A stretch of DNA of 64,000 nucleotides, taken from Halovivax limisalsi (GTDB taxonomy: Archaea; Halobacteriota; Halobacteria; Halobacteriales; Natrialbaceae). Under the pieces are notes generated by a model. That model had not been told where the DNA came from and made no database searches. It worked only from the letters and a program-made list of their open reading frames with translations. The stretch spans positions 1,860,001 through 1,924,000 of the forward strand of contig NZ_CP095757.1 of the NCBI RefSeq assembly GCF_023093535.1, in the 5' to 3' direction. Positions 1 to 64,000 of the stretch are shown piece after piece (within the stretch, counting starts at the first letter, position 1; the number at the start of each line of letters is the position of its first letter). The translations under genes were made by a program, and so were the position numbers.

Positions 1-1881
<1,881 letters not shown>

Positions 1882-1961
1882 GCCTCGCAGCTACCGCGTT
1901 CGTCGGTGTTCGGTTTCGTTTTCTCGGCTGCGTCGTTCGCGGGTGGGCAATTCCGCCGCGA

Positions 1962-2171
1962 TCAGGATCGTGACGGCGACACGGGTTGCGATCGGGGCGT
2001 GTGTTCGTGGCCCACGATCAGGCAGAGGGCGTGGATCGGAACGATTGCGAGAACCAGCACCGTCGGCACGAGATCGACCAGTGCGGGTACGTACGCCAGC
2101 GGGAGGGCGACGGCGGCCCAGAACGCGATCGCGCGGAGGGCGGTCCAAACGAGTCGGGGGAGTCGATGCAT
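1962..2171 (-). CDS. Small membrane protein
   Basis: A 69-residue protein starting at the ATG at 2171, with two hydrophobic segments (about residues 9-25 and 31-50) and a short polar C-terminus rich in His, Ser and Pro. Small proteins with this pattern, ending in GHEH- or GHPH-like tails, occur in haloarchaea as conserved hypotheticals. Nothing shows its function. It is convergent with katG. The frame extends upstream to 2246, but that extension is basic and charged, unlike haloarchaeal protein, so the ATG at 2171 is preferred. Confidence 0.55.
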   Translation of the reverse strand: MHRLPRLVWTALRAIAFWAAVALPLAYVPALVDLVPTVLVLAIVPIHALCLIVGHEHTPRSQPVSPSRS

Positions 2172-2349
2172 GGTGGCGGGGTGATCGGATTCGCGGACGG
2201 CGTCGAACCGTCCGCATTCATACTTTCGTCGATGCCATATTATCACTCACGCAGACTCAAATCGCGATTGTAGCTTGGGCGCTCGGGCGAAGCGAGGTCG
2301 GATTGTCGCCGGCAGCGTCTGCGACGCGTTGGTCCGACGGGTGTGACCG

Positions 2350-2437
2350 TCACTCCGCCGCGACCGGATCGCGCTTCCAGAACTCGCTCCCTTTGTTCAG
2401 TTTCGCACCCAGGCGTCGCTCGCGGGCGAGCATCGCA
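2350..2437 (-). pseudogene. Truncated copy of the taw1 3' end
   Basis: Read on the minus strand, this stretch encodes a close copy of the last 29 residues of the taw1 product encoded at 3294-4271, including KLNKGSEFW and RDPVAAE followed by TGA. Nucleotide similarity to 3278-3385 starts about 17 bp beyond the stop codon and covers about 105 bp, with only a few substitutions. Two small indels cancel to keep frame. Upstream of 2437 the similarity stops, so this is a gene tail and not a gene. Together the two copies form a direct repeat around the DUF433/DUF5615 module. Confidence 0.8.
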
Positions 2438-2643
2438 ACAAATCCCCCGACGGCGGATCACGTTCTCGAGCACCTGGTTCCCCGCGATTGCGGAGAGTGA
2501 TACCGGGGGACGGTCATCTCGACGACTGACGGACGACCGACTGGCGGACCGGGTCGGGATCAATCTGCGAAGAGCGAGGGCCGTTTTATCCTGGTTGCTT
2601 TCCAGCGACTTGCGTCCCTCGCTCGGTACATTCCAACCGCGAC

Positions 2644-2649
2644 TTTAAA
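2644..2649 (+). promoter_or_regulatory. TATA box of the DUF433/DUF5615 module
   Basis: TTTAAA, 26-31 bp before the ATG at 2675. This spacing puts the transcription start at or next to the start codon, the leaderless arrangement common in haloarchaea, and supports ATG 2675 over the GTG at 2651. Confidence 0.55.
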
Positions 2650-2674
2650 TGTGATACCGACCATATCATCGTCC

Positions 2675-2899
2675 ATGAGCATCGTTCAGGATCCTGCCCA
2701 CAGTGATGGTGCACCCACTATCGAGGGGACGGGCATTCGGGTGAAGGATATCGCAGGTGCCTACGAACATAGCGGATACGAACCGGACGAAATAACGCAA
2801 CTCTATCCCGATCTTTCGCTGGGCGACGTCCATCGAGCGCTCGCTTATTACTACGATCATATCGACGAGTTCCGATCTGCGGAGTCCGCCGTCGCATGA
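2675..2899 (+). CDS. DUF433 family antitoxin
   Basis: A 74-residue protein with the compact DUF433 helical fold (PTIEGTGIRVKDI, then YPDLSLGDVHRALAYYYDH). DUF433 proteins are VapB-like antitoxins that bind a partner nuclease-like protein and probably their own promoter. The stop codon overlaps the start of the next gene by 4 bp (ATGA at 2896), so the two are translationally coupled in antitoxin-toxin order. The module lies between two copies of the taw1 3' end, suggesting it came in by recombination there. Confidence 0.85.
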   Translation: MSIVQDPAHSDGAPTIEGTGIRVKDIAGAYEHSGYEPDEITQLYPDLSLGDVHRALAYYYDHIDEFRSAESAVA

Positions 2900-3219
2900 G
2901 GCCGCTGTACTGTGACGAGGGAATATGGATTCCCGTCGCCGACGGGCTCAGGAGGCGCGAATGGACCGTCCACACCGTTCGTGGGGAAGGAACGTTAGGC
3001 GACCCGGATCGAGACCAGCTCTCCTACGCGCGACGGAACGATTGGATACTCGTCACCTTCGACGATGACTTCCTCTCCCTGGTCGAAACGAACGAACTCG
3101 AACACGCGGGCATCATCTACGTCCAGCAGGCGGGGCGCGACATCGGAGGCGTCGTCAAAACGATCGACGCGCTTCTCGAGACCCTCTCGTCAGACGACCG
3201 CGGAATCCATTACTGTTGA
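2896..3219 (+). CDS. DUF5615 PIN-like toxin
   Basis: A 107-residue protein of the DUF5615 family, a PIN/Mut7-C-like fold paired with DUF433 antitoxins. The expected acidic residues are present: CDEG near the N-terminus and the FDDDFL motif around residues 55-60, where related proteins have a TxDxDF motif. PIN-fold toxins are metal-dependent RNases; activity here is inferred from the family and the partner. It overlaps the antitoxin gene by 4 bp and is complete, so the module looks functional. Confidence 0.85.
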   Translation: MRPLYCDEGIWIPVADGLRRREWTVHTVRGEGTLGDPDRDQLSYARRNDWILVTFDDDFLSLVETNELEHAGIIYVQQAGRDIGGVVKTIDALLETLSSDDRGIHYC

Positions 3220-3293
3220 GGTCTCGCCGTTACCGCACCAGTTGCAACAACCGACGAGCCTAGACCGTCCCTAGATCCCGACGGGTGTGACCG

Positions 3294-4271
3294 TCACTCC
3301 GCCGCGACCGGATCGCGCTCCCAGAACTCGCTCCCTTTGTTCAGTTTCGGCACCCAGGTGTCGTCTTCGCGGGCGAGCAGCGCCACGCGGGAGGCGGGCA
3401 CTTCCTTCAGAACCGGGTGATCGGGCATGTGCTCGCCGATGGCCTCGGCGAAGGCGACGACGTCCTCGTGGTCGGGCATGGTCGAGCGATCCAGGCGACC
3501 TTGCGAGTGGCCGACGTGCATGTAGGCTTTGAGTTCGACGAAGTCGGGGTCGGCCCGCCGGAAGAGGCCGGCGTACCAGTCGGGGCTGTGCATGTTCTCG
3601 CCCTGGAGGAGCGTGGTTCGCAGGACGGTGCGGGTCTCGTCCTTCGCAGCCAGCACGTCGAGCGTCTCGAGCAGGGTCTCCCAGGCGTCGTCCTCCATCG
3701 CGCGGACGACCTGGTCGAAGGTGTGCCGTTCAGGTGCGTCGACGCTGACGTACAGCTGGGTCGGATCGCAGTCGGCGAGCACGCCGGGACGGGTGCCGTT
3801 CGAGACGAGGAACGTGGTGATGTCCCGATCGTGGAAGGCGTCGATTAGTTCCGGCAGGTAGGGATAGAGGCTCGGTTCGCCGTCCAGCGAGATGGCGACG
3901 TGACGCGGTTCCATGGCCTCGTCGAAGACCTCGCGAGGGACCTCGTCGTTGCCGCCGAAACCGGAGAGCAGCTTGCGCTGCAGCTCCAGCGAGGCGTCGA
4001 CGACGGCCTCAGGGTCGTCCCACTCGACGTCGTCGAGTTCGTAGGCGTGGCCCTGGTGGTCGCGCCAGCAGAAGACGCAGCGCTCGTTACACCGGACCAC
4101 GGGCGTCATCTGGATGCAGCGGTGTGACTCGATGCCGTAGAAGATGTTCTTGTAGCACTTGCCCTCGCCGCGGAGGGCGTTGGCCGTCCAGCCGCACGTC
4201 TGGGCGGCCGTGTGGTTGACGCTGTGGTAGTCCGGGTCGGAGACCTGCTTCGGCCCGTCCGCGTCGCTCAT
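3294..4271 (-). CDS. taw1: 4-demethylwyosine synthase Taw1 (TYW1)
   Basis: Radical SAM enzyme that builds the tricyclic imidazopurine of wyosine at G37 of tRNA-Phe from N1-methylguanosine and pyruvate. From the ATG at 4271 the protein has 325 residues. Cys61, Cys65 and Cys68 (CNERCVFC) are the radical SAM cluster ligands. Cys26, Cys39 and Cys52 are spaced Cx12Cx12C, as in the second Fe-S cluster of archaeal TYW1. The frame extends a further 36 residues upstream, but the TYW1 fold fits the internal ATG. Its 3' end is duplicated at 2333-2437. Confidence 0.95.
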   Translation of the reverse strand: MSDADGPKQVSDPDYHSVNHTAAQTCGWTANALRGEGKCYKNIFYGIESHRCIQMTPVVRCNERCVFCWRDHQGHAYELDDVEWDDPEAVVDASLELQRKLLSGFGGNDEVPREVFDEAMEPRHVAISLDGEPSLYPYLPELIDAFHDRDITTFLVSNGTRPGVLADCDPTQLYVSVDAPERHTFDQVVRAMEDDAWETLLETLDVLAAKDETRTVLRTTLLQGENMHSPDWYAGLFRRADPDFVELKAYMHVGHSQGRLDRSTMPDHEDVVAFAEAIGEHMPDHPVLKEVPASRVALLAREDDTWVPKLNKGSEFWERDPVAAE

Positions 4272-4371
4272 AACCTGGCGTTCGGGACTGGGGCTCAAAA
4301 GGGTCGTGGTCCGGGTGTCGACTCCCTCGACGGCGACCGCCAGCGACGGAGTCGCGATCGAAATCCGTCCG

Positions 4372-4851
4372 TCACTCACCGTCCGTGACGGACGATTCGC
4401 CGTTCGAGGTCGACGACTCGCCAGTCGTGGCCGACGGATTGCCGTTCGAGGCCGTCGACTCGTCGCTCGAGGTTGGTGCGTGCGGCAGCGTTCCGGGCTC
4501 GGTCGGGGCCGGATCCCGAGTGGCGAGTTCGCGTTCGAAGCCGTAGAGGACCAGCCCGGTATTCGACGTCATGATGACGCCGGTCATCGGAACCGGCGCG
4601 AAGAGGTACAGGTACAGCCCGAGGGCGACGGCGCCGCTGGCCAGGATCGGCCACAGCCGCGCCCGGGGGACGTCGTTCGCGCTGGCGTCGCGGCGCACCC
4701 ACGCGAAGACGACGACCGTGGCGACGAGCCCGATGGCCCCGACCGCGATCTCCGTGGGGTCGGCCGAGAGGACGCTGGCGACCGCCGACCCCGTCGACTC
4801 CGCGCCGAAATATGCGGACGGCCCGACGCCCTCGACATGGACGGGAGACAT
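4372..4851 (-). CDS. Haloarchaeal membrane protein, unknown function
   Basis: A 159-residue protein from the ATG at 4851. Three hydrophobic segments are visible (about residues 35-52, 66-85 and 88-105), with a basic loop WVRRD after the first. The last 45 residues are a low-complexity tail rich in Ser, Thr, Glu, Asn and Gly that includes a near-repeat of SSTSNGESS type. No enzyme motif is seen. It lies between taw1 and pgp on the same strand; joint transcription is possible but not shown. The tail may be extracytoplasmic. Confidence 0.7.
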   Translation of the reverse strand: MSPVHVEGVGPSAYFGAESTGSAVASVLSADPTEIAVGAIGLVATVVVFAWVRRDASANDVPRARLWPILASGAVALGLYLYLFAPVPMTGVIMTSNTGLVLYGFERELATRDPAPTEPGTLPHAPTSSDESTASNGNPSATTGESSTSNGESSVTDGE

Positions 4852-4928
4852 ACGCTGGAGATTGCCCGTGGAGGAGGAAAGCCCTCTCGATCCGGAGTTT
4901 CGCACGTTTCCGCCGACAGCGACGTTCG

Positions 4929-5606
4929 TCAGTCCCGCAATCGCTCGAGAATCGAGAGCGTGCCGTCGGCGTGCTCGCCGTCGACGACTTCGTCGGCCGC
5001 GGCTTTGGCGGCCGCGTCGGCGTTTCGCACGGCGAAACTCCGGTCGACGCGCTCGAACGTCGAGACGTCGTTCTCGGAGTCGCCGATCGCGACCGCCGCC
5101 TCGAGGTCGAGTGTCAGTTCGTCGGCGTGCGCTTCGAGCGACGCGCCTTTGGAGATGTGTGGACCGATCACGTGATAGGCGTAGCCGGTGTCGACGACGC
5201 GAAGCCCGGCTGCGCGGGCGATCGCTTCCAGGGGTTCGCGGGGCTGGTCGCGACTGACCGCGACCTCTGTTTCGCGCCACTGGTTGATCGTATCGAGACC
5301 GTCCCAGCCGAGGTCGTAGCCGGCGCGTTCGTACTCGCGCGCGACGGCGGCGGGGCCCTCGCGGTCCCCCGCGACGACGAACCGGTCGTCGGTGACCACG
5401 ACGCCGCCGTTCTCCGCGACGGCGCGTTCCGGAATCGCCAGGAAGTGACAGAGCGCGACCGGATACGGCGCGGCTTTTCCCGTCGCCAGCACGATCGGTG
5501 CCTCCCAGCCGCGCAACGGAGCGAACACCCGCGCGTCGAGGCCGGGACCGGCCGGTCTGGTGAGCGTGCCGTCGATGTCGAGGACCAGCGGCGGTACCTG
5601 CGTCAC
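4929..5606 (-). CDS. pgp: Phosphoglycolate phosphatase, HAD family
   Basis: A 225-residue Cof-type HAD hydrolase of the archaeal phosphoglycolate phosphatase family, removing phosphate from 2-phosphoglycolate. The HAD nucleophile motif is DIDGTLT (Asp10 and Asp12) and the metal-binding motif IV is GDSENDVSTF (residues 175-184); TGK at residues 42-44 fits motif II. The GTG at 5604-5606 is chosen as start because it places the DxD motif at the usual distance from the N-terminus and no ATG is closer. The gene points away from the CHAT gene. Confidence 0.88.
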   Translation of the reverse strand: MTQVPPLVLDIDGTLTRPAGPGLDARVFAPLRGWEAPIVLATGKAAPYPVALCHFLAIPERAVAENGGVVVTDDRFVVAGDREGPAAVAREYERAGYDLGWDGLDTINQWRETEVAVSRDQPREPLEAIARAAGLRVVDTGYAYHVIGPHISKGASLEAHADELTLDLEAAVAIGDSENDVSTFERVDRSFAVRNADAAAKAAADEVVDGEHADGTLSILERLRD

Positions 5607-5933
5607 ACCGGACGATTCGCGGGCGGACGCAAAAACGTGCCGTCCCGGGTCCTGTCGTCCCCCCGCACCACGCTCGCAACGGGTACGATCCGTTCGGGCA
5701 TCTCGCGCACCACCCGCGGACTGGATGGCGGGTATCCACCGGCCACCGACGATGCTCGCTCGGCGGGGTTGCTGATAGGGTTCTATCCTGAAACCGGTCC
5801 GATCTCGATTGCCGCACCGCCGTCGACGACCCCCGTGCAACGACGCCTTCACGGTAATTCCCATCACTAATTGTTTAAGCTGAGAATCAGTTGGTTTTTT
5901 GCTGTTGGGACGGTATGAACGCCACACCGACGA
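5607..5933. other. Intergenic region between pgp and the CHAT gene
   Basis: Divergent promoter region of 327 bp. The pgp-proximal two thirds contain only antisense shadows. The last 60 bp are AT-rich and carry the likely promoter of the CHAT gene (near 5873). Nothing else is recognised. Confidence 0.4.
5873..5878 (+). promoter_or_regulatory. Probable TATA element of the CHAT gene
   Basis: GTTTAAGC sits in an AT-rich patch about 55-60 bp before the ATG at 5934, implying a leader of about 30 nt. An upstream out-of-frame ATG at 5915 lies in that leader. Confidence 0.35.
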
Positions 5934-8078
5934 ATGGCCATCGAAATAACCGAAATGAGCGACCCCCCAGGGCTGAAGCTGTTCGATTCGAACGAACAGC
6001 GCCAGCTTTCGATCAGGACGGACCGCCCCGCCTCTCCCGATACGAGCGTCTCGGATCGGTTCTGCTTTCCCGTCGATTCGACCTGTCGCATCGATGCCGA
6101 GACGCTCATCTTCGACCAGAAGTACCTCGTAAATATTCACGACGTGTCGGGCCGTGCCGACGTGCGGCTCGAGGCCGGCGATACCTACGAGCTCGATTCG
6201 TCCACGCAGTTCGTCGGGATGGACGGTCCGATGAAGCTGTACTGTCGCATCGCCGACGAAGGGACGATCACGATGGGGATGAACTCCATCAAGATCACGT
6301 TCGATCGGCCGGTCTCGATCGAGTTCGGCGCCCGCTCGTTGCACGAACGGCCCGCGGGGACCATTACGACGCCCGATGATCCGCGATCGGTGATGGATGC
6401 GATCACCGCACTGGGATCCGCCCTGAAGACGGATACCGCCGAACGATCCTGGCCGACGCTTCGGGGCCATCCCCCGCTGATCGAACTCGGCGAGGAGTTT
6501 TCGGTCGACACCACGAACACGCCGCCCGAGACCGGCGTCACGATCGAGACGCCGCCGACCTACGAGGATCTCTTTACGATCGCTCCGCTCTCGTTCTACC
6601 TGGGTGCGGATCTCGTTCCCGGTCCGGAGCCGGCGGTTCACACGGACTCGGAACGGTACGAACTGGGCCGCGAGGTGCCGCTCGAAGACGACGTCGGCGA
6701 GACGCTCAAACAGCTGTTCTTTCTCGATTGTCTGGTCAGAACCGAAGGCGTCTACCAGTACGACCTCCACGAACGGGAGACGCTCGAATCGACCCTCCCG
6801 CGATCGCCGTCGACCCTCTACGGCATGCCCCTGCCGAAACAGCTGGAGTACTACCTCGAGGTGGACTACGAGACCGTTCGGCCCCACCTCCCGCGCTGGC
6901 CGCTCACCGCCTACGTTCCGCCCCGATCGTCGAGTGCGGAACTCCTCCCGTTCGTCGTCAACGAACTCGGGATCGTCAGGCAACCCGAGGGCACCACCGA
7001 GACGATTCGAACGGACGTCGACACCGCGGCGCCCGCGCGAGCGTCCGCCGCCGGCCCGCTGGTGCGCTCCGCGAGCCAGCATCGCAACCCCTCCCCATCG
7101 GAGGGGGCGGAGTCGCTCTCGGTCGTCGAACCGGCGGTGACCGACAGCTCGATCGAACACGCGTGGTTCGGCGATTCGATCCCGCGCGGCGCGTCGAAAG
7201 CCACCGTGGAGGGCTATCGCAACCAGCTCGACAGGGGGTCGCGAACCCAATCGATCGAGATCCTGCTCGTCTGTAACGACTCGCGGATGCTGGACGAGCA
7301 CGACGTCCTCGACGAAACGTACGGCTCGCGTGAGATCCTGCCGTTCGAGGTCGACTCGGCGTTCGGCGTCGCGAGCGACGACCTCGCGGAGCTGCTCGAG
7401 ACCGGCGGCTACGACTTCCTCCACTACATCGGACACGCCACGGCCGACGGACTGCGCTGTCCCGACGGTGAGCTCGACGTCCGATCGCTCTCGTCGGTCG
7501 ACCTCGGCGTGTTCTTCCTGAACGCCTGTCAGTCCTACGAGCAGGGACTCGCGCTGGCTCGAAACGGTGCGTTCGGCGGCGTCGCCACGCTGGGAGACGT
7601 CATCAACGAGCACGCCGTCGAGTCCGGCGCGGCGCTGGCCAGGCTGCTCAACCTCGGTTTCCCGCTCCGGGTCGCCCTCGAAGTCGTCGCCGACCAAACG
7701 GTTCTGGGCGATCAGTACCTCATCGTCGGCGACGGATCGGTCGACATCGCCCAGACCGACGGCGGCGCGCCGACGCTCGTCGAAGTCGACCGAGCCACCG
7801 GAGACGAGCACGAGGTCCGGTTCAACCTCTATCCCGCCAAGGAGTTTCGTATCGGCTCTGTCACGTCGCCGAACATCGAATCTGTTCGAAAACTCTTCCT
7901 GCTTCCGATCCAGGACATTCGGGCGGCGGTCGCCTCGGACGAACTGCGCAATTACTTCAGCTGGACGGAGATGCCGGTCATCTACGACGGGGCCCTCCAG
8001 TGGAATACCGATATCGGGCCACCTGCGTTCTTCGACGAAATCTGCCCGTCAAACGGGACCGGTTCCGACGGCGACTGA
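5934..8078 (+). CDS. CHAT (caspase-like) domain protein
   Basis: A 714-residue protein. The first 350 residues have no recognised domain but read as a mixed alpha/beta region (for example the LETGD-like stretch RLEAGDTYELD). A linker rich in Ala, Arg and Ser spans about residues 350-400. The C-terminal third is a CHAT domain, the clan CD cysteine-peptidase fold of caspases and separases: HYIGHA with the presumed catalytic His501, and the strand FFLNACQS with the presumed nucleophile Cys532, 31 residues later, followed by a Gly-rich segment. About 110 further residues follow. CHAT proteins usually act as proteases in signalling, defence or cell-death pathways. No partner sits in an operon with it: the neighbours are pgp (divergent) and a tiny membrane protein on the opposite strand. 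Confidence 0.8.
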   Translation: MAIEITEMSDPPGLKLFDSNEQRQLSIRTDRPASPDTSVSDRFCFPVDSTCRIDAETLIFDQKYLVNIHDVSGRADVRLEAGDTYELDSSTQFVGMDGPMKLYCRIADEGTITMGMNSIKITFDRPVSIEFGARSLHERPAGTITTPDDPRSVMDAITALGSALKTDTAERSWPTLRGHPPLIELGEEFSVDTTNTPPETGVTIETPPTYEDLFTIAPLSFYLGADLVPGPEPAVHTDSERYELGREVPLEDDVGETLKQLFFLDCLVRTEGVYQYDLHERETLESTLPRSPSTLYGMPLPKQLEYYLEVDYETVRPHLPRWPLTAYVPPRSSSAELLPFVVNELGIVRQPEGTTETIRTDVDTAAPARASAAGPLVRSASQHRNPSPSEGAESLSVVEPAVTDSSIEHAWFGDSIPRGASKATVEGYRNQLDRGSRTQSIEILLVCNDSRMLDEHDVLDETYGSREILPFEVDSAFGVASDDLAELLETGGYDFLHYIGHATADGLRCPDGELDVRSLSSVDLGVFFLNACQSYEQGLALARNGAFGGVATLGDVINEHAVESGAALARLLNLGFPLRVALEVVADQTVLGDQYLIVGDGSVDIAQTDGGAPTLVEVDRATGDEHEVRFNLYPAKEFRIGSVTSPNIESVRKLFLLPIQDIRAAVASDELRNYFSWTEMPVIYDGALQWNTDIGPPAFFDEICPSNGTGSDGD

Positions 8079-8185
8079 TGCTCCGATTCGAATGGGGAGC
8101 GATAGTCGAACCGACCGGCTGTTCTCCTATCGCTCGTGTCGTGGTATCACCGACGACGAACAGTGGGATGACTCGGACGGACCGA

Positions 8186-8323
8186 TCAGGGACCGACGCC
8201 GACGTCGGCTGCGGAGGCGGCGACCGATCCAGCCTGACTCAGCAGCACCATCGCGGCGAACAGGATTCCGAGCAGTCGTGGGTGTGCTTCGACGGCGTCC
8301 GTGAGGGATTCGGTTGCTGACAT
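8186..8323 (-). CDS. DUF7503 family small membrane protein
   Basis: A 45-residue protein starting at the ATG at 8323 (MSATESLTD, then HPRLLGILF). It has the hallmark pattern of the haloarchaeal DUF7503 family: a short acidic start, a His-Pro-Arg motif, one hydrophobic segment ending in LLSQAGS, and a short tail ending in GP. Function is unknown; one membrane span is expected. It is convergent with the CHAT gene. Confidence 0.75.
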   Translation of the reverse strand: MSATESLTDAVEAHPRLLGILFAAMVLLSQAGSVAASAADVGVGP

Positions 8324-8474
8324 TGCAACCGGAACCATGTTTCCAATGGTAATAACAGTATCTTAAGAATTCAGACGATTAAAACATGTATGTTAATGAC
8401 TTGCACTGTCGCGGATCGACGAACGTCGCCGGATCGGCCAACACCAGTGCTGCCCCGCCAATCGGCGCTGGCAG

Positions 8475-9416
8475 TCACGTCGGACTGGTGAGCGCCCGCC
8501 CGTCGACGGCGAATCGATTTGCGGCCAAGACGAGGCTGGCGCCGAGAATGGCGGCGGCGATCGCGATGCTCGGCGACTCGGTCGTCGAGCGGCCGAGATT
8601 CCCGTCAATACGTTCGATCGGCAGTCGCAGCGCACCGACCATCAGACTCACCAGAAACGTCATCGTCACCTCCCGATTTCGATCCAGCGCTCGTCGGACG
8701 AGGTGGGCCATCGAAAACAGTCCCGCGACCGCACCAGTGAGGAAGACGGAAACGACGAGCAACGGATCGATCGCCTCGCCGGCCGACGCGCCCCCCAGCA
8801 CGGCGGTGACCGCGTCGATCGCCTCGCTGAGCGTTCCGGTCATGTACTCGTACTGGCCGAGCACGAGCAAGAGGAAGGATCCCGAGACGCCGGGGAGGAT
8901 CATCGCACAGACGGCGATCGCACCCGCGACGAAGACGATCGGGAGCGCGTGTGAGACCTCGCCCGCGGTCACGCCCGTAATCGACACTGCCAGAACGACG
9001 CCGACCACTGCGACGACGATGCGAGCGGGCGTGGTCACGTCCACCTCTCCGTAGAGGACGACGGCACTGGCGGCGATGAGCCCCGTGAAGAACCCGTAGG
9101 TCGGGACGGGATACGTCGTCGTCAGGAAGTGCATGGTACTCGCGAGCAACAGGACCGCCGAGGCGACGCCCAGCCCGAGCGCTCCGAGAAACGGAACGTC
9201 CATCTCGCGCAGGTCCGCGAGGAGGTCGGCCCGCCCGTCCGCGGAACCGAGGCGATCGATGTCGGCGAGGATCGACGGGTCGAGCGCCGTTATCGCCCGT
9301 ATCAATCGATCGTAGATTCCGACGATGAGCGCGATCGTCCCCCCGGACACCCCCGGAACGACGTCCGCCGACCCCATCGCGAACCCCTTCAGATAGACCG
9401 TCAGCGCCTCGCGCAT
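8475..9416 (-). CDS. DUF368 membrane protein, probable polyprenyl-phosphate translocase
   Basis: A 313-residue polytopic protein of the DUF368 family with about eight membrane segments. The repeated signature is clear: VVPGVSGGTIALI near residue 25 and ILPGVSGSFLLL near residue 185, the inverted-repeat half-sites. Bacterial DUF368 members (PopT) were shown to return undecaprenyl phosphate across the membrane. In an archaeon the analogous substrate would be dolichyl phosphate; this is inference, but the next gene is the oligosaccharyltransferase that releases that lipid outside. The start at ATG 9416 is preferred over an upstream codon at 9449 because the added residues are not hydrophobic or conserved. 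Confidence 0.88.
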   Translation of the reverse strand: MREALTVYLKGFAMGSADVVPGVSGGTIALIVGIYDRLIRAITALDPSILADIDRLGSADGRADLLADLREMDVPFLGALGLGVASAVLLLASTMHFLTTTYPVPTYGFFTGLIAASAVVLYGEVDVTTPARIVVAVVGVVLAVSITGVTAGEVSHALPIVFVAGAIAVCAMILPGVSGSFLLLVLGQYEYMTGTLSEAIDAVTAVLGGASAGEAIDPLLVVSVFLTGAVAGLFSMAHLVRRALDRNREVTMTFLVSLMVGALRLPIERIDGNLGRSTTESPSIAIAAAILGASLVLAANRFAVDGRALTSPT

Positions 9417-9520
9417 TGGTGGCGTTACTGCCGGCCGACGCAAAAGCATTCGCTTCGCTCCCAGTTCGCGTCGCGGGACCTGTTCGCTCGGATGCTCGCT
9501 CCGAGCGCCCGCGGCCGCGA

Positions 9521-9565
9521 CGATATCTGCGGCCGACGGCGAGCGCGTCTCCGCAGGTGATATCG
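9521..9565. other. Imperfect inverted repeat between aglB and the DUF368 gene
   Basis: The arm CGATATCTGCGG (9521-9532) is complementary to 9551-9565 (CCGCA, a 3-base bulge, then GATATCG), with an 18-base loop. It lies downstream of aglB and upstream of the DUF368 start. It could be a terminator-like hairpin or an operator; no poly-T run follows. Confidence 0.3.
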
Positions 9566-9672
9566 CCGGACAGCAGGTATTCTGAGCCGACGCCGATGGA
9601 AGCGGCTACAGCGGGGCAACTGCATCCCGGCGTACTCGAACGGGAGCGAAATCCGCAACCCGTAGATGGTGC

Positions 9673-12555
9673 CTATTGCGGTGGGACGCGGACGTCCGGA
9701 CCGCTTATACGCTCGCTCGTGGCGTCGCTTTCGTTATCCGATCCGCTCTCGGTATCGCCTTCGCCGTCGGTCGCGTTGCCGTCAGTCACGTTTTCGTCCG
9801 ATTCGTCGCCCGGGTTCGTCTCGAACAGATCGTCGTAGGACGTAAACTCGAACCCGTCGACGGCGATCGACTCGCCGTCGTAGACGGCCCCTTCGGAGAC
9901 GTTCGCGGACGCCTGGTGGATGCCGTCATCGCCCTGGACCACGACCGAATAGTTGCCGTTGGCGGTGACGGAGCTGTCCGTGTAGCCCTCGTCCGGGCCG
10001 CGGACGTTGTCCGTCGCGTACGGGACCGTCACCTCGAAGCTCCCGTCGTCACCGAGCTCGGCGTTCTGGGTGTACGTGAACGTCCGGCCGGGCGCCGTCT
10101 CCAGTTCGAGCGAGACCCGGATCGACGAGGCGTTCGTCGCGTTTTCGACCTGGCCGGTCATCGTCGCCCCCTCGACGCGTTCGAACGTTTTGAGCGACGA
10201 CTCCACGTGGGGCTCGTAGAAATTCGTCCGCGTGAGGTTGCCGTTCTTACGTTCACGCTCGTAGAGCATCGACGTGTTCTCCACCATCGGCCCCCACGAA
10301 TCGGCGTTCAGGATTGCGTTGCTGAACGGGAGTGGTCGGGTTTGCGTTACCTGCCCGCCGACGAGCGCCCACTCGTCCGCCTCGTGGACCAGGCGGTAGT
10401 GTTCCATCCCGCTGGCGTCGTCGAGGTAGAGCCGCGCCAGCTGAGTGTCGTAGTACGCGTCGCTGAACGCCGGGAGCGTTTGCGATTCGTTCTGCACGCC
10501 GAGGTTGATATCCTTCTGCGTCCCGTAGATCGCCCGGTTCGGACCGGTCCACCGAGCGATGGCCGGGAACTTCTCGCCGGCCATCTTGTGATCGATCATC
10601 ACGTACGGAACGTCGTTGTCGACGTCCTCCGGCGCGTCGACTGTCACGTTGCCGGAAGCGTCGAGGCGCGGCTCCATCCCGGCGCTGATCGCGTCCAGAA
10701 CCTCGTTCGCGGCGTCCTCGGACGGCGCCTGGAGGAACGCCGAGGCGCTGCGAGCGTGTTGCTGGAACGGGTTCGCGTGGGGAATCCGTTCGCCCTGACT
10801 CGTGATGAAGTGGCCGTAGTCCCACCACGACATGACGCCGTAGGCGCCGCCGGGGTAATCGTAGTCACCGTCGGCGGGCCGCTCGTAGGTGCCATAGTAG
10901 TCGAGTTCACTTTCGTTCCCGGCGCCGTAGAGGTTTCCAGGCTCGGGCGTGTTCTCCTGCAGGAACTCGTTGCCCTCGGCCCACGTATCCGATTCGCCGC
11001 CCGGCTGCACCGCATCTGCGATATCCGGTGCGGTGTAGCTCGCGATTCCGGGCGCGAAGGGGACGAAGAGGACGGTGAGGACGAGCAGAATCGTCAGCAC
11101 CTGATACCCCTTGACGTCGCGCACTCGATCGCTCGGGTTGAGGTCGATCAGCCCGACGACCTGGGCGATCGTATAGCCCGAGAGGATCGAGACTGGGAGT
11201 ACGAAGTAGTACCAGAAGCGCGACTGGGAGGCGGCCATGCCGAGCAGGAACAGCCCCCAGACGATCACGAGCGTGTGTTCGGCGCGGAACCGATCGCCGA
11301 CGAACGGCCGCGCGATCAGCAGGACGAGCCCGAGAATGAACAGGTACAGCCCCATACCGAACGATCGCGCGGCCCGACGGACGATATCGTCCGGCGGTTG
11401 GACTTCCTGGACGGTCAACGCGGTATCGGTCGACCGAATCGGGAGCAACCGTGTCGTCACGTTGGTCATCACCGTATTGTAGAGATCGGGGAGTGCGATC
11501 CAGAGGACGACGAGTCCGGCCGCCACGAGGCCGAGGATGGCGGCCGGGTAGTAGACGCGTTCGAGCTCGCGTGTTTCCCACTGTCGGGCCAACCAGGCCA
11601 TGAAGAGACAGCCGAGCGCGACGAGTACCGCGAGTGCGGGTTGAATGAGGCTGTATTGGGTGACCTCGGTGAGCGAGTAGACGTCCGTTTTGAGGAGGGA
11701 GAAGAGGGCCGTGACGGCCATACTGACGACGCCGACGAACGCGACGTGGTCAGGCGAGACGCCGCGGACGAAATCGAGGGCGAGCTGGACGGCGAAGAAG
11801 ATGCCGAGGATACCGATGAGCACGATCCCGGCCGGCCAGACCCAGAGATACAGTGTAATGGCGACGCCGGCGAGGACCGAGTACTTCGTCGGCGTCCGAA
11901 GGAGGGACCAGTCCCGGCTGGTGACGAGTTCCCAGATGGGTTTGTCTCGCTCCGCGCTCCGGAGCGCGACGACGAGCGCGTAGATCGCCACGGCCATGAG
12001 CAGCGCTTCCGCCACGTGGTGGTCGAAGTTGCCGGCGAGGGACCGTCTGGTGAACTCACCCGGCGATAACGCGAGGATGATGACCGCGACGAGCCCGGCG
12101 AAGCGGTTGTCGCCGCTCACTCGCTTCGCGATCAGGTACACCGGGATCGCCGTCAGCGTCGCGAGGATGGGGCCCGCGATCAACGCCGCGAGGTAGATGT
12201 CGGACTGGGTCGGGCTTCCGAGGCCGATGAGCATCGCGAGGAGCGCGACGAACTGGTCGAACAGCGTGTTGAACTGATCGACGTTGTTCCCGTCCGGGAA
12301 CCCGGTGTACACTTCGTACGGCATCACCCACGGAAAGTTCTGGACCGTCCAGTCGGTCGCTCGCCAGTGGTACCACGAGTCGATCCCCGTGAAGGCGAGG
12401 CGGTCTCTCCCCCGGAACGACCCGAGGTTCTTCAGGCGCACCCACAGCATGAACACCATCAGGACGCCGACCAGCGCGAGGTGGCCGTAGCGCTCCGCGT
12501 ATGCAACGACATCGTCGGCCTGGAGGGCTCGAGCGTCTGCAGTCTCGCTACTCAT
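9673..12555 (-). CDS. aglB: Oligosaccharyltransferase AglB (STT3 family)
   Basis: Membrane enzyme that moves the assembled glycan from dolichol (pyro)phosphate to Asn in N-X-S/T of exported proteins such as the S-layer glycoprotein and archaellins. The protein has 960 residues from ATG 12555. The first 500 residues hold about 13 membrane segments, with the first extracytoplasmic loop motif GIDSWYHW near residue 60. The STT3 hallmark WWDYG is at residues 577-581. The extracytoplasmic C-terminal domain includes beta-rich modules, and the last 45 residues are acidic low-complexity sequence. It heads a block of envelope-glycan genes and lies next to a DUF368 lipid-carrier transporter candidate. 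Confidence 0.95.
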   Translation of the reverse strand: MSSETADARALQADDVVAYAERYGHLALVGVLMVFMLWVRLKNLGSFRGRDRLAFTGIDSWYHWRATDWTVQNFPWVMPYEVYTGFPDGNNVDQFNTLFDQFVALLAMLIGLGSPTQSDIYLAALIAGPILATLTAIPVYLIAKRVSGDNRFAGLVAVIILALSPGEFTRRSLAGNFDHHVAEALLMAVAIYALVVALRSAERDKPIWELVTSRDWSLLRTPTKYSVLAGVAITLYLWVWPAGIVLIGILGIFFAVQLALDFVRGVSPDHVAFVGVVSMAVTALFSLLKTDVYSLTEVTQYSLIQPALAVLVALGCLFMAWLARQWETRELERVYYPAAILGLVAAGLVVLWIALPDLYNTVMTNVTTRLLPIRSTDTALTVQEVQPPDDIVRRAARSFGMGLYLFILGLVLLIARPFVGDRFRAEHTLVIVWGLFLLGMAASQSRFWYYFVLPVSILSGYTIAQVVGLIDLNPSDRVRDVKGYQVLTILLVLTVLFVPFAPGIASYTAPDIADAVQPGGESDTWAEGNEFLQENTPEPGNLYGAGNESELDYYGTYERPADGDYDYPGGAYGVMSWWDYGHFITSQGERIPHANPFQQHARSASAFLQAPSEDAANEVLDAISAGMEPRLDASGNVTVDAPEDVDNDVPYVMIDHKMAGEKFPAIARWTGPNRAIYGTQKDINLGVQNESQTLPAFSDAYYDTQLARLYLDDASGMEHYRLVHEADEWALVGGQVTQTRPLPFSNAILNADSWGPMVENTSMLYERERKNGNLTRTNFYEPHVESSLKTFERVEGATMTGQVENATNASSIRVSLELETAPGRTFTYTQNAELGDDGSFEVTVPYATDNVRGPDEGYTDSSVTANGNYSVVVQGDDGIHQASANVSEGAVYDGESIAVDGFEFTSYDDLFETNPGDESDENVTDGNATDGEGDTESGSDNESDATSERISGPDVRVPPQ

Positions 12556-12691
12556 TGGTCTATCGATTCGGTATCGGATCAATAAGCCTTCTCATACGGA
12601 AGCGGTGAACGACCGGGCGTTCCGCTCGAATCGCATCGTAGCAGATAGTAACGGATCACGTACGGTTTTCGGCGGATGACTTTCGTCGGTA

Positions 12692-14038
12692 CTATCGATA
12701 CCCCAGTTGTGCGAGCCGATCTTCGACCACCTCCGGAACTTCAGTTTGGTTTTCGCCCCCGTCCGGCCAGGGTGGCAGCGACTCGCGCATCGATTCGAGA
12801 CGGTCTTCGGAGACGTCGATCGGCTCGTCGGTGTTCGAATCGAGGACCACCTCGACGTCGTTCCCTCGAGAGGCGACGAGTTTGGCCCCGCCGTCGTAGA
12901 CGGCCTTTTTCTCGTATCCGCTGAGACTTCCTTCGACGAGTAATCGTCGCTCGGCCGGCGCGTCTCCACGAAGCGAGACCCCCGACATGTGCGGGCCGGT
13001 GACACCGACGCTGTCGAGAATCGTCGGGGCGACGTCGACGAGGGAAACTGGCGCGTCGACCTCCCACTGGCGGTTCGTCAGCAGTGGAACACGTGCGAGC
13101 TCGTCGTACGGCGCACCGCCGTGATCCACGCAACCGGTACCGTCGAAGTGCGTAACGTCGAAATCGACGTGCTCCCAAAGCGCTTCTCCGTGATCGGCGG
13201 TGACGAGGAGCGCGTAGTCCTCGTCGATCGTTTCGTCCAGTCGCGCGACGTAGCGTTCTATCGCGTCGTCGACGTAGTCGATCGCTGCTCGATAGAGGCG
13301 CCGACGGTGTTCGCGATAGCGACGGCAGTCGTCCGCACACTCGGTTTCGGTACCGTACCGCCAGTTTTCGATCGCCTCGATCGAGCGATCGACCTCGTGT
13401 GACTCCCAGTAGGCGGTCGGCGGATCGACCGGGACGTGTGGGTCAGCGAGGTGTACGAGCGAGAACGTACGCTCTCGACCGGCGAGCCAGTTTACGTGAT
13501 CCGAGAGGACGTCGTCCGCGTTCGCGGTGATCGAGTGATACAGCTCGTGCGTTTCGAATCTGCCGGACAACGCCACGAACGGCGTGTCGTGGCCGAATCC
13601 GCCGTACGTTTCGTAGCCAGCACCGGCCAGGGTCTCGGTCAGGGTGGTTCGGTCCTCGGCCATTCGAGGCGGGAGCGAAAGCCCTGACGAGTCGTCGGGT
13701 TCGTCGGACTGTTTCATCGCGCCGTGTTCGTGCGGATAGACGCCGGTGACGAACGAGGACATCGCCGGAAACGTCCAGGTGCTCGGTGTAATCGCATCCG
13801 TGCCGTTCAGCGAGGCGAGGAACGGCGTCAGCTGCGCGTCGACGTGATCCGCACGGAGGGCGTCGACGACCAGACAAACGATGTGGGCGGGTGCGTCCGG
13901 ATCTCGCTCCGCCGGTGGAAGCTCCTTTTGGGCGAATGCGCGATCGGCGGCGCGCGTCTGCTGCCAGTCGTAGGGGATCGCGAGAACTCGTTTCACTGAC
14001 GGCGGCAGTCGCTCGATCAGCGTCCGCTTGACGTTCAT
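12692..14038 (-). CDS. Sulfatase-fold (alkaline phosphatase superfamily) hydrolase or transferase
   Basis: A 448-residue protein of the sulfatase/phosphoglycerol transferase clan. Metal-site motifs are visible: LVVDALRADH (residues about 56-65), SSFVTGVYPHEHG, LVHLADPHVP and LVTADHGEALWEH. The CxPxR sequence needed for formylglycine conversion in true sulfatases is absent; the equivalent segment reads STWTFPAMSSF, so a Ser or Thr nucleophile is expected. That fits phosphatase or phospho-group transfer on glycans or lipids better than sulfate removal. It has no signal peptide. The ATG at 14038 is preferred to a GTG two codons upstream. It lies beside aglB on the same strand. Confidence 0.8.
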   Translation of the reverse strand: MNVKRTLIERLPPSVKRVLAIPYDWQQTRAADRAFAQKELPPAERDPDAPAHIVCLVVDALRADHVDAQLTPFLASLNGTDAITPSTWTFPAMSSFVTGVYPHEHGAMKQSDEPDDSSGLSLPPRMAEDRTTLTETLAGAGYETYGGFGHDTPFVALSGRFETHELYHSITANADDVLSDHVNWLAGRERTFSLVHLADPHVPVDPPTAYWESHEVDRSIEAIENWRYGTETECADDCRRYREHRRRLYRAAIDYVDDAIERYVARLDETIDEDYALLVTADHGEALWEHVDFDVTHFDGTGCVDHGGAPYDELARVPLLTNRQWEVDAPVSLVDVAPTILDSVGVTGPHMSGVSLRGDAPAERRLLVEGSLSGYEKKAVYDGGAKLVASRGNDVEVVLDSNTDEPIDVSEDRLESMRESLPPWPDGGENQTEVPEVVEDRLAQLGYR

Positions 14039-14112
14039 TGTCACAGCATTCCCTCGGTCCGTCTTGGATGTATCGCCACGGTCCCGGTCGGGGAACCTCT
14101 CGGGAATACCGT

Positions 14113-14158
14113 CACCTCGATGCTCGATACGGCTTCACCTCGATGCTCGATACGGCTT
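14113..14158. repeat. Perfect 23-bp tandem duplication
   Basis: Two exact adjacent copies of a 23-bp unit beginning CACCTCGATGCTCG, in the spacer upstream of the sulfatase-fold gene. It looks like a recent slippage event. It may lie in the divergent promoter region but contains no TATA element. Confidence 0.85.
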
Positions 14159-14305
14159 CGCCGCGCGTTCGACACGTGATCGATGGGTGACGCGAGGGTC
14201 GATGATCCAGCGGCCACACTCGTCCCGTCAGTCCGTCTAGCCGTCGATCGGACCGGACGAGTTCCTCGGCCGCCGAAATCTAAATCCTTTTGACGCTCCT
14301 TTCGT

Positions 14306-15241
14306 ATGCTCGGATCGATGGACGTTTCGGTCGTTATCTGTACGTACTCCCCGTCGCTGTACGAGGACTTCTGTGAAGCGATCGAGAGCGTCCTCGATCA
14401 GGAATACGAGTCCGTCGAGGTAATCGCCGTCGTCGATGGCTCCGATCGCGTCTGTGAGTGGGCACGGGACGATTGGGGCGATACGGATCGGGTACTCGTT
14501 CACTGTAACGAAAAAAACGTCGGCCTCTCGGCGAGCCGAAACGTAGGGATCTCCCTCGCGTCTGGCGACGTCGTCGCGTTTATGGACGACGATGCGGTCG
14601 CGGAACCCGATTGGATTGCCGAACTGGTCTCCGTCTATAGAGACCGCGACGTCGAATCCGTCGGCGGTCGCATGGCTCCCCTCTGGGTCGCCGGGAAACC
14701 GACCTTCCTCCCGGAGGAATTCTACTGGCTCGTCGGCGTAACCCATCGAGGCTTCCCGGACGCCGGGCCGGTGAGAAACACGTTCGGCTCCAATATCTCC
14801 TTTCGAACGTCCGTCTTCGAGCGAATCGGTGGATTCGACGAATCACTCGGTCGAATCGGTGACAAACAGGGGCAGGGAGAAGAAACGGATCTCGCGACTC
14901 GGTTGCGAACGGAACTCGGTGGGACGGTCTATTACAATCCGGACGCGGTCGTTGGACACAAAATATACGAGCATCGGACCGATTGGCGATGGTTACTCAA
15001 TCGAGCATTCCAGCAGGGGCGATCGAAGTACGAACTGAGTCGCTCGACACCGGAGCTGGGGAGTGACGAAGGCGCGTTCTTGAGGCAGCTTTTCGTCGAT
15101 TTCGTGCCGCGGCGAGTGATGACCCTGCACCGGCCGCCCCGGTGGAACCGCTTGCAGCAACTCTTGTTTCTCCTTCTGCTTACGGCCACGGTGGGAGCTG
15201 GCTACCTGACGGGAGCGGTTCGTGCGTGGTTACGAACGTAA
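14306..15241 (+). CDS. Family 2 glycosyltransferase, AglG-like
   Basis: A 311-residue GT-A glycosyltransferase. VSVVICTYS starts the nucleotide-binding fold, NVGLSASRN is the typical GT2 segment and FMDDDAV holds the metal-binding DxD. The region FLPEEFYWLVG..HRGFP with NTFGSNISFR closely resembles haloarchaeal glucosyl-dolichyl-phosphate glucuronosyltransferases (AglG). One membrane segment near the C-terminus (about residues 283-304) would hold it on the cytoplasmic face. A TATA-like CTAAATCC about 25 bp before ATG 14306 favours a leaderless start there; ATG 14318 is the alternative. Donor and acceptor are inferred from the family only. Confidence 0.85.
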   Translation: MLGSMDVSVVICTYSPSLYEDFCEAIESVLDQEYESVEVIAVVDGSDRVCEWARDDWGDTDRVLVHCNEKNVGLSASRNVGISLASGDVVAFMDDDAVAEPDWIAELVSVYRDRDVESVGGRMAPLWVAGKPTFLPEEFYWLVGVTHRGFPDAGPVRNTFGSNISFRTSVFERIGGFDESLGRIGDKQGQGEETDLATRLRTELGGTVYYNPDAVVGHKIYEHRTDWRWLLNRAFQQGRSKYELSRSTPELGSDEGAFLRQLFVDFVPRRVMTLHRPPRWNRLQQLLFLLLLTATVGAGYLTGAVRAWLRT

Positions 15242-15634
15242 CGAGGGTGCCAACTCGTCCCCTGTCTGCTCGACAGATGGAACCGCCGCGTCGGTACCGG
15301 AGCATCCGAGTGAATGTGACAACAGATATTAATCGAGTGCCACACCACGTCTTACGTAGAGACAGATGGTGCCGGATGTCAGTCGGTGGCCGACGTGCCT
15401 GTCCAGACAGCGTTTCACTTCGATTCCGCCTCGATACGGGTCGGTCCGGGTTCGGAACGGGTTTCCCGAAAGCGATATCGCAGTATCTCACCGGGAGAAT
15501 TTCACGCGAAAATGGGTCACGGGGCGTACTGCCCGTCCTCCCTTCGTACGGTGCGATCCAACACGCCCAACGATCTCTGGAGCGCGAACCGGCGTCAACC
15601 ACCGAGAGTCACACTACCCGCCGTTCGGGATGAC
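15242..15634. other. Spacer with a promoter-like element and a doubtful basic ORF
   Basis: The AT-rich patch GATATTAATCG near 15326 looks like a TATA region. About 35 bp later an ATG (15366) opens a 90-codon frame that ends at 15638, overlapping the next gene's ATG at 15635 by 4 bp. Its product would be Arg-rich and poor in acidic residues, unlike haloarchaeal proteins, so it is not called as a gene. It may be a decayed reading frame or a long leader. Confidence 0.3.
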
Positions 15635-16675
15635 ATGAACGTCCTCTGGTTACGTCCATCGAAAGGGGACAACATCAGCGTCAGACGCGAGCGGATCGCC
15701 GACCGCCTTCGAGAGCGAGGTTACGAGATCGACATCGTCGACGCGAGCGGACGAGACTCGATCGACGCGATCGGACGCGCACTCACCGGCGACTACGACG
15801 TGATCGCCGGGAACGTCCGCGTCGGTCTCTATCTCGGGTATCCACTCTCGGTTCTCCGTCGAAAACCGTTTCTCGGCGACGTGAGCGATCCGATATCTGA
15901 CATCGACTATCTGCCAGGTCCGCTCTATCGGTTCTTCGAGTGGTACGAGTGGCAGGCGCTCGAGCGAGCGGACGCGACCGCGTTCGTCTACGAGTCCTCG
16001 CTCCAGGAGGCCGCCGAACGAGGGATCTCCGACGCGGTCAAACTCCCCAACGCCGTCGATTTCGATCGGTTCGCCGATCCGGAGCAGGGTGCGGTAGCGG
16101 AGGCTCGAGAGATCCTCCTCGATGCCGGCGTCGACCTGGAAAAGCCGATCGGGATCTATATCGGCGTGTTCTCACCGTCGTACGGCATTACCGAACTGCT
16201 AGAGGCTGCCCGGGAGACTCCGGCGTGGGAGTTTTGCTTCGTCGGCGAGGGAGAACTCGAGTCGACCGTCGATCAGGCCGCGAGGAACGTCGAGAACGTG
16301 GCGTATCCGGGTGCGTTCCCGTACCGCCTGATGCCCGGATTCCTCGCGCACGCCGACGTCGGCTTCTGTTTCAAAGACGCCGAACAACCGCTGAAGCTCA
16401 AAGAGTACGGCGCAGCTGGCTTGCCTATCGTCGCTCGGCGCGGTGAACTGGAACGCTGGTACGATTCGGACGAACTGTGCTTCGTGGACCTCGAACCGGT
16501 CGCGATATCGAACGCACTGGAGGCGTTTCGGTCGGATCCGTCCCTGGGCGAGTCGTATTCGCGGGCGGGGAAGGAGATCGCTCGCGCGGCGAGCTGGGAC
16601 GAGATCGCGGACGGCTACGATCGATTGTTCAGGAGCATCACCCCCGACAACGTAGCCGAACCGAACAATACATAA
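15635..16675 (+). CDS. Family 1/4-type glycosyltransferase
   Basis: A 346-residue GT-B glycosyltransferase. The N-terminal domain opens with MNVLWLRPSKGDN; the C-terminal donor-binding domain begins with GIYIGVFSPSYGI and contains FVGEGELE and the LKLKEYGAAGLPIV segment, which carries the conserved Lys-Glu-Tyr/Gly pattern of GT4 enzymes. No membrane segment is seen, so it should act in the cytoplasm on a lipid-linked sugar or nucleotide-sugar substrate. It follows the AglG-like gene on the same strand and probably belongs to the same glycan pathway. The start at 15635 is chosen because the in-frame extension upstream is basic and not conserved in style. Confidence 0.82.
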   Translation: MNVLWLRPSKGDNISVRRERIADRLRERGYEIDIVDASGRDSIDAIGRALTGDYDVIAGNVRVGLYLGYPLSVLRRKPFLGDVSDPISDIDYLPGPLYRFFEWYEWQALERADATAFVYESSLQEAAERGISDAVKLPNAVDFDRFADPEQGAVAEAREILLDAGVDLEKPIGIYIGVFSPSYGITELLEAARETPAWEFCFVGEGELESTVDQAARNVENVAYPGAFPYRLMPGFLAHADVGFCFKDAEQPLKLKEYGAAGLPIVARRGELERWYDSDELCFVDLEPVAISNALEAFRSDPSLGESYSRAGKEIARAASWDEIADGYDRLFRSITPDNVAEPNNT

Positions 16676-16731
16676 CGGAAATCGGCGACCCAACCGTCGC
16701 GTTCAATTGCCTGGCGCCCCCACCGCCGATC

Positions 16732-17256
16732 ATGTACGCCGTCGTCGGTTGCAGCGACTGTTCGCACCTCTGGTTGCTCGAGGGCCGATCAGAGACGACG
16801 GAGTGTCCGCGGTGTGGCTCGCGTCGATCGTACGACCGCCGACGGACGTTCCTCGAAACAGAGGACGCGGATCACGCGCGCGAGGTTCGCGCCTCGATGC
16901 TGGCCAATCGCCAGGACGAGGGCGAGGCGTTCGCCTCGATCGACTCGTTCGACGAACTCGAATCGACCGTTGCGGACGGCGTCGTCGACGACGAGGCGTA
17001 TCTCTCTGCGTCCGGGCTCGATCCGGACGCCATCTCGGCCGCGGGTGAACGCGATCCACGCGGCAGCGCCGGGCACGGCAGTCGACGCGAGATCGTCGAG
17101 GCGGCGATCGAGTCGCTCGAGACGGCCACCGAACCGGCGATCGTCGAGTACGCGAGCGACCGGGGCGTCCCGGCCGAGGCGGTCGAATCCGTCCTCGAGA
17201 AACTCGTCCGGAACGGTGACGCGAGCGAGCACCGCGGCACCTATCGATTGCTTTGA
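16732..17256 (+). CDS. Zinc-ribbon and winged-helix protein (DUF5817-like)
   Basis: A 174-residue protein. A zinc ribbon at the N-terminus has two Cys pairs (CSDC at residues 8-11 and CPRC at about 27-30). A middle acidic region is followed by a C-terminal winged-helix-like segment (IVEAAIESLE through GTYRLL). Similar haloarchaeal proteins are labelled DUF5817. It may bind nucleic acid, but no target is indicated. It is 56 bp downstream of the glycosyltransferase gene and 56 bp upstream of the next membrane protein gene. Confidence 0.75.
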   Translation: MYAVVGCSDCSHLWLLEGRSETTECPRCGSRRSYDRRRTFLETEDADHAREVRASMLANRQDEGEAFASIDSFDELESTVADGVVDDEAYLSASGLDPDAISAAGERDPRGSAGHGSRREIVEAAIESLETATEPAIVEYASDRGVPAEAVESVLEKLVRNGDASEHRGTYRLL

Positions 17257-17312
17257 CCGAGCCGCACAGTAACCCCCACACTGTTATGACGGTATAGCTA
17301 GCTAGGCCGACT

Positions 17313-17882
17313 ATGGAATCACTGACGGCACTCCGATGGGCGCTTCGGTATCGGGCGATGACGGCCGGCGCGTTCGTCCTCGGATCGGTCGTGTTCGCCA
17401 TCGGTGCGATCGCGAGCCTCGGCGGCTCAGTCGAGCCCCTGCTTTCGGATCCGGGCGCTGCACTCGAGGAGGCCAATACTGCCGTACTCGTCGCGGCTGG
17501 ACTCCTCGGTCTCGCGTGCTGGCAACTGGGTGGCGCGTTCGCCCTGTTCAAGACGCTTCCCGAGGCGACGACCGCCGAGACGCGGACGGCGATCGATACG
17601 ACGAAGATCAGAAGCGACGTGCTCGAGGCGCTCGACGGGCGACTGACCGAGATGGAAACCGACGTCGAGAAGACCAGGTACGCCGTCGAATCGCTCGATT
17701 CGAGCAGCGCGGAGGCGTTCCACGAACCGGAACTCGACGACGGACGGAACGCGGACGAGACGGCCGGCGAACGCAACCGCGTGTCGGGCGCGGAAGGGAC
17801 GACGGGCGACGTCGCTGCGACGACTGGACGACCTGCCGACGCCGCTGGGCAGTCGACCACGCGGTCCGACGACGAGGGGTGA
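17313..17882 (+). CDS. Membrane protein with acidic C-terminal tail
   Basis: A 189-residue protein with two hydrophobic segments (about residues 18-37 and 55-78). A helical, probably coiled-coil stretch (about 85-130, KIRSDVLEALDGRLTEME) and a disordered tail rich in Asp, Glu, Gly and Thr follow. Function is unknown. A TATA-like GGTATAGCTA lies about 25 bp before the ATG, consistent with leaderless transcription. Confidence 0.7.
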   Translation: MESLTALRWALRYRAMTAGAFVLGSVVFAIGAIASLGGSVEPLLSDPGAALEEANTAVLVAAGLLGLACWQLGGAFALFKTLPEATTAETRTAIDTTKIRSDVLEALDGRLTEMETDVEKTRYAVESLDSSSAEAFHEPELDDGRNADETAGERNRVSGAEGTTGDVAATTGRPADAAGQSTTRSDDEG

Positions 17883-17998
17883 CGGAACGAGGACGACCCG
17901 ATACGGGCGGGTTGATCAGCGAGGGACACCTCGACCAGCGTTGGACGCGTCGATCAGTGGGAGTACGCGGTGATCAGCGACCGGGCACGTTCGACCCC

Positions 17999-18979
17999 TC
18001 AGCCTTCGATGATGTCCGATTCCGTTACCGACGGAACCGTCAGTTCGCCCGTCATCGACCGAACGCCGCGTCCGCCGACCTGCACGTCGCCGTCGACCCG
18101 AACCCTGACGGTTCCCGGCCGGTTGACGTAGTGGCCCTGTTCCATGCGCAGTTCCGCGGGCGCCGACTCGTCGATGGAGACGGCGACGCTCGTCTCCCCG
18201 TCGCTTCCCGCCGCGAGCGCTCCATCGGCGCCGGCGTCGAACGCCCCGAATCGGCGCAGGTAGGCGCCGGTCGCGCCGCTCGCCGTTCCGGTCACGGGGT
18301 CCTCGGGTACGCCGGCGCCGGGTGCGAACATCCGACCGTGGAGCGTCGAGTCGGCTGCGAGCGTATCGAAGGTAAAGACGTAGATGCCGGTCGCGTCGAC
18401 CTCGTCGCTCACCGTCTCGATCGCCGCCATGTCCGGCTCCGCGCCGCCGAGGTCCTGGAGGTACGTCACGGGGACGATCAGGAAGGGTAGTCCCGTCGAG
18501 GCGACGGCGAGGGGCAGATCGGCACCGACGCCCTCCAGCGCAGCGACCTCGATGCCCAGGGCGTCGGCGACGCGGTCGTACGGGATGTCGACTTCACGAA
18601 CGCTCGGAGCGTCCTGGGTCATCCATGCGGTCCCGTCCGGCTCGATCTCGACGTCGAGCATACCCACGTTGGTCTCGATGGTCCCCGCCCCTGATTCCAT
18701 CCGGCCGGACTCGTGGGCCGCGACGAGCGTTCCGATCGTGGCGTGTCCGCAGAGGTCGACTTCCTGCGTGGGGGTGAAGTACTGCAAGCGACGGTCCGCT
18801 CGGTCGCTCTTCTCGACGAACGCGGTCTCGCTCACCGAGAGCTCGTTCGCGATCGCTTGGCGCTGCTCGGCGGCGAGATCGTCCGCCTCGAACACCACGC
18901 CGGCCGGATTACCCGCGAGCGCCTCGTCCGTGAAGGCGTCGACGAGCTGGACGGCGATCGTCCGGGAGTCTGCGCTCAT
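17999..18979 (-). CDS. PhzF family isomerase/epimerase
   Basis: A 326-residue protein of the PhzF (diaminopimelate epimerase-like) fold. NPAGVV near residue 24, SETAFV with the expected catalytic Glu51, DLCGHAT at 75-81 and DPVTGTASG in the second half are all family marks. PhzF proteins catalyse proton-shift isomerisations; the substrate of haloarchaeal members is unknown and no phenazine genes are near. It is 65 bp downstream of thiC on the same strand, and its ATG at 18979 is the first that fits the family N-terminus. Confidence 0.88.
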   Translation of the reverse strand: MSADSRTIAVQLVDAFTDEALAGNPAGVVFEADDLAAEQRQAIANELSVSETAFVEKSDRADRRLQYFTPTQEVDLCGHATIGTLVAAHESGRMESGAGTIETNVGMLDVEIEPDGTAWMTQDAPSVREVDIPYDRVADALGIEVAALEGVGADLPLAVASTGLPFLIVPVTYLQDLGGAEPDMAAIETVSDEVDATGIYVFTFDTLAADSTLHGRMFAPGAGVPEDPVTGTASGATGAYLRRFGAFDAGADGALAAGSDGETSVAVSIDESAPAELRMEQGHYVNRPGTVRVRVDGDVQVGGRGVRSMTGELTVPSVTESDIIEG

Positions 18980-19044
18980 GTCCGACCGAACGGATGGTGG
19001 CCTGTTAATCGTACCGACGCGTCCCGCCGGCCAGCGACGGTCGC

Positions 19045-20427
19045 TCACTCGCTCTCCTCGTGGGTGCCGACGGGCGGACGGTTGACCTCCGCGGCCGGCG
19101 ACGCCTCGAGGTCCGTCTCGGTCGTCAACTCGTCGAGGTCGCCGTCCGTGCGGGCGTCCTGATCGATGCGCATCGAGCAGAACTCGACGCCGCACATCGA
19201 GCAGAAGCGGGCGTCGGTGTAGTTGTCCCCGGGGAGCGTCTGGTCGTGGTACTCGCGGGCCCGTTCGGGGTCGAGCGCGAGGGCGAACTGTTCGGTCCAG
19301 TCGAAGGCGTACCGTGCCGCCGAGAGCGCGTCGTCCCAGTCCCGAGCGCCCGGCCGATTGGTCCCGACGTCGGCGGCGTGGGCCGCGATCCGATACGCGG
19401 CGAGGCCGTCGCGGACGTCCGCCTCGTCGGGGAGTCCGAGGTGTTCCTTCGGCGTGACGTAACAGAGCATGGCGGCGCCGTGCTGGGCGGCGATCGCCGC
19501 GCCGATGGCGCTCGTGATGTGGTCGTATCCCGGCGCGATGTCCGTAACGAGCGGTCCGAGGACGTAGAACGGCGCGCCGTCACACACGCGCTGTTGGCGC
19601 CGGACGTTCTCGGCGATGCGGTCCATCGGGACGTGGCCCGGTCCCTCGACCATCACCTGCACGCCGTGGTCCCGGGCCCGACGCGTCAGCTGGCCGAGTG
19701 TATCGAGTTCGGCGTACTGGGCGTCATCGCACGCGTCGGCCAGGCAACCCGGTCGGAGGCTATCGCCGAGACTGATCGTCACGTCGTGGGTCGCACATAT
19801 CTCGCAGATGTTGTCGAACGACGTGTAGAGCGGATTCTGCTTCCCGGAGGCCGTCATCCACTTCGCCAGGATCGACCCGCCTCGCGAGACGATGCCCGTC
19901 GTGCGCTCTTCGGTGAGCGGCAGGTGTTCGGCGAGGATACCGGCGTGTATCGTCATGTAGTCGACGCCCTGTCGGGCTTGCTTCTCGATGACCGACAGCA
20001 GCAGGTCGACGCTGAGATCGCCGGGGGCGCCCGCGCGCTTGCGCGCCTCGTAGACCGGTACCGTGCCGATCGGAACCGGGGAGCGCGCGAGATGGTCCTC
20101 CCTGATCGCGTCGAGGTCGGCGCCCGTCCCCAGGTCCATCACCGTATCTGCGCCGTGGTGGACGGCCGCGTGTAGTTTTGCCCGCTCCTCGTCGAGCTCG
20201 CTGGTCGTCTCGCTGTTGCCGATGTTCGCGTTTACCTTCGTCGCGAACGCCCGGCCGATGATCATCGGATCGAGCGTCTCGTGGCCGTGATTCGCGGGAA
20301 TTACCGCCGTTCCGTCTGCGACCTGTTCGCGGACGAACTCACCCTCGCATCGTTCGCGCTCGGCGACGCGGCGCATCTCGTCCGTTACGATCCCGTCACG
20401 AGCCGCCTGCAACTGCGTGCGAGCCAT
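19045..20427 (-). CDS. thiC: Phosphomethylpyrimidine synthase ThiC
   Basis: Radical SAM enzyme that converts aminoimidazole ribotide to the HMP-phosphate half of thiamine. The product has 460 residues, with the family blocks [17 protein letters not shown]-type (here [10 protein letters not shown]), [15 protein letters not shown] and the C-terminal cluster motif CSMCGVEFC, where the Cys residues bind the Fe-S cluster. The start at ATG 20427 is supported by a TATA box at 20450-20459, which makes the transcript leaderless. No TPP riboswitch fits in the short upstream space. A 17-bp palindrome overlaps the start codon and may be the operator. Confidence 0.97.
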
Positions 20428-20442
20428 ACAACTGAGTTGTAT
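20426..20442. promoter_or_regulatory. 17-bp palindrome over the thiC start codon
   Basis: ATACAACTGAGTTGTAT is a perfect palindrome with one central base. It covers the first bases of thiC and the space back toward the TATA box, so a bound protein would block initiation. Haloarchaea use the HTH regulator ThiR to repress thiC when thiamine is present; assigning this site to ThiR is inference. Confidence 0.55.
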
Positions 20443-20449
20443 TACTAGG

Positions 20450-20459
20450 TTATAATTTA
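20450..20459 (-). promoter_or_regulatory. TATA box of thiC
   Basis: The minus strand reads TAAATTATAA, centred 27-28 bp before the ATG at 20427, the standard archaeal TATA-to-start-site distance. Confidence 0.6.
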
Positions 20460-20630
20460 TCTGGTATCGACCGCACCGATCGCCCTCGCGCAGCGGTAGC
20501 GCACGACTCGACGACACGGCGTCGAATGGTTCGGCGGACTTGGGAGCGAGCGGACGAGTCCGTTCTCGGCGAGTTGCCGTCCGGGCGGTCGTCGGCGGGC
20601 GTTTTTGAGTTCGAGGCCCGTACGAACGGT

Positions 20631-21314
20631 ATGACGTCCCGAAGTGAGATACCGGAATCGGGGATCGAGGTCGTCGCGCGCTTCGACGGCGGCTGTAGCT
20701 GGATCGCCGACCCCGACGAATCGATGGAACGAGCGAGTCACGCGCTGGTAGCCGACGGTGACGTCTGGGTCGTCGACCCCGTCGACGGGGACGGCGTCGA
20801 CGAGGTACTGTCCGCGTACGGGCCCGTGGCCGGCGTCGTCGTCGCGCTCGATCGCCACCGCCGCGACGCGGCGGCGATCGCGAAGCGACACGACGTGGCG
20901 GTCTGGCTCCCGGACTGGTTCGACGGCGTGGCCGACGGCGTCGACGCCCCGATCGAACGATTCGGGGCCACGCTGGCGGACACCGGCATCGAGTCACGCG
21001 TGGTCGCTCGGAGCCGCTTCTGGCGAGAGATCGCGCTGTTCGATCCGATAGCTGACACGCTCGTGGTCCCGGAGAGCGTCGGAACGGCGGCGTACTACCT
21101 GGCCGGTGCGGAACGCCTGGGCGTCCACCCGGTTCGTCGTCTCAACCCGCCGCGGGCGCAACTCGGTGACTTCGACCCGACACGGATTCTCGTCGGACAC
21201 GGCCCTCCGGTGGAACCCGACGCCGGAGCCGCCCTGCACGATGCGCTGGACGGTTCTCGTCGTCGCGCACCTGGACTCTACGCCTCGATCGTCCGCGAGG
21301 CGCTGCCGATCTAA
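20631..21314 (+). CDS. Metallo-beta-lactamase-like protein lacking the metal motif
   Basis: A 227-residue protein whose strand order resembles the metallo-beta-lactamase fold ([30 protein letters not shown], then [12 protein letters not shown] and ILVGHGPPV near the end). The usual HxHxDH metal-binding motif should fall where ALDRHRRDA is, and is missing. Such degenerate members are common in haloarchaea and have no known activity. A T-rich element about 25 bp upstream (GTTTTTGAG) suggests leaderless transcription from ATG 20631. It is divergent from thiC. Confidence 0.7.
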
Positions 21315-21351
21315 CCGTCAGCGTTCGATCGGAGGAACCGAATATCGGTTC

Positions 21352-21762
21352 TCAGGCGGTGAGCCGGCCGTGTTCGACTTTCATGCACCGATCCTGGACG
21401 ACGGTCAGGCCGGCCGACTCGGCCCGCTCGGCCGCTGCGTCGTCGCGAATGCCGAGCTGGGTCCAGAGCGCCTCCACGTCGTCGCGATCGATCGCCTCGT
21501 CGACGATTCCCGCCACCTCGTCGCTCGGACGGAACACGCAGCCCACCTCGACCCGCCCCTCGACGGCCGATAGCGAGTCGGCCGCCTCGGCTCCGATGAC
21601 TACGTCTGCGTACGGATTGACCGGGACGATCTCGTAGCCGTGGCGTTCGAGGTAGGCAGGGACGTCGTGCGCCGCCTTGCCCGGCGTCCGTGAACAGCCG
21701 ACGACGGCGATGCGACGGTGCTCGAGCACCGCCCGCATCTCGGCGTCGCTCTGGGTTGGCAT
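21352..21762 (-). CDS. CoA-binding domain protein
   Basis: A 136-residue protein made of a single Rossmann-like CoA-binding domain of the YccU type. IAVVGCSRTPGKAAHDVPAY is the nucleotide-binding start, followed by IVPVNPYA and VFRPSDEV segments. Stand-alone proteins of this family bind CoA or a similar cofactor; their role is unsettled. It is convergent with the metallo-beta-lactamase-like gene. Confidence 0.85.
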   Translation of the reverse strand: MPTQSDAEMRAVLEHRRIAVVGCSRTPGKAAHDVPAYLERHGYEIVPVNPYADVVIGAEAADSLSAVEGRVEVGCVFRPSDEVAGIVDEAIDRDDVEALWTQLGIRDDAAAERAESAGLTVVQDRCMKVEHGRLTA

Positions 21763-21901
21763 ACCGGTTCTTCGGTCGCCGACTGGAAAACGGCGTCGCC
21801 GGGTGGATCCGCCGGCGTCGGGCGCGCTCGGTCGATTGAGTTCGACCGTCGACCCCCGGGTCGCGCCCGGCTCGGACCGGGACTGTCGAATCGGACGCCC
21901 C

Positions 21902-22525
21902 TCAGGAGAGGCCCGCGGTTCGGATCGTCGGTTCGCCGTCCTCGTTCTCCTCGACTTCGAGTACGACGTCGAACAGCTGTTTGAGGGTGTTCATCGTCTG
22001 GTCGTCGTGCGCGGTCGAATCGATCACGCACAGGCCCAGCGCGTCGGCGCTCTGAATGCGACCGGTGAAGACGTGCAGGAACCGAAACACCGTCTGTAAG
22101 TCCGAATACATCAGGAGCGTCGAGACGGAGTGTAAGAGGATGCGGTTCTGGGTGAGCCCGCGCGTCTCGTAGAACTCCTGGAGGAACTCCGAGAGCTTGA
22201 TCCCGATGCCGGTCATGTCGACCGGCGAGGAGGCATAGCGGATTCGGGGATCGTTATCGACCGTCCCGATTCCGCGCTGTTTGGTGACGCAATCGACGAT
22301 GCCGATGTCGGGATCGGTCGTGTTGCATCGTTCCGTGAACTGTTCTAAGATCTTCTCGGCGCTGTCTTTGGTCGTTACGATGATCGAGCCGTCGCCCCGA
22401 TCCGCGCCGGAGGCCAGTATATCGAGCGCCATATCCCGCTTGCCCGTCAGTGGTGGACCAGCGACGAGAACGTTCGTGCCGGCGTCCAGCTCGTCACCGA
22501 CCGCGACATCTGCGAGGTCATACAT
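21902..22525 (-). CDS. RAD55/KaiC-like RecA-fold ATPase
   Basis: A 207-residue RecA-superfamily protein. The Walker A motif is GPPLTGK (residues 23-29) and a Walker B-like strand is RILLHSVSTLL. It has a single ATPase domain, shorter than bacterial KaiC. Haloarchaeal relatives are labelled RAD55 family and may regulate signalling or transcription rather than recombination; no partner gene is adjacent to decide this. An AT-rich GGAATATAACC element about 80 bp upstream could be the promoter. Confidence 0.8.
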   Translation of the reverse strand: MYDLADVAVGDELDAGTNVLVAGPPLTGKRDMALDILASGADRGDGSIIVTTKDSAEKILEQFTERCNTTDPDIGIVDCVTKQRGIGTVDNDPRIRYASSPVDMTGIGIKLSEFLQEFYETRGLTQNRILLHSVSTLLMYSDLQTVFRFLHVFTGRIQSADALGLCVIDSTAHDDQTMNTLKQLFDVVLEVEENEDGEPTIRTAGLS

Positions 22526-22707
22526 GCCAAATTCTCACATCCCTTCGTCATCCCACGTGACCGGGAGCTCGATTGTGTACTGATATAGAAGCGGCGAACG
22601 GGTTATATTCCTTTTGATTACATAGGCTATCCAACAGCAACCCGCCCCGGTCATGGATTCCGATAATAAGTAACACTTGTGTCGCGGTTGGCGTAGCCAT
22701 TTCCCGA

Positions 22708-23562
22708 CTACAGCGGCACCTCGACGTACACAGATGCCCGTCCGACGACGAAGGCCAGCGCAGCCAGAAACATGCCGTATTTGAGATAGGACTGCCCCGT
22801 CGCGGGATCGCGGAAGCTCGCCCGTGCGGCAAAGAGCATGTATCCCGCCGCCGGGACGACTACCACGAGATACGCGGCGCTGAACTGATCCAGGAGGTAG
22901 GGGAGCGGACTGGCGATGATCGCGACGACGAGGACGATCGTGGCGATCCAGAGCGAACGGCGCTCCCCGATCGCGATCGGCAGCGTGTTCAAGCCCTCCT
23001 TTCGATCGCCCTCGACGTCCTCGACGTCTTTGACGATCTCGCGACTGACCGTCGAGAGCGCCGCGAGCGCAAAGAGGACCAGCGCCGGTGCGATATTGGT
23101 TGCAGCCGCCGCACCGAAGAGGAACGTGCTCCCGACCAGGTAGGCGACGACCGCGTTCCCCGCGCCGGGGAGCCCCTTGAACACCTTCGTGTAGATCACC
23201 AGCGCGACGAGGTTCGCAGTCGCGATCGCGATCGCGAGTGGCGGGAGGGTTAGTGCCAGCCCGACCGCGCCGGCGAAACAGGCGATCGAGAACCAGAGTG
23301 CCTGTCTCGGCGTGACGGCCCCGCGGGGGATCGGCCGCCCCGGCTTGTTGTGAGCGTCGATCGCGCGGTCGAAGTAATCGTTGATCGCGTTGCCGGCACC
23401 GGTTCCGAAAAAGGTCGCGACGGTCGCCGCCGTGATCGCGAGGCCGGCATCCGGAACGCCGCCGGCGACGAAGCCCCCGATCAGGGTCAGCATTGCGGCG
23501 GCCAGGGCGTTCACCGGCCGCAGCAATTCGAACAGGCCCCGGCCAGTCTCCGGCAGCGTCAT
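22708..23562 (-). CDS. Geranylgeranylglycerol-phosphate geranylgeranyltransferase (UbiA family)
   Basis: Membrane prenyltransferase that adds the second geranylgeranyl ether chain to sn-3-O-(geranylgeranyl)glyceryl-1-phosphate, a core step in archaeal lipid synthesis. The product has 284 residues and about eight membrane segments. Both Asp-rich UbiA motifs are present: NDYFDRAID near residue 60 and DVEDVEGDR near residue 180. UbiA relatives with other acceptors cannot be fully excluded, but motif type and length match archaeal DGGGP synthase. Confidence 0.88.
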   Translation of the reverse strand: MTLPETGRGLFELLRPVNALAAAMLTLIGGFVAGGVPDAGLAITAATVATFFGTGAGNAINDYFDRAIDAHNKPGRPIPRGAVTPRQALWFSIACFAGAVGLALTLPPLAIAIATANLVALVIYTKVFKGLPGAGNAVVAYLVGSTFLFGAAAATNIAPALVLFALAALSTVSREIVKDVEDVEGDRKEGLNTLPIAIGERRSLWIATIVLVVAIIASPLPYLLDQFSAAYLVVVVPAAGYMLFAARASFRDPATGQSYLKYGMFLAALAFVVGRASVYVEVPL

Positions 23563-23622
23563 GGCTCCTCTTCCGCAAGCGCCGAGTAAAAAGGGTGCGA
23601 TGTACGTCGCCGGGGCGGCGGT

Positions 23623-23805
23623 TTATCGCCAGTCCTCGAGCGAACAGAGCAGTTCCGTCTCGACCGACAACCACTGTGTCAATCGCTGCTCGCCCTCCGC
23701 GTCGGTCGGCACTGCTGTCCATACCCGCTCGTCGTCCGTGAGTAGTTCGAGCTCTTCGGATCCCGCATCCGCGCTCCCGCCGACGGGTGGGTCCTGGACG
23801 GACAT
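23623..23805 (-). CDS. DUF7511 family small protein
   Basis: A 60-residue acidic protein matching the haloarchaeal DUF7511 pattern: LELLTDDERVWTAVP, TQWLSV and a final SLEDWR. Function is unknown. The start at 23805 is chosen over one eight codons upstream because the AT-rich CATTTAAGTAA patch (about 23835) sits at promoter distance from it. Confidence 0.75.
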   Translation of the reverse strand: MSVQDPPVGGSADAGSEELELLTDDERVWTAVPTDAEGEQRLTQWLSVETELLCSLEDWR

Positions 23806-24064
23806 GGTAATTGATATCACAAGCTCCATTTACTTAAATGAAGCGAAACTGGGGGTCACTGCCGCTATTTGTAGTTGGAATCAAGGGGAGAGCGTGTATT
23901 AATAAATTTGCCGGCGAACTTACTCGGATTGTGTGATCGGCGACGCCCTTGCGAGTCGATTGCTGGGAACAGTTGCTACCGCACACCGGGTGCGCGCACC
24001 TCGAAAGAGAAACGGTCTTAAAGGAGCGACGAAAACGTATTCCTGTCAGCCCGAAACTGACCGA

Positions 24065-24139
24065 GGGCGCTTAGCTCAGTCTGGACAGAGTACTTGGCTT
24101 CGGACCAAGCTGTCGCGGGTTCAAATCCTGCAGCGCCCA
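24065..24139 (+). tRNA. tRNA-Arg (anticodon TCG)
   Basis: A 75-nt cloverleaf. The acceptor arms GGGCGCT and AGCGCCC pair fully, the D-loop has AGCTCAGT, the anticodon stem CTTGG/CCAAG encloses the loop CTTCGGA with anticodon TCG (reads CGA, Arg), and the T-arm has GGTTCAAATCC. CCA is not encoded and no intron is present. No copy of its 3' end was noticed nearby, so there is no sign of integration at this gene. Confidence 0.95.
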
Positions 24140-24456
24140 TTCGTTTACGCCTCGATTCTGCGCCAAACCTAATTCTACCGTAGGCCCTTGTAATCGACTG
24201 TGTTCGGCGGAATCCAGTATCGACGAAAAGGAGTCTGAAATTGATCCCAACGGGCGACGGGTTGCGGAACCGTTCCGTCGGTCGATTCTGTTCGCAAACG
24301 CGGGGTGGTCGGCGTGACCGGGGTTTCCGATATCGACCCCGAGATTTTCCGAAAGCGGGTCGCCACTGCACCGTCGCCGACGACGGATCGCGAGTTCCGC
24401 CGGCCCGAATGCGGGTGCCAATGTACTCGACTTCTCGACGGCCACTCTGAGGCCGG
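24140..24456. other. Spacer after tRNA-Arg with a doubtful Cys-rich ORF
   Basis: 317 bp without a confident gene. A plus-strand frame opening at GTG 24305 and ending at 24583 could encode 92 residues with a Cys cluster (ECGCQC, then C about 20 residues later) and haloarchaea-like third-position GC. It runs about 125 bp into the opposite-strand membrane protein gene and has no recognised relative, so it is left uncalled. Confidence 0.3.
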
Positions 24457-24726
24457 TCACCGTCGGATCTGTTCGCGACGAATCGAGCGCGGTCGGCGTG
24501 TCGCGACCGACCCGAGCGTCAGCAAGAGCGCGGGCGAGATCGCGACGCCGCCGATCGTCCACAGGCTCTGCGTGAAGTCGTAGCCGCCGAAGACGTTGAT
24601 CTGCCAGGTGAAGACGCCGAGTTGCAGTGCCCAGGCCACCGTCAGGATGGTGATGGCCAGGACGTCGAGCAGGGCGATATGGTTGTTATTCGTTCCGCCG
24701 CCGATCGCAATTTGTCTCGTTGCCAT
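24457..24726 (-). CDS. Small membrane protein, two spans
   Basis: An 89-residue protein with two hydrophobic segments (about residues 20-42 and 56-73), a Gly/Asn-rich start and a very basic C-terminus (RRPRSIRREQIRR) that should stay in the cytoplasm. Function is unknown. A GGTTTAAGTC element about 35 bp upstream is a plausible promoter. It lies just downstream of the pilin gene on the same strand. Confidence 0.6.
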   Translation of the reverse strand: MATRQIAIGGGTNNNHIALLDVLAITILTVAWALQLGVFTWQINVFGGYDFTQSLWTIGGVAISPALLLTLGSVATRRPRSIRREQIRR

Positions 24727-24807
24727 GGGATGATACCCAGGCAGAACGGTCGGGATTTGTGACTTAAACCCCTAAATGGTATTTAAATTGATTATCAATG
24801 TTTTGTA

Positions 24808-24836
24808 CGTGTGTCAAAGAAAGGATAAATAAGAGG
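24808..24836 (-). terminator. T-rich terminator after the pilin gene
   Basis: Directly after the pilin stop codon the minus strand has several short T tracts (CTCTTATTTATCCTTTCTTTG). This matches archaeal intrinsic termination at T-rich stretches without a hairpin. Confidence 0.45.
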
Positions 24837-25313
24837 TTATCCGAGTTCGAAGGTACCGACCTGAGTACTGCCCTCAGCTCCATCTAGGGGATCTCCGGCC
24901 GACAGGTCTCCCTGGATTGCGTAGATAGTATACTCAGTCCCGGTGCCGAAGGTACTGTCCGACCCAGTAAAGTCAGAGTTCGAACCAGTATTCGAGATTG
25001 TATACTCAACTCCCGTATTGGCCGCCTCTGAATTGGTGTCAGACAGGACTTGGCCATTGTCCGGATTCACTATAACTAGATTATCCGCACTACCGCCATC
25101 TTGAACAGTAACAGTAACTTCGCTCGTGCCATCTCCTGCGATGTCGACATTTGCAGTCACTGCATCACTGCCTGGCCCGATCCCCATCACGAAGGCCGCA
25201 ATCACAGCTGCAAGAATCACCGTTATCGCAACCATGAGGATTACGCCGATCACCGGTGATACGGCGCGTTCGTCGTCCGATCCGATCAGTCGTTCGCTTA
25301 GTGTTCCGTTCAT
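24837..25313 (-). CDS. Type IV pilin (archaeal pilin N-terminal domain)
   Basis: A 158-residue pilin-like protein. After a short charged leader with DDERAVSPVIGVIL comes the long hydrophobic helix (about residues 18-43) typical of DUF1628/archaeal pilins. The prepilin peptidase PibD should cut just before it. The rest is a beta-rich, Thr/Ser/Gly/Asp head domain with several possible N-glycosylation sequons (for example NTG-flanking SNTGS), fitting a substrate of the AglB system. The GC content is visibly lower than in neighbours, as often seen in variable surface genes. ATG 25313 is the start; a frame extension of 50 residues upstream would bury the signal and is rejected. Confidence 0.85.
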   Translation of the reverse strand: MNGTLSERLIGSDDERAVSPVIGVILMVAITVILAAVIAAFVMGIGPGSDAVTANVDIAGDGTSEVTVTVQDGGSADNLVIVNPDNGQVLSDTNSEAANTGVEYTISNTGSNSDFTGSDSTFGTGTEYTIYAIQGDLSAGDPLDGAEGSTQVGTFELG

Positions 25314-25463
25314 GCGTGTTTGCACCCGTGCACAGCCACATGACGGAAACCTTATCTCGCGGGCGACTGAGCACCCACACGCGACGGATCGAGGGAATGG
25401 GACTTCCGCTTCGTCCGTCAAACTGCGTTTTCCGTTTCGGTGGCCGTGTACGAGATTCATCAC

Positions 25464-25660
25464 AGCCCTATGCTAATATAAAGGTTCTTGCCGGTCACGC
25501 TATCTTGTCAGTGATAGAACTTGTCATCAGGTATCCGAGCCGACTCCAATCTACCGTAGAAGACCTCCAAGCACCTCTTGAAAGCTCTCAGAGGCTCGAA
25601 TTCGCTTGAATAAAGGGCTACCTTTTGATACCATAATAGTTTTGGGCGTTTCAAAACTCG
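25464..25660. other. AT-rich spacer upstream of the pilin
   Basis: Low-GC sequence without a gene. Near 25487 the minus strand reads CCTTTATATTAGC, a strong TATA-like element that could drive the pilin gene with a long leader. A small hairpin (AGTTTTG, 7-base loop, CAAAACT) lies at 25638-25658. Confidence 0.4.
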
Positions 25661-25663
25661 TAA

Positions 25664-25890
25664 CTGATTAGGACTTCAGACGCGTTCGTCGACGCCGAAG
25701 CGCTCGCGCGCACCTACGACGGGGGATACCACGACGATGTCTGGCCGATCGTCGAGCAGTACTGCGAGTGATGGACTACTCGAGTCGACACCCCGACAAG
25801 GGTTCGGAAGCGATCGCGAGCGCGCTCGACGTCCCGCGGAGCCGGATTCGTCCCTGGCTCGACGGTGGCCAACACGATGCAGTCCGGGCG
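25664..25890 (+). pseudogene. Frameshifted, truncated gene fragment
   Basis: One frame runs from about 25664 through EALARTYDGGYHDDVW and VEQYCE to a TGA at 25769. The next frame continues at once with MDYSSRHPDKGSEA and LDVPRSRIRPWLDGG. The junction reads GAGTGATGGAC; adding a single G gives GAG TGG ATG GAC, which joins both halves into one frame. Both halves look like haloarchaeal coding sequence, with acidic residues and GC-rich third positions. The second half resembles a helix-turn-helix segment. The gene is cut off on both sides, and no function can be named. Confidence 0.55.
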
Positions 25891-25937
25891 ACCGACGTCG
25901 CGAGCGGGGTGGTGTTGGACGTGGTCGAGGGAGACGG

Positions 25938-26165
25938 GTCGCCCGGGTGGATTTCGATCAGCGGGTCCACGCAGCGCGTCGATCACGTCGAGGTCCTCGT
26001 TGTTGCCGGCGACGAACGGGGTCGGCGCGGGGAGGTCTTGGCGCTCCAGATCGCCCCCTGTAGCGCGGCGTCGAGCGCTTCGATCTGGTACGGAGCCAGG
26101 AGTGCCTCTCGGCGGTCCGGCGCTGACGCGTGGGCATCGCCGAGGACGAGTATCTGCCGTGGTGT
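25938..26165 (-). pseudogene. Broken metallophosphoesterase gene
   Basis: Minus-strand fragments in three frames spell parts of one phosphoesterase: QILVLGDAHASAPDRREAL in the first, GGDLERQDLPAPT with FVAGNNEDLDVIDALRG in the second, and DPLIEIHPGD in the third. The GDAH and GNNED blocks are calcineurin-like metal-binding motifs and appear in the correct order. Frameshifts separate the fragments and the C-terminal half is missing. It lies head to head with the other gene fragment. Confidence 0.7.
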
Positions 26166-26354
26166 GCGGTGCCGTTCTTCAAAGTCGCTCGCCTTGCTGG
26201 CGGGCCCTGACCCGGACGGGCGGTGATCGACGCGGACTGTGGCGGGGAGACGGTACCGGGTACGGGGGCATCGAAATATCGACCGCCGCAGGTGTGTTGT
26301 GGGCGTCCCGGATGGTCGGACCGAACGAGTCGGCTCGATCCCCGGTCCGGTGCG

Positions 26355-28496
26355 TCAGCGCACTTTCTCGCCCAGCGCCGCGTCGTCGTGCGTGGTGAGC
26401 AGGTCGGCGTCCTCGCCCGCGGCGAGGACCATACCGTTGGATTCGACGCCGAACAGTTCCGCAGGTTCCATGTTCGCGAGGAGGATACAGCGCGTCCCGG
26501 GCAGTTCGTCGAGGTCGTGCAGTTGCTTGATGCCGGCGACCACCTGCCTGGTCTCGAAGCCGATGTCGACCTCGAGGCGTGCGAGGTCGTCGGCGCCGTC
26601 GATTCCCTCGGCCGACTCGATGCGGCCGACGCGGATGTCGAGGTCCTGGAAGTCCTCGAAGCTGATGCGATCCTCGAGGAGCGGTTCGAGGTCGTCGGTG
26701 TCGGTCATGCCAGCCGATTCGCCGCCGGTCGTGTCGTCGCTTTCGGTTTCGGCCGCAGCGGCGTCCGGACCGTCGTCACCGTCCGTCGTCCCTCCAGCGT
26801 CGGTGCCGCTCGCCGCCTCCTCGATGCGCGTTTCGAGCGCGTCGTTCAGTTCCGCGACGCGGTCGTCCTCGAGCGTCTCGAACAGTTCCGCGGGTTCCTC
26901 GAAGGTGCGCGGCGGGGCCGCCAGCGCGGCCTCGACCTCCGCGTCGGCGACGTCACCGTCCTCGCCCAGTTGCTCCCAGAGCGCCTGGGCCTTCCCGGGT
27001 GCGATCGGGTACAGCAGGACGCCGACGGCCTTCGCGAGTTGGACGCAGTCGCGGATGACCTGGGCGGCCCTGTCGGGCGCGTCGTCGGTGAGCTTCCAGG
27101 GTTCGTTGCGCTGGATGTACTCGTTGCCGAACTGGGCGAGGCGGGTCGCGGCGAGGCCGACCTCGCGCAGCGAGTAGTTGTTGACCGCGCCGTGAAATTC
27201 GTCGATCGCCGCCTCGATGCGCGATTCGACTTCGTCGGAGACGTCGGTCTCGGGCGTGCCGTCGTAATTGCGGTGGGAAAACAGCAGGCTGCGGTACCAG
27301 AAGTTGCCGACGGTCCCGACGAGTTCGCCGTTTACCTTCTCCTGGAAGGCGTCCCACGAGAAGTCGACGTCCTGCTGGAGGCCGCCGGTCGTCGTGAGGT
27401 AATAGCGGAGGAGATCCGGGTGGAAGCCCTCGTCGAGGTACTCCTTCGCCCAGATGGCCCGATTTCGACTCGTCGAGAGCCCCTTCCCGTTGATGGTGAT
27501 AAAACCGGTCGCGGCGACCGCGCGGGGCGCGTTGTAGCCCGCCGCTTCGAGCATCGCCGGCCAGAAGATCGTGTGGTGCTGGATGATGTCGCGGCCGATG
27601 ACGTGGACGATCTCGCCGTCCGCTCGCCACACGTCCTCCCAGTCGTACGCGTCGGCGCCGACGCGCTCTGCGTACTGCTTCGTGCTCGAAATGTACTCGA
27701 TCGGCGCGTCGACCCAGACGTAGAGGACGAGGTCCTCCTCACCATCCTCGTCGGATGGGTAGTCGATCCCCCAGTCCATGTCGCGGGTGATACACCAGTC
27801 CTGGAGCCCGTCCTCGATCCACTGGCGCGGCTGGTTCCGCGCGTTCGAGGTCCCTTCCAGGCAGTCCAGGAACTCGGTGAGGTAGTCGGCGAACTCAGAA
27901 ACGGCGAAGAACTTGTGGGTCCGCTCGCGGTACTCCGCCGGATTGCCCGTGATCGCGCTCGTCGGGTCCTCGACTTCGCCGGGTTCGAGGTGACGCTGAC
28001 AGCCCTCGTCGCACTCGTCGCCGCGGGCTTTCGCGCCGCAGTAGGGGCAGGTTCCCTCGACGTAGCGATCGGGGAGGTACTGGTCGGCCTGCGGATCGTA
28101 GGCGACCTGGATCTCCTTCTCGTAGACGTAGCCTTCGTCGTCCAGTGTCCGGACGATCTCCCGGGTCAGTTCGGTGTTCGTCTCGTCGTGGGTGTGGCCG
28201 TAGTTGTCGAAGTCGACCGCGAACTGCGGGAACGTCTCCTCGTACTGTTCGTGCCACTCGAGGGCGAAGTCCTCGGGATCGACGCCCTCACGTTCGGCGT
28301 TGACGGCGACCGGCGTGCCGTGCATGTCCGAGCCCGAGACGTACGCCGTCTCTTGCCCGAGCGATTCGAGCGCGCGCGAGAACGCGTCCGCGCCGATGTA
28401 TCCGCGGAGGTGGCCGATGTGCAAGTCCCCGTTCGCGTAGGGGAGCCCGCAGGTCACCACCGCCGGCTCGTCCGTCGGAAAGTCTTCGTGACTCAT
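26355..28496 (-). CDS. metG: Methionyl-tRNA synthetase
   Basis: Class I synthetase that charges tRNA-Met. The protein has 713 residues. The HIGH motif is HIGH itself (residues 26-29) and the second signature is KGLSTS (338-343). A zinc knuckle with CPYC and paired Cys lies near residues 145-165. After the anticodon-binding helical domain there is an acidic, low-complexity linker (about residues 555-600), and then a C-terminal tRNA-binding OB-fold domain (ISFEDFQDLDIRVGRIESAE) that promotes dimerisation in other MetRS enzymes. Intact and single copy in the window. Confidence 0.97.
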   Translation of the reverse strand: MSHEDFPTDEPAVVTCGLPYANGDLHIGHLRGYIGADAFSRALESLGQETAYVSGSDMHGTPVAVNAEREGVDPEDFALEWHEQYEETFPQFAVDFDNYGHTHDETNTELTREIVRTLDDEGYVYEKEIQVAYDPQADQYLPDRYVEGTCPYCGAKARGDECDEGCQRHLEPGEVEDPTSAITGNPAEYRERTHKFFAVSEFADYLTEFLDCLEGTSNARNQPRQWIEDGLQDWCITRDMDWGIDYPSDEDGEEDLVLYVWVDAPIEYISSTKQYAERVGADAYDWEDVWRADGEIVHVIGRDIIQHHTIFWPAMLEAAGYNAPRAVAATGFITINGKGLSTSRNRAIWAKEYLDEGFHPDLLRYYLTTTGGLQQDVDFSWDAFQEKVNGELVGTVGNFWYRSLLFSHRNYDGTPETDVSDEVESRIEAAIDEFHGAVNNYSLREVGLAATRLAQFGNEYIQRNEPWKLTDDAPDRAAQVIRDCVQLAKAVGVLLYPIAPGKAQALWEQLGEDGDVADAEVEAALAAPPRTFEEPAELFETLEDDRVAELNDALETRIEEAASGTDAGGTTDGDDGPDAAAAETESDDTTGGESAGMTDTDDLEPLLEDRISFEDFQDLDIRVGRIESAEGIDGADDLARLEVDIGFETRQVVAGIKQLHDLDELPGTRCILLANMEPAELFGVESNGMVLAAGEDADLLTTHDDAALGEKVR

Positions 28497-28798
28497 GCGT
28501 GTCTCTTGGGTCGTCGTTGTCGCGGCGGGCGTAAAACCCGCCGGTTTCCGCTCGATCGGGAGTTACTGCGAGGAACCGGGATCGGTCCGGGGTTTCCGCG
28601 TCGCGCGTAACTGCCGTATGACCGGCGCCGCGACGATCCACCCGGCCGTCATCGTCGCGGACGCATCGCCGGCCACACCGAGCGTCCGGATCGCATGATA
28701 GTACCCGGTTCGGCGACGTCGTATAAAACCTTTTTGAAGGGGCTACTTCCGTAGTACCACGGACCGTCCGGCCGCCGGACGACTACCAGCCGGTTCGG
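28497..28798. other. Spacer between metG and mfnA
   Basis: 302 bp upstream of metG and downstream of mfnA. The stretch GTATAAAACC near 28719 is TATA-like, and poly-T (CCTTTTTGAAGG, itself a short palindrome) is adjacent. No coding frame of haloarchaeal character is seen. Confidence 0.4.
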
Positions 28799-29893
28799 TC
28801 AATCGTCGTCGGCCACCGCGTTCGGCGTCCGGGGACCGACGGCTGCGAGGTCGTCGACGAAGGCCGCCAGTTTGTCCCGCGTCACGTGGGGCATACAGAC
28901 GACCCGGAGTTCGCCCGACGCGGTCCGTGAAATCCGCCACCCTTCGTCGCGAAGCCCTTCGAACGTGTTCGCGGGGACGTCCGCGGCGACGAGCGGCAGC
29001 GTCGGGTCGACGACGTCGTAGCCCAGGTCGGACAGCCGGGCGGCGAGCCACTCGGCGTTTTCCTGCGAGCGCTCGTACTGCGCAGCGTACCCGTCAGGCC
29101 AGAGGGTTTCGATCGCCGCGACGGCGCTGGCCACGCCGGCACCCGATCGGGTACCCGAAAGCGTCGCCTGCGAGGTCGTCTCCAGGTACGGCGTGTCGAC
29201 GGCGAGTTCGTCGAGTAACGAGTCATCGCGGACGAGCAACCCGCCCGCCGGGATCGCGGCCCGGCCCATCTTGTGCGGGTCGATCGTCATCGAGTCGACC
29301 GGCGCGTGGCCGAAGTGCCACTCGCGGTCGGTGAACGGGAGCACGAAGCCGCCCCAGGCCGCGTCGACGTGGAAGAGCGCCCCGTAGTCGTGCGCAATCG
29401 CCCCGAGCGCCGGAATCGGATCCACTCGTCCGTACTCGGTGCTGCCGGCGACGCCGACGACGAGCGCGGTCTCCTCGTCCACCGCGTCGCGGACGGCGTC
29501 GAGGCGCACCCGATGGCCCGCGTCCGTCGGGACGACCGTCAGCGAGACGTCGAGCAAGTCGGCGGCCTTCCGGAAGCTGAAGTGTGCCGACTCGGGCAGC
29601 ACGACGGTCGGCGAATCGATACCGCGAGCTCTCGCTCGCTCGCGGGCGATCCGGACCGCCTGGATGTTCGCCTCGGTCCCGCCGCTGGCGACGTACCCGG
29701 ACGGATCGTCGAGCGACGCGAGTTCGCCGAGCAATTCGACGGCTCGATCTTCGAGGTCGGCGACGGTCGGGTACGTCCCGGGATCGCCGGGATTCGTCGC
29801 GAGAAAGCGCTCGGCCGCGTCCCGGGCGGACGGATGCGGCTCCGTGCACATCGAGGACAGCACCCGGTCGAACCCCTCGGGCTCGGCCTGCAT
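28799..29893 (-). CDS. mfnA: L-tyrosine/L-aspartate decarboxylase MfnA
   Basis: PLP-dependent group II decarboxylase with 364 residues. The cofactor Lys is Lys208 in TIDPHKMG, and HVDAAWGGF holds the PLP-ring contact. In methanogens MfnA makes tyramine for methanofuran. Haloarchaea lack methanofuran, so the aspartate activity giving beta-alanine for coenzyme A is the likelier role here; this is an inference. The start at ATG 29893 is used because the long upstream frame extension overlaps the promoter of the divergent regulator gene. Confidence 0.88.
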
Positions 29894-30059
29894 ACGTCGG
29901 CGAAGGTGAGTGACGGCTTTATCTGTTGTGTTCTGCCGTACGCGCGTCGGAACAGTATTCTGGCTCGCTGGAACGGTAGTTCGCGTATCCTGGGGAGGTA
30001 CATCTAATACACTACCAACGCAGTCAACATTTACTACAGTCGCCCACCTAGGCTCGGGT

Positions 30060-30425
30060 ATGGTCATCGATATCGAGACGTTCGAAGAAACGCCCGAACC
30101 GGAACTGGGTGAGTTGAGCAACCCCGAGAAGGTGCTGCAGTTCCTCCTCTCGAACGACGACAAGGCGTTCAAGGCCGCGGAGATTGCCGAGGGAACCGGG
30201 ATCAACCCGAATTCGATCGCGACGGTTCTCGGTCGACTCGAAGACCGTGGGCTCGTCCGTCACAAAGCCGACTACTGGGCGATCGGCGATCCCGAACGCA
30301 TCGAATCGTTCGGCCGGTACCGTCGCGTCACCGAACGGTTGAACGAACGGTACGGAGCCGAGGATCCCGCTGCGTGGCGTGAACACGCGGCCGAAGAGAC
30401 CGCCGCCGACGATCGAGACGAATGA
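30060..30425 (+). CDS. MarR-type winged-helix protein, probable antitoxin
   Basis: A 121-residue protein with a winged-helix domain (residues about 20-80: [39 protein letters not shown]) and an acidic C-terminal tail. Its stop overlaps the start of the PemK-like gene (ATGA at 30422), the usual antitoxin-toxin coupling, so it probably neutralises that toxin and represses the pair. Its frame is intact although the toxin carries a premature stop. Confidence 0.8.
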
Positions 30426-30766
30426 GCCGGAAACGGACGGACGTGGTGTACGGAGCGGATCCGTTCAAAGGGGACCACTACTCTCGACCGTGGTGCATCA
30501 TCAACAACCTCCGACATCCGTTCGATGGAGAGCAGTACGTCGTCGGTCCGCTGACGACGAAACGCTGGTACGACGGCTTCGTTCCTATTCCAGCGGACGC
30601 CTGGATAACCGGTGGGACACCGGAACCGAGTAACATCGTTCCGTGAAGCGTTCACACGTTGGACGAGGACGACATCGAATTTTGGCAGGAAACACTCGAT
30701 TCCGAACTCGTCGAAACGACGGTTTCGACGCTGGTCTCGTACCTCGAATCGCCGGTCGAGCGCTGA
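30422..30766 (+). pseudogene. PemK/MazF-type toxin with an in-frame TGA
   Basis: The first 74 codons encode a PemK/MazF-like fold (VVYGADPFKGDHYSRPWCII, then YVVGPLTTKRW). The frame then meets TGA at 30644-30646, yet continues in the same frame for 39 more codons (SVHTLDEDDIEFW, LVETTVSTLVSYLE) to a second TGA at 30764-30766. The expected residue at the first stop is Trp (TGG), in a PWSVHT context like that of related proteins. This is best read as a recent nonsense mutation in a gene of about 114 residues. PemK/MazF toxins are mRNA endonucleases; the truncated form probably lacks activity. Confidence 0.75.
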
Positions 30767-30864
30767 CGCTCGAACGGAAATCCCGGATCGATTTCGAAGG
30801 TATACCCGGATCGAACGGGACGACGGCCCCTGACCGTGTCTAATAGCGATCCTCGGACTCCCGA

Positions 30865-33204
30865 TTATCGCACCGAATCCAGCAACAGCTTCTGCTCGAC
30901 GCGCTTGACCTCGTGTTGAACGTCGCGGACGGCGTCGATGTTCGCCGAGATGGAACTGATCCCCTCGTTGACGAGGAACCGGACCATCTCGGGTTTCGAG
31001 CCGGCCTGGCCGCAGATCGAGGTGTCGACGCCGTGTTCCCGACAGGTCTCGATGACGTCGCCGATCAGGCGCAGCACAGACGGGTGGAGTTCGTCGAAGC
31101 GGTCGGCGACGTGCTCGTTGTTCCGGTCGACCGCGAGGGTGTACTGCGTGAGGTCGTTCGTCCCGAACGAGGCGAAGTCGATGCCGGCCTCGGCCATCGA
31201 CTCGACGCCGAGCGCGGAGGCGGGCGTCTCGATCATCACGCCCCAGGTCTGCTTCTCGGGGTCGATCCCGGCCTCTTTCATCAGTTGCTTCGTCCGGTAG
31301 ACGTCTTCGGCGTCGTTGACCAGCGGGAGCATGATCTCGACGTTGTCGTAGCCCAGCTCGAAGAGCCGGCGGAACGCCTCGAGTTCGTGGGCGAAGACGT
31401 CCGGACGGTCGAGGCTGCGGCGGATGCCGCGGTAGCCGAGCATCGGGTTGTGCTCCGCGGGTTCGTCCTCGCCGCCCTCGAGCTCCCGGAACTCGTCGGT
31501 GGGCGCGTCGAGCGTGCGGACGCGGACGGGCCGCGGGTAGAACTCGTCGGCGACGCCGCGGATCCCCTCGACGAGTTCCTCGACGTAGGCGTCGACGCCC
31601 TCGTCCGCGATGAACTTCGCCGGGGTCTTGTTCAGCGAGAGGATCATGTGTTCGGTCCGCAGGAGGCCCACGCCGTCGGCGCCCGTCGCGGCCGCGCGCT
31701 CTGCGGCCTCGGGGATGGAGACGTTGACCTTGACCTCGGTCGCGGTCATGGGTTTGACCGGCGACTGCGGGCGGACGTCCTCGACGGGTTCGTGTTCCGC
31801 CTCCGCCTCGACTTCCGCCCCGGCCAGGACCTGGCCCTTCTCGCCGTCGAGGGTGACCTGACGACCGTCGTCGAGGACGGACGTGGCGTTGGTCGTCCCG
31901 ACGATCGCGGGGACGCCGAGTTCGCGCGAGACGATGGCGGCGTGACTCGTCATGCCGCCCTCGTCGGTGACGATGCCCGCCGCGCGCTTCATCGCGGGCA
32001 CCATGTCTGGCGTGGTCATCTCGGTAACGATGATATCACCTTCGCGCACCTTGTCGAGGTCGTCGAGCTTGGTGATCAACCGGGCGGGGCCGGAGACACG
32101 ACCCGGGCTCGATCCCAGGCCGTCGACCAGCAGGTCGCCGTCGGCCGCGGCGTCCTCGATCGGCGCGCCGGACTCGGGGTCGACGCTCTCGACGCTGCCG
32201 CTGCCGTCGGTGATGCCCTTCGCGGCCGCCTCGGTCTCGGCCGCGTCGGTGATGCCCTCGTCGTCGATCGTCGTGATCGGCCGGGACTGCAGCATGAAGT
32301 CCTCGCCGTCGGCCATCGCCCACTCGACGTCCTGGGGCGTCTCGTAGTGGGCCTCGACGTGCTCGCCCAGTTCGACGAGCCGGTCGAGTTCGGCGTCCGA
32401 AAGCACGCGCGCCTCGCGTTTCTCGGGCTCGACCTCGACTTCGACCGTCTCGCCGGTCTCGGGATCTTTCTCGTGTTTGACCTTCTTGTCGGCGACGGTG
32501 ACGTCGACGTCGCGGGTGTCGCGGTCGATCACGTAGTTGTCGGGCGAGACGGCGCCCGAGACGACGGCCTCGCCGAGTCCCCAGGCGGCCTCGACGATCA
32601 TCGTCGGGTCGCCGGTCGAGGGGTGGCTGGTGAACATGACGCCGGACTTCTCGGCGTCGACCATCTGCTGGACGACGACCGCGATGTTGACCACGGAGTG
32701 GTCGAAACCCTGCTCCTGGCGGTAGTAGATCGCCCGCTGGGTGAACAGCGACGCCCAGCACCGGCGAACCCGGTTCAGCAGGTCCTCGCCGGTGACGTTG
32801 AGGAACGTCTCCTGCTGGCCCGCGAAGGAGGCGTCCGGCAGGTCCTCGGCGGTCGCCGAGGAGCGAACGGCGACGAAGGCCTCGTCCTCGCCCCCGACGT
32901 CGTCGTACGCGCGCAGGATCTCCTCGCGGAGCTCGTCCGGAAACGGCGTCTCCTCGATGAGCTCCTGGGCGCGGTCCGCGGCGTCGGCCAGCGCCGCGGA
33001 GTCTTCGACGTCGACGTCGACGGCGTCGAACAGTTCTTCGTCGATGCCTGCGTCCTCGATGAACGCGCGATAGGTGGAAGCGGTGACGACGAAGCCAGGC
33101 GGGACCGGCAAGCCTGCCCCCGTGAGTTCTCCCAGGGACGCGCCTTTGCCGCCGACGGACTCGACGTCGCCGGCGCCGATCTCGTCCAGCCAGAGTACAG
33201 CCAT
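30865..33204 (-). CDS. ppsA: Phosphoenolpyruvate synthase
   Basis: Makes phosphoenolpyruvate from pyruvate and ATP for gluconeogenesis. The 779-residue protein starts at ATG 33204. The N-terminal ATP-grasp domain begins GGKGASLGEL, the swivelling phosphohistidine domain carries GGMTSHAAIVS with the phosphorylated His421, and the C-terminal TIM barrel has MIETPASAL, SFGTNDLTQY and SICGQAGS. A Lys/Glu-rich insertion (about residues 245-265) and an acidic linker before the swivel domain are typical of haloarchaeal versions. Intact. Confidence 0.96.
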   Translation of the reverse strand: MAVLWLDEIGAGDVESVGGKGASLGELTGAGLPVPPGFVVTASTYRAFIEDAGIDEELFDAVDVDVEDSAALADAADRAQELIEETPFPDELREEILRAYDDVGGEDEAFVAVRSSATAEDLPDASFAGQQETFLNVTGEDLLNRVRRCWASLFTQRAIYYRQEQGFDHSVVNIAVVVQQMVDAEKSGVMFTSHPSTGDPTMIVEAAWGLGEAVVSGAVSPDNYVIDRDTRDVDVTVADKKVKHEKDPETGETVEVEVEPEKREARVLSDAELDRLVELGEHVEAHYETPQDVEWAMADGEDFMLQSRPITTIDDEGITDAAETEAAAKGITDGSGSVESVDPESGAPIEDAAADGDLLVDGLGSSPGRVSGPARLITKLDDLDKVREGDIIVTEMTTPDMVPAMKRAAGIVTDEGGMTSHAAIVSRELGVPAIVGTTNATSVLDDGRQVTLDGEKGQVLAGAEVEAEAEHEPVEDVRPQSPVKPMTATEVKVNVSIPEAAERAAATGADGVGLLRTEHMILSLNKTPAKFIADEGVDAYVEELVEGIRGVADEFYPRPVRVRTLDAPTDEFRELEGGEDEPAEHNPMLGYRGIRRSLDRPDVFAHELEAFRRLFELGYDNVEIMLPLVNDAEDVYRTKQLMKEAGIDPEKQTWGVMIETPASALGVESMAEAGIDFASFGTNDLTQYTLAVDRNNEHVADRFDELHPSVLRLIGDVIETCREHGVDTSICGQAGSKPEMVRFLVNEGISSISANIDAVRDVQHEVKRVEQKLLLDSVR

Positions 33205-33411
33205 CTGTATCTGTGGTGTGGACGGTGCGAATAAAGAAGCTTCCGAAGCCTCCGGTCGTCCGCGACCGAAAGCGGGGTTTGAGCCCCTAGCGCCCGGCAA
33301 TACTTGCGACGCCGAAAGTCCGCGAGTACGCTCCGTTACGCACAGGTTCCCACCGCGCCTCCGATCGGCCGGGATCGGTAGCGATAACCGGACCGGCGAC
33401 GTGCGGCGACT

Positions 33412-33765
33412 ATGGACGAGTCGGCCGACTTTCAGGGAACGACGATCGGCGTCGGGACCCTTCTGGTCGTGGCAGTTCTCGCATACGGAACGTTCATCTC
33501 TCCGTCCGTCGCCGGATACGAACCGCTGACGCTCGCCGGCTGGATCTTCGCGCTCACGCTCGCAGCGGTCGCGATCCTCCACGCGTCGGTAACGCAGTAC
33601 GACCTGGCGGGCGGCTTCGGCGGCGTCGCCGTCGGCTGGCTGTTCGTCCTTTCGGGGTCCGGCGCGCAGGTGCTCGTCGGCCTCGCCGTCCTCCTCGTCT
33701 CCGGCGGCTACGTCGTCCTCGTGACGCGACGACGGAGTCGGGACGCCCAATCCGGGACGACGTGA
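33412..33765 (+). CDS. Small membrane protein, four spans
   Basis: A 117-residue hydrophobic protein with four membrane segments (about residues 13-29, 41-60, 66-80 and 83-103) and a basic C-terminus (TRRRSRD). Function is unknown. It is divergent from ppsA and convergent with the HMG-CoA reductase gene. Confidence 0.65.
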   Translation: MDESADFQGTTIGVGTLLVVAVLAYGTFISPSVAGYEPLTLAGWIFALTLAAVAILHASVTQYDLAGGFGGVAVGWLFVLSGSGAQVLVGLAVLLVSGGYVVLVTRRRSRDAQSGTT

Positions 33766-33901
33766 GAACCGTTCACTCTCGGTCGGGAAGTCGGTCGAAC
33801 CCCTTACCCGCCCCGTCGCTCGCCCGCATTTCTCCTCCTGACTGATCGCTCCCGTCCACTGATCGACCCACCCAACCAACCGCTCCCGTCGACTGACGAT
33901 C

Positions 33902-35131
33902 CTACCGACCGAGATCTTCGTGCGCGCTCGCGAGGTGGCGCGAGGAGAGCGCCGCCAGCAGGGAGAGCTCGCCGGCGAGGGCTCCGACGGCGATGACCTC
34001 GGCCAGTTCGTCGGCGTTCGACCCTGCCGGGTCTCCGCCGCCGCGGACGCCGAGTACGTCGAGCGCTTCGGCCTGGGTCGGCAGTTTCGTGCCGCCGCCG
34101 ACGGTGCCGACCGGGAGCGACGCGAGCGAGATGCTGGCGTAGAGGTCCGCGGATCCGTCGACGCCGTTCTCGCGGGTCTCCATCGTGGTGATGGCGTTCG
34201 AGCCCTCGACGACGTGAGCCTCGTCCTGGCCGGTCGCTAGGAACGCGGCGGCGACGACGTTCGCCGCGTGCGCGTTGAACCCGAGACTGCCGGCCTTCGC
34301 GCTCCCGACGAGGTTCTTTCGCGTGTTGGCTTCCACGATGCCGGCCGCGGTCGTCCCCAGGCGGTCTTCGACCACGTCGCCGGGGATCACGACGTCTGCC
34401 GTCACGGATCGACCGCGACCCTCAACCGCGTTGATTGCCGCGGGCTTCTTATCGGAACAGAGGTTTCCGGAGACGGCGACGAGCGAGGCCGGCGTTTCGG
34501 CCTCGACGACGTCGCAAGCCGCGCCCGTCGCGATCGTGGCCATGTTCATCCCCATCGCGTCCTTCGTGTCGTAGGCGAATCGCAGGTAGACCGAGTCGCC
34601 GACGACGTAGGGCTCGATCCCGAGCAGTTCGCCGTGGCTGGTCGTCGACTCGGCGGCCTCGCGGAGACGGTCCTCGTGCTCGCCCACCCACTCGACGACC
34701 TCGGCGGCCTCGACGACGCCCGAGACGCGAAAGACCGGGGCGCGCGTCATGCCGTTCTTCGTGACGCGAGCGCTCGCTCCGCCCGCCGTCCGCAGGACCG
34801 AGAGCCCGCGATTGACGGAGGCGACGAGCGCGCCTTCGGTCGTCGCGAGCGGGAGGTGGTACTCGCCGTCGGCCGCGCCGCCGTCGACGGGGACCGGTCC
34901 CGCAACGCCCATCGGCAGTTGCGCCCCGCCGACGAGGTTCTCGATCGCCGTCTCGGCCGCTTCGGCCGGGAAGGCGTAGTCGCCGATCGCCGCCAGGTCG
35001 GCGCCGGTCTCGGCCGCGACGAACCGCCTTCGGGCCGTCGCGGCCGTCTCGGCGTCGGCGTGGGCCTCGAGTTCGTGCAATCGCAACTCGCCGTCGCGAA
35101 CGCGCTGTGCGAGGGTCTCGGGGTCGGTCAT
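33902..35131 (-). CDS. hmgA: 3-hydroxy-3-methylglutaryl-CoA reductase
   Basis: Committed enzyme of the mevalonate pathway, supplying isoprenoids for archaeal lipids. The product has 409 residues and no membrane domain. Class I motifs are present: the catalytic Glu region TTEGALVASVNRG, DAMGMNMAT, the catalytic Lys in SDKKPAAIN, the NADPH region GTVGGGTKLPTQ, and the catalytic His in SSRHLASAH at the C-terminus. Mevinolin resistance markers of haloarchaea derive from this gene family. Confidence 0.96.
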   Translation of the reverse strand: MTDPETLAQRVRDGELRLHELEAHADAETAATARRRFVAAETGADLAAIGDYAFPAEAAETAIENLVGGAQLPMGVAGPVPVDGGAADGEYHLPLATTEGALVASVNRGLSVLRTAGGASARVTKNGMTRAPVFRVSGVVEAAEVVEWVGEHEDRLREAAESTTSHGELLGIEPYVVGDSVYLRFAYDTKDAMGMNMATIATGAACDVVEAETPASLVAVSGNLCSDKKPAAINAVEGRGRSVTADVVIPGDVVEDRLGTTAAGIVEANTRKNLVGSAKAGSLGFNAHAANVVAAAFLATGQDEAHVVEGSNAITTMETRENGVDGSADLYASISLASLPVGTVGGGTKLPTQAEALDVLGVRGGGDPAGSNADELAEVIAVGALAGELSLLAALSSRHLASAHEDLGR

Positions 35132-35326
35132 GACTCACCCGAGACGCGGCCGACCCCTAACAGTTGCTGATTCGCATCGATCGGTCCCGATTCGGTTTCG
35201 GATTGTGATCGTGCGGTCCCGTCTGCTGACGGACGGGCGCCAGCCACCGCAACGGATCGTCGACCGCGAGCTCCGGTCCGGGCCGCCGTCGCAACCCTTT
35301 TGCAGGCCGCACGCACCCGTGAACGT

Positions 35327-36955
35327 ATGACCGCTGCAGCCGACCTGGTCCTCCTCGACGGGGAGGTGCACACGCTCGCCAGTCCGGACGGAGACGGGCC
35401 GATCGTCGCCAGCCGGAGCTCAGCCGACGCGGACGAAACGCACGAGGCCGTCGCCGTCCGCGACGGCGACATCGTCCGGGTGGGAAAGACGACCGAGATC
35501 GAACACCTGCGGGGCGTCGAGACCGACGTCGTCGACTGCGAAGGGCGGGTCGTCCTCCCCGGGTTCGTCGACGCGCACACGCACATGGAAACCCTCGGTC
35601 TGTATCTCGTCCACGCCGACCTCTCGGAGGCCGGGAGCCTCGCTGATGCCCTCGACGCGCTGGCCCGCCAGGCCGAGACTGATCGCGAGTGGATCCTCGG
35701 CTTCGGGTACGACGAGAGCGAGTGGTCCGAGTCGCGCTATCCCACGCGCGACGACCTCGATTCCGTCAGCGAGGAGCGCCCGGTCGTCGCGATGCGCGTC
35801 GACATGCACACGGCGTCGCTCAACTCGGTGGCCATCGACCGACTCGTCGACGATCTCCCGCCCGAAGACGTCCGAACCGAAGGCGGCGAGCCGACGGGGA
35901 TCGTCGTGGAGGACGCGGCGACGCAGGTCTGGAGCGGCTCGGAGGACAGCGACGCGGAGACGCGGGAACTGGTCACCGCCGCGATCGAGCGCGCCACCTC
36001 GCTCGGGGTCACCTGCGTTCACGAGAAGGTCAGGCACTCGCGCGCGCCCCGGATCTACCGCGAACTCGATCGCGACGGGGAGCTCGACTGTCGGGTTCGC
36101 CTCGACTACTGGAGCGATCACCTCGAGAGCGCGATCGACGTGGGCCTGGCAACCAACGCGGGGAGCGACTTCGTCGAGACGGGCGCGATCAAGTCGTTCA
36201 CCGACGGGAGCATCGGCGCGCGCACCGCGAAGGTGAGCGAGCCGTACGCCGACCTGCCGGACGCTGCGGAGTCGTCCAGGTCGGGCGAATCCGGGGCGAG
36301 CGACGACGAATCGGCCGATCCCCGCGGCCAGTGGGTCGTCGACCCGGACGAACTGGCGTCGATCGCCGACGAGGCCGCCGCGAACGACTACCAGTTGACG
36401 GTCCACGCCATCGGCGACGAGGCCATCGGCGCGGCCGTCGACGTCCTCGCGGAGACACAGAACGCCGACGCGGCGCGCCACCGGATCGAGCACGTCGAAC
36501 TCGCGACGGACCACCACCTCGAGCAAATGGCGGAGGCGGGCATCGTCGCCTCGATGCAACCGAACTTCCACCAGTGGGCCCGGCCGGGCGGCCTCTACGA
36601 TCAGCGCCTGGGCGAGGACCGGCGCGAGCGCTCGAACCGGCTCAGCGACGCGCTCGAGGCGGGCGTCCCGCTCGCGCTCGGGTCGGATTGCATGCCCCTC
36701 GACCCGCTGGGCGGGATTCACCACGCCGTCACCGCCCCGATGGACTGCCAGCGGCTCTCCGTGACCGAGGCCGTCCGGGGCTACACGATCGGGGCCGCCT
36801 ACGCCGGCTTCGACGAGGACCGGTTGGGGACCATCGAGGTCGGGAAGTGCGCGGATCTGGTGGTGCTCGAGGAGTCGCCGTGGGAGAATCCCGAGCGGAT
36901 CGACGAGATCGACGTGGCGACGACGATCGTGGACGGCGACGTCGTGTATCGTTGA
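35327..36955 (+). CDS. YtcJ-like amidohydrolase
   Basis: A 542-residue metal-dependent hydrolase of the amidohydrolase 3 family. The HxH metal motif is in GFVDAHTHMET (near residue 85), with a later His in VHAIGDEA and the Asp in LGSDCMPLDP. These enzymes remove formyl or other acyl groups from N-linked substrates; the substrate here is unknown. A Ser/Glu/Asp-rich insertion (about residues 318-335) looks like a haloarchaeal surface loop. It is divergent from hmgA. Confidence 0.85.
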   Translation: MTAAADLVLLDGEVHTLASPDGDGPIVASRSSADADETHEAVAVRDGDIVRVGKTTEIEHLRGVETDVVDCEGRVVLPGFVDAHTHMETLGLYLVHADLSEAGSLADALDALARQAETDREWILGFGYDESEWSESRYPTRDDLDSVSEERPVVAMRVDMHTASLNSVAIDRLVDDLPPEDVRTEGGEPTGIVVEDAATQVWSGSEDSDAETRELVTAAIERATSLGVTCVHEKVRHSRAPRIYRELDRDGELDCRVRLDYWSDHLESAIDVGLATNAGSDFVETGAIKSFTDGSIGARTAKVSEPYADLPDAAESSRSGESGASDDESADPRGQWVVDPDELASIADEAAANDYQLTVHAIGDEAIGAAVDVLAETQNADAARHRIEHVELATDHHLEQMAEAGIVASMQPNFHQWARPGGLYDQRLGEDRRERSNRLSDALEAGVPLALGSDCMPLDPLGGIHHAVTAPMDCQRLSVTEAVRGYTIGAAYAGFDEDRLGTIEVGKCADLVVLEESPWENPERIDEIDVATTIVDGDVVYR

Positions 36956-37150
36956 CCGTCGGTGTCGGCGGAGGCTGCGGTCGAATGCGAGGTGCGACGG
37001 AGTCCACCGGTTCCCGAGTCGGGTCACAATCGCGGCTCGGAGGACTATCGCTCGACGCAGTTGGCCCGGCGATCACCGACCTGCGCTCCGGTCGCACGGA
37101 CTGGAACGAACCAGCCGGGTTTAACTGACCCCCTCGTCGAGTTTCCCGTA

Positions 37151-37582
37151 ATGGGCGATCGTTCCCTCGGTCACCGCGGCCTCTGTCTGTTCGTCTCCGG
37201 CGCGGGGCTCTACGTCGTCGCGAACGCCCTCCTCCAGGTGACGGGTGCGCCGACCGCCGGCGGAATCGCGTCCTATCCGTGGCTGGTGGCGATCGTCGGA
37301 CTCGCGATCGTTACGGCCGGTGTCGGACTCGCCGCCGCAGCTGGCCTGTGGAACCGGTCACCGACGGGTCGTCGACTCGGATACGTCTTCGTTCTCGCGT
37401 GGGTCCTTCTCGAGGCGATCACGCTCTGGGGGTGGCTCGCCGGCCCCTGGATCGCCGTCGAAGTCGTCGGCGGTCCGATGGCGCCGCTGCTCCGGCTGTG
37501 GATCGCCCTCTCCGTCGGCTTGTACCTCTGGGGCTGGGCGGACGGTTACGTCGATCGCCCCGCCTCCGCGGACGTCGGCTAG
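37151..37582 (+). CDS. Membrane protein, four spans
   Basis: A 143-residue protein with four hydrophobic segments (about residues 9-28, 43-65, 77-100 and 109-127). Function is unknown. The start at ATG 37151 is the first that gives a hydrophobic N-terminus; an in-frame extension to 36962 is polar and overlaps the end of the amidohydrolase region. Confidence 0.7.
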   Translation: MGDRSLGHRGLCLFVSGAGLYVVANALLQVTGAPTAGGIASYPWLVAIVGLAIVTAGVGLAAAAGLWNRSPTGRRLGYVFVLAWVLLEAITLWGWLAGPWIAVEVVGGPMAPLLRLWIALSVGLYLWGWADGYVDRPASADVG

Positions 37583-37665
37583 TCCTGCTCCGGTAGGGAG
37601 CCACCGTCGTCCGCGACGGGTAGCGATCGCGCTCCGGCACCGTTATGGCTAGCCGCCGCGAGCGG

Positions 37666-38679
37666 ATGGATATGGAGCACGCGCTCGTCATCGGCGGCAC
37701 GCGATTCATCGGCCGCCACCTCGTCGAGGAGTTGCGCGACCACGACTACGAGGTGACGCTGTTCAACCGCGGGAATCACGAGAACCCGTTCGCGGACGCC
37801 GACGGCGTCGACCGCGTCCAGGGTGATCGGACCGACGACGGCGACCTCGTGGACGCGGCGGCGGTCGACCCCGACGCCGTCTTCGACTGCGTGGCGTACT
37901 ACCCGCGCGACGTCCGCCAGGCCACCACCGTCTTCGACGACGTCGACGCCTACGTCTACATCTCGAGCGGGTCGGCCTACGAGCGGGAGGATCTTCCCAA
38001 ACGGGAGGCATCGACGCCGATCCACTCGTGCACGGCGGAGCAGGCGGTCAGCGACGCGGACGAGACCTACGGCCCGCGCAAGGCCGAGGGCGACCGGATC
38101 GTCTTCGAGGCCGCCGAGGACGGCGTCAACGCGATGAGCGTCCGGCCGCCGATCGTCTACGGGCCGCACGACTACACTGAGCGACTGGACTACTGGATCG
38201 ACCGCGTCCACCGATTCGACCGGATCGTCGTCCCCGGAGACGGCACCAACGTCTGGCACCGAGTCTACGTCGAGGACGTCGCCAGCGGCATGCGCGTCGT
38301 CGCCGAGGAGGGCGACCCCGGCGAAGCGTACAACGTCGGCGACCAGCGCATGGTCACCCTCCGAGGCATGGTCGAGCTGATCGACAAGTCGTTGGCGGCG
38401 GTCGATTCCGATCACGATCCCGGCGTCGAGATCGTCACCGCGGGCCCGCGCGAACTCGCTGCGGCCGACATCGCGATGGACGACTTCATCCTCTACCGCG
38501 ACCCGCCGCACATGCTCTCGACGGAGAAGGTCGCCCGCCTCGGCTGGGAGTCGACGCCCCTCTCGACCGCGATGGAACGATCCGTGGCGGACCACCTCGA
38601 CTCGGATCGGACGGGTCGCGAACACGGCCCCGACCGCGCGGACGAAGAACGGGTACTCGGCGTCCTGGACACGCTGTAG
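37666..38679 (+). CDS. NAD-dependent epimerase/dehydratase family protein
   Basis: A short-chain dehydrogenase of the extended (atypical) kind with 337 residues. The NAD-binding motif is GGTRFIGRH, where the usual GxxGxxG reads G-G-T-R-F-I-G. SSGSAYER, and a YGPRKAEGD segment with the Tyr-x-x-x-Lys catalytic pair (YGPRK), identify the family. The substrate is unknown; NAD(P)-sugar or isoflavone-reductase-like roles are possible. Three in-frame ATGs (37645, 37666, 37672) compete; 37666 or 37672 best fits the family N-terminus. Confidence 0.8.
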   Translation: MDMEHALVIGGTRFIGRHLVEELRDHDYEVTLFNRGNHENPFADADGVDRVQGDRTDDGDLVDAAAVDPDAVFDCVAYYPRDVRQATTVFDDVDAYVYISSGSAYEREDLPKREASTPIHSCTAEQAVSDADETYGPRKAEGDRIVFEAAEDGVNAMSVRPPIVYGPHDYTERLDYWIDRVHRFDRIVVPGDGTNVWHRVYVEDVASGMRVVAEEGDPGEAYNVGDQRMVTLRGMVELIDKSLAAVDSDHDPGVEIVTAGPRELAAADIAMDDFILYRDPPHMLSTEKVARLGWESTPLSTAMERSVADHLDSDRTGREHGPDRADEERVLGVLDTL

Positions 38680-38960
38680 CGCTCGTATCGCACTCCCTCG
38701 CCTGCTCGTTCGGCCACTGAACCGTCGATTGTTGCCGGCCGGGTCGGTCGCTCTTGGCTAGCCACTCGATTGTCCGGTTCGTCGGTTCGGCAGCCGTGGC
38801 GTTCGATGCTGGCGGGCGGGTCATGGGTGTCGACCGTGCGCCTGAATCCGGCTCGGAGTATTCAGTGCGGGTGCGATGGGGCCGATCGCATCGACGTGAC
38901 GCCGCCGTCGGCCCGTGAGATCGTGCGCTCGATACTGTCCGCGAGTCCGGAACGAACGAC

Positions 38961-38976
38961 TGACCGTCGACGGTCA
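38961..38976. promoter_or_regulatory. 16-bp perfect palindrome upstream of nadA
   Basis: TGACCGTCGACGGTCA, about 40 bp before the TATA-like element of nadA. It is a candidate binding site for a regulator of NAD synthesis. A perfect 16-bp palindrome is expected roughly once per window by chance, so position is the main argument. Confidence 0.35.
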
Positions 38977-39015
38977 TTCTTCTGTGGACCGAATTGCGGT
39001 CGAAACCGGACGTTG

Positions 39016-39028
39016 AAGATAAAATCTT
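39016..39028 (+). promoter_or_regulatory. TATA-like element of nadA
   Basis: AAGATAAAATCTT, itself a small palindrome, lies about 50 bp before the nadA ATG and implies a leader of about 20-25 nt. Confidence 0.4.
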
Positions 39029-39071
39029 TTCATAGCGGGCGTCCGACGTTCCGATAACCCCTGGTGTCGCC

Positions 39072-40205
39072 ATGGTAGAGATGGAAACTGCGGACATCGA
39101 GACGGACCTGAGCCTGTTCAAGTACGACAATCTGGAGCAGCTCCCGGCCGAGTACCGGACGCTGTCGGCGGCCGAGCGCGCGCCGCGCATCGAGTCGGCC
39201 CTCGAGGAGCTGGGCGACGAGGTGGTTGTCCTGGGCCACAACTATCAACGACGGGAGATCGTCGAGCACGCCGACTTCGTCGGGGACTCGTACGAGCTCT
39301 CGAAGCGGGCGGCCGAGGCCGACGCCGCGTACGTGATCTTCGGCGGGGTGACCTTCATGGCCGAGTCCGCCGACATCATCACGGACGACGACCAGACGGT
39401 GATCTTGCCGAGCATGGAAGCCTCGTGCCCGATGGCGGGGATGGCGGAGGCTCTGCAGGTCGACGCCGCGTGGGCCGAGATCACGGCCGCGGCGCCCGAC
39501 GCCGACATCGTACCGATCACGTACATGAACTCCTACGCCGACCTGAAGGCGTTCTGTGCGAGTCAGGGCGGGCTCGTCTGTACCTCCTCGAACGCCCACC
39601 GCGCGTTCGAGTGGGCGTTCGACCGCGGCGACAAAGTCCTCTTTCTGCCCGACAAGCACCTCGGCGTGAACACGGCTCACCGCCTGGGGATGGAAGACGC
39701 CGTGGCGACGTGGGATCCCTGGGATCCCGAGGGGAAGGCCCCGAGCGAGGTCGCCGAGGCCGACATCATCTGCTGGGACGGCTACTGCCAGGTCCACGAG
39801 CGCTTCCGCGCCGACCACGTCGAACGAGTCCGCGACGAACACCCCGACGCGCGGGTGGTCGTCCACCCCGAGTGCCGTCGCGAGGTCGTCGAGGCCGCCG
39901 ACGTCGTCGGCTCGACGAGCACGATCTGCGAGACGGTCGAGACCGCCGAGCCGGGCGAGACGTGGGCGATCGGCACCGAGATCCACCTGGCCGAGCACCT
40001 CGCGCGCTGGCACCCCGAGGTCGAGGTGCTCCCGCTCTGCGGCGACGCCTGCATGGACTGCAACGCGATGCGCCAGATCGACCCCAACTACCTGACGTGG
40101 GTGCTCGAAGAGCTCGTCGCCGGGCGCGAGCGAAACGTCATCGAGGTCGCCCCCGAGGAGAAGGAACTCGCGGGCGTCGCCCTCGAACGCATGCTTGAGG
40201 TCTGA
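39072..40205 (+). CDS. nadA: Quinolinate synthase NadA
   Basis: [4Fe-4S] enzyme that condenses iminoaspartate with dihydroxyacetone phosphate to quinolinate. The product has 377 residues. Family blocks: LGHNYQRREI, GGVTFMAESA, the cluster Cys residues in MEASCPM, ICWDGYCQVH and CGDACMDCNA, and LPDKHLGVNTA. It is followed 2 bp later by nadB, so they form an operon. A second ATG at 39081 is a possible start. Confidence 0.97.
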   Translation: MVEMETADIETDLSLFKYDNLEQLPAEYRTLSAAERAPRIESALEELGDEVVVLGHNYQRREIVEHADFVGDSYELSKRAAEADAAYVIFGGVTFMAESADIITDDDQTVILPSMEASCPMAGMAEALQVDAAWAEITAAAPDADIVPITYMNSYADLKAFCASQGGLVCTSSNAHRAFEWAFDRGDKVLFLPDKHLGVNTAHRLGMEDAVATWDPWDPEGKAPSEVAEADIICWDGYCQVHERFRADHVERVRDEHPDARVVVHPECRREVVEAADVVGSTSTICETVETAEPGETWAIGTEIHLAEHLARWHPEVEVLPLCGDACMDCNAMRQIDPNYLTWVLEELVAGRERNVIEVAPEEKELAGVALERMLEV

Positions 40206-40207
40206 CG

Positions 40208-41881
40208 ATGACGGGCGACTCACCGTCGACGACGAACGCTACCGCGGATGCGGATGGATCGGCCGAGTCGACCGACGCGGACCGCCCGGTCGAATCGACC
40301 GACGTGCTGGTCGTCGGCTCGGGAATCGCCGGCTGCGCGGCGGCGCTGGGGGCGGCCCGCGAGGGAGGCGATGTCCTGCTCGTGACCAAGGCGACGCGGC
40401 CGGACGACGCGAGCACCGACTGGGCGCAGGGTGGCATCGCGACGACGGGCGGCGATCCGGCGGCCTTCAAGCGCGACATCCTCGAGGCGAGCGCGAACAC
40501 GGCCGACGAGGCGGCGATCGACGTCCTGATCGAAGGCGCCGACGACGCCGTCGAAGACGTCCTCGTCGAGACGCTCGGGATCGAATTCGATCGGGTGGAT
40601 ACCGACGTCGACGATTCGGATTCGGACGACGATTCGGATTCGGAATACGACTACGCGCGCGAGGCGGCCCACTCGGCCGATCGCATCCTCCACGTCGACG
40701 CCTCGACGGGGACGCACATCCTCAGGCCGTTCCTCCGGTACCTCGACGACCACGATCGGATCACCATCCGCGACGACACGGCGGCACTCGAACTTCTCAC
40801 CCACGAGGGGAGCGTCCACGGCGCCATCACCGACGAATCGCCGGCCGGCCACCCGATCTACGCGACGCGGACGATCCTGGCGACCGGCGGGATCGGCTCG
40901 CTCTACGGCCGGTCGACGAACCCTCCCGGCGCGACGGGCGACGGCATCGCGATGGCCGCCCTCGCCGGCGCCGGCGTGGCCGACATGGAGTACGTCCAGT
41001 TCCACCCGACCGCCTACGCCGGCGGTGAGGCGTCCGACGCCGCGGAGCGAGGGGAGCCGACCGCGACACGCGAGGAGACGTTCCTCCTTTCCGAAGCGCT
41101 GCGCGGCGAGGGCGCCGTCCTGGTCAACGGCGACGGCGAGCGCTTCATGCCCGAGGTCCATCCGGACGCCGAACTCGCGCCGCGGGACGTCGTCGCCCGC
41201 GCGGTCGCGGCCGAGCGCGAGCGCACCGGCGACGTCGTCCTCGACGTCGGCACGCTCGCAGCGCCGTTCGACGAGGCGTTCCCCGATCTCGCGGCGAAGT
41301 GCGCCGATCGCGGAATCACGAGTGAGCGGATTCCGGTCGCCCCGTGCGAACACTTCCTCTGCGGCGGGATCGATGTCGACGACCGCGGTCGGACCGGTCT
41401 CGACGGGCTGTACGCGGTCGGGGAGTGCGCCCGCACCGGCGTCCACGGGGCGAACCGCCTCGCGAGCACCAGCCTCCTCGAAGGACTCGTCTGGGGGCTA
41501 CGCGCGGGTGAGGACGCCGCGCGGGCGGACGAACTGGCCGGCGCCGACGCGGTCGAACCGCCGGAACTCCGGGACAGCGATCCGGCGCTGCCGCCGCGTT
41601 TCGCCGCCGAGAAGTTCACCCGCCTGCGTCGGACGATGGACGAGGCGCTCGGGCTCGAACGAGATCCCGACGAGATCGCCCGGGCCGCGGCGGTCCTCCG
41701 CCGACTCAAAGGCGAGGTCGACGCGTACGTTCGCACGCGAACCGCCCGCGACCTCTACGAACTTCGCAACGCCTGCGTGACGGCGCTCCTGATCGCGCGG
41801 GCCGCCCGTGAGAACACCGAGTCCGTCGGCTGTCACTTTCTGGTCGACGACGCGGAGGCGGTCCCGACGGCCGACCGGTAA
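40208..41881 (+). CDS. nadB: L-aspartate oxidase NadB
   Basis: FAD enzyme that oxidises aspartate to iminoaspartate for NadA. The 557-residue product has the dinucleotide-binding motif VVGSGIAGCAAA (near residue 35), STDWAQGGIA, the active-site region HPTAYAGGEASDAA and ECARTGVHGANRLAS for FAD. The N-terminal 30 residues are an acidic, disordered extension. A run of Asp and Ser (about residues 136-148) forms an acidic insertion in a surface loop. It sits directly after nadA. Confidence 0.96.
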   Translation: MTGDSPSTTNATADADGSAESTDADRPVESTDVLVVGSGIAGCAAALGAAREGGDVLLVTKATRPDDASTDWAQGGIATTGGDPAAFKRDILEASANTADEAAIDVLIEGADDAVEDVLVETLGIEFDRVDTDVDDSDSDDDSDSEYDYAREAAHSADRILHVDASTGTHILRPFLRYLDDHDRITIRDDTAALELLTHEGSVHGAITDESPAGHPIYATRTILATGGIGSLYGRSTNPPGATGDGIAMAALAGAGVADMEYVQFHPTAYAGGEASDAAERGEPTATREETFLLSEALRGEGAVLVNGDGERFMPEVHPDAELAPRDVVARAVAAERERTGDVVLDVGTLAAPFDEAFPDLAAKCADRGITSERIPVAPCEHFLCGGIDVDDRGRTGLDGLYAVGECARTGVHGANRLASTSLLEGLVWGLRAGEDAARADELAGADAVEPPELRDSDPALPPRFAAEKFTRLRRTMDEALGLERDPDEIARAAAVLRRLKGEVDAYVRTRTARDLYELRNACVTALLIARAARENTESVGCHFLVDDAEAVPTADR

Positions 41882-41901
41882 GCGCCGGTTCGCCCCATCG
41901 T

Positions 41902-43188
41902 TCACCGAAACGCCGGGGAGAACAGTTCGAACGCTTCCGGATCCGGCGCCGACGCGACGACGAGGGCCTCGTCGTCGAGGGTGAGCGCCTCGTAGCGGTC
42001 GTCACGGGTCCAGACCTCCGACTCGTCGGTCGGTTCGCCGCGTGCGTCCGTCCGCTCCCTGAAGTGTTCGTAGCCGGTTTCGGCCGCGCTCGGACTCGCC
42101 CAGCGGATGCGCCAGCGCCAGCCGAAGCGGCCGTCGGCGCGCTCGAAGGCGGTGAACGCGTCGCCGCGCCAGGCGTCGGAGACTGGCGAGCGATACCGAA
42201 CCAGGTCGGAGAAGACCTCGTCTTCGGCCGATTGGCCTCGCGGGTACGCGGCCACGACGGGGAGGACGCCAGCGTGCCAGAGGGCCAGAAACACCGACTG
42301 CATGCCGAGCCGTTCGGTGTCGAGCCGGGACCAGGGAGCCGGCGGCTCGTCGGGCGCCGCGACGTCGACCGGTTCTCTGTCGGGGTACCACTCCGGCCGG
42401 AGGATCTGGCCGGTCGACGTCGGCGGGTTCTCGTGGGCGGCCCAGATCGACCGCCAGCCCTCGCGCTCGGCCAGCGCGGCGGCGAAGTCGTGTCCGTTGC
42501 AGTACGCGCCGTAGGCGAGGAGGAGGGCCGGGTCGAGTCGGTCGAGGGCGATCGGTCCGGGCGTCGAGAGGTGACAGTTCGAGAAGTCGCCGCCGCAGCC
42601 CCCGACGTACTCGTCTTCGAGGTACTGGGCCGTCCCCTCGACGAGCGCTTGCCGCGCCGCCTGGGTGTCGAAGCCGGCGGCCCAGCTCCGGTCGAGGTCG
42701 GCGAGCGTGGTCGACTGGAACTGGACGGCGTGACAGAGTTCGTGCGCGAGCAACTGGTCGTCGATGTCGTCCTCGTCGCCGACGAGCAGGAGGGTGCGCG
42801 ATCCCGGGTAGTACGCGCCGGCGAACTCGAAGCCGACATCGGCTTCGAGCGATTCGACGAGCCCGAGCGCGCGATGGGCCAGGCGCTGGGTCGTCGTCGC
42901 GCCGATCACGGTCCAGTTGCGGCCCCGCTCGCGCATCTCGGCCGGATCGATCAGCCTGACCGTCGTCTCCTCGGCGATCGCGTTGCCGGACAGGTCGGTC
43001 ACCCGATCGGCCACCGTCCGTGCGCGCTCGGCGAACGACGCGGAGACGCCTTCGAAGGTGAGCTCTCCGCGCCCGGCAGGCGAGGCGTCTTCGCGTGGAA
43101 GCGCACAGCCGGCGACTGCCGACGCGACCGCCCCGGTCGCGAGAAGTTCCCGTCGGGAACGGGCCAGCCGTTGCATGTAGGGTTCCAT
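41902..43188 (-). CDS. Hvo_1808 family Tat lipoprotein, putative metalloprotease
   Basis: A 428-residue exported protein. The N-terminus has a twin-arginine signal (SRRELLATGA) ending in a lipobox with Cys28 (AVAGC), so it should be lipid-anchored outside the cell. HELCH at residues 149-153 matches the zinc-protease HExxH motif (His149, Glu150, His153), within AHELCHAVQF. Relatives in haloarchaea are called Hvo_1808 family surface proteins; protease activity is inferred from the motif. It is inserted divergently between nadB and nadC, an arrangement that suggests a link only by location. A start four codons later is possible. Confidence 0.8.
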   Translation of the reverse strand: MEPYMQRLARSRRELLATGAVASAVAGCALPREDASPAGRGELTFEGVSASFAERARTVADRVTDLSGNAIAEETTVRLIDPAEMRERGRNWTVIGATTTQRLAHRALGLVESLEADVGFEFAGAYYPGSRTLLLVGDEDDIDDQLLAHELCHAVQFQSTTLADLDRSWAAGFDTQAARQALVEGTAQYLEDEYVGGCGGDFSNCHLSTPGPIALDRLDPALLLAYGAYCNGHDFAAALAEREGWRSIWAAHENPPTSTGQILRPEWYPDREPVDVAAPDEPPAPWSRLDTERLGMQSVFLALWHAGVLPVVAAYPRGQSAEDEVFSDLVRYRSPVSDAWRGDAFTAFERADGRFGWRWRIRWASPSAAETGYEHFRERTDARGEPTDESEVWTRDDRYEALTLDDEALVVASAPDPEAFELFSPAFR

Positions 43189-43310
43189 CGGGATCGGATC
43201 GTGAAATCGTTGCCGTCTGCTCGCACGGTTCGCCGTGAGGGGTCCCCGTCCCCCATCCGCACCCGGATCGGTGTGGCTAAGCGACTTCGGCGGAACGTCC
43301 GGATAGGGAG

Positions 43311-44135
43311 ATGATCACGAGCGAGCAGATCGAACGCTGGCTTCGCGAGGACGTCGGCCACCACGACGTGACCAACCAGGTTCCCGGCCGGACGACCGGT
43401 CGACTCGTCGCGATGGAGGACGGCGTCGCGGCCGGCGTCGAAGCGGCCGCGAGCGCGTTCGAGTACCTGAACGTCGCCGTGACGAGCCGACTGGACGCCG
43501 GCGCGTCGATCGAAGCCGGGAATACGATTCTAACCGTCGAGGGCCCTGCGCGAGACGTGTTGCGAGGCGAGCGCGTCGCGGTCAACCTCGCGGGTCACGC
43601 CTCCGGCATCGCGACCCGGACGCGCGAGGCGGTCGACCGGGCTCGCGCGGAATCGGAATCGGTGCGCGTCGCGGCCACCCGCAAGACGACGCCCGGCCTG
43701 CGAGGGCTCGAAAAGCGGGCCGTGGTCGCCGGCGGCGGGGACACCCACCGGCTCGACCTCTCGCACATGGTCATGGTGAAGGACAACCACGTCGCCGAGA
43801 TGGGACTGGAGGGCGCCGTCGACCACTTCGCGGATCGCGTCTCCTTCGCGACGAAAATCGAGGTCGAAGTCGAGGAGCCTGCGGACGCCGCTCGCGCCGC
43901 GGCGGCGGGTGCGGATATCGTTCTACTCGATAACATGTCGCCGACGGCCGTCGAGACCGCCGTCGACGACCTCGCTGACCGCGGATACGAATCGATACTG
44001 ACGGAGGCCAGCGGCGGGATCACGATCGACGGCGTGGCGCGCTACGCCCGGACTGGCGTCGACGTCATCTCGATGGGGAGTCTCACGCACTCGGCTTCCG
44101 CGTTGGACCTCTCGTTCCGGACGGGCGAGCCGTAG
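43311..44135 (+). CDS. nadC: Nicotinate-nucleotide pyrophosphorylase NadC
   Basis: Decarboxylates quinolinate onto PRPP to give nicotinate mononucleotide, the last de novo step before the common NAD pathway. The product has 274 residues. RKTTPGLRGLEK (near residue 125), HRLDLSHMVMVKDNH, and EVEVEEP are the substrate-binding blocks; LTEASGGITIDGV and VDVISMGSLTHSA close the barrel. It follows nadAB after the divergent Hvo_1808 gene and has its own short upstream region. Confidence 0.96.
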   Translation: MITSEQIERWLREDVGHHDVTNQVPGRTTGRLVAMEDGVAAGVEAAASAFEYLNVAVTSRLDAGASIEAGNTILTVEGPARDVLRGERVAVNLAGHASGIATRTREAVDRARAESESVRVAATRKTTPGLRGLEKRAVVAGGGDTHRLDLSHMVMVKDNHVAEMGLEGAVDHFADRVSFATKIEVEVEEPADAARAAAAGADIVLLDNMSPTAVETAVDDLADRGYESILTEASGGITIDGVARYARTGVDVISMGSLTHSASALDLSFRTGEP

Positions 44136-44235
44136 CGTCGAGTCATGCGGGTCGCGGATTGGCTGACCGACCGATCCGCAGATGTCCTGCCGTTCGTCCG
44201 CCGCAGTCAGAATATATCGGAACAGACGGAACAGA

Positions 44236-44245
44236 AAATATTATG
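44236..44245 (+). promoter_or_regulatory. TATA box of the 44270 membrane protein gene
   Basis: AAAATATTAT lies 25-34 bp before ATG 44270, giving a leaderless transcript and deciding that start over ATG 44243, which would lie inside the promoter. Confidence 0.5.
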
Positions 44246-44269
44246 TCCCGGTCCTATCAACGCCCTCGC

Positions 44270-44719
44270 ATGAGCATCACGATCGACACCGACGGTGACG
44301 AGGATCCGTGGGCGGACAGTCCGCTGTCACCCAACTTGCTCGGACTCCTTTTCGGCGTGATGGACGTGGTCGCCTTCACGGCTGCCGGCTACTTCGTTGT
44401 CGACAGCCCGGCCGTCGGCGCGCTGGCAGGAGTGGGCCTCGGTGCAGGGATCGCGCTGTTCATGCCGCTCGCGATGTCCGGAGCGCTGGAGGATGTCGCT
44501 GACGGGTCGGGCTCGGCGGATCGCGTCAATCCCGTGCGCACGTTCCACCGTCTGGCGGCGGGATTCGCCCTCATGGGCGGCTCGATAGCGATGTTCGGGT
44601 GGTATTTCGTCCAGGAGACGCTCCCGATCGGCCTCGGGATCGGCGCGGTCGTCGCCCTGGGGGTGTACGTCGCCCTCGGGTTCGGTATCCCGAACGCGAC
44701 CGTCTCGTCGAGTGCCTGA
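44270..44719 (+). CDS. Membrane protein with acidic N-terminus
   Basis: A 149-residue protein: an acidic start (TIDTDGDEDPW) followed by four membrane segments (about residues 24-43, 46-66, 88-106 and 114-137). No known domain is recognised; similar four-span proteins are frequent in haloarchaea. The TATA box at 44236-44245 supports this start. Confidence 0.68.
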   Translation: MSITIDTDGDEDPWADSPLSPNLLGLLFGVMDVVAFTAAGYFVVDSPAVGALAGVGLGAGIALFMPLAMSGALEDVADGSGSADRVNPVRTFHRLAAGFALMGGSIAMFGWYFVQETLPIGLGIGAVVALGVYVALGFGIPNATVSSSA

Positions 44720-44851
44720 TCGTCTAGGTGACGTCCACCGATTGGGGCCCGCCCTGGCAGGTGGCCTCGCACACCTGATCACGTCGACGCTCCGACCGCC
44801 GGTTGCGCTCGCCGGTCGCTCGTTTTTCCCGCTCGCCGGTGCAGGTGGCGT

Positions 44852-46324
44852 ATGTCGTCACTGCCGATCGAACCCGAATCCGGCTGGAACGTGTTGTTTC
44901 TCGACGGCGAGTGGACGAGCCCCGACGACCGAGACGCGATCGAGGTCGAGAATCCTTTTACTCGCGAACCGATCGCCACCGTCCCGGCCGCGACGACCGA
45001 CGACGTCGACGCGGCCTACCGTGCGGCCGAGGCGGCACAGTCGTCCTGGGCGAACCAGCCCCCGCAACGGCGAGCGGGAATCGTCAATCGTGTCCTTCGG
45101 ACGGTGGGGAAGCGCTGGGACGACGTGATCGAACTGCTCGCAATCGAGTCGGGGAGCGCGTCGGTTAAGGCCGTCGCGGAGTTGCAGACGGCCAAGGGAA
45201 TGCTCCAGCAGGCCGCGAGCTACCCGTACCGGATGGGCGGCGAGCACCACGATTCGATCGTCCCCGGGAAGGAGAACCTGGTCGAACGGGTCCCGGTCGG
45301 CGTCGTGGGCGTCATCTCGCCCTGGAACTTCCCGTTTCACCTCTCGATGCGCGCGGTGGGCCCGGCGATCGCGGCCGGCAACGCGGTCGTGCTGAAGCCC
45401 GCCTCGAACACGCCGATCACGGGCGGCCTCCTGCTCGCACACCTGTTCGAGGAGGCGGGGTTGCCCGAGGGCGTGTTGAACGTGGTTCCCGGTCGCGGCT
45501 CGGAGATCGGCGACGCGGTGGCCGGCCACGAGACGCCGCGGGTGCTGGCATTCACGGGCTCGACCGAGGTGGGCAAACAGGTCGCGGAACAGGCGGCCGC
45601 CAACCTGGCGCTGCCGGCGCTCGAACTCGGCGGCAACAATGTCCACGTCGTCACCGACTCGGCCGACCTCGAGCGGGCGATCGACGGCGCCGTCTTCGGC
45701 TCCTTCCTCCACCAGGGCCAGGCCTGCATCGCGATCAATCGCCACCTCGTCCACGAGGACCACTACGACGAGTACGTGGAAGCGCTGGCCGATCGGGCCG
45801 AATCGCTCCCGACGGGCGACCCGCTCGACGACGACACCGTCATCGGTCCCGTCATCGACGAATCCCAGCGCGATTCGATGCTCGACCACGTCGCCGACAG
45901 CGTCGACGACGGGGCCCGAGTCGTGACCGGCGGCGGACACGACGGCCTCGTCGTCGAACCGACGGTGTTGGCCGACGTGACCAACGACATGCCCGCCGCG
46001 TGCAACGAACACTTCGGTCCGATCGCGCCGGTGATCCCTTACGGCGACGACGCGGAGGCGATCGAACTCGCAAACGACACCGACCACGGCCTCTCCGGGT
46101 CGGTCCACGCGACGGACCTCTCGCAGGCCCGCCGGATCGCCGACGGCATCGAGACAGGGATGGTCCACATCAACGACCAGCCGATCAACGACGAGCCCCA
46201 CGTCCCCTTCGGCGGGATGAAAGAGTCCGGACTGGGCCGGTACAACGCCCACGCGATCCTCGACGAACTGACCACGACGAAGTGGATCTCCATCCAGCGC
46301 GAACCGCGGGAGTACCAGTTCTAA
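44852..46324 (+). CDS. Aldehyde dehydrogenase
   Basis: NAD(P)-dependent oxidation of an aldehyde to an acid. The 490-residue product has the full active site: Asn159 in SPWNFP, Glu258 in LELGGNN and the nucleophile Cys292 in QGQACIA, plus the cofactor turn FTGSTEVGK. Overall it resembles benzaldehyde or vanillin-type dehydrogenases, but substrate cannot be settled. It precedes a D-2-hydroxyacid dehydrogenase gene by about 105 bp on the same strand. Confidence 0.92.
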   Translation: MSSLPIEPESGWNVLFLDGEWTSPDDRDAIEVENPFTREPIATVPAATTDDVDAAYRAAEAAQSSWANQPPQRRAGIVNRVLRTVGKRWDDVIELLAIESGSASVKAVAELQTAKGMLQQAASYPYRMGGEHHDSIVPGKENLVERVPVGVVGVISPWNFPFHLSMRAVGPAIAAGNAVVLKPASNTPITGGLLLAHLFEEAGLPEGVLNVVPGRGSEIGDAVAGHETPRVLAFTGSTEVGKQVAEQAAANLALPALELGGNNVHVVTDSADLERAIDGAVFGSFLHQGQACIAINRHLVHEDHYDEYVEALADRAESLPTGDPLDDDTVIGPVIDESQRDSMLDHVADSVDDGARVVTGGGHDGLVVEPTVLADVTNDMPAACNEHFGPIAPVIPYGDDAEAIELANDTDHGLSGSVHATDLSQARRIADGIETGMVHINDQPINDEPHVPFGGMKESGLGRYNAHAILDELTTTKWISIQREPREYQF

Positions 46325-46429
46325 CGGGCCCGCAGGAGGTGATCGGTACGGCGTCGGCGGGGCGAGCCGGCCGTTCCACGGCGCTCCGAACCGAAAGAAC
46401 CGACTGGTCGCGCTCACTCCGTCGAACCG

Positions 46430-47377
46430 ATGACCGACCACGAGATTCTGGTTCCGCATCGGTTCTCGCGGGACGCGCGCGAAACGCTGGCCGTCCGACT
46501 CGACGCACTCGAGGCGTCCGTGACGGTCACCGAGACCAGGGCGGAGTCGCTCTCGGCGATCGAGACCGCGACGATTCTCGTCGGGACCAGCCTGCCCGAC
46601 GAGTGGCTCGACCGGGCGGATCGGCTCGAGTGGGTGCAGGCCTACACCGCCGGCTATGATCACTACGACCTCGACGCGCTCGAGGACGCGGGGATCGTCC
46701 TGACGAACGCGACTGGCGTCCACGGCCAGCCGATGGCCGAGTGGGCCCTCGGCGCGATGCTCGGCTTCGAACGCAACCTCTTCGACGCGCGCGAGCGTCA
46801 GCGCGACGGCGTCTGGCTCCGCGAGGGCGGCGGCGAACTCGCCGGTAAGACGGTCGGCATCGTCGGCCTCGGGGCGATCGGCGGGCGAACCGCCGAACTC
46901 GCCTCGGCGCTTGGCTGTCGGGTAATCGGCACCAAGCGGGATCCGTCGACCGCACCGGACGCCGTCGACGAGGTCTATCCGGCGGACGAGCTCGGAGCGG
47001 TCCTCGCCCGGGCGGAGTACCTCGTCCTCGCCTGCCCGTTGACCGAAGAGACGCGCGGCCTGATCGATCGAGACGCGCTCCGAACGATGCGGAGCGACGC
47101 GATCCTGCTGAACATGGCCCGCGGCGAGGTCGTGGACGAGGACGCTCTCGTCGATTCCCTCCAGCAGGGCCGCGTCGACGGCGCCGCGCTCGACGTGTTC
47201 GCGACGGAGCCCCTGCCCGCCGACTCGCCGCTGTGGGACCTGCCGAACGTGCTCGTGACCCCGCACGTGGCCGGTTCGACGCCCCACTACTACGACCGGA
47301 TCGCGGAGATCGTCGTCGAGAACTTCGCCGCGTTCGCGAGCGGGAATCGCGACGAGATGATCAATCGCATCGTCTGA
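46430..47377 (+). CDS. D-2-hydroxyacid dehydrogenase
   Basis: NAD(P)-dependent enzyme interconverting 2-oxoacids and D-2-hydroxyacids. The 315-residue product has the Rossmann motif VGIVGLGAIGGR (near residue 142), the catalytic Arg in NMARGEVVDE, and the catalytic His in VTPHVAGSTP. Phosphoglycerate, glyoxylate or other 2-oxoacids are all possible substrates. It lacks an ACT domain, which argues against being the main serine-pathway SerA. Confidence 0.92.
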   Translation: MTDHEILVPHRFSRDARETLAVRLDALEASVTVTETRAESLSAIETATILVGTSLPDEWLDRADRLEWVQAYTAGYDHYDLDALEDAGIVLTNATGVHGQPMAEWALGAMLGFERNLFDARERQRDGVWLREGGGELAGKTVGIVGLGAIGGRTAELASALGCRVIGTKRDPSTAPDAVDEVYPADELGAVLARAEYLVLACPLTEETRGLIDRDALRTMRSDAILLNMARGEVVDEDALVDSLQQGRVDGAALDVFATEPLPADSPLWDLPNVLVTPHVAGSTPHYYDRIAEIVVENFAAFASGNRDEMINRIV

Positions 47378-47421
47378 GAGGCGGGCAAACCACTACCGCC
47401 GCTCGCTTCGTCGGTGACTGT

Positions 47422-47865
47422 ATGCTCGACGGAACCAGTTGCGATTCCGCCGCCCGGCCTCCGCAACTCGCGCAGGCGCGCGCCGGGCTCGTGGTCACGG
47501 CCTGCACCGGCGCACTCGCCGCGATTATCCGGGTCGGCCCCGCGCTCGAAACGCTGGTGTTCGGTGCGCTTGTGACTGCGTCGCTCACCGCACTGTTCGT
47601 CGCAGTCGCCGCCAGGATCGGTCCCTGTTACTCGCCGACCCCCGTTTGCCGCACGCGCTCGCTCTTCGGTCGCGTTTCGACCGGCGACACGCCACTGCAC
47701 TCGTCCGGTCACGTGCTGGCGGCGAGCCTTTCGCTTGCCGTTGCCGCCGCCGTTCTCTTCGCCTGGAGCACCGGACTCGACGCACCCCGATCGGGACTCG
47801 CCGCCGCGACCCTCGCTGGCGGTCTGTCCCACGCCGTCCTCGGCTCGCAGCTCCCGCGGTCTTGA
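47422..47865 (+). CDS. Membrane protein, four spans
   Basis: A 147-residue protein with four hydrophobic stretches (about residues 22-40, 45-63, 96-114 and 120-138) and a Cys/Pro/Arg-rich loop between the second and third (CYSPTPVCRTR). Function is unknown. It starts 44 bp after the hydroxyacid dehydrogenase gene and could share its transcript. Confidence 0.65.
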   Translation: MLDGTSCDSAARPPQLAQARAGLVVTACTGALAAIIRVGPALETLVFGALVTASLTALFVAVAARIGPCYSPTPVCRTRSLFGRVSTGDTPLHSSGHVLAASLSLAVAAAVLFAWSTGLDAPRSGLAAATLAGGLSHAVLGSQLPRS

Positions 47866-48242
47866 GTCGGCGAGAAGCCGGTCGACGGGCCGGGCTCGAA
47901 TGCGATCAGTCGTGGGGATGGCAGTTTCGGAGGCGCTATTCCGACGTGACGCCCTCACACGACAATCCGGTGGTTCGCGAGCCTCGACCGGATTGTCCCT
48001 GCGATCGAGACCGAGGGACGGGTCGTCGCCTTCTTCGAGTAACCGACCGGTATCGACGGTGGCGGTAGCGGACAGGGCTGAGAGCGGTTGGGTCACGAAC
48101 CCTCACGGGCGACGACGAACTGGTTGGCGATCGTCCCGAGCCGCGTCGATCCAGGAACACTCGCTTCGAGCACGATCGCTCAGCGGCCGTTTCGGCGAAT
48201 TGGGTGGTATGCCCGGGTAATCTGGAATCATACCGACGGGAG
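47866..48242. other. Empty convergent spacer
   Basis: 377 bp between two convergent genes. No coding frame with haloarchaeal composition, promoter, repeat or RNA is recognised. It presumably holds the transcription ends of both genes. Confidence 0.4.
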
Positions 48243-49502
48243 TCAGCGTCGAACGAGACCCACCGTCGCGACGGTGAGCGCGAACAGCACCAGCACCGCG
48301 CCGAATCCCGGCATACCGTCGCCTTCGTTTCGACCGTCACCGGGGTCACTCGAATCGTCGCCATCGTCGCTCTCTCCGGATTCACCCGAATCATCACCGT
48401 GTTCGCCGTCGGCGGAGTCGCTCGAACCGGCGCCGTCGTCGGATTCGCCGGGATCCGTCACCGCCACGGTACCGACGGTCTCACCGTCGACCGTCAGCTC
48501 GACCTTGCCCGCCGCGTCGAGCGTCGTCGACAGCGACACCGTCTTCGACTCCCCGCCATCGAGCGTAACCGACGCCTCCTCGACGACCGTGCCGTCGACG
48601 CCCAACACGAGGTTGTGGGATCCGGGTTCGTCGCCGACGTTCGTCACCGTGGCCGTGACCGTCACCGTCTCTCCGACTTCGACCCTCTCGTCGTCGAGTG
48701 CGAGGTCCGACACCTCGAACGATGCGGGCTCCCCGTCGTCCGGCGGTGGCGGCGGGAGACCGCCGCCCCCGTCGCCCGAGTCCGGCGTCGTCAGCGTCAG
48801 TTCGTGCTCTCCCGTGGGGAGTTCGATGGACAGATTCCCCGCCCCGTCGGCGGTGACTTCGACGTCGACCGCGTCCGAGTGCAGGCTCTCGATCGCGACC
48901 GTTTCGCCCCGGCTCAACCCGGTGTCGTGGACGATCACCGAGACGGACTCGTTCGCTTCCGAGGCTAGATCCGCCTCGTCGGCCGCGTCGAAGTCGACGT
49001 CTGCGAACGCGAACCCCTCGAACGACCCGGTTAGCGTCACGTTCGGTGCGCCGCGGGGGGCGATCGTCACGTCGTGTTCGGTCGCGTTGACCGACGCCAG
49101 GCAGGTCAGACTCTCGTTTCGCTCCTCCAGCCGGAGCGTGGACTGGCCGGCCGCGCTGACGGAGACGGCGTCGTACCCCTCGCTGTCGAGGACGACTGTT
49201 TCCGCGTCCGGGAACGCCGGGTACGCCCGGTCCGCGGCGGAATCGTTGTCCGCGACCCGGAGGCCGCTATCCGTGACGTACACCGGGCCGCCGCCCGCGC
49301 CGTCGGCGCACTGGACCGTCGGCCCCGCGCTTTGGGCGACGGCCGACGACGATCCGGCGCCCACGGCGAGCGTTCCGAGGACGAACGCGATCGCCACGAT
49401 GACGGTCCCGATCGATCGGATGCGGGTCGCCTCGCCCTGGATGCCTCTCGCTCCCATCCACTCGTCGTCTCCGCTTGCCGTCACCGCGGTGGCTGACACC
49501 AT
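48243..49502 (-). CDS. PGF-CTERM surface protein with CARDB-like domain
   Basis: A 419-residue exported protein. A signal helix lies at about residues 30-53 (VIVAIAFVLGTLAVGAG). A first beta-rich region contains several N-glycosylation sequons (NES, NAT, NVT, NLS), and a proline-rich hinge (LPPPPPDD) leads to a CARDB-like adhesion domain (EVGETVTVTATVTNVGDEPG). An acidic Ser/Gly/Asp linker then precedes the C-terminal MPGFGAVLVLF helix and a final Arg-Arg, the PGF-CTERM signal used by archaeosortase ArtA for lipid anchoring. It is probably glycosylated and displayed on the surface. ATG 49457 is a possible later start. Confidence 0.82.
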   Translation of the reverse strand: MVSATAVTASGDDEWMGARGIQGEATRIRSIGTVIVAIAFVLGTLAVGAGSSSAVAQSAGPTVQCADGAGGGPVYVTDSGLRVADNDSAADRAYPAFPDAETVVLDSEGYDAVSVSAAGQSTLRLEERNESLTCLASVNATEHDVTIAPRGAPNVTLTGSFEGFAFADVDFDAADEADLASEANESVSVIVHDTGLSRGETVAIESLHSDAVDVEVTADGAGNLSIELPTGEHELTLTTPDSGDGGGGLPPPPPDDGEPASFEVSDLALDDERVEVGETVTVTATVTNVGDEPGSHNLVLGVDGTVVEEASVTLDGGESKTVSLSTTLDAAGKVELTVDGETVGTVAVTDPGESDDGAGSSDSADGEHGDDSGESGESDDGDDSSDPGDGRNEGDGMPGFGAVLVLFALTVATVGLVRR

Positions 49503-49768
49503 CTCGCTGTGAACCGTTCTTCAGCCCGGGCCGTTCGATCGGTATGCGCGTCCGACCGAGGTGCTCCCGTAACTTTCGGCGTTTCTCCGTTGTAGCCCAA
49601 TAACTGTACTGGCCACGGACGGTCGACGGGCCCTGACGGGTACGGTGGCGGACACTGATCCGATGGCAGGGTACTCGAAGCGGACGGACACGATCCGGCG
49701 AGCGCCGGAACCGATCGCGCTCGGCAACGCGGCGTCGCATCGGGCATCGGACCTGCGGTGGCGCGAGT

Positions 49769-51055
49769 TCAGTCGGCCGCCTCGATCGCCCGGTCGAGAT
49801 CGGCGACGATATCCTCGACGTCCTCGATCCCGACGGAGAGGCGAATCAGGTCGGAACTGACGCCGCTTGCGAGTCGCTCTTCTTCGGTGAGTTGCTGGTG
49901 GGTCGTGCTCCCCGGGTGGATGATGAGCGTCTTCGCGTCGCCGACGTTCGCGAGCAGGCTCGTCAGCTCGACCTCGTTACAGACCGTCTCGGCGGCCTCG
50001 TAGCCGCCCTCGAGCCCGAAGGTGAGCATGCCGCCGTAGCCGCCGTCGAGGTACTGGGTCGCGTTGGCGTGCGTCTCGTGGGAGTCGAGGCCGGGGTAGG
50101 TGACCCAGCCGACGTCGGGATGGTCTTCGAGGTACTCGGCGACCGCCAGCGCGTTCTCGCAGTGGCGATCCATCCGCAGGGAGAGCGATTCGAGCTTCTG
50201 GAGGGTGTTCCAGGCGTCGAAGGGCGACTGCTGGTTGCCGAGATCGCGCAGGCCCCGCGTCCGGGCGGCGATCGCGAACGCCTGCTCCCCGAAGGTATCG
50301 TAGAAGTTGACGCCGTGGTAGGCTGGGTTGTCCTCGGCGATCTCGGGGTAGTCGCCCTCGTCCCAGGGGAACGTGCCGCCGTCGACGAGAATCCCGCCGA
50401 CGGTGGTGCCGGCGCCGGTGAGCCACTTCGTCGTCGAGTGCCAGACGAGGTCGGCGCCGTGCTCGATCGGGTTGGCGAGGTACGGCGTCGCGAACGTGTT
50501 GTCGACGAACAGCGGGACGTCGTGCTCGTGGGCGATGTCGGCGATCCGCTCGATATCCGGCGTGACCAGCGCCGGGTTGCCGATCGTCTCGAGGTGGACG
50601 AACGCCGTGTCGTCGTCGATCGCCGCCGCGTAGGCCCCGTAGTCCAGCGTGTCGACGAACTTCGTCTCGATCCCGCGGCGGGTGACGCTGTGGCTGAGGT
50701 ACGTGTAGGTCCCGCCGTAGAGCGACGACGCCGAGACGATGTTGTCGCCCGCCTCCGCCAGCATGAACGTCGCGAGGTCGAACGCCGCCATTCCGGACGA
50801 CGTCGCGAGTGCGCCGACGCCGCCTTCGAGGCTGGCGACGCGCTCCTCGAGCATCGCGTTCGTCGGGTTCATGATCCGCGAGTAGATGTTACCGAACTCC
50901 TCGAGGCCGAAGAGCGCGGCCGCGTGGTCGGTGTCGTCGAACTCGTAGGACGTCGTCTGGTAGATCGGCGGGGCGCGGGCGCCGGTCGCGGGGTCAGCAT
51001 CTTGGCCCGCGTGGACGGTTCGCGTGTCGAATCGACGTGGAGTCTCGTCCGTCAT
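49769..51055 (-). CDS. metY: O-acetylhomoserine sulfhydrylase / cystathionine-type PLP enzyme
   Basis: PLP-dependent Cys/Met metabolism enzyme that makes homocysteine from O-acetylhomoserine and sulfide. The product has 428 residues. The PLP Lys is Lys210 in HSTTKWLTG, and YSRIMNPT, SSGMAAF and FVDNTFATP are family blocks. The long form with an insert after the PLP Lys (GTFPWDEGDYPEI) is characteristic of O-acetylhomoserine aminocarboxypropyltransferases rather than cystathionine gamma-synthases. Confidence 0.9.
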   Translation of the reverse strand: MTDETPRRFDTRTVHAGQDADPATGARAPPIYQTTSYEFDDTDHAAALFGLEEFGNIYSRIMNPTNAMLEERVASLEGGVGALATSSGMAAFDLATFMLAEAGDNIVSASSLYGGTYTYLSHSVTRRGIETKFVDTLDYGAYAAAIDDDTAFVHLETIGNPALVTPDIERIADIAHEHDVPLFVDNTFATPYLANPIEHGADLVWHSTTKWLTGAGTTVGGILVDGGTFPWDEGDYPEIAEDNPAYHGVNFYDTFGEQAFAIAARTRGLRDLGNQQSPFDAWNTLQKLESLSLRMDRHCENALAVAEYLEDHPDVGWVTYPGLDSHETHANATQYLDGGYGGMLTFGLEGGYEAAETVCNEVELTSLLANVGDAKTLIIHPGSTTHQQLTEEERLASGVSSDLIRLSVGIEDVEDIVADLDRAIEAAD

Positions 51056-51184
51056 GGCTCCGTCTCGGGCCCCCAGTCGTAGTAAACCGACTGTCGCGTC
51101 GGATACTGCCGCTACCAGTGACGCCGGGTCCAGCCGGATGTGGCGCGCTTCGATTCGGTACCCCTCGGGTGGATGCCAGGATCG

Positions 51185-52945
51185 TCAGGGGGTGTCGGCC
51201 TGCTCCGTGCGTTCGTCGACCGTTTCGTCCGGCGTCGACGCCGGTTCGTTGGACCCGTCCTGTGGCAGCGACACGGTCACGGTGGTTCCCTCCGTCCCGG
51301 TCTCGAACGAGAGGTCGCCACCCAGCGCCGTGGTACACCACTGGACGATCCAGAGCCCGAGGCCGCTCGCGTGGGTGAGCGGCGTTTCGTCTCCGTCCTC
51401 GATCGCGGCCAGCTCGGCCGCAGGAATGCCAGATCCGTTGTCCTGAACGGCGATGGAGACGCGGGACGCATCCGTCCCTTTACACTCGATACGCACGCGA
51501 GGAACGCGCTCTCGTGAGTGTTCGAAGCCGTTTTCGAGCAACGTGACGAACAGCAACGTGAACACCGGCTCGACCGTGGTCAGTTCGAGGTCGGCCGGAA
51601 TCGATAGTTCGAGTTCGCTGGGTTCGCCTCGGGCCGCCACGACTCGCTCGTGCGTGGCGATCGATTCGAACTGGGTGGCGACGTCGATGCGAGTCGTCGG
51701 GCCGTCGAGAGCGTCGACAACGCGTTCGAAGTCTCGCGCTTTCTCACCGATGTCGAGTAGCGACTGGACGTCAGTCTGGGCCCGCTGCAGGTGGTCGATG
51801 GCGTCCTCGTCGTCGATCCCGTCGATCGCGAGGTCGATGTAGCCCGTGACGACGTTGAGGTCGTTTCGAAGGTTGTGACGCAACACGCGGTTCATCACCG
51901 TCAGGCGCTGCTTGCGTCGGCGCCGCTCGGTGACGTCTCGGAAGACGAGCACGTACCCGACGCGTGCGTTCCCCGGACCCGCCAGGTCGGAACTCGAGAC
52001 GGCGTACTCGACGTATTCGCCTCCGGGTCGACACGCGATTTCTTGCTCGGATCGGCGCGGGTCGATCGTCGTCTCGGCGGGGAGTCGTCGGTCGATGGTG
52101 GAGCCGAGCGTGGTGTCGTCGTCGAGATCGAACGCCGCGGCCGCGGCCGGATTGAACTCGACGATCCGCTCGTCTCGATTGGTGACCACGACGGGATCGT
52201 CGAGATCCTGGATGGCTCGTCGCTGGGCCAGGCGTCGGGTCGCAGGACTGAACTCGAACATATCCCCGCCGATGAACGCGTACGCGTCCAGCGCGACGTG
52301 GGGCAGGAACATGAGCGGCGTGAGATTCAGTTGCGGGTAGGGACCGATTTCGGTGATCCACGCGAGCAGCGCGATCCCGGGGGCGACCGCACTGAGTGCG
52401 ACCGCGAGCGCTTCTCTCCGGAACAGCGGGCCGTAACTGATCACGGCTTCGAAGAGGACGAGCATTCCCGCGGTGACGAACGCGGTCCCGATGAGGACGG
52501 CGAGGTACGCCGCGGCACCGAACTCGTAGGAAACGGTCGCGACGCCGAAGACGGGGTCGAGCCGAAAGTCGCTCCAGACGTACTGGTGGGCCGGGTTCGT
52601 CCAGATCAGCCCGATCGCCGCGAGTGGGATCGAGACCAGTAGGGCGAACCACGAACTCCTGACCATGGCGCCGCGTCCGGTGTAATCGAGCCCGAACGCC
52701 AGAAAGGAGATACCGCTTCCCATCGTCGCGCTCCAGGTGAGCATCTCGAGCCGGAGGCGCCAGAGCGGATCGAAGACCAGCAGCGAGACGGCGTAGCCGA
52801 GACACCAGACGACGACCGTCACCAGCGTTACGATGAACCAGTCGACGCCTGGTTTCCCCCGATGCCGACGGAGCGCGTAGAGGACGTAGAGTGCGCCGGG
52901 AACGGGAAGTACCGACCCGATCACCGGCCAGGGCGCCTCGATCAC
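51185..52945 (-). CDS. Sensor histidine kinase with 7TM and PAS domains
   Basis: A 586-residue membrane sensor. The first 230 residues hold seven membrane segments of the histidine-kinase 7TM type, often a small-molecule or light/lipid sensor. A PAS domain (about residues 240-335, DDPVVVTNRDERIVEFN) follows. The phosphoacceptor is His357 in RVLRHNLRNDLN. The ATPase domain has the N box LENGFEHS and the G boxes DNGSGIP and ASGLGLWIV. No response regulator gene is adjacent, as is common for haloarchaeal kinases, and the signal is unknown. Confidence 0.9.
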   Translation of the reverse strand: MIEAPWPVIGSVLPVPGALYVLYALRRHRGKPGVDWFIVTLVTVVVWCLGYAVSLLVFDPLWRLRLEMLTWSATMGSGISFLAFGLDYTGRGAMVRSSWFALLVSIPLAAIGLIWTNPAHQYVWSDFRLDPVFGVATVSYEFGAAAYLAVLIGTAFVTAGMLVLFEAVISYGPLFRREALAVALSAVAPGIALLAWITEIGPYPQLNLTPLMFLPHVALDAYAFIGGDMFEFSPATRRLAQRRAIQDLDDPVVVTNRDERIVEFNPAAAAAFDLDDDTTLGSTIDRRLPAETTIDPRRSEQEIACRPGGEYVEYAVSSSDLAGPGNARVGYVLVFRDVTERRRRKQRLTVMNRVLRHNLRNDLNVVTGYIDLAIDGIDDEDAIDHLQRAQTDVQSLLDIGEKARDFERVVDALDGPTTRIDVATQFESIATHERVVAARGEPSELELSIPADLELTTVEPVFTLLFVTLLENGFEHSRERVPRVRIECKGTDASRVSIAVQDNGSGIPAAELAAIEDGDETPLTHASGLGLWIVQWCTTALGGDLSFETGTEGTTVTVSLPQDGSNEPASTPDETVDERTEQADTP

Positions 52946-53027
52946 GACCGAGTCGTGGCGACTCTCCTACGTACGCGTTGTGGCCGACAGCGCGGTACGC
53001 GGGGTTCGGCTGACCCGGGCGGGGGAC

Positions 53028-54044
53028 TCACGTCGCGGCCGGCAAGAGCCGCGTGAGACCCACGCTTTCGAGGACGAGCCAGGAGACGAACCCGCCGTAG
53101 AGCACGAGCAGCAACCACCCCTCAGCGTGAGAGAGGAACATCTCCGTCCGCGAAATCGTGAAGAAGACGATCGTCGCGACGACGAGGAAGGCCATCATCG
53201 GCACGACGTGGGCGAACGTGATGGCGAGCGAACCGGCGACGAGCACGCCGGCCGGGATCGCGACCAGCAGATCGAACGTGTTCGAGCCCAGCACGTTCGC
53301 GATCGAAACGGTCGGCCGACCCGACTGGGAGGCGGCGATGCTGACGAACGCGTCCGGGAGGCTCGACCCCGCGGCGACGATCGTCATCCCCCAGAGGAAT
53401 GCGGGCGTCCCGAAGGCCCTGCCGAGCCCGATCGCCGACCGGACCAGCCCCTCGACGCCGATCACGATCAGGACCAGTCCGGCGAGGAAGACCCCCCAGC
53501 TTCGAGCGAGGTGGACGTTCGCATCGGGCAGTCCCTCGGATTCGCGCGCGTCGAGGTACTGCGTGAAGAGGTACAGCGCGTAGAGGACGAGCGGGATCAA
53601 CGCCAGTCCGCGCGTGACGTCGCCCGTGATGAGGTCGCCTCCGGCCTCGCCCGGGTAGTAGATCACCGACAGCGAGAACGTGAGCAACAGCGTCGCGACG
53701 GCGAGCATGTAGAAGAGCGACTCCTTGTAGACCAAATCGCGGTTCGTCTCGATCCCGCGGCCGATGACGACGGCGACGCCCGGAATGACGAGGAGGTTGA
53801 ACACCGCCGACCCCACGATGGCGCCGACGCCGAGTTCGAACTCACCCCGCACGGCCGCGAGGAGCACGCTCACCAGTTCCGGCGTGCTCGACCCGACCGC
53901 GGCGATGACGGCGCCGTGAACGACGGCTGGCACGCCGTACGCGGCGGCGAGGTCGGCCGCCGCGCGTTCGAGCCAGGTACTCCCGACCCAGACGACGGCC
54001 GTTCCCACGACGGCGATCGAGAGCAGCGTGAGGACCTCGAGCAT
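53028..54044 (-). CDS. Na+/Ca2+ exchanger family (CaCA) membrane protein
   Basis: A 338-residue antiporter with about ten membrane segments. Both CaCA alpha-repeats are clear: GSSTPELVSV with GSAVFNLLVIPG, and GSSLPDAFVSI with GSNTFDLLVAIP. Members export calcium in exchange for sodium or potassium; haloarchaea also use them for ion balance. The start at ATG 54044 gives a hydrophobic first helix. It lies 129 bp downstream of the cohesin gene on the same strand; dockerin-cohesin binding needs calcium, so the neighbourhood is suggestive, though this is only inference. Confidence 0.88.
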   Translation of the reverse strand: MLEVLTLLSIAVVGTAVVWVGSTWLERAAADLAAAYGVPAVVHGAVIAAVGSSTPELVSVLLAAVRGEFELGVGAIVGSAVFNLLVIPGVAVVIGRGIETNRDLVYKESLFYMLAVATLLLTFSLSVIYYPGEAGGDLITGDVTRGLALIPLVLYALYLFTQYLDARESEGLPDANVHLARSWGVFLAGLVLIVIGVEGLVRSAIGLGRAFGTPAFLWGMTIVAAGSSLPDAFVSIAASQSGRPTVSIANVLGSNTFDLLVAIPAGVLVAGSLAITFAHVVPMMAFLVVATIVFFTISRTEMFLSHAEGWLLLVLYGGFVSWLVLESVGLTRLLPAAT

Positions 54045-54173
54045 GCTGGCGGTCGTTTGGGACGACCTCAAATAAAAACAGTCGATGTGGTGCGCACCCC
54101 GATCGCTCGTTCCGGTCGGCAATCGGGCGTCGTTCGAGTCAGTCAGGGGGTGTGAGTGGCCGTCTCCGGCGCG

Positions 54174-54956
54174 TCAGGATCCGCGCCGGGAGCGGCCCGC
54201 GGCGACGGCACAGAGGGCGAGGACGGCAGCAAGGGGGCCGAACCCGGGAACTTCGTCAGCGAGGACCGACTCGTCATCGCCGGACCCGGTATCATCGGGC
54301 CTGCTATTGGCGGACCCGCTATCGTCTTGGTCCGTGGGTCCCCCGCTACTCCCGGGCGAGCGACCGTCGCCCGCCCTTTCGACGGAGACCGTACCGGTAT
54401 CGGGACGCACGTCGATCGCACTGCCGTCGTCCGCGTCGACTTTCGCGTCGGTTACCTGGATCGCGATGTCGCCCGATTTGGGCGGCGAGACCTCGATCGT
54501 GGCGAGCGCGACGTCCTCGGCGCCGGCGGCGATCTCGTCGTCGAGGTCGGCGGCTTCGACGGTGACCGATTGGCCGTCGGCGTCGAGGACGGGGTCCGTG
54601 GTAAGGCCGAACGCGTCCGGATAGGTGGCGTCCTCGAACGAGGCACCGGACTCGCCGTCGATGGTGAGCGTCAGGTCGTACCCGGCCAGGCCGTCGGGGG
54701 CCTGTGTTAGCACGACCGGGACCGATGCCTCCTGGCCGGGGGCGACGGTGGCATCCTCGACGACGAGCGCCGGCTCTGCCTGCTCTGCTGGGAGGGCCGT
54801 TCCGTCAGGTGTACCCCCGACGACGCTTCCGGCGAGCAGGATGACGAGGGCCGCCAGGACCCCAGTCGCGATCGCCGTTTTCCAGCCGGGAGACCTATCG
54901 GGTGACCGCTGGTGCCCGTGGCGAGCGGGATCCGCGGCGCGGCTGAGCGGGCTCAC
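54174..54956 (-). CDS. Cohesin-domain protein with PGF-CTERM anchor
   Basis: A 260-residue surface protein. A membrane/signal helix is at residues 28-47, a cohesin-like beta-sandwich at about 62-192 (VEDATVAPGQEASVPVVL, LAGYDLTLTID, ALATIEVSPP), a Ser/Asp/Gly linker at 195-232, and a C-terminal VPGFGPLAAVLAL helix ending in Arg-Ser-Arg-Arg (residues 236-258). The last resembles the PGF-CTERM archaeosortase signal. The GTG start overlaps the stop of the upstream dockerin-bearing gene (GTGA), so the two are co-translated. The simplest reading is a one-cohesin anchor that holds the dockerin protein on the cell surface. Confidence 0.8.
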   Translation of the reverse strand: MSPLSRAADPARHGHQRSPDRSPGWKTAIATGVLAALVILLAGSVVGGTPDGTALPAEQAEPALVVEDATVAPGQEASVPVVLTQAPDGLAGYDLTLTIDGESGASFEDATYPDAFGLTTDPVLDADGQSVTVEAADLDDEIAAGAEDVALATIEVSPPKSGDIAIQVTDAKVDADDGSAIDVRPDTGTVSVERAGDGRSPGSSGGPTDQDDSGSANSRPDDTGSGDDESVLADEVPGFGPLAAVLALCAVAAGRSRRGS

Positions 54957-57583
54957 AGTTCGTCGTAGAGGGCGGTGACGTCGTCGTAGTCGATCCGGCC
55001 GTTCTCGTTGAAGTCGAAGGCGTCCTCGTTGAGCTGAACGGCGTCGTCCTCCAAGTGTTCGAACAGCGTGACGACGTCGTCGTAGTCCAGGCGGCCGTTC
55101 CCGTTGACGTCCTCGAACAGCCCGTCTCCGTCCGGATCGGTCGGCGCACCGATCCCGCCCGGGTCGTCGCCGATCGGCGGTGGCCCGACGATCACGACGC
55201 CGGGTCGCCGACCCGGCTCGATCGCCCGGCCGGCATCGTCGTCGAACGCGTTGACGTCGACGGTGACGTCCGTCGTCCCCGTCTCCACTCCCTCGAATTC
55301 GATGGTGGCGAGCGTCGTTTCGCCCGCACCGGGGTCGATCATTTCGTCGATGTCCGCGAATCGAAACGCGACGGTGGCGCCCTCCCCGCCGATGACGGGC
55401 TCCGACGTGAGTTCGAACGCGTCGGCGTACGACGCGTCGGTGATCCTCGCGACCGACGGATGCTCGACGGTGACGGTGACCCGCCCGCCGGAGAGGCCGT
55501 CCGGCAGCGACGAGACGGTCACCGCCAGTTCGCCCGTCGCGCCGTGGCCGACGGCGAGCGAGCCGGCATCGACGGTGGCCGGCGGCTCGTACACCCACAT
55601 GGCGTCGTTCGGGTACGAGCGACCGAAGCTTCCCTTGTCCTCACACAGCAAGAGTCGACCGTCATCCAGCGCGTAGACGTTGTCGACGTTGATGAGCGAG
55701 ACGTCCTGGAGCGAGCCTGGATCGCTCGGATTCGGGCCGACGACGACCGGTTCGAGGCGGTCGACGTCGTACTCGGGCCCGAGTTCGGCCCGGTAGAGGA
55801 CGCCCGTATCGACCTCGTCGAATCGCAGGTCGCCGCGCTCGTCGGTCATGTACCCGCCGAGCGACGAGATACCGAAGTAGACGTAGTCGCCGGGACCGGC
55901 GTCGTCGACGGCGTCGATACCCTCCGCCTTGTTGAACTCGACGGTGGCGCCGATCTCCTTGGCCGCGGCCCGCGTCTCGAGGAACGGCACCCGGCGGAGG
56001 GATTCGTCGACGTCGTCCGGGCCCCGTTCGTCGTACTGGCCGGCCCACTCGACTATCTCTTCGTCGGTGACGTAGTCCTGGTTGCCCTCGATCGCGACCG
56101 CCTCGTCGGCTTCGCGGAGCGCCCCTTCGAGGTCCTCCTCCCAATCGGTCTCCGCGTGCGTCTCGAGGTAGTCAACCTGCGTCACGTCGTCGTAGTCGGC
56201 GATCCAGGACTCGATCTCCCCGTTGCTCGCGGTACCGAGTTCGAGCCACTCGACGTCGAGGTCGATCTCTCCGACGGCGCCCTCGCCGTCCTCGGTGGCC
56301 TGCATGGCGTACAGCGTCCCGCGGACGTCGGCCCGGTCGTCGTAACTCGGGATCGGCTCCTCGGCGACGAACTTGTAGATGCCCTTGGCCCCGCCGTCCG
56401 AGGACAGGTAGACGGTGCGCTCGTCGGGCATGACTTCGGGGCACTCCCAGGCGGCGCGGCCGAAGACGTGGTGCTTGACCGGCACGGGTTCGTCGCTCGC
56501 CGGGTTCGTGACTTCGACGATCTTACCGTAGCGATACCGGTTCGGGAAGGGACCGTCGATCGGCGTCGCGGTGTTCTCGCCGTCAGATCGGTCGATCGGA
56601 TCGGCGCCGAGGTAGTACGCCAGCTTCTCGACGCCGCTGTTGGCCCAGATCCCCATCGGGTTCCAGGCGTCGTCGCCGAATATGTCTTCGAGCGAAGCGG
56701 GAACCTCGGTCAGGTTCGGGCGATTGAAGAACTCGCTCCCGCCTCGCAGGCCGACCCCGCTTTCGGCCGCGACGATGTCTCCCACCGTCGCCAGCCCGTT
56801 CACGCGCGGGTGGCCGTAGTCCTCTTCGGCGGACAGCGGCGTCCCCCACGGACTCAGGTCGCCGTAACAGTTGATCTTCGTCCCGCCGATTTCGCGGAAC
56901 GCCGGCGTGTTCTCGAGTTCCATCGCTCCGTCGAGATCGGCCGTCCAGGAGCCCGATTCGTCGCGACTGAGCGGCGTCCGCGTGATACAGCCGGGCGTCG
57001 TCTCGTTGTTCGTAAAGAGATAACCCTCGGTCCCGGCGTCGTCCGTGGCCACGAAGAAGTTCATGTCGGGATTGTAGCCGACCGACTCGTAACTCTCGCC
57101 GACGAGGTCCGCGACGTCCGTTCCGTCTGGCGTCTGGGGGTGCCCCCATCGTTCGCTTCCGCCGTTTATCTCTTCGCCTTCCTGAGCGAGGTACGTAAAG
57201 TCGCCGCCCGCCGATTGCACCCGTCCCCGTTCGGCCTCCGTCTGGGGTGGTTCGAGTTCCTCGAAGTCGCTGTTCGATCCGTCGAGTTCGAACTGGAACC
57301 CCTCGAACACGCCGATGCCGGCCCGGTCGAACGGCGCCGGGTTGTCGCGACTCGGGTGCTGGACGCTGAAGACCAGCTCACCCGTCTCGAAGACGAAGGG
57401 ACCCGTCACCTCCGCACCGCGGGCCGTGGTCAGAAAGCGCTTCAACCGCCCGTTCACGAACGGTGCCGCGGGCGTCTCGTGTTCCTCCGGCCGGTCGCTG
57501 GCTGCCACCGAGCCGATCGTGCCCGATCCGATCGCGGCCACCGTCGACGTTGCGAGCAGACTGCGTCTGGTGAATTCCACCAT
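54953..57583 (-). CDS. PhoX-like (DUF839) exported protein with cohesin-like and dockerin modules
   Basis: An 876-residue secreted protein. A Tat signal (FTRRSLLATS) occupies residues 1-28. Residues about 30-640 match the PhoX/DUF839 beta-propeller family of calcium/iron alkaline phosphatases, including NCYGDLSPWGTPLSAEEDYG and VKHHVFGRAAWE. Residues about 677-799 form a cohesin-like sandwich. Residues 816-876 are a dockerin: two calcium-binding loops, DVNGNGRLDYDDV and DFNENGRIDYDDV, each followed by a helix. Phosphatase activity is likely but not certain, since DUF839 members vary. The dockerin could bind the cohesin of the next gene, with which it overlaps by 4 bp. A strong TATA box precedes it. 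Confidence 0.85.
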   Translation of the reverse strand: MVEFTRRSLLATSTVAAIGSGTIGSVAASDRPEEHETPAAPFVNGRLKRFLTTARGAEVTGPFVFETGELVFSVQHPSRDNPAPFDRAGIGVFEGFQFELDGSNSDFEELEPPQTEAERGRVQSAGGDFTYLAQEGEEINGGSERWGHPQTPDGTDVADLVGESYESVGYNPDMNFFVATDDAGTEGYLFTNNETTPGCITRTPLSRDESGSWTADLDGAMELENTPAFREIGGTKINCYGDLSPWGTPLSAEEDYGHPRVNGLATVGDIVAAESGVGLRGGSEFFNRPNLTEVPASLEDIFGDDAWNPMGIWANSGVEKLAYYLGADPIDRSDGENTATPIDGPFPNRYRYGKIVEVTNPASDEPVPVKHHVFGRAAWECPEVMPDERTVYLSSDGGAKGIYKFVAEEPIPSYDDRADVRGTLYAMQATEDGEGAVGEIDLDVEWLELGTASNGEIESWIADYDDVTQVDYLETHAETDWEEDLEGALREADEAVAIEGNQDYVTDEEIVEWAGQYDERGPDDVDESLRRVPFLETRAAAKEIGATVEFNKAEGIDAVDDAGPGDYVYFGISSLGGYMTDERGDLRFDEVDTGVLYRAELGPEYDVDRLEPVVVGPNPSDPGSLQDVSLINVDNVYALDDGRLLLCEDKGSFGRSYPNDAMWVYEPPATVDAGSLAVGHGATGELAVTVSSLPDGLSGGRVTVTVEHPSVARITDASYADAFELTSEPVIGGEGATVAFRFADIDEMIDPGAGETTLATIEFEGVETGTTDVTVDVNAFDDDAGRAIEPGRRPGVVIVGPPPIGDDPGGIGAPTDPDGDGLFEDVNGNGRLDYDDVVTLFEHLEDDAVQLNEDAFDFNENGRIDYDDVTALYDEL

Positions 57584-57616
57584 GCACGTCAGTCGAGTAC
57601 TCATCACCGTATTACA

Positions 57617-57624
57617 TTTTATAA
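57617..57624 (-). promoter_or_regulatory. TATA box of the PhoX-dockerin gene
   Basis: The minus strand reads TTATAAAA within an AT-rich 30-bp patch, 34-41 bp before the ATG at 57583. This predicts a leader of about 10 nt. Confidence 0.6.
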
Positions 57625-57763
57625 TATTGATATATTCGGCCAGGGACGAAGCGGTGTGGGACAACCTGACTCAATACTGGCCCGGTCGATACATACCACG
57701 CAATAGACGGTGGAATCAACAGGGCGAGATATGTGGAAGTGAATTGGGACTTCGTGAAAAAAG

Positions 57764-57900
57764 TGGATGTGAGTGGGAATTCGAGGGGAGTGGGTGGGAT
57801 GGGGTGTGAGTGGAGATTCGAGGGGAGTGGGTGGGATGGGGTGTGAGTGGAGATTCGAGGGGAGTGGGTGGGAATTCGGGGGGATGGGGTGTGAGTAGGG
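57764..57900. repeat. 37-bp G-rich tandem repeat with G-quadruplex motifs
   Basis: Two full 37-bp units start at 57780 and 57817 (TTCGAGGGGAGTGGGTGGG at the left of each). A third, at 57854, is shortened to 21 bp, and a degenerate copy follows at 57875; a partial copy precedes the first. Each unit holds GGGG-AGT-GGG-T-GGG-AT-GGGG, a textbook four-tract quadruplex motif on the plus strand. The period is not a multiple of three. No CRISPR-like spacers exist. Confidence 0.85.
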
Positions 57901-57935
57901 GATGGGTGGAAGCGTGTGAGTGACCAATTCGGTCG

Positions 57936-58355
57936 TTACTCGTTCGCCGCTTCGTCGGCGGACGCTCGAATCGAGTCGGCACGGCGACGAACCCAATCAC
58001 AGTAGCGCTCAATTTCCGCCGGCGTGGTGCCGTAGAACGACGCCACCCAGTTCGTGTCGGCCCAGGGAGCGCTCACGAGGTAGGCCGCCATCGTGTCTTT
58101 GCCGGCCTGCACGATCTCCGGTGGGACGCCGCGATCACCCGTCCCGGCCTCGACGAACCCGTTCACGTCGAAGTAGACGTCCGCGTACAATCGCACATCG
58201 TCGAGCGACTCGAACGTGATCTCGGCGTGGTCGGGAGCGACGAATCGATACCGATCGGTCTCTGCGTCCGTGTCGCGTTCGACGATGGCGATCCCGAAGC
58301 CGTACGATTCCACGGTCGATTCGGTCGAGTCGTCAGTGGCTGGCACCGTGGCCAT
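57936..58355 (-). CDS. Conserved-looking hypothetical protein
   Basis: A 139-residue acidic protein with a beta-rich first half (YGFGIAIVERDTD, ITFESLDDVRLYADV) and a helical second half ending in a Tyr-Cys-Asp-Trp patch (IERYCDWVRRRAD). No membrane segment, signal or known motif is seen. A TATA-like CTATTATAAACC about 35 bp before the ATG supports the start and expression. Confidence 0.65.
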   Translation of the reverse strand: MATVPATDDSTESTVESYGFGIAIVERDTDAETDRYRFVAPDHAEITFESLDDVRLYADVYFDVNGFVEAGTGDRGVPPEIVQAGKDTMAAYLVSAPWADTNWVASFYGTTPAEIERYCDWVRRRADSIRASADEAANE

Positions 58356-58448
58356 GGTGGTCGAGGCGAGACCCGAGGGGGTAATGGTTTATAATAGCCC
58401 TATGTACCGCTCCAGAGCCAGCCGTTGGGAGACGTTCTCCACCGCATC

Positions 58449-60092
58449 TCAGCTGTCGAGGAGTGACCGACCCGTCATCTCCGACGGTCGATCGAGCCCG
58501 ATCAGCGAGAGGAGCGTCGGTGCGAGATCGGCGAGCGTCCCGCCCTCGCGGATCGACCGCTCGCCGTTCCCACCGTCGCGATCGAGGTAGATGACGGGCA
58601 CGTCGTTCAGCGTGTGGGCCGTGTGCGGATCGTCGGCCGTCCCCATGTCGTCCGCGTTGCCGTGGTCTGCGGTTATCAGCGTGCGGGCGCCCGCCTCCGC
58701 CAGCGCCCCGACGAGGCGACCGAGCTGCTCGTCCACCGCCTCGACCGCGGCGACCGCCGCGTCGAAGTCGCCGGTGTGGCCGACCATATCCGGGTTCGCG
58801 TAGTTGAGCACGAGGACGTCCGGATCGTCCGCCCGGATGCGCTCGATCGCCGCGTCGGTGACCTGGCGGGCGCTCATTTCGGGCTGCTCGTCGTAGGTCG
58901 GAACGTCCGGACTGCGGACGATCTCCCGGCGCTCGCCGTCGAACTCGACCTCGCGGCCGCCGTTTAAGAAGTACGTGACGTGGGCGTACTTCTCCGACTC
59001 GGCGATCCGCAGTTGCGTCTTCTCCGAATCGGCCAGCACCTCGCCGAGGACGTTCTCCGGCTGGTGGGGCGGGTAGGCCACGGACAGATCGAACGTCCTG
59101 TCGTATTCGGTCAGCATCACGACCGCGGCGTCGGGCGGTGACGTCTCGATTTCGGGCGACCAGTCGCCCGGTCGGATATCGGCCAGCATCCTGGTCAGCT
59201 GCCGCGCGCGATCGGCCCGGAAGTTGAACCAGACGACCGCGTCGCCGTCCTCGAGCGCCGGTCCGCCGTCGATCAGCGTGGGTTCGACGAACTCGTCCGT
59301 CTCGCCCCGGTCGTAGGACGCCTCGACGGCGTCGACCGCCGACGCGGCGCGGTAGTCGGCCTCCCGGTTCGCGATGGCGTCGTACGCGCGCTTCGTTCGT
59401 GCCCAGTTCTGATCGCGATCCATGGCGTAGTATCGCCCGGTGACGGTCGCGACGCGGCCGGTTCCCTGCTCGTCGATCACGTCCTCGAGCGTCGCGAGGT
59501 ACTCGCGTCCGCCGGTCGGCGAGGTGTCCCGGCCGTCCGTGATCGCGTGCGTGACGGCCTCGACGCCGCGGTCGGCGGCGAGTTCGATCAGCGCGTGGAG
59601 GTGGGCCTGATCGGAGTGGACGCCGCCGTCGCTGACGAGGCCGAGGAAGTGAACGCGGCCCCCGTGCTCGCGGGCGGACGCGAACGCGCCGTCGATCGCC
59701 TCGTTCTCGCCGAGTTCGCCGGATGCGATGTCGTCGGTGATCCGGGTGTACTCCTGGTCGACGACCCGACCGGCGCCGATCGTGAGGTGGCCGACCTCGC
59801 TGTTGCCCATCTGGCCAGTTGGCAGGCCGACGGTCCGGCCTTTCGCCTCGAGTTTCCCGACCGCCCCGCGGGTCGTCAGCTCCTCGAAGACGGGCGTGTT
59901 CGCCGCGGCGACGGCGTTGCGACCGGCGTCCTCGGCCCGCTCGGAGCCGACCCCCGGTTCCGTCACCGTTCCGTCGATCGGTTCGGATCCTGCGGACGAT
60001 CCCGTCGTCCGTCCGTCGGCCGACAGTCGGTCGCACAACGGGTCGCCGTCGCCCAGGCCCCAGCCGTCGAGCACGATCAGCGCCGCGTCCAT
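58449..60092 (-). CDS. gpmI: 2,3-bisphosphoglycerate-independent phosphoglycerate mutase
   Basis: Glycolytic and gluconeogenic enzyme interconverting 2- and 3-phosphoglycerate, with two manganese ions. The product has 547 residues from ATG 60092. The phosphorylated Ser is Ser98 in QMGNSEVGHL; in bacterial enzymes it is near residue 62, so about 35 residues are added between LDGWGLGDGD and the AANTPVF block. The added stretch is Ser/Gly/Glu-rich and looks disordered. The other metal motifs (NYANPDMVGHTG, TADHGNAD) are intact. Confidence 0.93.
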   Translation of the reverse strand: MDAALIVLDGWGLGDGDPLCDRLSADGRTTGSSAGSEPIDGTVTEPGVGSERAEDAGRNAVAAANTPVFEELTTRGAVGKLEAKGRTVGLPTGQMGNSEVGHLTIGAGRVVDQEYTRITDDIASGELGENEAIDGAFASAREHGGRVHFLGLVSDGGVHSDQAHLHALIELAADRGVEAVTHAITDGRDTSPTGGREYLATLEDVIDEQGTGRVATVTGRYYAMDRDQNWARTKRAYDAIANREADYRAASAVDAVEASYDRGETDEFVEPTLIDGGPALEDGDAVVWFNFRADRARQLTRMLADIRPGDWSPEIETSPPDAAVVMLTEYDRTFDLSVAYPPHQPENVLGEVLADSEKTQLRIAESEKYAHVTYFLNGGREVEFDGERREIVRSPDVPTYDEQPEMSARQVTDAAIERIRADDPDVLVLNYANPDMVGHTGDFDAAVAAVEAVDEQLGRLVGALAEAGARTLITADHGNADDMGTADDPHTAHTLNDVPVIYLDRDGGNGERSIREGGTLADLAPTLLSLIGLDRPSEMTGRSLLDS

Positions 60093-60227
60093 GCGCGAAC
60101 GGACTCCATCGCCGACCAACTAGCTATCGCTCTCGCCGCGGTTCGATCGGGGCGGCGGGGAAACGGCGAGCGGGGTGGCCGGTCGGCCACCGCGAAGCTT
60201 TTGGCGGTGCCGTCGGATGGGCGAGTC

Positions 60228-61511
60228 ATGACGCTCGATCCGGTTCACTTCGACGGCATCGCGCGGCTCGCGCGACGGATCGACCACGGCGCCTCGGAAC
60301 GGGATCACCGGGCGTTCGCGGAGACGGTCTGGGAGTCGTTTCTCGACCCGCTCGCCGACGATGGCAGGGTCGTGATCGAACCGGTCGACGACGTCTCCCG
60401 GCACCTCGTCGACGTCGAAGACGTCGCGCTGATCGATCGGCCGTTCCCCACCGAGCACGGACTCGACGCCGGGACGATCAACCCGACGACGTTTCGCAAC
60501 GGCCTCGTGATCGACGTCGCGCAGGCGGCGATGGCCGCGACGCCGACCGACCTCGACCTCCACCGCTCGCGGACGGTCGTCGCATCGGTCCACTCGAACG
60601 ACCGGACGGCGTCGGTCGACGACCGCTGGGAGACCTTCGACGAGAGCTACAGCCGATCGCGCGCGATCCAGGTTCCGCGGTTGCCCCGGTTCGCGGAGGG
60701 AATCGTCCACGCGCTCGCGCTCTACCTGGCCGAGAGCGAACACGCCCGCGAGCACGCCGGCGAGGTCTCCGATCTGCTCGTCCTCGACGGGCCGCTCTAC
60801 CCGCGCGGGATCCTCCGCTGGAACGACCAGCACCCGGAGCTGGCGGATCTGCTGGTGACCGACCAGCAGCCCCGGGACGTCCTCGAGAACTACGTCAGGC
60901 TCGTCGAGTCGTTCGTCGAGCGCGACGTCCCGCTGGTCGGTTTCGTGAAGAACCCCGCGAGTCGGGTCATCTCGCGGACCGTGGCGAAGCAGGGCGAGGC
61001 GGCTCCGTGGGCGGACGACACCGCGTTTTTCACCCGCGTCCTCGAACGCGGCGAGTTCGTCGACGACGTCGACGGAACCCGCTGGGAGCGAGCCACCGAC
61101 GCGCTCACCTACACCGGCTGGTTCCGCTCGCGAGGCGGCGTCGACGCCCCGCTCTCGGCCGCGGGCGACGCGCTCGGCGTCGAACGCGAACTCGACCCGG
61201 CGCTGTACGAGGTCACCTTCTTCGTCGTCTACGACCCGCGGACGGACCTCTGTTATCGCGTCGAGGCGCCGTACGCGTTCACGCGCGACGCGGATCGCCG
61301 GGACGCGCTCGCCAGGCAGTTGCTCGCCGACGTCGCGACCGCGCAGGGGCCGCCCGGCGTCGTCGAGAAAGCCGACGAACTGGCTCGCATCAGCGCCGCG
61401 GAGAAACACTCCCTGCGGGAGACGTTCGAGGACCGGTTCGAGACGACCAGCCAGCGCGACTACGACGACCACCGGTGGGGCGGCGCCGAGCCGCCGACCT
61501 TCGACGGCTGA
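60228..61511 (+). CDS. nurA: DNA repair nuclease NurA
   Basis: A 5'-3' nuclease that, with HerA, resects DNA double-strand breaks for recombination. The product has 427 residues. Conserved acidic patches of the NurA fold appear as DVAQAAM (Asp96) and VLDGPLYPRG (Asp187), with RVISRTVAK and a final aromatic segment YDDHRWGG. Haloarchaeal NurA proteins are divergent from the Sulfolobus enzyme, and the assignment rests on this pattern plus herA 1.3 kb downstream. Start is ATG 60228. Confidence 0.82.
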   Translation: MTLDPVHFDGIARLARRIDHGASERDHRAFAETVWESFLDPLADDGRVVIEPVDDVSRHLVDVEDVALIDRPFPTEHGLDAGTINPTTFRNGLVIDVAQAAMAATPTDLDLHRSRTVVASVHSNDRTASVDDRWETFDESYSRSRAIQVPRLPRFAEGIVHALALYLAESEHAREHAGEVSDLLVLDGPLYPRGILRWNDQHPELADLLVTDQQPRDVLENYVRLVESFVERDVPLVGFVKNPASRVISRTVAKQGEAAPWADDTAFFTRVLERGEFVDDVDGTRWERATDALTYTGWFRSRGGVDAPLSAAGDALGVERELDPALYEVTFFVVYDPRTDLCYRVEAPYAFTRDADRRDALARQLLADVATAQGPPGVVEKADELARISAAEKHSLRETFEDRFETTSQRDYDDHRWGGAEPPTFDG

Positions 61512-61567
61512 CGCCGGCCCGGGCGGCGCCCGACAGCTTTTCTCCGCTGAGACCGTACCGGTGGACG

Positions 61568-61915
61568 ATGCTCCAGGTCCACGGCCGCGCGGGGGAGACC
61601 GAACTCACCGGGACGATCTACGAACGCGGTGAGGACGCCCCGACGTTCAGCGGCGCGCCCGACGGCAACGCGGCGTACGTCTGGATCTGCGACGAATTTT
61701 ACGAGGTCGAGAGCGGGGGTTCGCGCCTCGAACTCGACGGGCGCGCGCTCAACGTCGCGTTCGAGTCCCCGCTCCCGCGAGGGTTCGACACGAAGGAACG
61801 CGCGATCGCGGCCGCGAAGGAACACGTCCGGACCCAGTTCGCGCGCATCGGCGTCGACCCCGACGCCGTCGACGTCACCGTCGACTCCAGTCCCGACGCG
61901 GCGGCGTCGGTCTGA
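61568..61915 (+). CDS. DUF7113 family protein
   Basis: A 115-residue acidic protein with a beta-hairpin-rich first half (TELTGTIYERGEDAPTF, AYVWICDEFYEVESG) and a C-terminal helix (KERAIAAAKEHVRTQFARIG). It matches the haloarchaeal DUF7113 pattern; function is unknown. It lies between nurA and herA on the same strand, 56 bp after nurA, so a role in end resection is possible by context only. Confidence 0.75.
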   Translation: MLQVHGRAGETELTGTIYERGEDAPTFSGAPDGNAAYVWICDEFYEVESGGSRLELDGRALNVAFESPLPRGFDTKERAIAAAKEHVRTQFARIGVDPDAVDVTVDSSPDAAASV

Positions 61916-62033
61916 CTGAGACCGGTGACGACGACTGACACCGTCGTAGGGGGTTTCGGCGCGGGCGCGCAGAGGTCCGATTGTCACGGCCATCGTGTGG
62001 TGACCTTTTGGTCCCTGCTGGTGTACCTGTCCC

Positions 62034-62684
62034 ATGCGACCGGATCGACGCGTTCGCGGTCGGGAGCCGGCGGCCGATCCGTCGGATTCGGTCGACGCGT
62101 CGCGACTCCTGGCTTCCCCGCGCCGCGTCGCAATACTCGAAGTGCTGACCGAGGCCGAGGGTCCGATGTCCGTCGCCGAGCTGGCCCGTCGTGTCGTCGC
62201 CGGGGAGCGATCGGCGACCGCGACGTCGATCGACGACCGCGACGTCCACCGGCTGGCCATCTCGCTTCGACACGCGCACCTGCCGAGGCTCGCCTCGTAC
62301 TCGGTCGTCGACTGGGACCGCGACGAGTCGGTGGTGGGGCTGTCGGACGACGCGACGCCGCCCCGGCTACCGGTCGATCCGACCGACGTCTCCACCCCCG
62401 CCTTCGCCAGACTGTTCCGGACGCTGTCCCAGCCGCGACGGCGCCTCGTGCTGGCGGCGCTGGGGGCGCGGGAGACGCCCCTCTCGCTCGATGAACTCGC
62501 GAGGGACGTCGCTGCGGCCGAAACGGCCCGAGAACCGGACTCGGTTTCGGCACCCACCGTCGACCGGATTCGGATCTCGCTCGTCCACTCGCACCTCCCG
62601 GCGCTCTCCGCCGCCGACGTTGTCACGTACGACGAGGCGAGCGGACTCGTCGACGCGGTACCCCACGACGGCGACGTGGAGTGA
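62034..62684 (+). CDS. Twin winged-helix protein (DUF7344-like)
   Basis: A 216-residue protein made of two related winged-helix domains. The first is about residues 24-90 (LLASPRRVAILEVL, RDVHRLAISLRHAHLP), the second about 124-200 (LFRTLSQPRRRLVL, VDRIRISLVHSHLPAL). Each ends in the same His-x-His-Leu-Pro box. DUF7344 modules usually occur singly as DNA-binding regulators; here two are fused. It sits just upstream of herA and may regulate the locus. Confidence 0.75.
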   Translation: MRPDRRVRGREPAADPSDSVDASRLLASPRRVAILEVLTEAEGPMSVAELARRVVAGERSATATSIDDRDVHRLAISLRHAHLPRLASYSVVDWDRDESVVGLSDDATPPRLPVDPTDVSTPAFARLFRTLSQPRRRLVLAALGARETPLSLDELARDVAAAETAREPDSVSAPTVDRIRISLVHSHLPALSAADVVTYDEASGLVDAVPHDGDVE

Positions 62685-62846
62685 CCGGATGGGACGTCGC
62701 GACGAGGGACCGCGGTGGTCGTGGGAGCGACTGTCCTGTCGCGCTCTCCGTCGCTTCAGGCATGGGTTACCGGGTCGGCCGCTCGTCTGACGAGCGTCTG
62801 CCGGCGAGGGGAAACGTGTTTGAACGCGGAGTCTGACAGTGTTGGT

Positions 62847-64000
62847 ATGACTGACCTTGGGGATTTCGAGAATTACTCCGACGAGGTGGACGACCCAGGG
62901 GACGAACCGGTCGCCGAGGTCGACGACGCGGGCGCCTCGGCGGTCGATTCCGCCGATGCGGACGTGGAGTCGGCCGGCGCTACTGGCCACTCGGGGGCAG
63001 ACGGGCGCGACGAACCGTCGGCCCGGTTCGAACCGGCCGACGTCGACCCGGCCGGACGCGAGGAGGGCGTCGGGACGCTCTGCGTCTCGCGCGGCCTTCG
63101 CGTGGCGGAGGACGGCGACGACACCACGCTGCAGGCTTACGTCACGCGCGAGAACCGGCCTGCGGTCCGACTCGGGAGCTACCTCATCGCGCCGTACCCC
63201 GACGGCGAACTCCTGTTCTGTCGCGTCACGGAACTCGAGTACGGCCAGCAGTTCCACGCGGACGACGCCACCGAGATCCACGCCCGGCGAGCGATGCGTT
63301 CCGACGACTTCGACGAGGCGGACTACCGCTTGCTGGCGGGTCTGGAACCGGTGGCGGTACTGTACGACGACGGCGGCGACCTGAAGCGACGGATGACCGA
63401 CCGCGTCCCCAAACCCGAGACCACGCTCTCGCGGGCGAGCGACCCGACCCAGATCAAGACGGGCCTGAAGATGCCCGAGGACGGCGTCTTCCTCGGCCAC
63501 CTCTCCGTTGGCGGGGAGAAAGTCCGGACGGCTGCCACGCCGCCGACGATCGACTACCGACTGAACGACGACTACGAGAACGGCGATCCGCTCGTCTTCC
63601 GGCACACGCTGGTCGCCGGCGGCACCGGGTCTGGCAAGACCCACGCCGCGAAGAACATGCTGCGCCAGTTTCTCGCCGAGGAGCGGCGCTATCCGATGGG
63701 TGACGGGCGGACGGTCAACCCGGCGGTCGTCCAGTTCGATCCGCAGGACGAGTACGCCCAGATGCACGACGACGGGGAGTACGACGCCGACTTCGCCCGA
63801 AAACTCGATCGGGAGGGTATCGCCCACGGTGGCCACGACGATACGGTCGCCTTCGTCCCGAAAGTGGGGTCGGCGACCTACGCCGCCGACCACCACCGCG
63901 CGGAGCAGATCGAGTTCACGATCCCCTTCTCGATGGTCCACGACGACCCGTGGCTGGTCGCGGGGAGCGGTCTCAACGACAACCAGTACGGCGCGCTGGT
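62847..64000 (+). CDS. herA: HerA-like DNA translocase, 3'-truncated by window edge
   Basis: Hexameric FtsK/HerA-type ATPase that works with NurA in DNA-end resection. Only the first 384 residues are visible. A long acidic, low-complexity N-terminus (about residues 1-70) precedes the HAS-barrel-like segment (GTLCVSRGLRVAEDG, LGSYLIAPYPDGELLFCRV). The ATPase domain begins with Walker A AGGTGSGKT (Lys264). The acidic leader is longer than in thermophile HerA. Confidence 0.9.
   Translation, partial: MTDLGDFENYSDEVDDPGDEPVAEVDDAGASAVDSADADVESAGATGHSGADGRDEPSARFEPADVDPAGREEGVGTLCVSRGLRVAEDGDDTTLQAYVTRENRPAVRLGSYLIAPYPDGELLFCRVTELEYGQQFHADDATEIHARRAMRSDDFDEADYRLLAGLEPVAVLYDDGGDLKRRMTDRVPKPETTLSRASDPTQIKTGLKMPEDGVFLGHLSVGGEKVRTAATPPTIDYRLNDDYENGDPLVFRHTLVAGGTGSGKTHAAKNMLRQFLAEERRYPMGDGRTVNPAVVQFDPQDEYAQMHDDGEYDADFARKLDREGIAHGGHDDTVAFVPKVGSATYAADHHRAEQIEFTIPFSMVHDDPWLVAGSGLNDNQYGAL

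Follow-up and report, generated by a model that had tools for sequence, protein, structure and literature searches.

A two-gene module of the toxin-antitoxin type is present in the window, that is, in the whole stretch of 64,000 nucleotides analysed here, and its toxin gene has very probably been knocked out in recent times by a nonsense mutation at Trp75, as one case of a process extending across the haloarchaea. The window belongs to the assembly of Halovivax limisalsi, which consists of one contig of 3.89 Mb. A preliminary description of this DNA had offered two explanations, recent inactivation by mutation with the partner gene left intact, or a stop codon that is read through; the former is favoured by our comparisons, as the codon specifies Trp elsewhere, the sequence beyond it is constrained and similar lesions occur in many relatives.

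The gene pair and its internal stop codon

The first gene of the pair (30060-30425, plus strand) is an intact open frame for a 121-amino-acid winged-helix, MarR-like protein, the presumed antitoxin and regulator. Its stop codon overlaps the start of the toxin gene by four nucleotides (ATGA, 30422-30425, plus strand), and an overlap of 4 nt is also seen in the NCBI annotation of the pair carried by Halobacterium salinarum pHSAL2. Starting with the ATG at 30422, the toxin frame (30422-30766, plus strand) stays open for 74 codons (30422-30643); an in-frame TGA (30644-30646) then takes the place of the conserved Trp75 codon and is followed by a tail (30647-30766) homologous to the toxin C-terminus, made up of 39 sense codons (30647-30763) and the next stop of the frame (30764-30766), which under the normal code is untranslated. 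Thus the TGA with an intact tail beyond it, next to an open partner frame, was found just as first described. In the region 28799-34000 the pair lies between two genes which we take to be decarboxylase-like and phosphoenolpyruvate-synthase-like, each on the minus strand.

The frame is homologous along its length, down to its end, to a large haloarchaeal family, in which the expected residue at the TGA could be read. In a first alignment the codon was TGG in 33 out of 33 other homologous loci (L002 to L034), and in a larger set of 88 distinct intact copies the column held W in 86 and H in two; no homologue among these 33 loci and 88 copies ended at this residue. The earlier supposition that a Trp codon had stood here was borne out in this way, and a natural end of the protein at that position, which would have told against it, was not seen in the copies compared. 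When two intact congeneric copies (genomes G001 and G003) were used as reference, the toxin gene displayed dN/dS values of 0.10-0.14 before the stop and 0.34-0.36 after it, while the partner gene showed a value of 0.06 against intact congeners. The TGG codon of the relatives, the alignment of the tail with its homologues right to the C-terminal end and the dN/dS of the tail together argue that the open tail is gene sequence and not a product of chance. Old decay of the tail was considered as well, its dN/dS exceeding that of the front, and was rejected, since the tail is less constrained between intact relatives too; the window toxin therefore bears no sign of it. If a 74-amino-acid fragment is made, it would lack the C-terminal third and would most likely be inactive.

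Four congeners carry the flanks of the pair in unchanged order. At this locus the pair is intact in G001 and G003, a one-base deletion frameshifts the toxin in G004, and G002 has no match to either gene, its homologous flanks lying ~50 bases apart. Within the H. limisalsi genome itself the toxin profile matched six places: the window copy, the loci L002 and L003 to L005, and a weak partial match at 3459444-3459695. The toxins of L003 to L005 are paralogues open at full length, while that of L002 (near 1283055-1283371 of the contig) is split by a frameshift near residue 30, its partner being open; this second damaged copy, like the family-wide pattern of lesions described below, lay outside the view of the preliminary description. 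A stop flagged in the partner of L004 was read as a normal gene end, since the residues that follow it lead into the start of the toxin. As a separate observation, the open paralogous pair formed by L197 and L003 (3796768-3797689 of the contig) has a 106-nt tRNA gene nearby, by eye an intron-bearing CAT tRNA, which is a possible integration site.

We consider it very improbable that the 74-amino-acid product is functional in itself and kept by selection, for example by binding the partner or an intact paralogue. The intact toxin gene start and partner, together with the three open full-length paralogues of the same genome, would suit such a role, but the dN/dS of front and tail are both well below 1, and the stops found in relatives fall anywhere from column 2 to column 89 of the toxin alignment, so that no common fragment length is kept.

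Those stops are TGA, TAG or TAA and interrupt several different codons, which makes read-through or recoding of the window's TGA scarcely credible, whether Trp, selenocysteine or some other residue were inserted to complete the full-length toxin. Recoding would be in keeping with the purifying selection on the open tail and with the single stop held by each of 21 distinct full-length nonsense copies, a biased sample since regions flagged for stops were fetched (copies not full-length in one frame were excluded from this set of 21 nonsense and 88 intact ones). Against it, no tRNA-Sec exceeded the gathering score in the genome (best 40.6 versus 47, at a place where ARAGORN calls a tRNA-Arg) and no SelB exceeded the curated cut-off (best 175.7 versus 242.25). 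A UCA anticodon was absent from the 40 tRNAs read by ARAGORN, the 41st being by eye an intron-bearing CAT tRNA, in a list that is incomplete since tRNA-Trp is not among the 41. No Rfam match was obtained within 29900-31000, and the fold 3' of the stop was little better than those of shuffled sequences (z = -1.14); among the marks of selenoprotein synthesis or UGA recoding looked for in the genome and near the site, namely tRNA-Sec, SelB and a SECIS element, none was found at the thresholds applied. Moreover, of 38 long ORFs chosen mechanically from the window, 19 terminate in TGA. The read-through stop put forward earlier was consequently abandoned, and we continue with the TGA as a nonsense mutation.

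Toxin family and type of module

The toxin gene is PemK/MazF-like by an assignment made at the level of the family, and its fold and a capacity to cleave RNA would be those known for that family. The Pfam model PF02452 (PemK_toxin) matched 9 of 19 aligned relatives at E ≤ 0.001, with a best value of 1.4e-7, and 15 of the 19 at the looser E ≤ 10; the window protein, alone or read through, matched no Pfam model and none in NCBIfam. The name PemK-type used in the preliminary description is therefore appropriate for the family with which the sequence is shared, but not for the window protein by its own matches, the window copy differing from PF02452 members in having no match of its own and in the interruption at Trp75.

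Further searches gave results of varying strength. With PHROGs the window toxin showed a weak match (E = 0.0077) to a MazF-like growth inhibitor, and the NCBI name "type II toxin-antitoxin system PemK/MazF family toxin" was carried by 28 of the 60 plasmid relatives listed from 66 matched records. A profile search of PDB sequences returned 14 matches, none significant (best E = 0.063), 12 of which were MazF, EndoA or YdcE chains. Two AlphaFold2 runs on the toxin were both poor, with mean pLDDT of 51.1 and 49.4. No toxin relatives were found in the phage records and viral contigs searched; PADLOC gave no match for the toxin and only weak ones, of helix-turn-helix type, for the partner, and a first scan of the genome contigs with the window protein as query returned no matches.

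Regarding the partner, its 19 Pfam matches were all below cut-off and comprised winged-helix and other helix-turn-helix domains only, the best being MarR_2 (1.9e-5); no AbrB/MazE type was among them. The usual partner in MazEF and PemIK modules is an antitoxin of AbrB/MazE type. The window module resembles those systems in being a small two-gene operon with overlapping genes and the partner first, and differs from them in its winged-helix partner; since this partner has no AbrB/MazE match, the pair was not classed as MazEF or PemIK. Its layout is that of a type II toxin-antitoxin system, with two small, adjacent, co-oriented and overlapping genes that travel together. A partner homologue was present in the stretch at all toxin loci of one fetched set except L049/L088, which are one place fetched twice, and at 74 of the 80 toxin loci of named species described below; the two genes are also missing together from the congener G002.

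Lesions in toxin and partner genes across haloarchaea

The toxin profile matched in 304 of 391 haloarchaeal genomes. An internal stop was found in 16 of the best 150 toxin copies listed from these 391 genomes, 13 of them in Trp columns and one each in Gln, Ser and Arg columns, and in none of the best 150 partner copies listed from a genome draw of the same size under the same settings (Fisher p = 2e-5; the rows of the test are not fully independent, and both sides are the best 150 matches listed). Neither of these lists was selected for lesions, and the same is true of a set of 80 named loci from GTDB genomes, which were classified by script. In the latter both genes were intact in 45 loci, only the toxin was broken in 15, only the partner in one and both in seven, a number that counts L109 and L111 separately although their toxin and partner translations are identical. 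The remaining 12 were left out: five with a replaced tail end, one with a short N-terminus beside an intact partner, and six in whose stretch no partner was found, one of these lying at a contig edge. The excess of loci broken in the toxin only over those broken in the partner only (15 versus 1) had an exact p value of 0.0005, and seven of the eight classified loci with a broken partner had a broken toxin too. These lesions and their asymmetry were observed directly in the genomes.

When stops alone were counted, 16 of the 80 named toxins and 5 of the 74 partners were affected (the latter in L127, L132, L152, L154 and L156), thus the partner is not immune to lesions; as the scan of named loci was seeded by toxin peptides, and not by the partner, toxins broken in both peptides could be missed. 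Stops were present, among others, in Halorubrum yunnanense (L129), Halobellus salinus (L130), Natrialba asiatica (L133) and Natrinema thermotolerans (L142), frameshifts in loci including L158 to L160 and L162, and truncations in loci including L155, L157, L165 and L166. In the first homologue listing the flagged stops include normal gene ends, for example those of L012, L014 and L021.

These numbers bear on the possibility that the window's TGA is an assembly base error at 30646. One base separates TGA from the Trp codon of the relatives, so that a single wrong call would suffice, but stops in 16 of the 150 listed toxins against none of the 150 listed partners render this improbable; even if the window call were wrong, the same comparison would mark the family pattern as biological.

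A further explanation is that a mobile gene is undergoing ordinary neutral decay, which would be uninformative on toxicity. The relatives of the toxin occur in many genera, on chromosomes as well as on plasmids, and its gene tree mixes families, both as would be expected for mobile genes, and the partner decays too, as seen in the five stop-bearing named loci. We nevertheless regard this explanation as rather unlikely, given that the adjoining partner, of similar length, had no internal stop in its 150 listed copies and was broken alone in one of the 68 classified named loci, compared with 15 for the toxin. In a PIN-family control stops occurred in one row, G025, among the matches listed, although this control is weak because many of the matches are probably not toxins.

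Several loci depart from the one-sided pattern. In Natrinema mahii H13 (L127) the toxin is intact and the partner match is missing positions 1 to 39 and contains an internal stop, while in L145, on a plasmid of Haladaptatus halobius, a toxin frame with a shortened start, named as PemK/MazF family by NCBI, has no partner in the stretch. Both genes are broken in L015, where a stop-bearing toxin accompanies a frameshifted partner, and in L065 a stop-bearing toxin lies beside a shortened partner. At L049/L088 (contig C3 of genome G138, 117987-120204) the toxin bears a stop and the nearest partner homologue is ~1.6 kb upstream, as if an insertion had come between the two genes.

Age, spread and meaning of the lesions

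To place the lesions on a tree we used a quick method, which left many weak forks; on this tree at least 19 changes between intact and broken are needed for 21 broken copies, and those broken copies that group together carry differing lesions. Compared with the nearest intact copy, pN/pS was 0.132 for the 15 usable nonsense copies, namely those for which a relative of 80 to 99.9% identity existed; 63 intact copies handled in the same way gave 0.163. The lesions thus look young, since so many changes are required on the tree and the stop-bearing copies keep the pN/pS of intact ones; both the scatter and these signs of youth are direct observations. The stop-bearing copy of Natribaculum luteum, for instance, has 99.4% DNA identity to the intact copy of N. 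breve. Loci broken more than once also exist (L154, L156, L160 and L161) and are presumably older.

A special preference of the stops for Trp codons was considered and did not reach significance: Trp holds 16 of the 20 stops taken as transition-type (p = 0.13), a number in which L167 (nearest relative CAG, stop TAA) was included though more than one transition away, as were two stops in Arg columns (nearest codons CGT and CGG) that are not one transition away. On average Trp provides 9.07 of the 13.84 one-step transition routes to a stop per gene, and this share is enough to dispense with any special mechanism for the excess at Trp.

Single inactivating hits, whether nonsense, frameshift or truncation, strike the toxin gene in separate lineages and usually spare the partner. 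Under the mechanism that we propose, loss of the antitoxin first would leave an unopposed toxin, lethal or costly to the cell, and would be purged; loss of the toxin first would be tolerated. One-sided lesions would be expected on these grounds, since the partner, if it is the antitoxin, could not be lost first without leaving the toxin unopposed. The 15 loci broken in the toxin only, against one in the partner only, are consistent with the partner being the presumed antitoxin and with its neutralising the toxin, although this action, the toxicity and the order of loss are suggested by sequence patterns.

More tentatively, and with considerable doubt, the toxin could be in a standing cycle of loss, in which single-base knock-outs are recurrently favoured, null copies are kept young through replacement by transfer or through loss, and the antitoxin is the gene of lasting benefit. 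Knock-outs would be favoured perhaps because an antitoxin alone guards against homologous toxins of plasmids (anti-addiction), or perhaps because cells that are toxin-null gain an advantage during growth or isolation. If such a cycle were true, the sequenced genomes would amount to a natural knock-out screen by which toxin and antitoxin can be distinguished.

Decay of toxins with surviving antitoxins is already known in bacteria. PMC7167474 describes toxin-antitoxin systems of E. coli that decay by deletion or nonsense mutations, PMC2654758 names hok-sok copies that are inactivated and a degenerating ccdO157, together with the anti-addiction model, and orphan antitoxins are abundant in Klebsiella according to PMC7192599. 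The haloarchaeal case is like the bacterial chromosomal ones in the loss of the toxin with survival of the antitoxin; it differs in that one archaeal family is hit in many separate, mostly single-hit lineages and was counted against its own partner gene, and it is the frequency and the asymmetry that are notable here. At the level of titles and abstract openings, we found no report in the literature on decay of the haloarchaeal PemK-like family.

The broken gene of the window is in itself ordinary. What the family offers is natural genetic evidence, obtained without bench work, on how the roles of toxin and antidote are assigned within an archaeal pair, and the rate of one-sided lesions can be counted in any suspected toxin-antitoxin family. 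For annotation these results are also a warning, as roughly a tenth of the family copies listed (those 16 of 150) are not intact toxin genes.

Two other features were observed among the loci. The plasmids holding L109 (Halostella pelagica, 316071 bases) and L111 (Salinibaculum litoreum, 316107 bases) share a broken toxin and a shortened partner, and may be near-identical. Finally, the four Halorubrum loci L136, L141, L144 and L149 have in common a replaced C-terminal end of the toxin, possibly an old insertion that has turned into a new tail.

Follow-up and report, generated by a model that had tools for sequence, protein, structure and literature searches.

A dockerin-bearing PhoX homologue and an adjoining membrane-anchored cohesin protein as a putative two-component surface attachment system in haloarchaea

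Cohesin-dockerin attachment of exported enzymes is best known from bacterial cellulosomes, for example from the OlpA-type anchors of Clostridium thermocellum, surface proteins whose one type I cohesin captures an enzyme through its dockerin. Cellulosome anchoring proteins such as OlpA attach via an S-layer homology domain. In archaea, the non-cellulosomal cohesins and dockerins of Archaeoglobus fulgidus (PDB code 2xdh) provide an experimentally determined cohesin fold, and work cited as verification in a study of ANME genomes supports strong and specific archaeal cohesin-dockerin bonds (PMC9012536). ANME proteins combine both domains in one chain, the common dockerin proteins being binding components of ABC transporters (PMC9012536, PMC5244752); multi-cohesin scaffoldins are stated to be absent from the archaea previously found to carry these domains, and ANME proteins reach five cohesins (PMC9012536). 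In haloarchaeal enzymes, published accounts assign the dockerin a substrate-binding role (PMC10963439, PMC13260240). Finally, the PhoX alkaline phosphatase of Pseudomonas fluorescens (PDB codes 3zwu/4amf) has a catalytic domain homologous to the one considered here.

The locus under study lies in the window, a 64,000-nucleotide stretch of the Halovivax limisalsi genome, and comprises two overlapping genes, hereafter gene A, a PhoX homologue ending in a dockerin, and gene B, a membrane protein with one cohesin. The parts are already known, whereas the client enzymes, the archaeosortase-type anchor and the operon appear new relative to the literature searched; that coverage was partial, and no relevant combination of dockerin and PhoX was found within it. 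Compared to OlpA-type anchors, (i) the client is a PhoX-type phosphatase homologue and not a cellulase, (ii) the anchor carries a C-terminal transmembrane/PGF-CTERM segment in place of the S-layer homology domain, and (iii) anchor and enzyme overlap in one operon, with the enzyme itself bearing a cohesin-fold domain. Unlike a cellulosome, with its multi-cohesin scaffoldin assembling several enzymes on polysaccharide, gene B has one cohesin. The A. fulgidus proteins share the archaeal cohesin fold, but the haloarchaea display a conserved phosphatase-anchor operon, a membrane-anchored cohesin and different client enzymes. Contigs of ANME-2 and Methanophagales encode relatives of the gene A tail; the relevant sections of the ANME papers (PMC9012536, PMC5244752) mention no phosphatase-anchor pair. 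The features of the locus are as follows.

54174-54956, minus strand: gene B, 260 aa, single-cohesin, membrane-anchored protein.
54177..54251, minus strand: PGF-CTERM-type C-terminus of gene B, PGFGPLAAVLALCAVAAGRSRRGS (TIGR04126).
54252..54377, minus strand: acidic Ser/Gly/Asp-rich linker of gene B, read from the sequence.
54378..54776, minus strand: cohesin domain of gene B (Pfam E 8e-3; AlphaFold2 pLDDT 93.4; PDB cohesin matches).
54816..54881, minus strand: N-terminal hydrophobic signal/transmembrane segment of gene B (hydropathy 2.51 at residue 28).
54953..54956, minus strand: GTGA stop/start overlap of genes A and B, 4 bp.
54953-57583, minus strand: gene A, 876 aa, PhoX homologue with a Tat-type start and a C-terminal cohesin-like plus dockerin tail.
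54956..55132, minus strand: dockerin of gene A, two calcium loops, symmetric YD/YD recognition code.
55169..55558, minus strand: cohesin-fold domain inside gene A (AlphaFold2 model against PDB cohesins), homologous to the gene B cohesin.
55577..57466, minus strand: PhoX domain of gene A (Pfam, PDB profile match, invariant residues).
57494..57583, minus strand: twin-arginine-type N-terminus of gene A, MVEFTRRSLLATSTVAAIGSG..., read from the sequence.
57617..57626, minus strand: conserved promoter element TATTATAAAA upstream of gene A.

The most probable reading, to which we assign a probability of roughly 0.72, is that the two genes encode a two-part system for surface attachment in which the gene B cohesin holds phosphatases at the cell surface, partly in trans. 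Gene A would be exported folded via the Tat route as a PhoX-type phosphatase, and gene B would be exported and retained in the membrane by its C-terminal segment, offering a single cohesin carried by an acidic linker. Binding of this cohesin by the calcium-dependent dockerin of gene A would keep the enzyme at the cell surface, so that the phosphate it releases becomes available for uptake. The architecture, the folds, the conserved pairing of the genes and the sharing of the tail are demonstrated; the binding, the lipid anchoring, the phosphatase activity and the scavenging of phosphate are all inferred.

The gene A protein begins MVEFTRRSLL, a Tat-type start in which R6 and R7 are invariant among 22 aligned homologues. 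Pfam PhoX matches residues 221-651 (2.6e-21), and a profile of full gene A matches the solved PhoX structure (3zwu/4amf) at 9e-11, aligning Cys239 to its Cys179 and Glu253/254 to its CEE motif; these three residues are likewise invariant in the 22 homologues. Gene A is PhoX-type by its domain and its retained metal-site Cys and Glu residues, and a phosphatase activity with an Fe/Ca cofactor is inferred. The haloarchaeal branch differs from the P. fluorescens enzyme in its low identity and in occurring with or without a cohesin-dockerin tail. At the C-terminus, Dockerin_1 was detected at residues 824-872 with E 4e-4 and 21.0 bits in the protein scan, just under the cut-off of 22.9 bits, and with 26.4 bits, above it, in the genome scan. 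Both calcium loops are present (residues 825-836 and 857-868), the two repeats are identical at 12 of 20 positions, and the segment matches the CelS dockerin (PDB code 2mte). Having duplicated D-x-N-x-N-G-type loops, each with a following helix, this terminus is a type I dockerin by sequence; that it binds a cohesin in a calcium-dependent manner is inferred.

Gene B is a divergent cohesin, the assignment of which rests on fold: Pfam Cohesin covers residues 63-177 at E 8e-3, the scores (16.8 and 17.5 bits) fall below the curated cut-off of 24.1, and a single-sequence search of gene B alone against the PDB returned no matches. Its C-terminus contains the PGF motif, the hydrophobic segment and the basic end, although the TIGR04126 match (E 1e-4, 21.9 bits) is under the curated cut-off of 24.5. 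Archaeosortase A is encoded in the same genome (G000:C1:1565047-1565892). Since the archaeosortase A family has a known role in such processing, gene B in this organism is probably processed by archaeosortase A and lipid-linked, an inference from that role. Among 42 gene B homologues adjoining PhoX, scored with a simple motif pattern, 23 terminate in a PGF-CTERM-like sequence and 19 in a different hydrophobic segment, a C-terminal hydrophobic stretch being present in nearly all homologues.

Because the Pfam scores of single proteins are borderline, the dockerin and cohesin calls rest on several lines of evidence, the borderline scores being rescued by the AlphaFold2 folds and the wide conservation of the gene pair. 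Models were built from alignments of 41 natural homologues for the gene A tail (pLDDT 87.6, pTM 0.71) and 27 for the gene B cohesin (pLDDT 93.4, pTM 0.86). Foldseek searches against the PDB placed cohesins on top in both cases, with TM of about 0.66-0.76 for gene B, including the C. thermocellum OlpA cohesin (3ul4) among its best matches, and E down to 2e-10 for the gene A tail, including 4fl4 and 2xdh; the latter ranks second for gene B and sixth for gene A. The model-predicted structures show that the gene B cohesin and the internal domain of gene A (residues ~676-805) both adopt the cohesin fold.

An earlier note, made without database searches, had proposed this architecture, and sequence and profiles bear out its gene coordinates, the Tat start, the PhoX-like domain, the dockerin (placed at residues 816-876) and the GTGA overlap. 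The cohesin-like domain that it saw in the PhoX-like protein is upheld by the predicted fold, and its call for profile detection of both domains is met by weak profile scores together with fold. In gene B, the single cohesin followed by a linker also held, by fold, and the proposed PGF-CTERM has its three parts with a score below cut-off; the anchor claim requires refinement, about half of the homologues ending in a different hydrophobic segment.

The pairing of the two genes is shown by its conservation. Across a sample of 195 Halobacteriales genomes, a PhoX homologue occurs with the tail in 34 and without it in 34, and gene B lies in the PhoX neighbourhood of 32/34 tailed and 0/34 untailed cases (Fisher p 4e-17, uncorrected for phylogeny). 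Within each of the families f1, f4, f5 and f12 both tailed and untailed forms are found, an observation that speaks against a single founding event. In a set of 80 loci from named records, which overlaps the genome sample so that the counts are not additive, gene B follows directly downstream of 42 of the 49 tailed PhoX genes. The pair spans many genera, from Natrinema to Haloarcula and Halorubrum, and when over-long predicted starts are disregarded the spacing between A and B is -4 to +137 bp; in G193 and Haloterrigena salina (L158) a single gene B accompanies a tandem of two tailed PhoX genes. On the other side, gene B is missing from genomes G040 and G057, which keep the tail, and was not found beside the tailed gene in the loci of Halalkalicoccus, Halocatena, Halegenticoccus and Halogranum. 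The expectation of the earlier note that the pair would recur in other haloarchaea is fulfilled in dozens of genomes, and gene context lends good support to its description of an enzyme with a matched anchor in one operon, physical binding remaining inferred.

These distributions bear on the alternative that the tail serves as a structural or substrate-binding module, stabilised by calcium and without a cohesin partner, gene B being a co-transcribed but independent surface protein. In its favour, the haloarchaeal enzyme papers treat the type I dockerin as substrate-binding (PMC10963439, PMC13260240), and some lineages have the tail without gene B. Against it, gene B is predicted by the tail and not by the PhoX domain, gene B is a cohesin by fold, and a distinct tailed protein, with SNase and DUF4350 domains, is encoded beside a membrane-anchored cohesin of its own. 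We consider this alternative highly improbable. A conserved partner gene instead gives haloarchaeal dockerins a testable attachment role, and the occurrence of relatives of the pair in cultured named species (Natrinema gari, Haloarcula vallismortis) makes the binding and anchoring claims amenable to experiment.

Several observations concern the surroundings of the pair. Gene B is immediately followed, on its own strand, by a sodium/calcium exchanger gene (window 53028-54122). A 139-aa protein without a Pfam match (window 57936-58355) adjoins gene A, and look-alikes take the position directly behind tailed PhoX in Halogranum, Halegenticoccus tardaugens and Halalkalicoccus, loci that lack gene B. 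In G193 (L131), the gene B homologue behind the two tandem PhoX genes is broken into two overlapping frames, reflecting either disruption or a sequencing error. Natrinema-type and related genomes (L238, L239, L240, L241, L242) encode, not far from the PhoX pair, a further membrane protein with one cohesin, in Natrinema-type genomes about 10 kb away and not closely related to gene B, a point against the preferred reading; at L241 it adjoins a 5'-nucleotidase-type gene.

The tail is shared with other proteins. It follows PhoD in several genomes, G191, G083 and G157 among them; a 5'-nucleotidase carries it in G191 and Halorientalis persicus, and in Halorientalis pallida it is attached to a choice-of-anchor I domain. 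Within the named set, gene B accompanies none of six tailed PhoD loci nor the one tailed 5'-nucleotidase locus. Full-tail PhoD occurs in 9 of 392 genomes, 8 of which have a gene B homologue elsewhere, against 87/392 overall (p 3e-5, uncorrected for phylogeny); the remaining one, G203, yields no gene B at E<=1e-12. These tailed enzymes without an adjacent anchor gene would probably be held by the same gene B anchor in species encoding them, and it is likely that gene B serves further phosphatases in trans, with binding again inferred. A bolder reading, which we would as soon doubt as accept, is that PhoX, PhoD and 5'-nucleotidase, unrelated phosphate-releasing enzymes, share at the haloarchaeal surface one membrane-anchored cohesin encoded beside PhoX; if true, this would constitute a phosphatase counterpart of the cellulosome made from single-cohesin anchors.

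The composition of the tail also underlies the main rival, which remains possible: the dockerin might bind the cohesin-like domain of gene A itself, within a chain or between neighbouring chains, forming oligomers or chains that gene B only caps or tethers through its cohesin. Supporting this, all PhoX, PhoD and 5'-nucleotidase tails inspected from the named set have a cohesin-fold domain ahead of the dockerin, and lineages without gene B retain both domains. In addition, distance-matrix co-variation with the dockerin is at least as strong for the own cohesin-like domain (partial r 0.61) as for the gene B cohesin (0.48). Mirror-tree co-variation was accordingly dropped as evidence of dockerin-gene B binding: it is positive, but does not single out gene B, being no stronger than with gene A's own domain. 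Against self-association, the position equivalent to CipA Asp39, which we take to be a dockerin-contacting residue, is Glu/Asp in 18/27 gene B-type cohesins and Arg in 23/41 gene A-type domains (equivalence set by hand alignment), so that the two cohesin faces differ; furthermore, self-association leaves unexplained the gain and loss of gene B together with the tail. The chains or self-association that the earlier note thought conceivable are thus not excluded, since some lineages keep the tail without gene B. Attachment to gene B remains our preferred reading; it would extend cohesin-dockerin attachment from polysaccharide breakdown to phosphorus acquisition, and a pair functional at molar salt could be a useful tool.

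The element TATTATAAA[AC] upstream of gene A precedes the PhoX start by about 42 bp in 34/49 PhoX homologues, with hardly any variation in distance, and is rare, with 7 occurrences in the genome. A second TATTATAAA[AC] copy (window 58387-58396) lies upstream of the 139-aa gene next to gene A. A phosphate regulon marked by TATTATAAA was considered and rejected, other genomic sites preceding solute-binding-like, neutral-ceramidase-like and unnamed open reading frames (the extracellular solute-binding-like and neutral-ceramidase-like names were assigned by eye from sequence); it is best regarded as a conserved core promoter element only, and the lack of an obvious phosphate regulon counts against the preferred reading.

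The specificity of the dockerin was considered against the other dockerins of the genome. Most pair-bearing Natrialbaceae genomes contain exactly one gene A-class dockerin; here, a profile of the gene A-type dockerin hits a single dockerin, and a search with gene B recovers only genes A and B. Among the dockerins of this genome matching the motif pattern, the recognition code of gene A is YD/YD, as opposed to S[LI] in repeat 1 and PA in repeat 2 of the others. Elsewhere, four genomes (G003, G174, G127, G166) each hold from 16 to at least 30 gene A-class dockerins, numbers that suggest expanded systems.

A final alternative is that the gene A dockerin plugs into the scaffoldin of a subtilase cluster, the phosphatase thereby joining a multi-enzyme complex. 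The genome does encode a 2087-aa, 14-cohesin scaffoldin and eight dockerin-bearing subtilases. However, the recognition codes differ and the sequence classes separate, and Pfam searches of Halovivax asiaticus (G134) and its congener G169, which keep the pair, returned no dockerin or cohesin beyond it. Given the recognition code, the sequence class and the distribution, the membership of gene A in this complex was rejected and is all but ruled out.

The subtilase-dockerin cluster itself, a protease counterpart of the cellulosome, occupies 36 kb of the same genome outside the window (G000:C1:76516-112592; L055, L056). It comprises (i) the 14-cohesin protein, with a PGF-type C-terminus, (ii) two smaller cohesin proteins also with PGF-type ends, and (iii) the eight subtilases, the dockerins of which are C-terminal. 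The congener G087 has a similar cluster with a smaller scaffoldin, and no other genome among the 195 sampled reached at least 14 Pfam cohesins. In addition, beta-propeller/PKD/CARDB proteins of about 2000-2600 aa, encoded at G000:C1:550734-577123 and 1056761-1063249, terminate in dockerins of the subtilase-cluster type.
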